Below, in pieces: positions 1 to 64,000 of a stretch of 64,000 bases of DNA. The notes below the pieces were generated by a model. That model made no database searches. It was not told the DNA's origin and worked only from the letters and a program-made list of their open reading frames with translations. The stretch is from NCBI RefSeq assembly GCF_021134715.1, contig NC_060026.1:10841001-10905000 (forward strand), written 5' to 3'. A program made the translations under genes and the position numbers. The stretch is from Daphnia pulex (Eukaryota > Arthropoda > Branchiopoda > Diplostraca > Daphniidae). Numbering within the stretch: the first letter of the stretch is position 1; each line of letters begins with the position of its first letter.

Positions 1-361
1 ATTTGTAGGACAGAGAGGTACAAGTTATATCCATCGGTTTGTATCGTGGAAACCCAAGATAGTTATCGGTTGAAACTCGTCGTGTTCCAACTGCTGTGGT
101 AATCGACATTCAGACGCAAATGTTCCCCCTTTTGTAAACTCACTTGGTTCTATGCTCTCCCATTCCAAAAACTGTAGTCCCGTGTAGATCTAAAGTCACA
201 TTTTGATAAAAAGAAAAAAAAGCAGCTGACTACAATTCAAATTGAATTAGGATACATGTGTGTTGAGATAAAAAGATATTGAACCAATGGTGATTAATGT
301 TATTTGAATGTTGTATCTGTTCTATAAGCCCAAACATACCTTCACAAGAAATATTTTTGCT

Positions 362-433
362 TGATCTCGACGTGATTTGAACACACAACCTCCTGATCTG
401 GAGTCATGCGCGCTATCTTTGCGCCACGGAATC
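362..433 (-). tRNA. tRNA-Trp (CCA), degenerate
   Basis: On the minus strand this 72-nt stretch has the tRNA-Trp layout: D arm GCGC..GCGC, anticodon loop CTCCAGA with anticodon CCA, and T loop TTCAAAT. Two stem faults stand out: a C-A mismatch in the acceptor stem and an A-G mismatch in the anticodon stem. That suggests a decaying gene or pseudogene rather than a main tRNA-Trp locus. It recurs at 1361-1432. Confidence 0.72.
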
Positions 434-715
434 TTGATTCCCGGTGTTATTATTATCGTTATATTTTGGGAACTACGGTGTCTTTTATAAAGGAATAGAT
501 TCTGATGGTAAGATTGATTATCACACGAACACATTTAGTCTTTTGAAAGAGTCAGTCAGATTAGTCAGGTTATTTTTTTATATTTCCTTGGATCTTTTGA
601 TCGCCACAAGCCTTGATTTCCGTAATGAAAGCTAATAAGCTTAGGCATGATAGTCGGCTACAATAGATGGGTTGTCGTCGTGCAATTTGTATCAAGAAGT
701 ATACGTGAGGGGCAA

Positions 716-786
716 GTATCGATGGTTCAGTGGTAGAATGCTCGCCTGCCACGCGGGCGGCCCGGGTTCGATTCCCGGTCGATGCA
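716..786 (+). tRNA. tRNA-Gly (GCC)
   Basis: A 71-nt cloverleaf with anticodon loop CTGCCAC (anticodon GCC), box A-like TGGTTCAGTGG and box B GGTTCGATTCC. The acceptor stem pairs fully with one wobble (T717 with G784). No intron. It looks functional and is repeated in the next unit. Confidence 0.92.
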
Positions 787-973
787 TTTTAATCACCATT
801 GCCCAAGACAGATTGGTAGAATCTACTCTATTGAGTTTAGTTTGCTGATATTCTTGCGCAGTACGTATAAGGACGGTACTTAGTGGTTAGTGGTGGTTGA
901 AGCAATCTCTTTAAGTGGACTCTTTTTTGTTTGCCAGATTGGTTTAGATTAGTTAATCTTCCTTTGATCATAC

Positions 974-1190
974 CAATTGGCGAATAAACCATTTGTAGGA
1001 CAGAGAGGTACAAGTTATATCCATCGCCAGACTCTGTGTTTGTATCGTGGAAACCCAAGATAGTTATCGGTTCAAACTCGTCGTGTTCCAACTGCTGTGG
1101 TAATCGACATTCAGACGCAAATGTTCCCCCTTTTGTAAACTCACTTGGTTCTATGCTCTCCCATTCCAAAAACTGTAGTCCCGTGTAGAT
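974..1190 (-). pseudogene. exon-like fragment of an unrecognised gene (unit copy 1)
   Basis: An open stretch of about 72 codons on minus is framed by a plausible acceptor (CTTTAG before 1190) and a donor (GTATGA after 974). The peptide is rich in E, S and T and includes LQFLEWESIEPSEF and EPITILGFHDTNTESGD. I do not recognise the family. Only this exon is repeated with each array unit and no neighbouring exons are visible, so it is probably a gene fragment amplified with the tRNA genes. Confidence 0.45.
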
Positions 1191-1360
1191 CTAAAGTCAC
1201 ATTTTGATAAAAAGAAAAAAACATCTTACTAAGAATCTAATTGAATTAGGATACATGTGTGTTGAGATAACAAGATATAGAAACAATGGTGATTAATGTT
1301 ATTTGAACGTTGTAACCGTTTTAAAAGCCTAAACATACCTTCACAAGAAATATTTTTGCT

Positions 1361-1432
1361 TGATCTCGACGTGATTTGAACACGCAACCTCCTGATCTGG
1401 AGTCATGCGCGCTATCTTTGCGCCACGGAATC
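1361..1432 (-). tRNA. tRNA-Trp (CCA), degenerate, second copy
   Basis: Second array copy of the element at 362-433, with the same anticodon CCA and the same acceptor and anticodon stem mismatches. One T-arm base is closer to consensus here (GCGTG instead of GTGTG). The shared stem faults predate the duplication. Confidence 0.72.
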
Positions 1433-1716
1433 TTGATTTCCGGTGTTATTACTATCGTTATATTTTGGGAACTACGGTGTCTTTTATAAAGGAATAGATT
1501 TTGATGGTAAGATTGATTATCACACGAACACATTTAGTCTTTTGAAAGAGTCAGTCAGATTAGTCAGGTTATTTTTTTTGATATTTCCTTGGATCTTTTG
1601 ATCGCCACAAGCCTTGATTTCCGTAATGAAAGCTAACACGCTTAGGCACGATAGTCGGCTACAATAGATGGGTTGTCGTCGTGCAATTTGTATCAAGAAG
1701 TATACGTGAGGGGCAA

Positions 1717-1787
1717 GCATCGTTGGTTCAGTGGTAGAATGCTCGCCTGCCACGCGGGCGGCCCGGGTTCGATTCCCGGTCGATGCA
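1717..1787 (+). tRNA. tRNA-Gly (GCC), second copy
   Basis: Second array copy of the tRNA-Gly at 716. The anticodon, D and T arms are identical. The acceptor stem has a restored C at position 2 but a T-T mismatch at the seventh pair (T1723), so the two copies have diverged in the acceptor stem only. Confidence 0.9.
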
Positions 1788-1974
1788 TTTAAATCACCAT
1801 TGCCCAAGACAGATTGGTAGAATCTACTCTATTGAGTTTAGTTTGCTGATATTCTTGCGCAGTACGTATAAGGACGGTACTTAGTGGTTAGTGGTGGTTG
1901 AAGCAATCTCTTTAAGCGGACTCTTTTTTGTTTGCCAGATTGGTTTAGATTACTTAATCTTCCTTTGATCATAT

Positions 1975-2191
1975 CAATTGGTGAATAAACCATTTGTAGG
2001 ACAGAGAGGTACAAATTATATCCATCGCCAGACTCTGTGTTTGTATCGTGGAAACCCAAGATAGTTATCGGTTCAAACTCGTCGTGTTCCAACTGCTGTG
2101 GTAATCGACATTCAGACGCAAATGTTCCCCCTTTTGTAAACTCACTTGGTTCTATGCTCTCCCATTCCAAAAACTGTAGTCCCGTGTAGAT
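1975..2191 (-). pseudogene. exon-like fragment (unit copy 2), donor site lost
   Basis: Nearly identical to 974-1190, but the base change that turns GTATGA into ATATGA removes the 5' splice site and extends the frame (IDMIK instead of IGMIK). A third, partly deleted copy lies at 1-191. The loss of a splice site in one copy supports fragment status. Confidence 0.42.
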
Positions 2192-2297
2192 CTAAAGTCA
2201 CATTTTGATAAAAAGAAAAAAAAACAGCTGACTAAGATTCAAATTGAATTAGGATACATGTGTGTTGAGATAAAAAGATATAGAAACAATGGTGATA

Positions 2298-2989
2298 GAG
2301 AGAATTAAGAGGCTGTATCCAGCTTGGAATCATCACAAGATATACACTACCCACCCCCCACCCCCTCTTTAACGTCTCTCATGTTCTCCTCTCTCACGGT
2401 TCTTTCGATGTCCGACGCGCACAGGATCTTTAATCAATAAAGTATGTGTCTGTGAGTGGAGACGGGAACCAGCGATTCCCTTCACAAACCCCGAGCCCCC
2501 CCCCCCTTTCAATCCAACAAAGGCCTCCTTCTATAATATACTACACTATGTATGCATATCCCTTTCGTCAACATGGATACCGTATACTTTATATACATAT
2601 GTCTATGAATAAGAAGGGAGAGAGTCGTGGGGGATCTTTATCCTCTTATTTTTATCTTCTTCTTCTTTTTTTTCTATCCTTCCTTTCACTTTGCTACGTC
2701 AACTCTGAGCAAGCAATGTTTTATCTTTTAATAGCGTTTCCTTCCGAAAGACAAGGCCGGAAATTGAGTCAACCCGCGTTCGCCATAACTTGCATTAGTC
2801 GGCAGATCCACACATACGCCTTTCCATTCCATTAATACTGGTTATGGAGAGGCTTTAGGACAAGTCAACGTTCAAAGGAAAGTGTTTTTTTTTCTTTTTT
2901 CTACGAGGGTTTTGTTTTCAAAACTACTTCCCGCCAACCTCCATTTGAACTTGTTTTGACGTGCGTCAAACTCGTTTAGTTTCACTGCT
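2298..2989. other. low-complexity stretch without a gene
   Basis: After the array breaks off, the sequence has C-rich runs near 2345 and 2490 and T-rich runs near 2650 and 2885. The open frame at 2446-2835 has no recognisable domain and its composition follows the homopolymer runs, so I do not call it coding. Confidence 0.6.
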
Positions 2990-3073
2990 AGAATCTTCAG
3001 AATCTCGTAGAATCCGTTAGAATCGCCAGAATCTTGTAGAATCCCGTAGAATCTTCAGAATCCCTAGAATCTC
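2990..3073 (+). repeat. AGAATC minisatellite
   Basis: AGAATC recurs every 9-11 bases about eight times, separated by short variable spacers such as TTC, CCGT and CTCGT. A short degenerate tandem repeat; no function is evident. Confidence 0.85.
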
Positions 3074-3362
3074 CGTAAAATTTAATATTTCATTCCTCAC
3101 TATTTTGACTTGAAAATATACTGAGACTTTACAATATTGCATTGAATGTGATCTTTGATAGAAAGTTCATAAGAACTTCCAAGAAAAACAAATAAATTAA
3201 CGTCCAATATTGCAAAAATTGGGTTATAGCACAAAAACTTTATTTGAATTCGTCGTTCGAATCTCATTTTCCCACCTACGCTAGGCGGCGAATCATTTCG
3301 TCTGCTCAGAAACAAATGGAGAAAACCTGTCAATGATATGAAACTCAAAATAAAAAATGTAA

Positions 3363-6300
3363 ATGGTTCCTAGAAAAAACGTCTTTTCCATCCTTGAAAC
3401 AGGTTGTCTTCGTATTAAAAACATCTGGCTATATTTCTTTTCGAGCTATATAAAAATCACTGAAGAGAAAATAACTAGCATTCAAAACTTCGTTCAAACT
3501 CTTTTTGCTGATAAAACCCTTACAAACGAATTATCTAATGATCAAAAGATGTCTCAATTTGGACCTTTGTATTGGAATAAGCAAGAAAATTTAACTTTCA
3601 CACTTGGTGACAATGATTCCATACAAGCTGCTGTTGAAGTCAGCCAAAAGCTTATCGAGGGGCAAACATTGCCAACATTGAGTCTTCCACAAGCTGCAAT
3701 CTTTCAACCAAAAAAGACTGCGTTAAAAATTTTTGCTCTAAATCCAGTAAAAGAAGCTAAAAAAAACACTGGCTTAAACTTACGTGCTGAGAGAATCACA
3801 GCGGATACAAGGAAATGAGAAATTGACTTAGTCAAAGAAGTCCCTCATAACAAATCCTTACCGACAGCTTGATAAGCATGAAGAAGTCAACTTGACAAAA
3901 CTAAATGGATTTTTGATGAATCAAATGGCCTTGTTAACTGTGGACAATGCAAAGTTAATATTAGCATTTCAATGAATGAAGAAAGTGGACAATTTAGAAT
4001 TTCAAATGTTACACGTCACCTTTTGGTAAAAACTACGTTAATTAGTAAGCTGCTTTTAACACGTGAGTAACGTTGTTTTGTTTTAAAATTCAGAATATGC
4101 ACAACAAAACGAAACAAAACAGTCAATGACATGGACAAGGCAGCAAACTTCTTATGGAGAGATTTGCGACTAAGAAACATAGTTCCACCACTGAAAAACA
4201 AATTGGAAAGAACACCCAAATACCTTAATGGATAGTACTGGAGGGCCCAGTGATATTGAAGAAATAGCCCAGCAAAATAGCTCTGATGAGATCCCCACCG
4301 AGGTCACCCCTATGCAGCCTATGCAGAAAATGGAACCGTCACATGAAACTGAAACGCGGGCTGAAACCACTGAACCTGATATTGAACCACCCCCTAAAAA
4401 AAGGTCTGATAAAAAAACTTCTCGAGCACAACAAAATTCGAAGAAAGGCTCCCGGAAGGATTTTTAATTGCTGATGGACCTTCGCGTACGGCTCCATCAG
4501 CACTCATTGTAATTAATGGGAATTTAGATGAAGAAAAAAGTTGTGCAACTCTCAGTGTCAGACAAATCTCAAACAACAATCGACATGTATTTTGACGCAA
4601 TTGATCGATTTAGTCAACTTGCACGGACAAACGTGATGTTATCTGACCAGCTTCTTGCTCTTTGTGAGAAATCTCGAAGTTTAAAGGCGATTGTCAATAA
4701 TTCGCCCACCACTGAAGAAGCCGGGTCTCCTTTAAAGAAAATGCTACAACAATCAATCTCACAGAGCAAGAAAAAGGCAAAGGGTTACAGATATATGGAC
4801 GAGGGTTTAAATAACTTCTGCCTCAACACGAACATTCTTGGAGGAAGGCGTATGTATGAAATTTTTCACGCCAATTTTAAAGGAGTATTCCCGTCTCCAC
4901 GAACGATGGGGGAAAGAGTTGCCAAATTTCAAAAGTTTTTCCCAGAAGGTAAACCGTTTTATAAAATAAATCAACATTTAATTCCGCAAATCTAACGAAA
5001 ATTTTTTTTTATTAGGATGTGTTAACGTCAATGGTCTTCTAGAGTACCTATTATTACACAAACTACCAATGGTGGTGTCCTTGAGCGAGGACGTAACAGC
5101 GATTGTGGGAAAGAGAGAATACAACAGCACAATAAATTCAATTTATGGGTTCAGTTTACCGTTAAAATCGAACGGACTCCCTAATTGGGAAGATTCTGTG
5201 AGGAAAAACTCCCTTGATGCCGTCCGAATGTTTTCAACTTACAAGAGGGCGACCGTGATAATTGTTATAATGGCCCAACCGTTGGGTGAAGGAATTCCAC
5301 CCATGAGAATTTGCTCATTCGGTAGTGATAACTCGTTTACGGCAACAGACGCGAAAAACAGACAGACACGATCGTGTCACTATTGAAGGAAAAGGGCATC
5401 AGTGTGTTAACCTACAGTACCGATGGAGACTCAAGGGTAATAATTAATTACCATAAATTAAACGTAATATTATTGCTTACTAATCGGTCTATTTTTATTT
5501 TCCAGGAATAAAAATCAATGCGCGGAATGCTGCAAATGGGAGTTGTACGCAACAATGCTGACAAAGTTTTCCCAGGCAACATCTGCCCTTGGTTTATGGC
5601 TACCATTGCAAAGGATGCACCAATTCCCGTTCAGGACACAATTCACGAGGGTGCAAAAATGAGGACTCGGCTTTTAAAGGACTACAGGCGTATGCCATTT
5701 GGGAACAAAATCGCATGTCGAGCAAATTTGGAGACCCGTTGTGGTTTGGTGACAAAAGACCAACACCTTTTACAAGAACGCGATTTTCTTCCCGAAGATA
5801 AAATGAATTATGACGCCGTTTCAAGACTAGACAAGAGCTTCTAAAAAATATGTTCCAGGTTCGGAAGGGAACAATTTTTTATTTATTAATGATGGAATAT
5901 GCCACCACCAGTTTCCTTGACAAGCAAATGGCTCCTTTAGAAAGCATTTTCCCCTCTGGTTTGCAGTATTTTCCGTTCGTTACTGGAGATATTGGATGAT
6001 GTGTGATCAAGCTTATCCATTGGCAAAGCATTTTTTCACCAGCAATGCGTATCAGTGCTTGGAGCTGATCGCTCATTCATTAGTCCTAACTGAACTGAGA
6101 CTACAGAAGTCCCAAATGACAGAGCTGTTTTTGCCTTGGTGTTTTAGCAGCCAAAAATGTGAATCCTACTATAAAGCATTAAGGTCATTTACTCCTGTTG
6201 GAAGTACTCAAACAAACTTTACTATCGGAGAGGTTATAACGAGTCGCGGATGGAAGGTAAAAACGGGTAAAAATATTTTTTTAAATTGAAATAATCAATT

Positions 6301-7152
6301 ATTTTTTTACAATTATTTAGGTAGATGCAAATTTGATAGCAACGGCGGAAGGAGATGTGCACGGCATCATCTACCCAAGGCATATTGCGCAATTAGAACG
6401 GCGTGGTGGGACTAAAAGTGCAATGGAGGATGTAGAACCAAATTGTTGCCACAATCAAACGTGCATTGCAAGAGGCAAAGTCAGAACTCAATCAGTTGGG
6501 AGTGTTGGTGAATGCCGCTGACAGAGAATGTTTCAAATACGACCCCCGTCTAGCTGTTACGTCAACTTCGTCTGAATTGGAAAAAAATTGCTGGTCCTCT
6601 AGTCGACGATTGTGATGAGCCTGACATTGAACGAGTAGATGAAATCGACGATCAATTAGACGAAAGGGATCGCCAAGACATCGAGATGTTAAATTTACTT
6701 TTTGATGCTGAATTTACGGACTTCACAATTCGCTTGAGTGCTTGTAAAATCAAAAATAAAACTCTTTATCTTTTATCTGTCCCTTTGGAGTTAACTCCCT
6801 TCGTAAAAATTTCGATCGATTGAGAGTGGTTACAAAAATTGCAATCATTTGGTTTTTACAACACGGGGTTTGGCGTCTAAGCAACGACAATACTTATCGA
6901 GTTCGGGCCGCTTCACCTTATGTACAGTATCCTGCAAAAAAATCCGAACAGCGATTTTTTTCCAAACAGCCACCTATCAATATTATGGGGAATTGTGTGA
7001 CGCCGGATGTCAATAAACCATCTGATATAAATGATTACTTAAAATTGTTCGTATATGAACTTATTGAGCTTAGTACTAAAGGGTTTTATTTTAATGGGAA
7101 GCTTTTTTGTAAGAACGCCACATGTAGATTCTTTAGTGATTTAACAGTTTAA
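3363..7152 (+). pseudogene. decayed multi-exon zinc-finger/transposase-like gene
   Basis: Several coding-looking blocks lie collinear on plus: 3363-3818, a zinc-finger-like block near 3890-4015 (NCGQC followed by VTRHL), an acidic/basic linker at 4228-4467, then 4528-4953, 5016-5437, 5518-5844, 5996-6265 and 6320-7152. Typical short introns can be seen, for example 4954-5014 joining PEG to CVNVNGLLEYL and one ending at 6320. Motifs LSEDVTAIVG, STDGDSR and QDTIHEGAKMRTRLL resemble acidic catalytic stations of RNase H-fold transposase-like proteins spread in invertebrate genomes (inference). Frameshifts and stops break the frame near 3830, 4468, 5390, 5505 and 6520. I cannot name the superfamily or find terminal repeats. 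It could instead be a domesticated gene that later died. Confidence 0.5.
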
Positions 7153-8096
7153 GTCTCTTGAGTGGCTCGTTGCGCAAAGAGACGTTCTTTAGCCAATATA
7201 GTCTCGTCGGAATAGCGGATTGACCTAAAAAAATCGCAACAATTTGTTTTTTTTTCGTGAGCACTACTTCTACTTAGAACCTTTTTAATTTTATCCCAAA
7301 ACCCTCCCTCAAAATTTTAATTTTTACTAACATTAATTTTAATTTGAAAATACATGTATTTTTGTAGTTCAATTTTGACATATTAAATATAAATTAATTA
7401 AAATTTTAAAAAATGAATTCTGTTAATAATTAAATTTTTTATATACCTACCCTTTACAAACCTAGCAAAGGCTTTTGAGGAAGGGGAATGTTTTCTGAAG
7501 TTATGAGAGTAAATATAAACCCCATTTTTCAAAAAATTTCCCCCCGCCCGTGTTGGTTTCGTACACTCGCCGCATTGATTGGCTTGGCGCAGCAAAATAC
7601 TGTTGAAAGGAAATAAGCGCCACTGTCTCCTATTTATGAAAAATACTCATGCATGGCTTCCTTCATTTTACTCATCAGTTATTGAATTTGCTTGTGAGCA
7701 AAAAACACTTTTTTTTTGCCTGTCGAAAGGGGCGTGTGATGACGCCACATCTGGCAACTCCGCACCCATTCCACCAAATCTAGATGTGCCCAACAGTCAA
7801 CAGAGAGGCTCGCGCCCATTCAGCCCCTTCTTGCCCGCCATGTAGTAATCATGTCATGGACGATGGTCATGTCTTCCTCTCTTCGTTACGAATACTGATA
7901 GGATTAAGCTCAACATAGGTGTATTTCACTTCATCAATAAATAATCCGATTAACATAGCCGGACAGAAAAAGGGGTACAGCAGGGAGAATAGCAGAATTT
8001 TTAATTCTCAGTCCAAATTTTTTTAAATGCGTTGGGAAATAGTAACTATATTAGCTTTTTGTACATCTGGGGGAGATACAAAAAAATACGACTCAC
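7153..8096. other. AT-rich spacer, no gene seen
   Basis: Long A/T runs around 7300-7450, then mixed sequence. The frames at 7398-7595 and 7579-7845 show no domain and no splice-consistent structure. Confidence 0.55.
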
Positions 8097-8651
8097 CGTC
8101 GGTCTCTGTAGCCTTAGTTCTGCGGGCATCTATGAATTGGTTCGCTTCGTTAACAAATTCGAAGGCCGTGGGAATTGGCGTTGGAGCCTCTTCCCGTTCC
8201 ATCAGTGGCTGCTGGACAAACAATTAAATTAAAATTGTTTTTTTTTTAATCAAAATCAAAATCAAAATTTACCTCAGCGATCGGAGCGGTTTGTGCAAGG
8301 GTTTGTGGGTGCGGGATCACAGCCACTCCCACCGGTAAATCATTTTGCTGCGGCGGCAGCGGCTGCATTTCCTCTTCGTCCGCTTGTGGATTTTGGGGGG
8401 CAATTCGTGGGGAACGACGACGACGACAACGACAACAACCACAGGCAAAACTCCATCCTTTCTTTAGCCACTTCAAGCAAAATTTTTTGGTATGGCCAAC
8501 CAAAGCGAGCGCAGCAACAGCCAAAATACAGTAGAGGAGTTGACTTGGACTTGAATGGTCCACAATGGCATTGAATGCCTTTTCAGCGGCCCCAACGAAA
8601 ATGTTTTGCATTTTTTCATTAAAGTCCTCCTCTACTTTGGTCAAATTGCCT
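8097..8651 (-). CDS. small single-pass membrane protein, module copy 1 (partial)
   Basis: Two exons on minus: 8273-8651 (acceptor TCTACAG upstream, donor GTAAAT) and 8097-8211 (acceptor TTTGTCCAG, donor GTGAGT). The product begins NLTKVEEDF and has an amphipathic stretch. A hydrophobic segment of about 17 residues (LLYCILAVAALALVGH) follows, then a Cys/Arg cluster (CGCCRCRRRR). A Pro/Gln-rich tail runs into exon 2 (QPLMEREEAPTPIPT). A Cys-Arg cluster just after a membrane segment would fit palmitoylation, but that is inference. No start or stop exon was found, so the gene is partial. A close paralogue lies at 12,896-13,404 and its second exon recurs at 36.1 kb. I do not recognise the family. 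Confidence 0.5.
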
Positions 8652-9931
8652 GTAGAATAGAATTAGAAAATTTAGAAAATCGATTTGGCAGCTGGGGATG
8701 ACATCATTTTGATGATTCTCCCGCAGGGCATGTCGCCAGGTGTTTACATAGAGGGCGGCACCAAGTTTCAATTCACTGGCTACATGCTAGAAGAAGAGAT
8801 TTCACAGTCTACTAATGTCAAACTACTGTCGATGGCGATCTGATCGTCCACTAAAAAATTATGACTAAAGAAATAAATACAACTAAAGCAATCATTTAGC
8901 TGTGACTGCAATTGCAAAATGTGTTATGTTCAAAAACACTAAATGTCAAATGAATCATGACCAGATCACGACCAAGTTCAGGCTCGTACGCTAATTAAAA
9001 AACAAGTTTTCTTTGGCGACAAATTGTTCATCGATTTCAGAACAAATAGTCGGATAACTTGTGGAAATATTTAATATTATCCCCACGAAAAATGATGAAT
9101 TTATCCCATTGGATTACTGCACAGATTAATTCGTTCTTTGTCGATCTGGAACTTAAAGCCAAATGGGAATGTAAGTTGACATGTTTAGTTTTATCGGTTT
9201 CTGTTAAGACAGACGAAAAAACAGGGAAAGTATGAAGGGGTTGAAAGAACCGACTGTCGATCGTGTTATTGGTATCCAAGTCAAATAAGTAATCGAATGC
9301 TGCGCTAACAACAAGCACGGCCAACTAATCAACTATGTAAGCAAAGCCAATAAAGCTGGCGTAAAGTTGTTCAAACAATATCTATCTAAATGAAACGAGT
9401 CACTATAGAGCTAAAATACAGCTTGTCGTTCCAGTACGAAGCCACCACAAGTAGCCTAGAGCTAAAGAGGATTTGAACCGTCGCTAAACAAAAAAAAACG
9501 GACTGGAACTCAACCGCACAAAAAAGGAATGTCCATAGCTGGAAGAGGAAACGATTAAGCCGACATCGAGTCTAGGGCGATCGTTACATTCTTGATGAAG
9601 AAAAAAAATTAAAATGAAAACCTTGAAAATGATAGAGGTGCGCAACTTCTTTGACGGGATAGCCGCAAGCTTATTAGCAATAAGCAACCAAAGCTTAAGA
9701 TACCAACAGTGGCGGCAGGAAGTGCTGGAACTTCCTGCATTTTCGTTTAAGTCAGTGGAAAAAGATATATGCCCTGTTTATTGCTTTTTGACGGGAGCTT
9801 TTAAAAAAATAATTAAACCTCAAACACACAACAGCACTACGAAAAGAACATTAAAATTGTTTAGCCCAAATTAACAATCAATTTTATTACGTCATTAGCA
9901 GCGTCACTCATTTTACAGCCGACTGCCCAAA
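8652..9931. other. no confident gene
   Basis: Open frames at 9037-9324 (minus) and 9614-9874 (plus) lack recognisable motifs or consistent splice signals. The stretch 8652-8720 is shared with 13,405-13,480 and so belongs to the duplicated module. Confidence 0.5.
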
Positions 9932-10680
9932 ATGTCTCATGACGAGCCAGACAGCAACCGAGCAGCTAGACCGAATGAACTATACACACAAGCACGCGAG
10001 ACGACGAATCGTAAAAGGAATCGCCGAAGCTTTTGGTGAGAGACTAAACTCCAACAGATTCTTATTACGGAATAAGAAGCGCAGCCAGTTGGAAGTCGCC
10101 GTAGAGCGAGGTCAGAGCCTACATAGACTTGTATTTGCAGTTTAAACAAATATTCCAACATTCTGCAAAAATCCGCTCACAGACTCTTAGGTAAAAATCA
10201 ATTGGCCTATTTTCTAGATATTATTTCAGAGGTAACCCCAACTGTCAATGACGAAGAAAAAACAAAAATTTTGAAAAAAAATGAATTCTGTTTTAGAGAA
10301 AAGAAAATCGTTGTTTGTTTTAGGTCAAATACTCTTAACAGAAGATGACTTGTCGATTCATCGTCATGAAAAAGAAACATTTCCTCCGGTTGTAATCATT
10401 GCCGGCGCTGCTGGATCGGGTCAAGTCCAGTATTTTGTCGCATTACTACGAAGAAATTAAAGAAAAGGACCCAAATCATTGGGTGATTATTATCAATTTC
10501 ACGGATCACGCCAAAGACTTTTTGAAATTAAACTCGTATGAAGTGAATCTATCCGCCACTATTGAAAGTCTTATAAACTTATCCATCGTCGTCGGCAACA
10601 GTCGATTTGGTCATTCAATGTTGAGGCGTCGTCTAAATTTAGGTGAACGGATTACAATTTTGTTCGACGATTGATTGATG
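9932..10680 (+). pseudogene. NACHT-like P-loop NTPase remnant
   Basis: A short first exon starts at 9932 (MSHDEPDSNR..., basic, donor GTGAGA near 10,035). After an acceptor at about 10,321 a second block reads ILLTEDDLSIHRHEKE, then VVIIAGAAGSGQ, a Walker A-like loop with Q where K is expected. Next come HWVIIINFTDHA and, near 10,650, ITILFDD, a Walker B-like strand. A frameshift falls just after GSGQ and the frame stops right after the Walker B-like motif. This order (P-loop, WVI-NF-D, Walker B) fits NACHT/STAND NTPases of invertebrate NLR-like proteins (family knowledge). Loss of the P-loop lysine plus the frameshift makes it non-functional. Joining the first exon to the NTPase block is inference. 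Confidence 0.5.
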
Positions 10681-10862
10681 ATAAGAGAAAATCGAGTCTC
10701 TACCGTCATTACAAATAGGAACAAAAATTTGAATAGGAGATGACTAGAGCCACTTGTTGAATCCCACATCGAAAGTTAAGAAAAGGAGATGGTGGGTCAA
10801 ACAGGGGGGCCCCCCAGTTATTTTTCTCTGTTTTTTTGAGGAGTAGTAAACTAGTAACTTAC

Positions 10863-10932
10863 TGATGTTAGCGTAGACGGACGAAATTAGGCTGGAGAGA
10901 AATAACGTCAGGGCTGGCAGCAAAAAAGCCAT
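10863..10932 (-). CDS. signal-peptide exon of an unknown secreted or membrane protein
   Basis: From an ATG at 10,932 on minus the exon encodes MAFLLPALTLFLSSLISSVYA then NI, with a hydrophobic core and a VYA cleavage-type end, and stops at a donor GTAAGT after 10,863. This is a typical stand-alone signal-peptide exon. The downstream exon was not identified. A diverged copy with a 4-residue deletion lies at 13,622-13,690. Confidence 0.45.
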
Positions 10933-10989
10933 CTTGAACTCGCTGGTAACCGTTGAAGAGTTGATACGAATCAATTGTAGCTGACTGTC

Positions 10990-11630
10990 AACTTGTGGCT
11001 CAGGTTATAGTGGAGTAAAGTTAGGTTATAACCTAGAACAAATTGCAAGAATTGATTTTTTTAATGAGCTTTATAACTATCAAGATAATAAATACCTGTT
11101 TAAAACCCCCCGAAGAAATAATTATATTTACTATTAAAAATATTGGATTAAAATTAAAAATTTCATTGAACTATTAATTGAGTACCGAATTTAAAATATT
11201 AAAAATAAAAAAAAGTCATGAAATGATACCTTGTGATAGGCTACATCATATCACCAAATTTGAATGTTTTCTGTCGAACGGTATTCCAGCTGTATAATTT
11301 AGAAGTTGTTTTTAAATCTTAAGAAGTTGTTTTTAAATTTAGAAGTTCATTTTTAAAAATTTTACTGTGCCGCCAAAAAGGTTTAACACGGTCTCTTATG
11401 CCCGATAGTCCCTAAGTAAAGTGACGATAACTTATAAACTATAGGACCTAAATTTTTTCTATTGTTATTCACAAATAAAGAACATCCTAGCGTATAAGAA
11501 TCGATCGTTGAAATATGGTGTTAATAAGACTTTTTCTTTAGTTATTCATACTTAAAGTTAGTCTATGATTTTGCCTTATTAAAAGTAAGTTTCCAAAAAT
11601 TCCCACCACAAGCGTTGTCATCGTTTTCAG
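10990..11630. other. AT-rich stretch without a gene
   Basis: Very A/T-rich from about 11,060 to 11,580, with a short direct repeat AGAAGTTGTTTTTAAAT at 11,301-11,340. No coding signal before the acceptor at 11,630. Confidence 0.6.
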
Positions 11631-11789
11631 GCACGGAGCGGCGGCAGCCGTTGCCCAGCAGCACTCACAGTCGCCCTATCACAGTCTGGGCAATCATGCC
11701 CAGCAAGTAGGAGCCAATCACATGACCTCCTCCGCTGCCAGCTCCTCCGTCCCCGACGTCCACAAACGCGACAAGGACGCCATCTACGG
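11631..11789 (+). CDS. hth: isolated homothorax/Meis exon
   Basis: A 159-nt exon framed by a polypyrimidine acceptor (CGTTTTCAG) and a donor (GTATGT). Read in phase it gives HGAAAAVAQQHSQSPYHS... and ends VHKRDKDAIYG, the junction just before the conserved MEIS N-terminal (PBX-interacting) domain of homothorax/Meis proteins. The expected next exon (starting HPLFPLL) was not found in the window. Either hth has a very long intron extending past the window, or this is a stranded or duplicated exon among accessory DNA. The frame is intact and both splice sites are good. Confidence 0.68.
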
Positions 11790-12895
11790 GTATGTCCATT
11801 TTGTCTTTCCCGCAACCCCCTTTCACGTTGTTTGATATTTTTTCGCCCGTCAAAGAGATGCAAACAAGAACATTGCGAAATGGGATAACACAGGACGGAC
11901 AGAGTAGTAGTAGTAGCCAGAATAAGAAGGATCTCTTATGTAAACATCAACTTGAAATTCGACCTAGAGACAAACAGACACCAGGATATGCCATTGGACC
12001 CACTTGTTAAAATTTAAAATAAAACGGTACAAACGAGATTTATGACTCACCCGTGTCGATTCTTTTATCAGACTTACCTGTTTCTTTTAAATTATGAATT
12101 TTCTTATATTTCTTTTGATGGGTGGGGTCGTCGATTTTGATGGGATTGCCTTTTGATTTGGTTTTCTTTCTGTGTCGAGTGCTGTTGACATGTTCCAGAT
12201 GGATCGTATCCTTTTTTCCTATCCAAATGTTCACATGCGTGCCATTTTTCGAGGGTCGTAAATCACTGGTGCAATAGGGCGCCCCCCCCCCCTCTCTCTC
12301 ATCATCACGGAACTCCTTCTTCCTCACCATTTCTTCTTCTTCTTTTCTGGCTCTTATAAGATCGTTTTAACTTTGATATCGCCTCGTAAAAATAGATACG
12401 TCGACCCCCAAAAAATGGAGAGATAAAAAAACATTTGGGCTCGCTCCCGCACAGCGGGACTTGCACCGGAGCAAACGTGATAGTTTGTTGCTCACTTCCG
12501 GATGGAGAAAAGAGAAAAGAAAATGAAGTCGTTTTCTTCAAAAAACGAACGAAACAAACATTTCCGCCCTCCATCCGCGGTACCGACTTTGAACAAGGAA
12601 AGCTTTTTTTTTTCTTTTTTCTTTATTATTGAGAGAGAACTTGGTTATTGATATAAAAGAAACGAGGAAGACAAAAGCAGAAACGAGAAAGAAACAATGG
12701 GGCAGACAAGAGAAGAGAAACGAGAGACATGACATGAGAGTGATGATGAGAGTGGTGGGTGGATATGGGACGGTGGGCGCACGCGCTTCTCCCGTTCGCT
12801 CACGGCTGACTGGATTGCAGTAGATGGGGAGAACAGATCTTGTTTTTAGGGGGAAATTGGCGAGAGAGGAGGGGCGAGGACACGTTTCTTCCATC
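11790..12895. other. low-complexity stretch after the hth exon
   Basis: Would be hth intron if the exon is genuine. It holds C-rich (12,280), T-rich (12,600) and GAGA-type purine runs (12,640-12,740). Open frames on both strands follow composition and carry no domain. Confidence 0.5.
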
Positions 12896-13404
12896 CATCC
12901 ATAAGTTGCTCCGCTTCGTTCAAAAATTCGAAGACTGTGGGAATTGGCGTTGGAGCCTCTTCCCGTTCCACCAGTGGCTGCTGTAAAAAAAATTAAATTA
13001 ATAAAGTTTTTTTTTTAAAATAAAAATACAAATTTACCTCAGCGATTTGTGCAAGGGTTTGTGGGTCCGGGATCACATCCACTCGCACCGGTAAATCATT
13101 TTGCTGCGGCGGCAGCGGCTGCATTTCCTCTTCGTCCGCTTGTGGTGAGGGATTTCGTGGGGAACGACGACGACGATAACGAATACAACCACAGGCAAGA
13201 CTCCAGCCTTTCTTTAGCCACTTCAAGCAAAATTTTTTGAAATGGCCAACCAAAGCGAGCGCAGCAACAGCCAAAATACAGTAGAGGAGTTGACTTGGAC
13301 TTGAATGGTCCACAATGGCATTGAATGCCTTTTCAGCGGCCCCAACGAAAATTTTTTGCATTTTTTCATCAAATAAGTCCTCCTCTACTTTGGTCAAATT
13401 GCCT
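12896..13404 (-). CDS. small single-pass membrane protein, module copy 2 (partial)
   Basis: Paralogue of 8097-8651: exon 13,038-13,404 with the same hydrophobic segment (LLYCILAVAALALVGH) and Cys/Arg cluster, then an exon from 12,980 downwards (QPLVEREEAPTPIPT). The tail diverges after about 12,900, with no donor at the equivalent place. The Cys/Arg cluster is shortened (CGCIRYRRRR). No start exon was found. The hydrophobic core is conserved while the tails vary, which fits some constraint before duplication; current function is unknown. Confidence 0.45.
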
Positions 13405-13484
13405 GTAGAATAGAATTAGAAAATTTAGAAAATCGATTTGGCAGCTGGGGATGACATCATTTTGATGATTCTCCCGCAGGGCAT

Positions 13485-13770
13485 GTCATCAACGACGACG
13501 AATCGTTAAAGGAATCGCCCCAAGCTTTTGGTGAGAGACTAAACTCCAACAGATTCTTATTACGGAATAAGAAGCGCAGCCAGTTGGAATTGGATTTTTA
13601 AGGAGTAGTAAACTATTAACTTAGTGATGTTAGCGTAGACGGACGAAATTAGGCTGGAGAGAAATAACGTTGGCAGCAAAAAAGCCATCTTGAACTCGCT
13701 GGTAACCGTTGAAGAGTTGATACGAATCAATTGTAGCTGACCGTCAACTTGTGGCTCAGGTTCGTGGTTA
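13485..13770. pseudogene. deleted copy of the 9.9-11.0 kb exons
   Basis: 13,485-13,590 matches the basic first exon at about 9998-10,100, and 13,595-13,770 matches the signal-peptide exon region at 10,839-11,010. The order follows copy 1 with the DNA between removed, so 12.9-13.8 kb is an internally deleted duplicate of 8.1-11.0 kb. Confidence 0.7.
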
Positions 13771-13807
13771 AAGCCTTGGACTCTGGTGGTCGAGAGTTCG
13801 ACTCTTA
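13751..13807 (+). repeat. tRNA-like (box A/B) fragment
   Basis: GTGGCTCAGG resembles a tRNA box A and GAGAGTTCGACTCTT a T arm/box B. A similar pair sits at 36,563-36,626, and the box A part alone at about 10,991. It does not fold as a full cloverleaf, so it is likely a tRNA-derived SINE fragment or pseudogene. Confidence 0.4.
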
Positions 13808-14285
13808 TTTGACTCTTTATTTGAAACAAAAATGAAATGAAATTTTTAACAAAAATCATCTCATATCTTGTAAATTTCACGCTAAATATATGTTGAGCGT
13901 GATTAAAAGAGGGAAGGAATTTAAAAAAAAAATTTCTGTACAAAATGCAAATTATTCGTTTGAAATCTGGCAACAAGAGCAGACGAATGTTGCATATCAA
14001 AAGTCAAAACTTAGTATTGAATTATTGAATTATTTAAATTTTATTGAATATTTTTTAATGTTGAATAGTGAAATAGTTGAAGAACTTATGGAGCAGCAAT
14101 GGCTGAAAATTGTGAATTATGAGAACTGTAATTTGCTACCATCTACTATACTTCACATCTCCAAAATCAGCAGTGAGCTATAGGTTGATTAACTCGTAAT
14201 CAATTTTATTGTACTTGTTTGAACATTTTTTACATTTACAGGTTTGTCTGGTGAATATTGGCACTTACATACGTACATACGACCT

Positions 14286-14960
14286 ATTTTATATTCCTAT
14301 ACTCAACTACGTCGAGACAGCAGCACAAAACTGAAAAATGTCTTTCATGAAGGCTGTTTTGCTGCGCTTTGTATTAAGGTGTAATTTAATTTCTACTGTT
14401 AATTATAGTCAACTTTTTAACTTTATCATTCTATTTAGATTCCAAATGGAAATGTTACATCAAGAAGTGGAGGAGAAGATGGAAATTATGCTGACACATA
14501 TTGTCCACCATCGTGGCTGCTGCCCATATTACCACTCGTGAAGCTCAGTCAAGTGACCACTTTCTCTTCGTTGGTAAGCTTATTGTTGACATTGCAAAAT
14601 CCGTATTGTTTTAGACGTTCATGGATTGGTTCAGCGTTATTGAAAAAAAAAGCGAATCAAAATGAAAACTAGAATTGGACCCTTTTCTCCTATTTCAGGA
14701 TCGTTGGTGTCTTGTTTAACTCTAGTACCGTTCGAGAAACGTCTACGCTGAAGGAATATTTATCATCGCTGGACAAACTAGCGCCCCGGTTGCGGTCGAC
14801 CAACATTCCTTTTCCCGAAGTATATACAACGATTTGGTCAAATCTTGTTGTCAAATCTCACACGGTTTTGATGTATCTCTCACAGATTCATTGGATGTTT
14901 AAGAAGATTTGGAATACGACTTTTGCAGTGCTCGTCGGATAAAAAATTCAAACAACAAAT
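14286..14960 (+). pseudogene. partial duplicate of the downstream helical-repeat gene
   Basis: 14,286-14,590 matches 16,359-16,660 and 14,620-14,912 matches 17,610-17,886, including introns. The roughly 1 kb that separates these blocks in the downstream gene is missing. Because introns are kept it arose by DNA duplication, not retroposition. A TGC codon for Cys has become TGA near 14,330 and other changes break the frame. Confidence 0.7.
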
Positions 14961-15159
14961 CGCTAGGTCTGCTTATCGAGAAGACTTGTAAGAGGCCATT
15001 ATCTGATTGAAATTCGCCCATTCATTTGGTAGGGCCACAGTACATTGCAAATAATTATGAAAATTCACGTTAAGTATAACAAAAATTCCCATCGTTGTAG
15101 GACAACAAGATAAGGAACGACAAATTAAAGTACGGACGATGCCATCACTTTACTGGCAG

Positions 15160-17886
15160 CTTGCTACATGCATCTTAACCTGTCAGAGCATTGGCTTCGA
15201 ATTATCGAAATTTTGGATTTTGGAGGTAAATTGAAGCGTCAGAAATTAATACATTTTATTCACACCAATTATCACAAATGTATTCTAGATGACACTGTTG
15301 AGAACTTGGAGCTAAGGTTGCAAACACTACTAGTTAGTGGAAAGGACATCCATTCGATTAAGCAGTATCTTTCGAAATACTTGGCTCTCCGATATAGAGA
15401 AGATGGCATTGGTCAAATATCAGTGAAATTGGCTGCCGATCAAGTATATTGCTTGTAATACTTACTTGAAATTTATTCACCCATTTGTTCTTCTCTTAGT
15501 TGTTTTGTTTGATCCAAAAGCAAAAAGGTATCACTTTCCTCATGCAGCTACTCCGCGAAATCCCCTGGAAAGATGATGAGATAATGACCGATAGAACTAA
15601 AAGTGATTGGAAAACTGAATGGTCCCATGTCGAAAGCATCAAGTGGATTTGTGCTAAATACGCCACACGTTATTTCATGGCTGAAGATCATACTGACGAC
15701 CTGTTTAAACTTCTTTGTGATATTCAGCACTGGAACGACGAAAATGGTAAATTAGTGTTTCTGAAAGTTATTCTTTTCTTAATTCTTTCTCTCTTAATTT
15801 GCACAGTGAACAGTGAGTTGAGTTACGATTTATTGTATCTGTCTGACGGTGTGGCTTTAAGATTAATTAACGACGAAGGTAATGTGGAGGCTTCCTTGCG
15901 TTGGTATGAAATAATCGTTCGATTTGCCAATCGCCATGGTACGTATTACTTGGAATCTTCTTTTTTTTTTGGGTTTTGCATTAATTGATTTATTAATTTC
16001 AGGAATCGATTCTTCGGTTATATGGAACGCGATGACTTGTTTGTTACAACTTCCTCATGATACAGGATATCAAAGGGCTGAAAAGCTGTCAACTCTGATT
16101 CCGGAATATAACTCATGGGCTGATCAGGATCCCCTTTGTATTCGATTGCAAATGGCACTAAGAGCTGAAAACTACGATAAAGCGCTACAGATCACTGCGG
16201 ATTTAGGTACTTTTTTGAACGGTTTTCTTAATTCTTTATTACATTACTCCACAGTTACTTAATTTTAAAACAGATAATCTGGGAGAAAATAATGATTGGG
16301 ATAAAATCCAACGAGCTATAAGTCGTAGCGCGTCAATTGCTCGGGACAACGCGTTTTATATTCCCATGCTCAACTACCTCGAGACAGCAGCACAAAACTG
16401 CAAAATTTCGTTTATGAAGGTCATATTGCTACGCTTTGTATTAAGGTGTAATTGGATTTCTACTGTTATTTATAGTCAACTTTTTAACTTTATCATTCTA
16501 TTTAGATTCCAAATGGAAATGTTAAATAAAGAAGTGGAGGAGAAGAAGGAAATTATGTTGACGAACATATTGTCCACCATCGCTGCTGTCTATATTACCA
16601 CGCGTGAAGCTCAGTCAAGTGATTCCCTTTCTCGTTGGTAAGCTTATTGTTGACATTGCGAAATCCGTATTGTTTTAGACGTGTTGAACGCTTTATTGAT
16701 TTAATCACTTATTTTATTTTTCTTCTTTCAACAAGAAATAAGGATTTGGTTCGCCCGAACATCCTGGAATTTGGGGCGTATCGGAAACAAACAATCTGCT
16801 TATTTTCGTCATCATCTGTTTAAGCTGTCGGGCCAGCTTTTTGCTTTGGTTTGTTTCAAAAGATTATCACCAAACAAATCCAAGACAATTTTTCATTTTA
16901 AATCTCGACAGGAAACATGTTGGATGAAAGAGATGAAAACTGCGATGGTCAGAGCGATTGAGGCCACCTTTGACTTTGGTCCCAATCACAAACGAATCTC
17001 CTACGTGCGTATTCTAGAGTCCGCCCTTGATGCCGTGATGTCGTGAATGAATTTTACCAACATGCTAAGGGTTCGGAGCACGTCCAGCTAATCCAATTGA
17101 TGGAAATTCACGCACTGGTGATGATTCAATTCTATTTCGATTTTTTTTTTCTCTTTCCTATTTCAACACATTTGTGTTTGTTTCTTTTGTCTAGTGTGGG
17201 TTGGCAAAAGACTGGCAAAAAGTTGAAAAACTGTGTCACAGCTATTTTGACGATAAAGATGTCAATCCCAAACATGACGCTGACTTCTTTCTTAGTCTGG
17301 CCTCGATCATAATCAGTACCAAAGATGCCAAGATCTGTGAAGTCGTCACGAGTGAGTGCACAGATGACATATTCGAGAGGGAAAAATTGTCCGCACAGCA
17401 GCAAACGCGTTTGACGAGTTAAGCTGCTACGAGCCTGGAAAAGGCGATCGATCTGTCAACGTCATCAGGAACTCTCCCCTCCTCGAAGATAATTCCCCTT
17501 TGTCAATGGTATGCATACCATATTTTTAATTTTTTAATTTCATTTTGTCACGTTGGAATTTTGCATCCGATTCAAGTCGCCGATTCAAGTCGCGTTTCTA
17601 ATTATTCATCTCAGCGTTATTGAAAAAAAAAGCAATTCAAAATGAAAACTAGAATTGGACCCTTTTCTCCTATTTCAGGATCGTTGGTGTCTTGTTCAAC
17701 TCTATTACCGTTCGAGAAACGTCTACGCTGAAGGAATATTTATCATCGCTGGACAAACTAGCGCCCCGGTTGCGGTCGACCGACAGTCCTTTCCCCGAAG
17801 TATATACAACGATTTGGTCAAATCTTGTTGTCAAATCTCACACGGTTTTGATGTATCTATCTCTCACAGATTCATTGGATGTTTAA
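15160..17886 (+). CDS. multi-exon alpha-helical repeat protein, tentatively SPO22/ZIP4/TEX11-like
   Basis: Coding blocks follow one another on plus with short GT-AG introns: about 15,160-15,445, 15,500-15,745, 15,808-15,938, 16,003-16,205, 16,274-16,420, 16,505-16,640, 16,900-17,120, 17,195-17,420 and 17,680-17,886. The translation is soluble and helical, with TPR-like text such as SLRWYEIIVRFA and LQMALRAENYDKALQITADL. This resembles the repeat region of SPO22/ZIP4/TEX11 meiotic crossover proteins, but I am not sure of the family. Start and end are not fixed. In-frame stops after 17,040 and 17,422 suggest either missed introns or decay. Its neighbour at 14.3 kb is a broken partial copy. Confidence 0.38.
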
Positions 17887-18395
17887 GAAGATTATATTTT
17901 ATTTTTTATATCTTATTAGATTTTATATCTTATTTTTCTTCTTTCTTTCTTTCTTTTCTTTTTTTCTCCCCTCATGCAACATAAACTGATTTGATTCTTT
18001 TGCCATCCAATGTTGACTCATTCCTATGCGGAACTATTTCAAAATGATCTCGAGTTCACGGCGGGAGAAGATCTTCTAGAGACTCCGGTAGACATTTTTC
18101 ACGAGAACTCTATGCCCTATCATCGTGCAACTCGGATTCGAGCAGTCGAGATAACATTAATGTACATTTTCCCTTCTATTTACAGTAACACAGAATCTGT
18201 GGGGAGAGAAATCTATAGTTGGAACTAATCAGCATGGGTATAGTCCTGAACGCGCCAGATTCAAATCCGTCCGTACAATTCTTATAATAGCGCAGAGTTC
18301 TGGGAACATACAAGATTTGCAATTGATTAGGAAAAGAAAGTATTGATATTTAAAAAAAAATAAAAGGCTGGCAGGTGTCTGCCGTGTTCAATACC
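17887..18395. other. insertion flank, no gene
   Basis: A T-rich run near 17,895-17,970, then a frame at 18,010-18,228 with no recognised domain. A tRNA T-arm-like string (GATTCAAATCC) lies at about 18,260. The last four bases before the LTR, TACC at 18,392-18,395, form the target duplication. Confidence 0.5.
18392..18395. other. target-site duplication TACC (left copy)
   Basis: TACC directly before the 5' LTR is matched by TACC at 34,482-34,485 directly after the 3' LTR. Four bases is usual for gypsy-type integrases. Confidence 0.85.
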
Positions 18396-18848
18396 TGTAA
18401 TGCCCCGGCGGCAGCCCCGCCCCTTTCAAGATGGCCGCCGCCAAGGACGTCACGCTATGACGTCACACCGACGTCACGCCACGACGTCATGACCGGCATC
18501 ACCCCGACGTCACGCTAAGACGTCACGACCGGCACCGACCGATGCTGACTCAGGAGTTGCTGAGTCCGCGTTACCTGCAGGTGCGAGTCAGCACTCGTCC
18601 CGGACGGACTGGCCCTCACTCACGGCCAGACTGGGTAGTAACGCCGGCTGGTCCAACCGTGAAGACAGCCGGGACCGGCCAGCAGACATGCTGATGCGGC
18701 AATCCCGCCATACATAAACCCCCGCTTCCTCTCTCTCTCTCTCTCTGCTGCACTCCCTTCCTGTCGGTCGGACACTCAATACAACTGCTTCTCATCCGCC
18801 TACCTGTCTTCGTGTACTCTCTGTAAGCACCCCGGACCGGGCCTTACA
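18396..18848 (+). repeat. 5' LTR
   Basis: 453 bp, TGTAATGCC...GCCTTACA. A TATA-like TACATAAA lies at 18,711-18,718, followed by a CT dinucleotide run at 18,729-18,747. Upstream U3 is GC-rich with clustered factor sites (see the separate entry). R and U5 limits cannot be set from sequence alone. Confidence 0.95.
18431..18595 (+). promoter_or_regulatory. U3 enhancer: YY1-like site, six CREB/ATF cores, Maf/AP-1-like half sites
   Basis: AAGATGGCCGCC near 18,429 is YY1-like. ACGTCA cores start at 18,447, 18,460, 18,471, 18,484, 18,507 and 18,520, several extended to TGACGTCA or GACGTCAC. Next come TGCTGACTCA (18,543), TGCTGAGTC (18,558) and GAGTCAGCA (18,585), which match Maf/CNC-bZIP (MARE/ARE) and AP-1 half sites. 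The motifs are seen directly; response to cAMP, stress or oxidative signals is inferred. The first core is broken in the 3' LTR (ACGTCG at 34,080). Confidence 0.7.
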
Positions 18849-18850
18849 AT

Positions 18851-18866
18851 TGGCGACCTTGCCTGT
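18851..18866 (+). other. primer-binding site candidate
   Basis: Two bases after the 5' LTR, TGGCGACC starts at 18,851. It begins with TGG as required to pair with a tRNA CCA end, and the first eight bases would suit an Arg-type tRNA. The match beyond that is unclear, so the primer is uncertain. Confidence 0.5.
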
Positions 18867-18886
18867 TTCGGCACCTGGAATCTCAA

Positions 18887-18896
18887 CAAGGTAAGA
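18887..18896 (+). promoter_or_regulatory. leader splice donor before gag
   Basis: CAAG|GTAAGA puts a near-consensus 5' splice site at 18,891, only ten bases before the gag ATG (18,901). Unspliced RNA would serve gag-pol; spliced RNA can join the leader to acceptors just ahead of the downstream ORFs, for example the AG at 24,505-24,506. Confidence 0.7.
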
Positions 18897-18900
18897 TCGG

Positions 18901-21045
18901 ATGAATCCGAATTTAGATCACTCCAAGTATTATGTTAGTACACTAGACGACAACGGTGAACGACCAGTTATTGGCCCTACTTTAAAATACTTGACCGCTC
19001 CCGAGATAGCTTATTGTAAAAATAAAATAGCACTTAAATTACTCCAGTTAAATTTTGCAAGAGATAAAATAATTACATCAATACAAGACGCTAGGGCAAC
19101 GACAGATAACGCAAGACGATGCTTGCAAACGAAAGAAGATAAATTAACTAGGGAAATAAGAACATTAGAAGTTAAATACGACGAGCTTTCGATCCCAAAT
19201 TTTCCGATTTGTAGATTTTCCCGTAAGGCTCGAATAGCCCCAGTAGCCTTACCAGAAGGTGTTACAGTCTATTTAACAAAAATCCAGAAAGAAAAATCAC
19301 CTTGTACACCAGTAGAGCCCGATTTACTTGCAGAAGCAACAGGCGGAATACCACCGATTCCAAGAGTAACTGAAGAAATTAAGTGGAGGCCAACAGTAGA
19401 CAGAGAGACCGGAACTAGCATTTTTGATAACGTAGATGAATTTAATGAACTACCAGTAGATGAGATAATTAAACGCTTGCAAGAAGAACAGATAAGCGGA
19501 TCGCCAGACTTAAGAAATAGAGCTAAATACCTAGATCGATTGTGGAGAGCAGATTTATCGCCAGAATTTGATTGGAATAATTATTCCGCAGAATTAAACG
19601 AAGCAACAGGCTTTAGAGGGTGGGAGAGTGACGACGATACCCTTAGTAATTACAATCTCGATTTAATATATCCATATCAGGACGATAGCGACGACGAACT
19701 TAGTACTTTTGATCTTGATTTATTATACCCAGACGAAGATATGGCTTTAACTCAAGCAGCAATCGACACGCTGCAGACAGCAGGACAAAATAATACGGCA
19801 GCATTAGTAACAGGCATGCGTACCTTAGCAGCACAGAGAAAACTAGAAAATATTCCAATTTTTTCAGGCGAAAGTAATTGTCCGTTAGTCATAGAAGAAT
19901 GGTTTAAAATAGCGGAAAGAACAGCTCGGTTAGCAGGATGGAACGACGAACAAAAGATAGCATTTTTTCAAGAAAAATTGAGTAAGTCAGCAGCCAATTT
20001 TAATGACTCTTTGACAGCGCAACAAAGAGACGTGTACGTAGACTGGAAAGCGTTACTTATAGCAGGGTTACATGATAATACGGCAAAAGCTATTAAAAAG
20101 GGAGAATTAAAAGATTTAAAACAAGAGCCAGGCGAAAGAGTCAGAGATTTTCAAACACGTATAGACGACATGTACCGGATAGCTTATGGAGCAGGGCCAG
20201 CGAACAGCAACGACCCCAACGTAGTATTAGTCCGAGACGATATGAAGAAGGAAATTCTTTTGGCAGGCCTACGCAGGGAAATTGCTACACTAGTTTGGAA
20301 TAGAGTAGAAGCCGATGCAACGTACGCTAATACAATAAACACAGCTATAGAATGCGAAAAAGTAACGGAAGTAAAAAAGATAGCACAGAGTAAAGATATA
20401 AATTCTGCAGTTTCAGCTATTTCCCAAGAAAACGAGAAAAACGCGGCAAAGATAAAAGAATTGGAAGGTCTGATTCACAAACTGTCGACGAAACCGGTCT
20501 CACCTCCGACGGCATCAACACCAGTCGATTTGGGAGACCCAGCAGTAATCGCAGCCTTCAACACATACAACAACGCGCAGACAAATTATCCGAAAACAGT
20601 TCGTTTCCCGGAAAATAACAGAAGCCGCAGCGTAAGTCCATTCACGTATAACAGACCCAATAGGCCAGAAGAAGGAGCAAGAGCTCAGACGCCGGTTAGA
20701 AATAATAATAGCAGTCAGGATACTCGTATTACTTGTTATAACTGCGGGAAGAAAGGGCACATTAGTAGAGAATGTTGGTCCGGTCGAGGACAACAACAAC
20801 AACAGCTAGGCAGACGTCGCGACGATCAAAGATTCTCGCGAGACGAACGGCGAAACTCAGAGCGATCGGGACAAAATTGGAGGCCGAATGGAGGGCCACA
20901 AAACAATTATCGAGCTCGCAGCAACGAAAGATACGATCGCAACACCAGTACATATGGCAGACCTTTCAATCAGGAAAGAAATCAAATCGGCAATCGTCAC
21001 AGCCAGGATTATCGCAATGCGCCACCGAACGAACCGAGACAGTAA
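18901..21045 (+). CDS. gag: Gag polyprotein with CCHC zinc knuckle
   Basis: 714 residues, the structural capsid precursor of the element. The N-terminal third is helical and charged with an acidic patch around residues 240-275. A capsid-like helical region follows at about 290-490 (FSGESNCPLVIEEWF, then LIAGLHDN and LLAGLR). The C terminus is basic and Gln/Asn/Arg-rich with one zinc knuckle C-x2-C-x4-H-x4-C at residues 612-625, expected to bind genomic RNA. The ATG lies ten bases after the splice donor. The 3' end overlaps the pol frame by about 275 bases, which fits -1 frameshifting. No stops interrupt the frame. Confidence 0.93.
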   Translation: MNPNLDHSKYYVSTLDDNGERPVIGPTLKYLTAPEIAYCKNKIALKLLQLNFARDKIITSIQDARATTDNARRCLQTKEDKLTREIRTLEVKYDELSIPNFPICRFSRKARIAPVALPEGVTVYLTKIQKEKSPCTPVEPDLLAEATGGIPPIPRVTEEIKWRPTVDRETGTSIFDNVDEFNELPVDEIIKRLQEEQISGSPDLRNRAKYLDRLWRADLSPEFDWNNYSAELNEATGFRGWESDDDTLSNYNLDLIYPYQDDSDDELSTFDLDLLYPDEDMALTQAAIDTLQTAGQNNTAALVTGMRTLAAQRKLENIPIFSGESNCPLVIEEWFKIAERTARLAGWNDEQKIAFFQEKLSKSAANFNDSLTAQQRDVYVDWKALLIAGLHDNTAKAIKKGELKDLKQEPGERVRDFQTRIDDMYRIAYGAGPANSNDPNVVLVRDDMKKEILLAGLRREIATLVWNRVEADATYANTINTAIECEKVTEVKKIAQSKDINSAVSAISQENEKNAAKIKELEGLIHKLSTKPVSPPTASTPVDLGDPAVIAAFNTYNNAQTNYPKTVRFPENNRSRSVSPFTYNRPNRPEEGARAQTPVRNNNSSQDTRITCYNCGKKGHISRECWSGRGQQQQQLGRRRDDQRFSRDERRNSERSGQNWRPNGGPQNNYRARSNERYDRNTSTYGRPFNQERNQIGNRHSQDYRNAPPNEPRQ

Positions 21046-24000
21046 ATACTACGCAAAAGTCGAATAATGTAAATACGCAATATAAACTTTTTCATGTACC
21101 AGTAAAGATAGATAATATTTTCACATATGCTTTAATAGACACAGGAGCTTCAGTTAGTGCAGTTTCAGAATATTTCTTTAATAGATTGAGAAATGAAGTA
21201 AAACAAAATAAAATAATAAATAATGATAATCTTCGCAGCATATGCGGCGACAGTATGGATATATTAGGAGTATACAATTTAAATATTAGCTTAGATGATA
21301 ACATTGAAATGGTAGAGCAGAAATTTTTTGTCGTACCCCAATTGTCAGAAACGTGTATATTAGGCATCGATTTTATTACTGAAAACGCGCTTGTCCTTGA
21401 CGGAGAAACCCGTCGGGTAACTTATAAAATGAAAGGGAAAACTTTTTCGCTTATAGCAGAGACGGGAAATTCAAGTTATGCCTATTCGCCCATTATTCAA
21501 CTATTGAACACCACTGTGGCAACAACTAGTGAAAAAGGAAACAATATTGCATTAAAAGTTGAAAGCCCCGTCTCTAAGGTAATAATCGACGACGTAAATT
21601 CAGAAATGCATAGAAATAAGATAGACAAACTGTTAGAATTAAACAAAGACGTAATAGCAGACAAATTGTGTGAATTAGGCCAAGCTAAAGGTATTACACA
21701 TCACATTGAGACGACAGGAAAAGTTATATATATGCGACCTAGACGACAAGCCAGGGCAAACCTAGCCATAATAGAAAAAGAAGTGAACGAGATGTTAAAA
21801 TATAATATAATTAGGCCGAGCTCAAGTCCATATAGTTCACCAGTCCATCTGACCGACAAGAAAGATGGCACCAAACGCTTTTGTATTGACTTTCGTAATT
21901 TGAATACGGAAACGATAAAAGATAAATACCCTATACCAATCGTCGACGAAACAAAAGATTATTTGTTAGGCGCTCGTTATTTCTCAACACTCGACCTGAT
22001 CAGCGGGTATTGGCAGATAGAAATTGAGGAAGCCGACAAACACAAAACAGCTTTTACAACTAGCCAGGGTCATTATGAATTTAATCGTATGCCATTCGGA
22101 TTGACGAATGCACCAGCAACTTTTCAGCGTTTAATGAATAATTTATTACAACCAGTTATTCATAAATTTGCACTAGTTTACTTGGACGACGTAATTATTT
22201 ATTCCAAAACTATCGACGAACACATCAAACACATTCAATGCGTACTAGATCTGCTAAGGGAGGGAGGATTGAAAATTAAATTATCGAAATGTTTATTCTT
22301 ACAAAAAGCAGTAAAATATTTGGGACATATTATATCAGAAGATGGCTTGAGGCCAGATCCGAAGTTGACAGAAGCAATAAGAAATTACCCGACACCGCAG
22401 AATAAGAATCATGTGAAAAGTTTTTTAGGATTATCAGGATATTATAGAAAATTCATTTGGGATTATGCGAACAAAGCAAGAGCGCTGACAATTTTAACGA
22501 GACAGAAAGAAGAATTTCGATGGGGCCCCGAGGAAGAAAGTACGTTTCAATTTTTAAAAACTTGTTTGTTAGAAAATCCGATTTTACGCTTCCCAGATGT
22601 CGACCTCGAGTTCATTGTCCAAACAGACGCATCGGGATTCGCAGTAGGATCAGTTCTAGCGCAACGGAAAATTGTAAATGGCGAAAAAGTAGAATATGCC
22701 GTAGCATACGCATCGCAGCAATTAGACGAGACACAAGAAAAGTGGCACACGACAGATAAAGAAGCATATGCAATATATCACGCGTTAAAGACATTTTATC
22801 ATTATTTGTACGGTACGAAATTCACAGTAGAAACTGATCACGAAGCATTAAAAAATTTCCCTAAAATAACGGAGAATATGTCGAAAAAAGTAATTAGATG
22901 GGCTTTGTTTGCCAATGAGTTCGATTTTCAAACAGTTTTTAGGCCTGGCGTAGCTAACCAAAATGCCGACGGGCTGAGTAGAATACCAGAACAAAAGGAG
23001 GCAATAACAACGTCTGGCCAGACACAAAGTATAAAAGCCCTAACAACAGAAATGTTTTTACAAGAACAGGAAAAAGATGAATTTTGTAAGAAAGCAAAGA
23101 AAAAGTATATAAAGGAACAGCAACGACGAACCAGATTTATGGAAGAATATTTAGCAGCTGAAGCCGACGGAAAAGAAAACGATAAGGCACTTAGAGAAAA
23201 CGAAAATAAAGAATACGAGGACGACCTCGACGAAGAGGAACAATTAAAAGAATTTAATAATGGCTTAATCGGCACGGCCGACGGAAAAATATTGGTACCA
23301 GAATCATTAAGAGAGAAAATATTAATAAGATTTCATGATAGCCCATTCGCGGGGCACCTAGGCGTAAAAAAGACAACGGCGAGAATTCAAAGACGTTTTA
23401 AATGGCCGTTTATGGTAAAAGAAATTAGAGATTATATACGTAAATGTGAATTATGCGCGAAGAGAAAAGGCGGTGGAGACAACAAGTCTCCTTTGAACCC
23501 AATCGCTCCCCCAGATCACGTATGGCAATTTATGGCTATGGATATTGTAGGCCCACTGACCCCATCAGGACCCGAAAATCATACGTACATTTTAGTTATG
23601 GGCGAATATTTAACTAGATATATAACAGTTGCATCAATGCCAGATAGTACAGCGGAATCGATAGCTAAAGCCTTTTATAAAAATATTATAACACGCCACG
23701 GTGTGCCAGAAATGGTACTGACCGATCAAGGTCAAAATTTCTTATCAAAAGTAATGGAATGTTTGTATAAACAATGTGGTGTCGAAGCCATTCGAACATC
23801 GGCCTACCGCCCCCAGTGCGACGGTATGGTCGAGCGTGCAAATCGAACGCTGGCCGATATAATTTCTTGTTATGTTAAAGATAACCCCCATACATGGACA
23901 GACTTTTTAGATGTAGCAGCTTTTGTTTTTAATACCGCAGTCCATTCGAGCACGGGTTATAGTCCTTTTTATTTAATGTACGGAAGAGAGGCGCGAGAGC

Positions 24001-24488
24001 CGGACGATTTAATGCCGCCCGCGCGAAACCGGAATTTAACAGATGTTAACATGATTTTTTCACAGCAATGGTATGATGCGATTAAAATAGCCAAAGATAG
24101 ATTAATTGAAGCGAAAGAGAAGCAAAAATATTATTACGATAGAACAGCAAAAAGAGTTGATTTTAAAATAGGCGACAGAATTTTATTTAAGCAGTTGGCC
24201 ATCGTGCCCGGAAAATTCAACATGCGCTGGGAAGGACCATATACAGTGGTGGAAAAGAAAAGCAACGTAAGCTATAAAATCGGATCAGATGACGGGAAGA
24301 AACGAATGGTAGTACATGCCGATCGCATGAAAAAATTCCAAGGCCGAGAGAGCCCTCAGGCTACTAACATTGTAGCACCCGGCAGAGTGACAAAGTCCAA
24401 AGCGCGAGTTGCCCCACAGTATAACGTAGTACAACATAGATATAATTTAAGAGAAAAAATAAAAGCACCACAAAGATATAGTAATTAA
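20769..24488 (+). CDS. pol: Pol polyprotein: protease, reverse transcriptase, RNase H, integrase
   Basis: Open in the -1 frame relative to gag from 20,769 (two stops lie just before), so it is probably made by -1 frameshifting within 20,769-21,045. Numbering from the ATG at 20,772: protease motif DTGA at about 123-126 (ALIDTGASVS). The reverse transcriptase has YLDD at about 469-472 and the RNase H starts QTDASG near 617 with TDHEAL later. The integrase has an HHCC zinc-binding region at about 855-895, D at about 923 (AMDIVGP), D at about 983 (LTDQGQNF) and E at about 1019 (GMVERANRT). A GPY-type module (RWEGPYTV) lies near 1150 and there is no chromodomain. All catalytic residues expected are present, so the enzyme set looks intact. 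Order and motifs are those of Ty3/gypsy elements. Confidence 0.95.
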   Translation, partial: RMLVRSRTTTTTARQTSRRSKILARRTAKLRAIGTKLEAEWRATKQLSSSQQRKIRSQHQYIWQTFQSGKKSNRQSSQPGLSQCATERTETVNTTQKSNNVNTQYKLFHVPVKIDNIFTYALIDTGASVSAVSEYFFNRLRNEVKQNKIINNDNLRSICGDSMDILGVYNLNISLDDNIEMVEQKFFVVPQLSETCILGIDFITENALVLDGETRRVTYKMKGKTFSLIAETGNSSYAYSPIIQLLNTTVATTSEKGNNIALKVESPVSKVIIDDVNSEMHRNKIDKLLELNKDVIADKLCELGQAKGITHHIETTGKVIYMRPRRQARANLAIIEKEVNEMLKYNIIRPSSSPYSSPVHLTDKKDGTKRFCIDFRNLNTETIKDKYPIPIVDETKDYLLGARYFSTLDLISGYWQIEIEEADKHKTAFTTSQGHYEFNRMPFGLTNAPATFQRLMNNLLQPVIHKFALVYLDDVIIYSKTIDEHIKHIQCVLDLLREGGLKIKLSKCLFLQKAVKYLGHIISEDGLRPDPKLTEAIRNYPTPQNKNHVKSFLGLSGYYRKFIWDYANKARALTILTRQKEEFRWGPEEESTFQFLKTCLLENPILRFPDVDLEFIVQTDASGFAVGSVLAQRKIVNGEKVEYAVAYASQQLDETQEKWHTTDKEAYAIYHALKTFYHYLYGTKFTVETDHEALKNFPKITENMSKKVIRWALFANEFDFQTVFRPGVANQNADGLSRIPEQKEAITTSGQTQSIKALTTEMFLQEQEKDEFCKKAKKKYIKEQQRRTRFMEEYLAAEADGKENDKALRENENKEYEDDLDEEEQLKEFNNGLIGTADGKILVPESLREKILIRFHDSPFAGHLGVKKTTARIQRRFKWPFMVKEIRDYIRKCELCAKRKGGGDNKSPLNPIAPPDHVWQFMAMDIVGPLTPSGPENHTYILVMGEYLTRYITVASMPDSTAESIAKAFYKNIITRHGVPEMVLTDQGQNFLSKVMECLYKQCGVEAIRTSAYRPQCDGMVERANRTLADIISCYVKDNPHTWTDFLDVAAFVFNTAVHSSTGYSPFYLMYGREAREPDDLMPPARNRNLTDVNMIFSQQWYDAIKIAKDRLIEAKEKQKYYYDRTAKRVDFKIGDRILFKQLAIVPGKFNMRWEGPYTVVEKKSNVSYKIGSDDGKKRMVVHADRMKKFQGRESPQATNIVAPGRVTKSKARVAPQYNVVQHRYNLREKIKAPQRYSN

Positions 24489-24506
24489 TGTATAGACATG
24501 TTTTAG

Positions 24507-26579
24507 ATGGACGGTAAACTCGCGCTGGGACTGCTGTCAACACTTGCTTTTGCCACGGCAACAGGAGTAAATATTACTATTTGCGACTGCAAAAATCCCA
24601 AGGCAATCGGCTTGCTGGACGCGGAGCTCCCATCGTTTTGTCAGGAAAAAGATACCATCCCACCAATTTTCAAAAAGTACCAATTTTTTATTAAGGAAGA
24701 ACCTCATGCCCATTGGGAGGGATATGTATGTAGATCATGGGCGAAAACTAAAAAGATAGTAGGATATTTCTTTGGATCTTACGATACAACATTTACAACT
24801 TTCTCTCGGCAAGTGGCCGAAAAAGAATGTTGGGAAATGGCCCAATATAATCGCTGCGTAAATAATATAATGGAAGGATCAGCGGATTCTTTCTCTTTCA
24901 CTGCGTCACCGGAAGGCGACGGTGTGTGGATGCAAACAAAAGAATATAGCGTAATTAATTGCATGCTTCAAAAGATAAGTATTCGAAAAGACTGCTTATA
25001 TTGCCCGATCACTTCCCCTTTTGGTCTATTAACTAACAGCTCTGAAGTGTCTTTTGTTCGCCATCATGACTCTGTCATAGTATGGGATGCAACAAAGGCT
25101 AATATTTCAGGACAATGTAATTTAAGAGAATTAAAAAGCGGATCAGGATTTGTACACAAAGTAGACAGTAATTCTGTAAAATTGATAGACGACAACGCTC
25201 AATTGAAATATTTTTATTACGAAAACGTAGAAGCAATTTGCGGCAAAGCGCTCCACAAATTAAAAAATTTAGACTCTGCATACCTACGAATTATCGCGCA
25301 GGATTGGACCCGTATTTCAAATGCGGAATCAAAACTTTGCCTAAACGACGAATTAGAAGAAGTAATATGCACCAGCCAGAAAACACAGGAATTTGTTTTA
25401 GACAAAAATGAACTCGCACTAAATCGTACACACCTAGCGAAAGTAAAAAAGAATTGTTTGACGCCAATGTGGCTGCGCGAATTATATAATAACATGGAAA
25501 AAATGCAGGGAAAAGAGAGGGAAAACGTACGATATTTTTACGTCATATCAACGGATTGCGATAGAAAGCAAAATTTTCGCTGGAATAGCGAAACGTTTGA
25601 AATAATGGCCTACATGCCCAATAGGCGAGAAGGTTGCTTAACAGCAATCAAAGGTAGCCAACCTACCCTTAAACATTGTACACAAGAAAAAAATCAAAAA
25701 TGGATATTTGGCCCACCCGAGATTCCTATCAAACGGAAGACGGAAGATAGCCAGCCCCTTTTGCTTCAACACCACCAGTATATGGAACGTCAAGCGACAG
25801 TTCATGAAAATGTGTTGGAAAAAGAAATACAGAAAATATATTGTGGAAACCTTCAAGTGCGTAAATATACATTAATGCTACTAGCGGAACAAAACGGCCT
25901 GTTAGCCGCCCGCGCAAACAAACTCCCTATGTGTCAGCGACTTAAAACTTATGGTGAATATTTTATGGTGCAACAATGTACGGCAATAAACATTTCAGTT
26001 GGAATGAAAGAAACGAGATGCGGCCCTGAGCCTATTTACAAAGACTTTACAGTAGGCAAAGACGGATTTTCGTTACACCCCTTCGAAGAGTGTTTTTGGC
26101 CTAATAAAGTTGTCAATTTAAATGGAAAACCCCATATATGGAAAGACGGGGAGTGGACCCCAATGCAGCCATCGTCTCATCTTTCTACCCTCCGCCTTAC
26201 AGCAAAATTCGAAGAATTGGAGGATAACGAAGCTCAATATGTAATCAATTCCCACGACATTTCTTACAGACCAGAGTATGAAGCAATAAATTCAGTGAAC
26301 GAAATAGTCGGTCGGATCCACGAATCAAATTCAAAGAGCCTGTCAGCAATAATAGTGAACGAGCATGAAGAATCACGTCACTGGGACCTCCGGAGATGGA
26401 CATCGAAACTCCAAGCATCATTAATCTCAGTCATTGCCGCGTCTCTATTCTCCATAATTGTACTGGGTATAATTTGGAAATATAAGTCACGTATAATTGG
26501 ACTGAGAGACATACTGGAGCAGCTCGCCGTTCACCTGCAAGAAAGACGGCGCCAGAGAGCCAATATGCTGACGGAGTAA
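24507..26579 (+). CDS. env: envelope-like transmembrane glycoprotein
   Basis: 690 residues starting right after a splice acceptor (TTTTAG|ATGG at 24,507), 18 bases past the pol stop. An N-terminal hydrophobic signal-like stretch (about residues 5-20) precedes a large Cys-rich ectodomain with several N-x-S/T sites. A membrane segment follows at about 636-656 (SVIAASLFSIIVLGIIW), then a basic tail of about 30 residues. This layout is that of a type I viral fusion glycoprotein. Cysteine pattern and lack of an obvious furin site plus fusion peptide argue against the baculovirus F-type envelope of insect errantiviruses. A mononegavirus-like (chuvirus/rhabdovirus-type) glycoprotein is possible but unproven. 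Intact frame. It could allow the element to leave the cell, but this is inference. Confidence 0.75.
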   Translation: MDGKLALGLLSTLAFATATGVNITICDCKNPKAIGLLDAELPSFCQEKDTIPPIFKKYQFFIKEEPHAHWEGYVCRSWAKTKKIVGYFFGSYDTTFTTFSRQVAEKECWEMAQYNRCVNNIMEGSADSFSFTASPEGDGVWMQTKEYSVINCMLQKISIRKDCLYCPITSPFGLLTNSSEVSFVRHHDSVIVWDATKANISGQCNLRELKSGSGFVHKVDSNSVKLIDDNAQLKYFYYENVEAICGKALHKLKNLDSAYLRIIAQDWTRISNAESKLCLNDELEEVICTSQKTQEFVLDKNELALNRTHLAKVKKNCLTPMWLRELYNNMEKMQGKERENVRYFYVISTDCDRKQNFRWNSETFEIMAYMPNRREGCLTAIKGSQPTLKHCTQEKNQKWIFGPPEIPIKRKTEDSQPLLLQHHQYMERQATVHENVLEKEIQKIYCGNLQVRKYTLMLLAEQNGLLAARANKLPMCQRLKTYGEYFMVQQCTAINISVGMKETRCGPEPIYKDFTVGKDGFSLHPFEECFWPNKVVNLNGKPHIWKDGEWTPMQPSSHLSTLRLTAKFEELEDNEAQYVINSHDISYRPEYEAINSVNEIVGRIHESNSKSLSAIIVNEHEESRHWDLRRWTSKLQASLISVIAASLFSIIVLGIIWKYKSRIIGLRDILEQLAVHLQERRRQRANMLTE

Positions 26580-26887
26580 AAAGAACAAAAATCGGGTGTC
26601 AGTTGGCGTCAATACAGGGTAATTAACGCAGCTGTCAATCGTACATCAAGCAATTCGAAGACGAAACTTTTTGTTTCTCCCACGCAACCACAACCCCCTT
26701 TTGTGTCAGTACAGTTTTGACTTCAGCGTGTACCAGTGCTCCAATATTTTCGTGTCGCGAACCCCAATCGTTAATCAAACAATTAAAGACAAAGAGTGTT
26801 TGTTCTCTTCCACGCTCACACTCTCCTTCAACCCCAGTTCAACTTTAGACTCCAGCTAATAACATTGTGTAGCCGGTAAGCTAGTAA
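26580..26887 (+). promoter_or_regulatory. leader before the ankyrin ORF, with acceptor and donor candidates
   Basis: Pyrimidine-rich sequence (26,660-26,850) runs into possible acceptors (CTTTAG at about 26,847 and CTCCAG near 26,855). A good donor GTAAGC then starts at 26,876, twelve bases before the ORF start at 26,888. The arrangement copies the leader-donor-ATG order of gag, so this donor could produce the mRNA of the distal ORF. Function is inferred. Confidence 0.45.
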
Positions 26888-28219
26888 ATGAGTGCTACGA
26901 AAAGACTACTTAGTAAAAGTGTAGGCTCCGAGCCTTTAAACGGTGACAGTGTCTTGCATAAACATGCAAGAGCAAATAGTGCAACGGGGATCGGCGAGAA
27001 CGCAGACAAGTGCGACGTCAACATCAAAAACAATAGACGGGAGACGCCGTTGATCACAGCCGCACTACACTCCGCCTGCCGTGTCGTCGCAAAACTGGTC
27101 CAGCTGGGCGCCGAGGTAAACGAACGGGATATCCAAGGTAATACAGCCCTACACTATGCTATTTTGAACGCGTCAGAGAAGACGGTAGTAATCCTCTCCA
27201 TGTCGGGAGCGGACGTTACTATCCAGAACTCTGACGGTCAAACGGCAATTCATTTGTTAGCGTTTTCAAGCGACAGTAATCTAGCTAAGCACGTTTGCCA
27301 CACAAGAAATTCCATTGCAATGGACATGAAGGACCATGACGGACTTACCCCGTTTATGGCCGCCGTCATGAGAGGCAATTTAAAAATAATACAATATTTT
27401 CTTTCTCTGGGCCAGGGCCCGGAAGAGCGTACAAATGAGAACAAGAACCCTTTACATCTAGCTGTAGAACTAAAAAACATAAACGTAATTAAACTCTTGG
27501 CCAAATTACCCCACATCAATCTCGTAGACGACAGTGGCCACAGCGCGTTAGCACTAGCCATCAGCCAGGGAAACGAAATCGCAGTAGACATCCTCCTGCT
27601 ACAAGAGGCAGACGTAAAACAGATAGATAATTCGGGTAATTCAATGTTACACATTGCATGTGCTGGGCCGTCGATCCACATTGCACGGCATATGTTGGAG
27701 CATTTCACCGATTTAGACGCGAAAAACCTGGCGGGGGAAACCCCATTGCACCTTGCATGCGCGTCAGGTAATACAGCAATAGCTCTTGATATTTGTACTA
27801 GGGGAGCCAGGGTAACGGCCCAAGATAACAAACAGCGGACGCCGTTGATGACTGCCATCGTGTCAGGGAATCAAGGGTCCGCGTTAACAATTTTAAAATG
27901 GGAATTTGTAGTAAACACGGACTTGCTAGAGTTGACAGACGACAACAATATGAATGCGTTACAGTATTGCATACTGTTTAACGACCAAAGTACGGCAGCG
28001 AGAATAAGAACAATAGAGTTAGCTTTATTGAGCAACCGTCAAGTTACCCCGCCGACTAGGACAATTTATTTCAGGCCGGGAGAAGAAGAAATTGCGATAG
28101 AATATGAAACGGTTGATCCATTAGAAACACCCGGCCTAACCCTTTATCTTAACGCAGGTGACACCTCGCCACCAAGTTACATAACCACTGACCCCCTAGA
28201 GACCAGTGAAGACGAATAG
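26888..28219 (+). CDS. ankyrin-repeat accessory protein
   Basis: 443 residues. After about 45 non-repeat residues come roughly nine ankyrin repeats at about 49-81, 82-114, 115-149, 150-184, 185-214, 215-247, 248-280, 281-313 and 314-350. Hallmarks include TPLITAA, NTALHYA, TPLHLA and TPLMTAI. The tail holds a near-duplicate VDPLETPG / TDPLETSE and a PPSY motif at residues 428-431 that matches the PPxY late-domain consensus for NEDD4-type ligases. There are no membrane or signal segments, so it is likely cytosolic or nuclear. Ankyrin proteins in other invertebrate viruses can mimic I-kappa-B and block NF-kB signalling; that role here is a hypothesis. The frame is intact inside a young element, arguing for function. 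It has no counterpart among standard gypsy genes. Confidence 0.88.
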   Translation: MSATKRLLSKSVGSEPLNGDSVLHKHARANSATGIGENADKCDVNIKNNRRETPLITAALHSACRVVAKLVQLGAEVNERDIQGNTALHYAILNASEKTVVILSMSGADVTIQNSDGQTAIHLLAFSSDSNLAKHVCHTRNSIAMDMKDHDGLTPFMAAVMRGNLKIIQYFLSLGQGPEERTNENKNPLHLAVELKNINVIKLLAKLPHINLVDDSGHSALALAISQGNEIAVDILLLQEADVKQIDNSGNSMLHIACAGPSIHIARHMLEHFTDLDAKNLAGETPLHLACASGNTAIALDICTRGARVTAQDNKQRTPLMTAIVSGNQGSALTILKWEFVVNTDLLELTDDNNMNALQYCILFNDQSTAARIRTIELALLSNRQVTPPTRTIYFRPGEEEIAIEYETVDPLETPGLTLYLNAGDTSPPSYITTDPLETSEDE

Positions 28220-31200
28220 GCACTAGCTACAAACTTTTACCCTAACCCATATTCATTTATTCCCGTTTTACAGGGTGTACAAGTCACCCAGATTTAGATA
28301 TTATCAATAAATTCTGGTAGTACGCCAGAGACTCAATAGCCCTCCCTGAGGAATTTAATTGTAAAGGCCAGCGTTACATGAAACAAGACACGAACTGTGT
28401 AAGAGGCGAGCGACAGTACTCGACGCGTTGGTCCGCGTAAGCAAGACCAGCCGAGTCACCTCACCCCGCTGTATTTTTTTTTCTTTTCTTTCTCTCGATT
28501 TTTTTTTGTCTCATAACGAAAACATAAAACGTACGCTGGATTAGAAATGTCGCAACAAAAAAAAAAAATATCGATATTTGAAGGCGAGTGGAGGGAATAT
28601 AAATTGGTGGACGCTAGTCGTTATAGACTAATCAGGGTTGTTGTTTTTTTTTATCTTAATGGAGGTAGCAGAATAATTTTTAAGTTTTCAGTTCAACCAG
28701 AGGCAAAATAAACAAAAGCATTTTTGTTTTTCTTTAGTAGGCGTTAGGCCTACAAGCCCCAGTTTATTCCCCCCAGTTAATGCCATTATGGTTCCTAGGC
28801 GTCCACTCGCCAACTATCGGTCGTTCATTTCTTCTTGCACTTTGCTGAGGCGAAGTAACTAGTTAGGCCTATCGGGGTAAAAAGTTTATCCCTTCTCAGT
28901 TAAGATTACTTACGGGCATGACAAATGCCGGTGTCGGCTGGACACCGTACTCCCACGCGCCCAACTATGAGGTATGAAAGATTTTCTGCAATAGGGAATC
29001 AGTGACGCGATTTACGCGCTAGTTTACATGGCCTTTTTATCTCAGCCACTCGATCGACCAGCTAAAAGTCAGCTGGCCGTTGAAAGCGGCACCAGCAGTC
29101 AAAGACCCCAGACAATTTTTTTTCTCCCCCGCACGGTCCAGAAAAATATGCATCGCCGTGTTACCATTAACGTCCTACGGACAAAACAGTTAGCGACAGG
29201 ACCCGGGTTTTGTTTCAGCCAATTCACCCGAATAATTAAGGGACCTCCCCGTTACAGTATAAAAAAAGAAAAGGTTAATTACAAATAAAAGAGTGCCAAA
29301 TAGTCCGCCTAAAGCGCACACTGGGTCGGTAAAGACACAGTAGCTGCATTTTGAGAAAAGTTCCGTTTTTTTTAATTTTATTTATTTTTATTTTTATTCC
29401 ACATAACCAAGCGCGGATAGTATTGACTTGCCCCCAAGTTTTTTTTTTTTTTTCCTCAATCAATTCAACATAATTAGTTGGAAAGCGCCAATAAAAGAAT
29501 CTAAGAAGAAGAAAAGCCGTCGGCAAATGAGCGTCGACGGCTAGGCCGGCTACCATGCGGGCCAATGCAAGCCCCTACCAGGGCCCAGACGCGGAGTCGA
29601 TGGGTGTCGAGTTTCGTTTGGAACTTGTACTCCCAAAAAAAAAAAAAAAGCTAATTTTGAACAAATCTCCCAAGCAAACGGGACGGAAAAAGAAATTTCA
29701 GGGTTGAAGAATATATATATATTTTTTTCTTAGCCTAAATTGGGGAAAAGTAAAAGGGAAACGAAATTATTTTTTTTTAAATTCTTTGATTCTTCCCAAG
29801 ATTTTGTATCTTGATATGCAGGCTTTAGTTTCCGCCATCCGTTCGGTCGGACGACCCACCGTATTTCCCCCACCAAGGCCACAGAGCTAAAGGGAAGACG
29901 AGACAGCCTACGGCTGCAAAGTGTCAGAAAACCCATATTTCCGTCTACTACTTGCACCAAGAAGCAACCAGTATGAACAAAGAAAATGGGGACAGAAAGA
30001 AAAAAAAAATGCTGTGCGATAAAGGGATGAATGGGCCGGACTAATCGTACCCTTGCAATGGTTTTTTAACGAAGGGGCGGTAACACGCTCTATGAGAGAA
30101 TTGTGATGAAAAAGGAAAAAGGGACGAAAAATATCCGTGTGGTGACGGAAAGAAGATCACGATTTGTGATTTGAATCAACAGGTTAAAAATAGGGGATAC
30201 GGAACAAGCTAGGGAGCGAAAGCAATAGGTTGCAGTTTTGTTTTTCCGCGTTGCCCTACAGTAATGCCGCATGATTGGCGGACAATTTTTGCGAATAAAT
30301 GGCTCCGGAAAAGTTTGGATTTTAAAATGTTTCGGTCGCGCGCTAAATTTCTTTAGCCTAGCTCATAGGGAGAGTTAAAGGATTTCAGATACGAAATGCG
30401 AGGGATAAATCAAATTCACGCACACGTGAAGAAAAAAAAAAGAAATTTTTGTAATGTAGAAAACCCATAACGAATAAGTTTTCCGCCAGGCTTACCGCTC
30501 CGTTTACGCAGGCATTTTTATGCAACACATTTCAAAGAAACGAAATAAAAAGCCGATTTTCCTTTAAACCGGTTGTTATAAAGAGCCGTGGTACAGCAGA
30601 AGGTCCCAAACCCCTTCATTTGCCGAGACAAAGAATAAGGGAAATATAGGGAAAATAGTAACAAACAACCTCAAATAGTTTGCTAATTGAGAGTGACGTC
30701 CTACAACCCGCTCCGAAATGTCAAGATTGTAAAAACGATCTAACGAGCCCAAAACATTTTTTTCCCCGCGCCGGAAAAGAAGAAAAGGGAAGAAGGACAT
30801 TCCGCCAGAAAGAAAGGAACAGGCAACACACACCCCGCCGGCTTTGATGGAGAATTGTGTGGCAGATAATTGTAATTTTTCTTTTTTTGGTTTGGATGTT
30901 AATACTTTCATTTGGGCTGTACTGGTATATCTTTTAATTTTTTATTTTTTAACATACCCGTTTCCCTAACGAAAAAAAAAGAAGAAGGGGAAGTTGTCAG
31001 CCGACCGTCTGACGCGCGCCCACTATGACAGCGAATTAGCCGAAGCACCCACCGCCAAAGCTAGGGCGCTGTCATAAGACTCACGGCAGAGCGTGTCGTG
31101 ACATTAGTATTGAAAAGAAAAAAAAAAAAGGGAAAAAATATTAAATTCAGCCTGTAGAAAAGGAGGGAAAAGAAATATCCAACGGGCTGCCATGAGGGAA

Positions 31201-32533
31201 GGGTGAGATGTTGACGTTCAATAATGGACGTGCTACATGAACGAACGCTATTGATTGGCGGGCACGGTGTCCGAATGGCGACATTGGTAGATCTTCAACA
31301 TGCAAAGATCAATGTGAAACGTCAAACCAAATTTGGGTCCCCAAAAGAAGAAGTCAAATCACGAACGACGGTTTTTTCCAAAAGAAAATAACGGAAAACA
31401 CTATACAGCACTGTCTGTGGGGCGAGATTTCACCTCGCAGGGAAGGGACAATAATTTAAGAAATGAAAAATGGGAAGGGACCACTCACCCCCCCCCTCTC
31501 CCCAATAATGATCGACCAGATTGATTCTGCTGATGCCAGAGCCAGTTCTGAAATCGGGCTCTTATTATAATACCCGTTATTTTTTTTACTTTTCTTATCC
31601 CTCGCGTTATCCGCGATCTGTTAAATCCCGCCCCCCCCCCCCTCTCATTACACTACTCTTCTTCGTCATGGGCAAAACAAATTCCATGTCGATGTCATCG
31701 TCGTCGATTGCCACCAGCTTCGTGGTAAATACACCTGAAAACATTTTTTTTGTTCCCCGGGAATCAATCTGGAATCAAAGCTTCCCTTTGAGACCCCCTC
31801 GTAAACCCCAATTTTTTTTTCTTTGGTGGCGACAAACTTTTCGACCGCAAGGGTATGGTCAATGTCCTCAACAAAATCCCAACTTTTTAGCGATCTCAAT
31901 AATTCAGTCGTAACGGCATTTACGTTTTTTTTCCCTTCTCCCAATGTCGTAATACAGATTCCCCCGAGATTTGCTTGACTCCGTACCAGTTTTCTCCTTT
32001 GACGATTTTTGCTACGCCATTCCTTACTACAAGTAAACGTCCCAGATCACTATTTTTTTTCTTCTTCTCCTTCCCCCGACCCGATTCTCGTTTTCCCCCG
32101 TATCTAAAATCCCGAAACATGATCCTATATGTTTTTTTTTTCTCCCGCTCTCCCCCTCCCTACTCTCACACCAAATACTCCAACAGACGTTTTTTTTTCT
32201 CACCACGGGATCAAGTTTTTTTTTTCCCCTCTCGTCCCCGAACAGAGGACAATTTATTATCCTCACGCCATACCAGCCGCAGTTTCTGTAACTCCACTCA
32301 ACAGGGAAATTGCGAAACGCAACGGGAGGATCAAATTAAGGAAAGGGGGGGAGGTGGCCACGACAATACAGATGCCTAGTCGTACACAAACTTCGCGTCT
32401 ACTATACAAGCACCACCAAGCATCTCAAATTCAAAGGAAACTGATCCACTTCATCGAAAAGCAAAATCTGTCGAAGCCAAAAGTCTCGACTCGAACGACA
32501 GTCAGTCGAGCGTAAACCGCCAAACCATACAAG
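28220..32533 (+). other. 4.3 kb internal stretch without a convincing ORF
   Basis: Open frames on either strand here are short and lack domains. A and T homopolymers of 8-15 bases recur throughout. The part 30,000-31,200 is A/purine-rich on plus and 31,550-32,270 turns pyrimidine-rich. The stretch may hold splice sites, packaging or structured RNA, or may be cargo DNA. No LTR-like ends were noticed inside it, so a nested LTR element is not supported. Confidence 0.6.
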
Positions 32534-33385
32534 ATGGACACGAGAACAGCGATCACCATCGTCATCAACAACACGCGCGTAGTCGCACATTTTATCACCA
32601 ACCTCGCTATCACTCTCATCCAAAAGTGCGCGGCAGAAGTGTTGGGAATGCCGATCCGGCCAGTGTACGGGCCGGATACCACATTCACAGACCCAGTTAC
32701 GGCAAAAGTGTTCAACATCCAAGGAGAGACGACGCTTACCTTGACATACGCGGGCCAACAAGAAAAAGTCACCGCCTATGTGGTAAGCGACATATCCAAA
32801 TCAATTCTGTTGGGAATGGATTCCCTATTAGCCATGCGAGGGAGGCTGTTAAACAGCGTGGGCGACGAACAGATCAACCCTATTTTCCCAATCCCGGGAG
32901 AAGACCCACTATCACCAACGCGACCAATCTTTGCAACGGGGCTAACAGAATCCTTCGCATCACTCGCCTGGCAAAGGCAATCCTCGTATGCCATAGAACC
33001 TTTCCATCGACAATATCATCAAGATTTAGTGACAAACACCAGCTTCAGAGTGGTGGGACAGGTTCAACTGCCAGTCGGTCGACTGCCAGTTGGCACCCAA
33101 AGCGACTCCTTCAGTGTGTTAATCACGGACACAAACACCCCATTTACCCTTGGATTGAACTACTTAAGGCAATTCAACTACCGTATCGAATTCCCCGGGT
33201 TCAAAATTACCTGGCCACGGACTCTCGCGGTCCGCCCAGTACGGCGCCGCACAGTTGCAATCAACGGGCCAACATGCCCAAGATGCCGGCAAGCGGGCCA
33301 CCTGCGCTCACAGTGCACGGGCCGACCACGCCCGGCAGAAAGGAGCCAGGGAGCCAGGGCTATTGACCCACGGCCACAGCAGTAA
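32534..33385 (+). CDS. catalytically dead retropepsin-like protein with zinc knuckle
   Basis: 283 residues; the ATG follows an AG directly (ACAAG|ATGG), mirroring the env start. Residues about 7-97 follow the retropepsin pattern (INNTRVVAHF, LAITLI, then SILLGMDSL) but the D-T/S-G catalytic triplet is replaced by a T-N-L stretch. A second such segment at about 150-235 ends TLGLNYLRQFNYRIEF, again without a DTG. A basic linker and a CCHC knuckle follow at 248-261 (C-x2-C-x4-H-x4-C), then a short Arg/Gln tail. The layout suggests a gag/pro-derived RNA-binding accessory factor, possibly acting on Gag or protease. That role is inference. The frame is intact. Calling it a protease fold rests on motif spacing only. 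Confidence 0.65.
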   Translation: MDTRTAITIVINNTRVVAHFITNLAITLIQKCAAEVLGMPIRPVYGPDTTFTDPVTAKVFNIQGETTLTLTYAGQQEKVTAYVVSDISKSILLGMDSLLAMRGRLLNSVGDEQINPIFPIPGEDPLSPTRPIFATGLTESFASLAWQRQSSYAIEPFHRQYHQDLVTNTSFRVVGQVQLPVGRLPVGTQSDSFSVLITDTNTPFTLGLNYLRQFNYRIEFPGFKITWPRTLAVRPVRRRTVAINGPTCPRCRQAGHLRSQCTGRPRPAERSQGARAIDPRPQQ

Positions 33386-34008
33386 CACCCACTCTAATAT
33401 CGCTCTAATTCTTTTTCACCTGTTAACCATTTTTTTTTACAATATCGTTTGCTAAATTTTTTTTTTGTTGGTTGTATTTTTTTTTTTACCCCTTATCGAT
33501 GCCGTTACCTCCTTCCCCGTATTTTTTTTTCTTTTTCATACACATTCATTTTTTTTTCACCCAATCTCTACCTTTACCATATTTCTTCTTCACCCTTCTA
33601 CATGCCTAGCTACAGATAAATCCCATTACATTTTTTCCACTCTGTAACTTCCTAAGATTTCCGCCTTCCACCCCAGTTTCCCATAACCATTTTTTTTGTG
33701 GTATACTATGACCCATGACATTTCAGTTCCCATTTCAATTTTTCCCCCTATTGATTTTACGCACCAGTATAACGTTTATTCCATCATTTGTCCCTACATG
33801 CTACTCCCCCCCACTATATTTCTTAAAGCTTCCTCCAAACATACCCGCTCCAAATATCCCCGCCAACATTTTTTTTCTCTGTCCCACCGACAACCCTACA
33901 TCCCACCTTTTTGTTTGTTTTGGTTCAATTAATTCTTCCCACTTTTACTGTACTTTCAATCATGGCAAATACGTGTTATTGTTTTTTTTTTTGCCGACTC
34001 CGAGAGTC
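33386..34008 (+). other. pyrimidine-rich stretch before the 3' LTR
   Basis: Almost all T and C on plus, with T runs of 8-12 bases every 20-50 bases. The ORFs called in it (such as 33,465-33,647 and 33,715-34,125) are Phe/Leu/Ser/Pro-rich by composition and not believable as genes. It could act in RNA processing or as a binding platform for polypyrimidine-tract proteins. Confidence 0.6.
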
Positions 34009-34028
34009 GTCTCTAAAGGAGACGGCTC
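34006..34028 (+). other. stem-loop and polypurine tract candidate
   Basis: Directly before the 3' LTR, GAGTCGTCTC and GAGACGGCTC can pair as a 10-bp stem (one G-T) around a short loop, and AAAGGAGACGG within it is the best plus-strand primer candidate. The tract is short and pairs with its own upstream arm, which is unusual. Confidence 0.45.
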
Positions 34029-34481
34029 TGTAATGCCCCGGCGGCAGCCCCGCCCCTTTCAAGATGGCCGCCGCCAAGGACGTCGCGCTATGACGTCACA
34101 CCGACGTCACGCCACGACGTCATGACCGGCATCACCCCGACGTCACGCTAAGACGTCACGACCGGCACCGACCGATGCTGACTCAGGAGTTGCTGAGTCC
34201 GCGTTACCTGCAGGTGCGAGTCAGCACTCGTCCCGGACGGACTGGCCCTCACTCACGGCCAGACTGGGTAGTAACGCCGGCTGGTCCAACCGTGAAGACA
34301 GCCGGGACCGGCCAGCAGACATGCTGATGCGGCAATCCCGCCATACATAAACCCCCGCTTCCTCTCTCTCTCTCTCTCTGCTGTACTCCCTTCCTGTCGG
34401 TCGGACACTCAATACAACTGCTTCTCATCCGCCTACCTGTCTTCGTGTACTCTCTGTAAGCACCCCGGACCGGGCCTTACA
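34029..34481 (+). repeat. 3' LTR
   Basis: 453 bp, two substitutions relative to the 5' LTR: G at 34,085 (removes one of six ACGTCA cores) and T at 34,384. It is followed by the right TACC target copy at 34,482-34,485. Confidence 0.95.
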
Positions 34482-34485
34482 TACC

Positions 34486-36089
34486 CATAATCGACACGCG
34501 TCTATAAAAATTTGTTTTGCTGTGTAACATCAAATATTTTAAATGTCGGGTATCAAAAAAGCTGCCGACTGAATTTTTTTGTTGGTCTTTTTCCCTTTTT
34601 TGGTTTTCCATCCGCTTCTTCTTCTTTTCTTTTTTGTTGCTTAGCTTCAGGGACACATTTTTATTAGCCACCTGACAATTTCTCAATCTTCTTTCTTCTT
34701 CCTCCTTGTATTTTTTTCGTTTTCTTATCTCTTTTGTAAACTCGGCGTTCGGCGTCGGCGAGAAGAAGGAGAAGAAGAGAGAGTCTTTTTTATTTACCCT
34801 CGGCTGGAGTGATGTGCTTGCACTAAAAATGAACGAGAGAGAGGGGGACGGACGGACGGACGGCCGCTGGCTGCGTGTTTTTCCAACCCCATACGAATTT
34901 TTTTGCCAGAGAGTCCCTTCGGGTGTCGGGGCTCTTCATCACTTGTACACACATGTACTCGTTTTTAATAACTTGTGTTTTAAAGGGGAAACGTCAATTA
35001 TAATAGTAACGAAATTCTCCATTTAAACCAAAACAGTGCTGATGCTGTAATATTCAAATGATTTAGTCGTTGCTGCAATCATAACGGTCAGTTATAGTCG
35101 ATTGATTGTCATCCATCTCGGATCTTAAAGACACTGATGGAACCAACACATTTAGACATTTGGCTGGGATGGATATTTTAGCTGGGCGACGAGGAGGAAG
35201 CTAAGGAAAAAAGCAAAAGAGGGAGACATAGAATGCGGATTGTGTTGATGGGTTGGTTGGCTTGAATTCAGCTCCCAGGTGATCGGATTACCAGAAGCTT
35301 TTTTCCCTCTTGTCTCTTACTCTCAACTCGAGTCTCTACTATAAATGTGGCAGGCCAGCAGCTAAATAAACAGATGCCTCGGCTGTACGTACGGTATGTT
35401 GGGATGCGCATTTCATCTACACAACACTCTATATATGCATATACACTGTTGAAATATAAGCTGGCCCGTTCACTCACACATGGCGAACGCATGAAAAATC
35501 TTCTTCCTCCTCCTCCATCAATTGTTTTTCCCTCCAAAAATCTGTTTTTCAGCTTGGCCAAAAAAGCCTCAAGTCAAATGGAGACTTTCCGTTAGCGATG
35601 TTGGAAAGCGTCATCTTGAGCTGACGAAGATGACGACTACTACTACTACTACGAGGCCGTATATATCGTCTATAGTATACACCGGTTGGCATTGATGGCC
35701 CTCTACCCCGTCAGCTTTTATGGACTGGCCGTGGCATTGTAAACAGTCAATTTATTCCGGAAGCCACTGAAAGATATAAACCTACACTTAAAAAAATTAA
35801 TACGAAAGTTGAAATACTTTAGTGCCTGTTTAGTGTATGAAACGAGAGATAGAAATAGAAGAGGCCCAGGTAAAGAGAGAAGACAAGCAGAGAGAAAATA
35901 TTGCAATGAGAAAAGAAAAAGAAAAAAAGAAAAAAACGAAATGAAGAAGAGAGGAAGGAAAAAGGGCTGATTGGGTATTGGTGGAGTTGCGAGGGGGAAA
36001 CGGTTGTTGTTTTTTAGTATCTGCGCATAAATCCGGCAGAGTTGCAGAGAGGGAGAGAGAGAGAAGCGATCCGGGAATTACAGAGATGT
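34486..36089. other. no gene seen
   Basis: Mixed low-complexity sequence with GAC/GGAC repeats (34,845-34,865), TAC repeats (35,636-35,652) and GA-rich runs (35,840-35,960, 36,045-36,065). A 36-bp piece at 35,589-35,624 duplicates the small exon at 36,400-36,435 (start MTLSNIAN on minus) but lacks the GT donor. Confidence 0.5.
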
Positions 36090-36442
36090 AGTTCTGCGGG
36101 CACCAATGAATTTGTTCGCTTCGTTAACAAATTCGAAGGCCGTGGGAATTGGCGTTGGAGCCTCTTCCCGTTCCGTCAGCGGCTGCTGGACAAAAAATTA
36201 AATTAAAACAGTTTTTTTTATTAAATCAAAATGAAAATTTACCTCAGCGATTGGAGCCAATTGTTCCGGATGAAGTTCAATGCGTGGCGGCAAGGGAGGC
36301 GGAACCACGTCGTCAAGGGGGATCTCCTTGACACACACACACACACACTTCACACATACAAGAAAAGAGAGTATATAGTGCACTATAGGTGGGACTTACC
36401 GTTAGCGATGTTGGAAAGCGTCATCTTGAGCTGACAGATAGG
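36090..36442 (-). pseudogene. third copy of the small module (exon 2 plus new 5' exons)
   Basis: On minus, 36,091-36,188 repeats exon 2 of the 8.1 kb gene (QPLTEREEAPTPIPT) but here reads to a stop (RRTTSL, stop at 36,089). The preceding exon (ending APIAE before GTAAAT at 36,241) is partly shared but loses the membrane segment and carries an 18-base AC repeat. A further exon at 36,400-36,422 starts MTLSNIAN with a good donor. Phases do not join cleanly across the dinucleotide run, so I call it a pseudogene, though repeat-length polymorphism could restore phase. Confidence 0.4.
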
Positions 36443-36562
36443 CTGTTGACCGGCGGAATTGAAATATTTAATCAAAAGTGTGTACTACCGAATGGCGAAT
36501 GCAACTGTCAAGCCAGAAGTCTGAACTCTGAATACTTCATGTAGTAGCAGACTAATTTCCAA

Positions 36563-36626
36563 GTGGCTCAGGTTAATGGTATAGCCTTAGCCCAGCACTC
36601 TGGCGGTAGGATGTTCGAGTCTAGTT
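36563..36626 (+). repeat. tRNA-like (box A/B) fragment
   Basis: GTGGCTCAGG and GATGTTCGAGTCTAG resemble the fragment at 13,751-13,807 with the same spacing. Likely a relic of a tRNA-derived short interspersed element. It has no intact anticodon stem. Confidence 0.4.
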
Positions 36627-37330
36627 GAAGTCGGGTCGTTATAATTCGCCATGTCATCATCTCCTTTTAAGGACTAAAATGAGGAATGTGATGTGGAAAT
36701 CACGAATCGGCCACCATAGCGAGCCGCTTGACTTCTGCTTGGTATTTTGATTTGTGTTGGCTAAATTTCCATATTTTGCTTGCTTAGTATTAAAATATTT
36801 GTTGAAGTACTATCTACTATGGCAGTTTCAGACATTAAAGAGTTTTCTAAGCCCATTAGAAAAGGAATTGTCGATAGGGGATGGATAGCTGATGCAGTCA
36901 GTGTGCGAAAACGATTTATTGCTTGTTTTTGCATGAGATTTTTAACGACTGTACGCATTCAGAAGAAGGATATATTTAAATTAGATAAAAAAATCCACAT
37001 TCTCGAAATTAGGAGTTCAGGAAAATGCATAACTGCGTAATCTTTTTGGAGAGTTCTTATCGATAAAAAGTTTTAGCCTCTAATTAAGAGACTATAATGA
37101 TTATGCTACCTTAGCACAGTTAGAATCCTTTACTTTTTGTTGCCTTTTTCTTAATTCTATTTTCTCTTCTTTTTGATTGATATTTGATTAATTTTTGTCT
37201 ACCCTTTTTACAAGAAATTGTGTTCATACCTTTATTTCTTTTTGGTTAATTTCTGTGAAGTAAAAATGCTTTGAATAGCAGGAAATAAAATAACAATTTC
37301 AACATCAAAAATCAAGAAAATGATTGTCAG
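36627..37330. other. no confident gene
   Basis: A frame is open on both strands at 36,780-37,040 without recognised motifs; the rest is AT-rich. Confidence 0.45.
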
Positions 37331-37997
37331 CCTCTTTTGAAAAAAACGTTTATGAAAACCTTGCCTGATACTGCACTTCTCAATGCTACCGTCCACATTG
37401 AAACACTTGGTGAAGTCCAGATTCCTGTATCTCTACAGGTAAGGATGTTTTATTAAAGTTTAATTAACATGTACACTTTTTATTGTTATACAAACTTCAT
37501 CATTATTCAAATCTTTCAAATGTAGGATATTGACAAACTAAAAACAGTTTCCGGGGAGTTATCTTATGGAAGAGGATGCAGCATTCCTCTCGAAAACTCT
37601 TTAAGATTAGCAAAGGAGATAACAATGCCGAAAGTGCTCTTTTCAACTCATGAGAGTTATGACATTTGGTCAATTGTTGGATGCCATCTACGGCTACCTG
37701 TTGATGTTATAGATGTAGAAATCAAGCTGACTAAATTATTGTTATATGAAGCTGGCGGCCATTACAAAGAAATAGTCTGTGATCCCAAACATTGTGGTAT
37801 ATTTACAGTTTATCATAGTTTATGCATTTTTAATTGGTAGTTATTCTATTTTCTTCAAAGGAACTTTTGGTACGGTGATTCTTCAATTACCTGTTGAAGG
37901 TGGTCAACTGGTCATGAAGGCGGAGGAAATGAACAAATCATCTTTTAGACACGCAATGAAACCGGAAGCGCTGGAGCGCCCCGGAAAAAGCCAATAA
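37331..37997 (+). pseudogene. 2OG-Fe(II) oxygenase-like fragment lacking the HxD histidine
   Basis: Three exons join in phase: about 37,331-37,438, 37,526-37,796 and 37,861-37,997 (donors GTAAGG and GTATAT, acceptors TGTAG and CAAAG). The text LLLYEAGGHYKEIVCDPKHCGTF and VILQLPVEGGQLV has the layout of the prolyl-hydroxylase-like 2OG-Fe(II) oxygenases expanded in invertebrates and fungi. At the place of the iron-binding H-x-D the sequence reads V-C-D, so the histidine is missing. The frame ends soon after the core strand, without the second iron ligand. Upstream start not found. A decayed copy or pseudo-enzyme fragment. Confidence 0.45.
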
Positions 37998-38453
37998 AAA
38001 AAGCAACAGCAGAAGAGAGAGAGTTCTAAAGAACAATGATGAATTAACACGCAAGTTATAAGAAAGATCAATTCAAACGTTTAAATCTTGAAAAGTATAT
38101 CTAGCATCTCCGTCGGGAGTCGGGACGGTGCTCTCTTCCATTAGCGCTCAACATCAGAGACCAAGGGATTCTCTCTGACTTATTTAACTGGCAGTAGAAA
38201 GTTGCTGCCAACACGGGCTCCATCACTTCCGATTTACTGTTCTTCCCGGTAATATATATACAATATCATCCAAAAGGGTATGCAGCAGTCATCGGAATGT
38301 AACACGCTCACATTGTCCCCGTATAGCATATAAGAGTAGAGAGGGTACATGTTGTACATATATACCGGGTCATGAAATAATACTGATCGCATACTCATCT
38401 GGACTTCCTAAATGAAAGTTATATTCTCTTTTTCGATTAGAACCAAGTACCTA

Positions 38454-39735
38454 CACAGCGGCGCAATAGTACTTAAAATTCAGTATTTCAGAACCCTGTG
38501 CATACTTAAAACGCGAAGTACTTTTATTAGTATGCTGAAAATTTAGTAACACCTTGTTTGGGTGCTGAAAACGCAATGTCCATGCTTAATAATTGAAAGT
38601 ACTATGGAAATAAGCACCCTGTTTTCCGTTTAAGCATGCACTTTTAATTTTCTGCCCCCTCTGAATACTTTTTTTCAACAGTCTATGCTTATTTTCTGTA
38701 GGGTGCTTAATTTAGAAAGGGCATTTCAATTTTTAAGCACCCTGATGAAATTTCACTATGATGCCATTCCCCTGATGAGCCAGTTTCTCAGGAAAGAAAT
38801 TAACGTCCCCTTTCATTAAAGGTAATCCCCTGAAAACTTGCTATAAAAAAATTTAGTCTCAAGGTTGGTAGGCCTATCTTAGACACCACCTCTAAGGCTC
38901 TAACTCTTTATTTTTATTTGCCGCGCGTCTATAATCCCCTATTTTGTTCCCCCCTCCCCGGCACTCACTACCGAGTTTGCACAATCAGTGGTTGAAACAA
39001 GGGGGGTACTGATTACAATCAACTATCATAACACTTGCCCGTCATAATAAACGGCAAGTGAATCAATTTTTTACAGGGAATACTGGGTCTAATTCTAGGT
39101 ATTTCACAAACGTGCTTGCTGAATTTAAAAATTCATAAATGTCGCACTTTATAAATTGTCGCAGTTTATAAATAGCCGCAATTGATATCTTTAAAATTCA
39201 TATTCTGTCAAATCCCTATACTGACTGTTCTTGTGTAATCTGTTAGCACGTGTTTAACTAACATGAGGTTCATGAAAAACTCTAAGTCCTTTTTAACGAA
39301 TGTCCCACATTATTTACATCGTCTTAATATATTATAAGGGTATAATGTCACATAGCTCAGTTGACAGCGTTCGAAGCTCAGAATCTCAAGCAATTGAGTG
39401 TTGGGTTCAAATCCAGTTAAAGACTAAACTTAGAAGGAACTCACAAAGTATATTTTTTCTTCGCAAATTTTAACACAGAATATGACCTTGGGTTGGGGGT
39501 GAGTGGTCACCCACACTTGAATAGAAAAAAGACGGGCGCTCTACCCCTGCCCTTGAAAGGGGATTGTGGGGAGAATCATTAGCCGAAGGTTGTAATTTTT
39601 TGAAAGTACATTTATTTTAAGCATGCAAAATACGATAAGCACCCAGTTTTTTAAGCACCCATTTTTATTGTAAGCACCTTGTCACTTTTAATCATTCTTC
39701 GCCTTGTGAATTTTCAGCCACTTAACGCCGCTGTG
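38454..39735. mobile_element. 1.28 kb MITE with CACAGCGGCG ends and TA target site
   Basis: The left end CACAGCGGCG at 38,454 and its inverted copy ending at 39,735 are each flanked by TA (38,452-53 and 39,736-37), as for Tc1/mariner-type insertions. The ends stay similar for about 30 bases (both continue to a TGAAAATTCA/AAAATTCAG-like string). Subterminal AAGCACCC motifs recur near both ends. It has no transposase frame, so it is non-autonomous. A tRNA-like block lies inside at about 39,347. Confidence 0.65.
39347..39424 (+). repeat. tRNA-like sequence inside the MITE
   Basis: CATAGCTCAGTTGACAGCG (box A-like) and TTGGGTTCAAATCCAG (box B, perfect T loop) are spaced as in a tRNA, but no complete acceptor or anticodon stem forms. 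A tRNA-derived SINE head or tRNA pseudogene. Confidence 0.45.
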
Positions 39736-39737
39736 TA

Positions 39738-40502
39738 CAGCGAGAGAGCGGGGGCCGAATTAGAAAAGTCCATTGCTGCTCTCGTTACATATTTCCTATG
39801 GATTTTTCACGTTGCAGTCCTGGATGCATTATATACGCTTCGACTTCCCCGAAAATTGTCTAGCCAACACAACCCCCGCATCCAGCACAGCAAGAAATAC
39901 ATACATAAATGTATAGTAGCCTACGTCTTTTTATTCTTTATTTTCTACCCTCCTCCTCCTCCTCACTCCATCCGCATCGGAGCTTGCGGAAAAGTCAATC
40001 GGATGATTTGGTTTGTTGTTGTTTGCTTTTGTCATCATTGCCTGGGAAGAGATCCAACTCCGGGCCTCTTCTTATTATTGGCTCTACCCAACGTATAGAT
40101 ATAGTCATTTATATACCATATTTTGTATCCACATCGAAATATCACCAGCCGGACATGCCAATCCGCCAGGATGAAACGGTCAAAAATCGAAAAAAAAAAA
40201 ATCAAAAATTCGGCTACCCCCTGAAAGTTTTCCGTTAATATCTCCAAAAATATGTTAGCTAGACGATTGCGACTTTCACAAATGGACGTAGAAATTTATA
40301 TCAATAATACCCGATCAACTTTATGACAGTATTTCCCCCTAAACCTTTTGCCAGTAGCCAAGAAGTCTACTGCCCCGCCTCTGTCCCTCGGCTCCCAGAC
40401 TACAATAAGCAATAATAACTAATAACTAATAAGGCAATTACCAATTTGAAGGATGCATTATATTTTATTGATCAGATTACAACCAGAAAAAAGAAAGTGG
40501 TA
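39738..40502. other. no gene; 3' flank of MBIP
   Basis: Open frames overlap each other on both strands without motifs. AATAAA on minus near 40,468-40,475 is the likely poly(A) signal for the MBIP gene. Confidence 0.5.
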
Positions 40503-41220
40503 CTATACTAATTTTCTACGTAATTCATCCATTTTTTGTTCAATTTTTGATATCAAATCTTCATCTTCTTTATTATTCTGAAGATTAAACGGTCCGTCGA
40601 AATATTCAGGACTAATGCTTTCCAAATGAAGGATTCTATCTTCAAGGGCTTTCAAGCGTCCGTACACATCCAGTGGAATAGGTTGTTCTCTTGAATTAAA
40701 ACCCAAGTGTTTTTCCATATTTTGTAGCCGTTCTTGGATAGCAGGAGTCGGATTCAATTTGGTGTTTACTGAAGATGGAGCCGGAACTTCAGAGTGTGTT
40801 TGTGGTCCCCACATATTTACGCATCTCGACACTAAAACGTAAAGAAATCAGTAATCAGCGTTGAATCCTTAAAATAAAATAATTTTACCCTTTAGATGAC
40901 TTTTACTATCTTTTCTGCTTACAAGCACTGCCTCTGTGCGAGCACATGAATTCTCTAATTCGTTTAATGGTAGTCTGTGACAGAACTCCTGAACGTTGAA
41001 TACGTCCGACTCTGATCGTTTCCGTTCCATAAACGCAGTAATTCGTTTTCCCAACTGAAAAATTAAAAACATTTAAAATATTTATTGAGAAAAGACTTGA
41101 TAAAAGTAAAACGGATCAACAATACCTCTAAATTTGAAGCCTTGATCTGAACGCAATCGGCAGCTGCATAGTCCACCATTATTTTCCTCTTTTTAGATAG
41201 ACTAGCGTCTTCTTCTTGAT
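40503..41220 (-). CDS. Mbip: MBIP (MAP3K12-binding inhibitory protein, ATAC complex), 5' end open
   Basis: Three exons on minus join in phase: 41,126-41,220, 40,889-41,054 and 40,503-40,831. The product reads DQEEDASLSKKRKI (a nuclear-localisation-like patch), then ITAFMERKRSE, EFCHRL, ENSCARTEAV and a C-terminal LKALEDRILHLESISPEYF. These are the hallmark blocks of MBIP, a coiled-coil subunit of the ATAC histone acetyltransferase complex that also binds leucine-zipper MAP3Ks. The C-terminal 30 residues are a predicted coiled coil. The first exon shown begins inside a codon at an acceptor (GATATAG), so at least one upstream exon is missing from my model, probably within 41,221-41,740. Confidence 0.85.
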
Positions 41221-42031
41221 CTATATCAATTCAAAACATGCTATTGACTATTAAGCATCTATCACATCAAGCAAATATTCCAACAACTCATTCTCATGGA
41301 AATAAAAAATTTCAAATCCCGAATTTCCCCACCTAACAAGATTAGAATATTTTCGTACTTATTTTTTTTAATTTTGACTAATAAAAACTTCTGAACGCTT
41401 GTGCTTTCTTTAAGCCATACTTCTATAAGCCAAATAATCAAATGACGTACGCGGCAGTGAAGGGAACAAATGCAGAAGTCACAACTAAATACTAAATAAA
41501 GGACGTCTATGTGTGGTTGTCCCTATTCCGTCAGATAATTAGCTTAAAGCTTATAGGCAGCAAAGCTGTCGAACCACACGAAAACGTCTAATAGATTGAA
41601 GCAGTGCGTAGAATGCAGCATTGCAGCTACTCATCTTTAGAATCACACAGTATATGTTATTATATAATGAAAGGGCAAAGATTGGAAAGCGTTGGGAACT
41701 GGAAAGTACTTGGATAATAAGTAAAATGAATGTTAACATTGCTTAGTTAAAAAATAAAAAGAGAATTAAAAACCCTTAAAAACCTTATATTTTAAATGTC
41801 AGACTTGACAGCACTACGTAGATATTATCACTTTAGTAAGATTGAAACTACAGCCAAACTAACGTTCATGCTCCGATTTTTAACTAATGAAAAGTACTGG
41901 AAACCATTTCAAATATTGTTCTGATATCGGAAAATCGATTAAGGTTCAATATTTGTGTTACTTGTTAAGAATCAGTACTGTTATGAATTCAAAATTCATA
42001 CAACAAATAGGAACAACTAAGCATTATTTGT
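41221..42031. other. MBIP 5' region and MOCS2 3' flank
   Basis: AT-rich. A minus frame at 41,551-41,739 contains an ATG (MSSCNAAFYALLQ) that could be the missing MBIP first exon, but no donor in the right phase is convincing. Confidence 0.4.
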
Positions 42032-42635
42032 TTAATTTTTACTTGTCCACAGGCATTCTTTGTTGGCTTTCCATTCAGGAGCACCATCACTATAAAGTTC
42101 TTTCTTCCAAATTGGTACAGACTTCTTAAGCGCGTCAATCCCAAATTGAACAGCCTCTAAAGATTCGGCTCGATGCTCGGATGAAACAGCTATTACAACA
42201 CTTGCTTCACCAACCGGAACTTCTCCCAATCTGGAAAGAAAAATAGGTAATTAAAACAAACAAACAAACAAAAAAATGTTTCTTAAGTTTCCTCATTATA
42301 ACTACAGTATGGTAAAAAAAAAAATTATACCTATGGTGGAATGCAATGTGTTTAACCTTCCATTTTTCTCTAATATTCTCACAAATTTTCTTGATTTCTT
42401 TACATGCCATTGGCTTGAAAGCTTCATACTCTAGACTAATCACCTTAAATATAAAGCAAATTTGATTTAGAAATATTTGACTTTAGATTATTCAAATTGA
42501 CATTACTTTCTTTCCTTCAAAATTATTCCTTGTTGTTCCCACAAATAATGACACAGCTCCAGTAGAATGTTCAACCACTTTAGAGTAGATTGAATTCACA
42601 TCAAGCTGTTCTTCAACTAAGTTAATAATATCCAT
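42032..42635 (-). CDS. Mocs2B: MOCS2B, molybdopterin synthase large subunit
   Basis: Exons 42,507-42,635, 42,331-42,443 and 42,032-42,230 join in phase to 146 residues ([12 protein letters not shown]...). It is the MoaE-type catalytic subunit that transfers sulfur from MOCS2A to precursor Z to make molybdopterin. Family blocks: [57 protein letters not shown] and [11 protein letters not shown]. The R and K residues of the MoaE active region (HHR, IWKKE) are present. Length matches the family. It lies 69 bp downstream of MOCS2A on the same strand, so both are probably read from one bicistronic transcript, as in other animals. Confidence 0.95.
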
Positions 42636-42704
42636 TTTAAAATACAATTGAAGGGCTCTGGCGAATTAAGCTGTAGCACACTGCTTATGAAGAATCCTAG
42701 CGAC

Positions 42705-42974
42705 CTAGCCACCACTTAATGGTGGGATCACTGCAATTTCCTTGCAATTTTTAATGTCTATAAGCTGATCAAATTCAACATATTCTTCATCAGCAGCTAG
42801 GACAATGTTCTTTGATATGGATTCTAGAGCTGGAAATTGTTCTGTAATGATGCACAAAAGATTTGCCCCAGTGATTCTTGAAGTTGTTCTGGAAAGTGAA
42901 ATATTGTCAAAATCTTTTCCAACTAACTCTCTGGCCTTTGCAAAGAACAGAATCCGAATAACTACTTCATCCAT
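42705..42974 (-). CDS. Mocs2A: MOCS2A, molybdopterin synthase small sulfur-carrier subunit
   Basis: A single-exon 89-residue ubiquitin-fold protein (MDEVVIRILFFAKARELVG...) ending PPLSGG. The terminal Gly-Gly is the site of thiocarboxylation in MoaD/MOCS2A proteins. It pairs with MOCS2B in molybdenum cofactor synthesis in the cytosol. The reading frame ends 69 bp before the MOCS2B start, whereas in mammals the two frames overlap, so re-initiation, leaky scanning or alternative first exons would be needed for MOCS2B. Confidence 0.95.
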   Translation of the reverse strand: MDEVVIRILFFAKARELVGKDFDNISLSRTTSRITGANLLCIITEQFPALESISKNIVLAADEEYVEFDQLIDIKNCKEIAVIPPLSGG

Positions 42975-43388
42975 TGATCAAGGTCAAGACTACAGCATCC
43001 CTGACTATAATTTTAACCAGATTTGTTGACATGTAACAATCAATAAAAAAATATATGTTAATTAGTTGTCACCGCAAAAGTAAATTTAACTTTGAGTAGT
43101 AATCTTGATTAGCAATACGCTCTTCTTATGCGTTGACTATGTGTCTGTAAAACTGTGACAGAGGCTCGGCAATCAGAAAAGCGTCTGGTCACTGGTCGTC
43201 TGCTGGCACTGGCAAGTGGGAAGTGGCAATGACATAAAGAGACTAAAGCGTATTTTTTAAAAATTCAAAAATTGTAATATGCGCGGAGTTTTTCTTGCGC
43301 GCAAAATATATACATTAATTTTATGCCCCCTTATCTGCAAGAAGCCAACAACGATGCAAATATTCTATGCAACTTTATGTGTATTGTG

Positions 43389-43685
43389 TATAGATGTTAT
43401 ACCCTTGAAAAAGTAGTGGTCTAGCAAAAAATCGTGCGCAGTTTACGCCGATGCGCACCACAGCGGCAGATAGCAGAACTAAACTTTTTATTACGCTTGA
43501 CTACCTGTCTACTTCAAGAAACGAGACGAGAACCGACTGCTTGTCGAACAAAGGACTTGAAGTAGACAGGTAGTCAAGCGTAAAAAAAAGTTTAGTTCTG
43601 CTATCTGCCGCTGTGGTGCGCATCGGCGTAAACTGCGCACGATTTTTTTCTAGACTACTACTTTTTCAAGGGTATAACATCTATA
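43389..43685. repeat. long inverted repeat, 130-bp arms, 37-bp loop
   Basis: 43,389-43,518 and 43,556-43,685 are reverse complements with only a few mismatches (for example at GGTCTAGC versus its partner and in the T run near 43,485). The arms begin TATAGATG and end CTTCAAG at the loop. Such a near-perfect palindrome can form a cruciform or, if transcribed, a long double-stranded RNA. It is compatible with a foldback/MITE insertion, but no clear target duplication is seen. Confidence 0.9.
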
Positions 43686-43783
43686 TCGTATCAGAGCGAT
43701 CGTATTCGTTCACCGATTCTTTCATAATCAACAATTTCATAATATTCAAATTTCAAACTATGTGCATACCGGCATACTATTGT

Positions 43784-43831
43784 CAGGGGTATGGAGAGAT
43801 TTATGGAGATATCTTTCTCTCCATACCCCTG
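43784..43831. repeat. short perfect hairpin
   Basis: CAGGGGTATGGAGAGA (43,784-43,799) pairs with TCTCTCCATACCCCTG (43,816-43,831) around a 16-base loop. Lies 100 bp from the large palindrome. Role unknown. Confidence 0.85.
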
Positions 43832-44348
43832 CTATTGTTATTTAAAAATCCGACAAGTTTTTCTATCAGACACCAAATAAAATGACAGGCGCATTCTTAT
43901 GCTACTGGAGTCACTCCTCTATGCGACTGTTAAGTGTTTACTTTCTCACCATCACTCCTTGTGTCACTACTAACACGGGAATTTTCGTGATTTTAATAAT
44001 TAACAGTAACTATGAGGCGGGTGCGGTAGTTGAATAAGGAAAAATCTAAATATATAGTTCCTAGACTACAAACAATCCAAAAGTTTATTTGTTTCGAATT
44101 ACTCAATTTCAAATTTCATTCGACATTTGAAAAACTCGGTAAACGTTATTGACAATGTTTTCAAATCACAGTGGTTTTTCCTAGTCAATGTCAAATAACA
44201 CATAGCATTTCCGCATAACACAAACATTATTTACAAAACAAGGTTCGTGAACAAATTTCGGGGTTCACATTCAAACCAAAATACCGTTTCATATTACAAC
44301 GATGAGCCTAATGGACTCGAAAAAAAAACACTGCGGCGTTTGGGAATT

Positions 44349-59532
<15,184 letters not shown>

Positions 59533-61481
59533 AGGGACGCACATTAGCATCACCACCTTTGTCGGCAAGAAAACAAAAATCAGGTCATGAATCTTTTTTT
59601 GAGATGTATAGCCAAGCCAACAGGATTGCTGCTTTTTATCGTCGTCTTTGAACTTTTTTTAAAATTAATTAAGGATCTGAGTTGACAGTTAACTGATTCT
59701 ACTTTGTATTCCAGAACAAATAGTTAGACGCTGTATCTAAAAAATTGTGTTGGATTTTATTCGAGGCAAAAAAAAAACACCTCTGTGATGTCTACAATTT
59801 AAAATGAAAAAATTTATAACAGTGAAAATAACATTCCGCCATATCAAACTCCCTCACATCTTTCCCAACTAAACGCAACCGTTTTTTTAGATTTTGTTTA
59901 TTTGTTTGTTTGTTTTTTTTACCTCTGAAATCTCCGCTGCCTAGTATTGTTGATCACCTTGATTGTGTGGCTTAGGAGAGATCGTCGACACGGAAAACAG
60001 CCGCTTCTTTTTATTTTTAATACGTGCTTTACACACATAAACCTCTATACATAAGCGATTTTAAATATTATATACATATGTATAGTAAACACCTAATCTC
60101 CAGTGTCTTCTATTTTGTCCAAAGTAAAAAGAGAAAAACAAAAAAATTATCAATCACAATCTGCCTCGTGTGTGTGTGTGTGTCCCCTATCTTTTTTTCG
60201 ATTCATCAAAGTGTGTGACTCTTCGATCCCCTGACGATGGCAGCTCTGGATGGATTTGAAGGCTTCCTTTTTGAACCCTATTCTTTTCTTTCCTTGACCG
60301 TGGCAATCTATGATTGGCATATACCAGTGGTTTTGACACAACGATGCATTCCTCTTCCTAACTCCCTTTTTCACATTATTTTTTTTTTCTCCTTTCGTTG
60401 TTCTGGATGTACATATTTGTCACGCTGATGATCAAAACACGGCTATACACCCCCTCTCCCCCCTGTCCTTGTGAAAGAAAAAAAATACTTAATATCGTAA
60501 AAGTCTGTTTGGGGTCTTCTCTTTCTTGATGAAAACAAAAAGAAAATCTATTATCATGTCGGTCAATTGTGCTGGGACGAGAAATACAGTGCCAATCGAA
60601 CGTCTCATCATGAACTGATTTATTTTTTATTCTCCATGAAGAGAAAAATTGTACCTCTTTTCTCATTAAAAAAAAAACAAAACATAGTTAAACAAAAAAG
60701 AAACTGAACTGAAAATCATTTCCCCCAGAATGTACAGACCGACAATGAATATTCCACCAATATCGAGAAATAATATTAATAATGAAAAGAAAAACAACGC
60801 GCGACAGGCAACACACACACAAGACACATTTATGTTACAACGAAATTAAGCGAATCTGAGGATGAATTTCAAAAAAAAAAATGGCCAAAGATCTTGGCGT
60901 TGTTCTTTTACGTTACAAAAAAAAACATGGCACGGGGGAGGGAGTTTCAGCTAACGAGACAAGAGAAGCTACCGACAAAATTCAGACACTCCAAAAGAAC
61001 AATAAAGAGGCTGTGGATGAGTCTTTGGGCGACATGGAAGGTACCGTGTCAACATCCGTGAATCACGTACTCAAATAAAGAACGTATAAGATGTGAGACG
61101 GCCGAGGCACTTTCATGTTTAGGTTAAAACTCCCCAGTTGCGTCTCTTTTACACAGCGTCACTGGGTCAGTTCATTTTGGTCTACATGTCGGAAAATATT
61201 TCGACAACACACATAACTTGTCACTACACCACCATTAAACGGAGGAGGGGGGAAGGCAGAGTACAAACGAGATTCCCTGGTCGATGTAACAAGAGCATTT
61301 TTCTATTTTTTTTCTGTTTTTTTTTTTTTTTGCATTAAGGTTTAAAAGGGGCTGGGATTTATTTTTAGAGAGCAAACAAAAATTTTTTTTACAGCTTTTT
61401 ACCGGACAAGATTCCATTTAAAACAAAAAAAAACGACTGTTTTGAACGGTTGAGAAGTAAATCTTTTCTTTGATAGAAAGG
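59533..61481. other. convergent 3' flanks of slpr and Hairless
   Basis: The slpr 3' UTR runs from 59,533, T-rich with many A/T runs; AATAAA occurs near 61,002 and 61,075. For Hairless on minus, AATAAA lies near 61,359. The two transcripts may overlap. Frames here have no domains. Confidence 0.5.
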
Positions 61482-63009
61482 TTAGGAGTGCTCTCTAGCT
61501 CGTCTAATGGTCAAATTGAGCGGGACATCGTCGTCGCCATCATAATCAGACGGCGTGGGTACCCTCGATGACCGATCACCGAGGGTTTCTCTCCGAGAAG
61601 AAGAACTAGGTCCAGGTCGAGCTGCCAGAGTTGCCGAAGATCCCGGAGTCATAGAGTTTGGAGGAGGAGGAAACGGCGTTGGGTAAGGCAGCCACACAGG
61701 TGGTTGAAGAGGACGTGAACCACCAACAGACGAAACGGTCACATCTCGAGGTCGTTGATGGGACACCAAGCTCTTGTTCCTGACTCCATTGACGACCGTC
61801 GGGACGTTGGGGGCTGGTTGAGGAGCTTTACGTAATAGAGAGCGAAGGAAGGATGAACTACATGACGCTGCTGCGGCTTCCTCCTGTCGCTCCTTGTTGA
61901 GCAAAGAGTCAATGCTGTAGCTGCTTTGGCGATCGTAGACTTTGCTTGGCTGGAGTGAATGGGCCATAGCGGCCGCTGCAGCTGCAGCCATCGCGGCGGC
62001 CGAATGAGTCGGCAAAGGCGTAGCTGGCATCAGGGCTTTGGCTTTCTTCAAAACGTTGGAAGATGAGTGGGAGGACTTGTCGTTGAGCCGAACTTTCTCC
62101 ATGTCGCGCAAGAGACGCTTTCTGGGCGAAACCAGCGTTTCCATACGCTCTATTGGCACCGCGGTGGCCATCATTTTCTTCGAAAGTGCCTTCTCCAGAA
62201 GACGTGGGGCGATAGCAGCCACGCTCGGTCGAGCCAAACCTTTTTTCTTCCATTGAACTTTGCATTGGCCACACTCGGAATTGGGCCCCAAGTGACACTG
62301 CTCCGTCAAGCGAAAAGGTCTTCGCCGTTGAATCCACTGGTATCGACATCGTTCACGGCTCTTAATGGCAAACACAAAGCCCTCTACATCACTAGGCGTC
62401 CGTTTTTTCGTCGGGTTGGGGTTCTTCCAACGTGTTTCTCGTAGCCAAGGTGACGACTGAGATTGAACTGACGATTCGTCACTTACACTGAAAGATGCAC
62501 TGCTTTCCTGACGCACAGTGCTACCCGGTGTTGAGCACGAGGGCGGTGGAGGTGGCCAGTATGTTTTTTGAGTCACTGGAACCCACCATGTTTTGCCGTT
62601 TTCCCGCCGATCGTTCAACTCTAATACTATTTTCCCATCTGTAAGGTAATAAGAAACAATTAGTTTACAATATGATACAAAATGTAAATGTGAGTTTTCC
62701 AAACAAGCCTTGATTAGCAAGCACAGGGTCACTTGAGAATGTTTATTGTTTATGCAAAATACTTTAAGGTTTTTCTGAAAGTGAACAGGTTAATCATTTC
62801 TTTTAAATGTATTTATTACCAAAGTAAAATTGGAGTCTTCCCCCTTCAGGGGCTTTGGGCTTGCTTTCAAAGTCACTGTTATCCTCTGACTTGATTCTGC
62901 TGTGTGATGACGGTGAACTTGGTGATTTGGGCACACAAGTTTCAGGGCTTTGAGCAGCCTCATCGGCTTGCGATGCATCACCACTATAGTCCATAGTCAC
63001 GTCTGACAT
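61482..63009 (-). CDS. H: Hairless, Su(H)-binding Notch co-repressor
   Basis: Two exons, 62,820-63,009 and 61,482-62,638, join in phase (GGRLQFYF|DGKIVLEL) to 448 residues. Hairless binds Su(H) in the nucleus and recruits Groucho and CtBP to silence Notch targets. The Su(H)-binding block lies at about 57-76 and continues with TWWVPVTQKTYWPPP. A conserved Cys/Trp block follows (RCRYQWIQRRRPF, CGQCKVQWKKKG). YSIDSLL at about 303-309 is an eh1-like Groucho site, and PLNLT at 436-440 near the C terminus is the CtBP site. Ala-rich and Ser-rich linkers lie between. At 448 residues it is less than half the length of fly Hairless but keeps every known binding motif. It is convergent with slpr. Confidence 0.93.
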
Positions 63010-64000
63010 AATTTTCCAATTAATTCCGAAATGGCTTAGATTTGAAATCTAGCCAGGGATCATTTTTCCCGATTCAAAGTGACACACCTGCTGCAGTTGA
63101 TGGGTCACAGTCAATTTTCTTGCGAAATTTACCCATTTTGGGTTTGGTCGAAACGATGTTTAACAATTGCAGTTACAAATTTTCAGTAGATTTCAAAATT
63201 TGAGAAGATACATTACTTCAACAAAAATTAATACGCCAAAGGAGAAATTAACAATCAAGATCTTGAAAAAAACAAAGTGTTTGTCAGCCATGAAAATGAA
63301 AATAGACGTTGCCAGATTTATGAATACAACCCCGTGGAATTTTAACAGGATCGGAAAATCAAAAATCCTAAAATTTCTTTTTCTAAAAAGTTTGTTTCAA
63401 GTTTTAAGTTGGAAATTAATGTTTTGTAAAAATTTAAGTTACGGTAACATGACGGTTTTACGGAGTCTTGCATTTCATATGCAAATCTTGCGGAATGCAA
63501 ACGTATTTGAAAAGTATGTGTAAAAAAAACAAGGACATTTGTTTTCCCTTGGTGCGTATTATTACATCATTTCAAGAGCAAAAAAAACGAAATGTGATTT
63601 TGAAATGTAAGATAACCCACATTTTTGTGTGATTGATCGTAGGTCTTGGAACGCGTGTGCTGAACACAAAAAGGGGAACGATTTAAAATTGCGTAACCAT
63701 TGGCAGAAACACCCAAGTTGATTTATGGAAATCACTATTCAGCGATCCCTTTTCGTTAAAACACAAGTTTACACTTAGCAGGAAAAAAGGCTATTATCGT
63801 TTTAAAGTGGCCATTTGGCTCAATTGAAGGTGATTAGAAATTAGACAGTAATTCTAATTTCAACGATGCAACTCAAAACAAGCCGAAGTAGTCTGCAAGT
63901 TTATCGTGTAACGGTAACACAATAGGTGGAACGAAATCGATTTGATTGCAATAAAAGCTTAATTTAATTATTATCAGATTATTGTCATCAGTTAATTATT
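63010..64000. other. Hairless upstream region, no further gene seen
   Basis: 5' UTR and promoter of Hairless probably lie in 63,010-63,200. The frame at 63,167-63,523 is AT-driven and shows no motif. Confidence 0.5.

Follow-up and report, generated by a model that had tools for sequence, protein, structure and literature searches.

Retroelements of the Ty3/gypsy group that carry env, the errantiviruses in the broad sense, form the closest described class to the element analysed here. Metaviruses are usually drawn as gag-pol-env. Accessory open reading frames under low dN/dS have been described in the MDG1 group of Drosophila metaviruses, and in the part of that paper available these frames, sORF1 and sORF2, are small, lie 5′ of gag in env-less elements, and are not ankyrin genes (PMC11952523). 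Ankyrin proteins carried by invertebrate viruses are represented by the polydnavirus vankyrins, which have no degron as far as the available portions of the sources describe them; ankyrin proteins also occur in poxviruses and giant viruses. In the literature searched, no title or abstract opening reports an ankyrin gene carried by an LTR element with env, and the survey of Chary and Hayashi (2025) may note an extra open reading frame. A 2010 paper on Daphnia pulex LTR elements (PMC2996953) does not use the word "ankyrin" in its main text, and neither do PMC12992720 and PMC12440569.

The window, a 64,000 nt stretch of the Daphnia pulex genome, contains an element that resembles env-bearing Ty3/gypsy elements in its LTRs, its CCHC-containing gag, the domain order of pol and the placement of env 3′ of pol. 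It differs from them in its length, about 16.1 kb, and in having an ankyrin gene and a further conserved open reading frame 3′ of env. The proposed reading is that the ankyrin frame serves a Ty3/gypsy-type endogenous retrovirus (ERV) with env as an accessory gene and encodes a host-directed adaptor, for which antagonism of host defence is the first guess; a probability of about 0.5 is assigned to this reading. If true, it would mean that invertebrate ERVs evolved accessory gene regions independently, in parallel with the complex retroviruses of vertebrates. Daphnia can be kept in the laboratory and this one genome holds several open copies, so that expression, binding partners and effect on defence are directly testable.

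Structure of the provirus

The LTR pair and the TACC duplication at both ends delimit a provirus of the length given above (Table 1). Its paired 453 nt LTRs with a 4 bp target-site duplication, its CCHC-containing gag and its pol with protease, reverse transcriptase, RNase H and integrase in that order place it in the Ty3/gypsy group (Metaviridae). The gag, pol and env frames are all open and the LTRs are 452/454 identical. The proposal, made in an earlier sequence-only reading, of a young env-bearing gypsy-type element that carries an ankyrin gene is supported. The provirus extends 6 kb past the ankyrin frame, with 5.8 kb separating that frame from the 3′ LTR. Among the matches listed, the nearest named proteins are from D. 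pulex and D. pulicaria.

Table 1. Features of the env-bearing provirus, in window coordinates
Feature	Position	Strand	Description
Target-site duplication TACC, left	18392..18395	+	flanks LTR
5′ LTR	18396..18848	+	453 nt, TG...CA; repeat search, 452/454 nt same as 3′ LTR
Splice donor GTAAGA, inferred	18891..18896	+	exon end 18890, 5′ of gag ATG
gag ORF	18901..21045	+	714 aa, CCHC zinc knuckle; ORF list, Pfam
pol ORF	20772..24488	+	1238 aa; protease, RT, RNase H, integrase; Pfam
env ORF	24507..26579	+	690 aa; viral glycoprotein-like by fold match
Possible splice acceptor, inferred	26838	+	first exon base after pyrimidine-rich CAG
Ankyrin accessory ORF	26888..28219	+	443 aa; Pfam, AlphaFold2, motif scan
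Long 3′ region	28220..32515	+	longest frame at most 160 aa; no Rfam family
Second conserved 3′ ORF	32516..33385	+	289 aa, stop-to-stop frame; CCHC-like knuckle near end
3′ LTR	34029..34481	+	paired repeat
Target-site duplication TACC, right	34482..34485	+	flanks LTR

A donor sequence, AAG/GTAAGA, precedes the gag start, with the intron beginning at 18891, and is common to the leaders of the window provirus and of a related element on contig C8. The predicted acceptor is pyrimidine-rich and opens an exon 50 nt 5′ of the ankyrin start. The ankyrin protein would thus be made from a spliced subgenomic RNA joining 18890/18891 to 26838. The donor sequence pointed out in the sequence-only reading is present where it was placed, and splicing from it is a prediction.

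The LTRs contain tandem GACGTCAC-type repeats (18446-18534 and 34079-34167), which resemble CRE/ATF sites. Outside the provirus, two pairs of diverged direct repeats are found, 14631-14881 versus 17611-17861 (97%) and 14287-14495 versus 16354-16562 (91%).

The ankyrin protein

The ankyrin gene is a single open frame. The search against ankyrin families proposed earlier gave a match to Pfam Ank_2 at 1.9e-59. An AlphaFold2 model (input alignment of 11 sequences, mean pLDDT 83) displays 11 ankyrin-type helix pairs over residues 22-383, so that a count of nine repeats is ruled out; the ankyrin assignment stands and the estimate of about nine repeats was slightly low. The tail, residues 387-443, is modelled with low confidence and is acidic and disordered.

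Tail motifs consist of DPL at residues 410 and 435 and PPSY at 428. The acidic DPL motif is present in all 11 readable family tails, and in the scored columns of lineage A, to which the window belongs, P and L are invariant and D nearly so. PPSY is the sole match to PPxY, P[TS]AP or YPxL in Gag, Pol, Env, the ankyrin protein and the 3′ ORF product. It had been read as a late-domain motif for recruitment of NEDD4-type ligases; the motif itself is there, but PPxY occurs in only 4/11 readable tails and is not conserved across the family. By eye, the window tail looks composite, with its two DPL motifs and a segment resembling the C8 type. In lineage D proteins an acidic DPLA stretch is also found on the N-terminal side.

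Of the 311 solved sequences that match, the best 60 comprise NompC, ankyrins, latrotoxins, DARPins, TRPA1 and further ankyrin-repeat proteins, with no I-kappa-B named; nor do I-kappa-B entries appear among the 50 best matches listed by VIA-align. A motif scan of the protein found no DSGxxS degron, only DSGHS inside a repeat. The presumed binding face, defined by the positions used in designed ankyrins, shows no higher conservation than the convex face or the loops do (p 0.89), so that no single conserved target shows. No named cellular protein rises above the generic ankyrin background among the best 120 hits to indicate a cellular donor.

The viral ankyrin proteins offer a likeness of fold. 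The best 50 matches in BFVD (E 2e-17 to 1e-11) include klosneuvirus, mimivirus and avipox ankyrin proteins; however, the window protein is without PRANC or F-box by Pfam, and the fold alone is held in common with poxvirus and giant-virus proteins. The window protein is like vankyrins in being a degron-free ankyrin protein of an invertebrate virus, and it differs from them in its 11 helix pairs, its acidic DPL tail and its residence in a reverse-transcribing element. No kinship with vankyrins beyond the ankyrin repeats was found among the matches listed.

The envelope protein

The env frame lies 3′ of pol and its product has a hydrophobic N-terminus and a C-terminal hydrophobic segment, the signal and transmembrane segments being judged by eye from the sequence. 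No significant Pfam family and, by sequence, no relative among solved structures was found. The model is poor (mean pLDDT 58). Compared with viral models, it best matches glycoproteins of rhabdo-, nyami- and chu-related viruses and herpes gB, which are class III fusion proteins; E-values start from 3e-16 with probability 1.00, and TM-scores are low (0.1-0.35) for this low-confidence model. Within the confidence of that model, the protein looks nearer to class III glycoproteins than to the baculovirus F type of errantiviruses, and the label "gypsy/errantivirus" in its Drosophila sense is not supported.

The env tails of lineage C and D loci L057, L058, L062, L063 and L064 contain PSAP, a TSG101-type late-domain motif; the tail at locus L059 is without it.

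Distribution in the genome

The survey covered a genome of 133 Mb in 13 contigs (here numbered with a C, as in C8). The env protein query gave 70 matches, which merged into 48 loci; 42 that retain the env C-terminus were kept and six were dropped. At 26/42 loci env is followed, at a distance of at most 3 kb and in the same orientation, by an ankyrin match of the element lineages, where chance would give about 0.0006 per locus, and 19 of these 26 lie 200-400 nt past the env match. By lineage, the 26 comprise eight loci of A (that of the window), three of B, ten of C and five of D, and some of the matches are relics with stops. Other copies of the element do carry the frame, and these family copies and the env loci together rule out a one-off insertion.

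No ankyrin match is found within 3 kb downstream at the other 16 loci. For eight of these (L060, L067-L073) about 2-3 kb of downstream DNA was checked for frames of at least 110 aa, and the other eight were judged by protein queries alone, among the matches listed. At one of the 16, C12:2578468, a match of lineage D lies 3.8 kb past env; this locus was scored as having none. In lineage E (two loci) a different, basic frame of about 320 aa follows env instead of the ankyrin gene (L060:1424-2386, corresponding to C5:3049423-3050382 of genome G000); it has 10 matches in the genome and is broken at one locus.

The element copies or fragments that the ankyrin query finds are about 44-90% identical to it. 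In lineage B, env and the ankyrin gene are both open at two loci, one of them with the ankyrin tail in another frame, and lineage C has open 484 aa ankyrin copies on C9, C5 and C2. In scans of IMG/VR, no relative was found; a single contig (L083) has an ankyrin match.

In a tree of env, built without the C8 row and without the database env proteins P0124, P0127, P0128 and P0136, and with long branches flagged, A pairs with B and C pairs with D. The A and B group also takes in lineage E and several env proteins from databases, in a tentative branching order.

Origin of the ankyrin gene

When a lineage B ankyrin is the query, four A copies are recovered at 1.9e-28 to 3.9e-23 and the next match outside these lineages is at 3.1e-16; ranked against an A query, three B loci stand above, and one below, the first ankyrins taken as cellular. 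The A and B ankyrins are thus mutual nearest kin, which favours one origin for the two lineages, as far as similarity ranking can tell. The nearest relative of the lineage C ankyrin is the window ankyrin, at only 1.3e-9, and lineage D is nearest to ordinary ankyrins and not to those of the elements, so that more than one capture is possible. On these rankings, the origin common to A and B may extend to C and is unsupported for D.

Selection on the ankyrin frame

Nei-Gojobori counts were made for 10 ankyrin pairs, some of them including decayed copies; five pairs are saturated at synonymous sites and yield no ratio. In the five measurable pairs dN/dS is 0.08-0.23, far below 1. The window ankyrin gives 0.11 against the C9 copy (dS 1.4) and 0.12 against a C10 fragment (131 codons), the lineage D pairs give 0.08 and 0.23, and the lineage B pair gives 0.19, the env of that same pair giving 0.10. 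In all five pairs replacement changes are significantly fewer than expected (Fisher p 1e-3 to 1e-38). Judged by these codon counts, the ankyrin frame is under purifying selection where this is measurable, and the low ratios and the replacement deficit largely rule out a neutral passenger. The sequence-only reading had named a one-off insertion and a dN/dS near 1 as the outcomes that would speak against it; both were examined and neither was found, although 16/42 env loci gave no ankyrin match. Recurrence in cousin elements, together with purifying selection, makes the frame look like a genuine accessory gene.

Mosaic history and the 3′ region

The window provirus and the C8 element are close over gag (dS 0.35), pol (0.31) and the first 291 aa of env (0.21), with env proteins 93-97% identical; beyond those 291 aa the env identity is 93-96%. 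Their ankyrin proteins are only 60% identical, with pS at 0.78 (saturated), and the 289 aa 3′ ORF, with a dS of 1.4, has a history like that of the ankyrin gene. Recombination between env and the ankyrin gene would be the simplest reading of this sequence comparison, and the ankyrin gene and the 3′ end seem to move as a module. The ankyrin gene shares the history of the 3′ end, not that of env, and this makes a host-directed role likelier than a tight partnership with Env, an argument drawn from this one pair of elements. In the C8 copy both gag and pol are interrupted by a stop, so this copy is decaying.

The 289 aa ORF has 47 matches in the genome and corresponds to an open 291 aa frame in the C8 element. 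A retropepsin-like Pfam match (0.0049) falls below the cut-off, and an origin as a duplicated protease is not supported by profile comparison with the element's own protease (probability 1.7). Pieces of the long region 28220-32515 are 66-88% identical to the C8 element, with 29919-30322 at 88%; in parts the region is better kept than the ankyrin gene. It has no Rfam family at gathering scores and may have a regulatory role as RNA or DNA. Because the same region recurs in related elements, the idea that the 3′ 5.8 kb came from a nested second element was rejected as the main reading; small inserts within it are possible.

Proposed function and alternatives

The ankyrin protein is envisaged as a soluble intracellular adaptor. 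Its 11-repeat solenoid would bind one host protein and its acidic, DPL-containing tail would dock a second. Such an adaptor would act on the host cell, in defence or trafficking, and would not serve Env or Gag as a partner. The first guess is that it antagonises an intracellular defence pathway, with NF-kB signalling as one candidate among several.

NF-kB had been singled out earlier, through mimicry of I-kappa-B, and as a specific claim this finds no pointer in the best 60 of 311 matches and no degron in the protein. In its full form the idea is that of a vankyrin-like decoy that, by binding Rel dimers of the host, would shut off Toll or Relish signalling, as polydnavirus ankyrin proteins are reported to do in the available parts of the sources (PMC3359993, PMC3757122). 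The host has Rel-homology matches above the cut-off on C6 and C3, and the missing DSGxxS degron is itself as in vankyrins. The solenoid, however, is longer than I-kappa-B, which has 6-7 ankyrin repeats, I-kappa-B is absent from those solved-sequence matches, and no conserved binding face is seen; such a decoy is judged quite improbable. Defence could instead be countered at the level of RNA silencing (piRNA or siRNA) or of another intracellular restriction factor. Somatic piRNAs target env-bearing gypsy elements in insects, according to the available part of one report (PMC13172572), and the separate, faster-looking history of the ankyrin gene and 3′ end would fit a conflict with the host, but no pointer in sequence or fold to an RNA-silencing factor appears among the matches listed, and this explanation seems unlikely.

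A role in egress or trafficking would have the protein bind Env, Gag or membrane while its tail recruits NEDD4-type ligases or ESCRT, supplying the late domain that Gag lacks. The patchy occurrence of PPxY and an ankyrin history apart from that of env make an egress adaptor unlikely. Against the host-directed reading itself, the strict location of the gene beside env might yet point to a role tied to Env. Least credible is the notion that ankyrin frames are functionless host genes picked up repeatedly by chance; the affinity of lineage D with ordinary ankyrins would suit it, but it is at odds with purifying selection in the five of 10 pairs where this is measurable and with the recurrence of the gene in the same position at most env loci, and is very improbable.

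The host-directed adaptor can be set in a wider and more tentative frame. The elements may belong to a crustacean ERV clade with class III-like envelopes and a modular 3′ region, like that of complex retroviruses. In such a region the position after env would be filled by a long-lived ankyrin frame, or in one lineage by another frame, a second ORF would follow, and lineages would trade the whole cassette in the course of a conflict with intracellular host defence; this is conceivable, at somewhat worse than even odds.

Relic copies on contig C8

Between about 5.00 and 5.42 Mb on C8, relics of the family are nearly all in + orientation and form about seven clusters by our own grouping; one env piece is the exception in strand, and short inverted LTR matches were left out of the count. 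This strand-biased field is possibly like a piRNA cluster. Further along the contig, at C8:5747849-5748988 (L035), a 384 aa ankyrin frame is open beside decayed env pieces, without the N-terminal part of the family in frame. It represents either recent decay or a domesticated copy.
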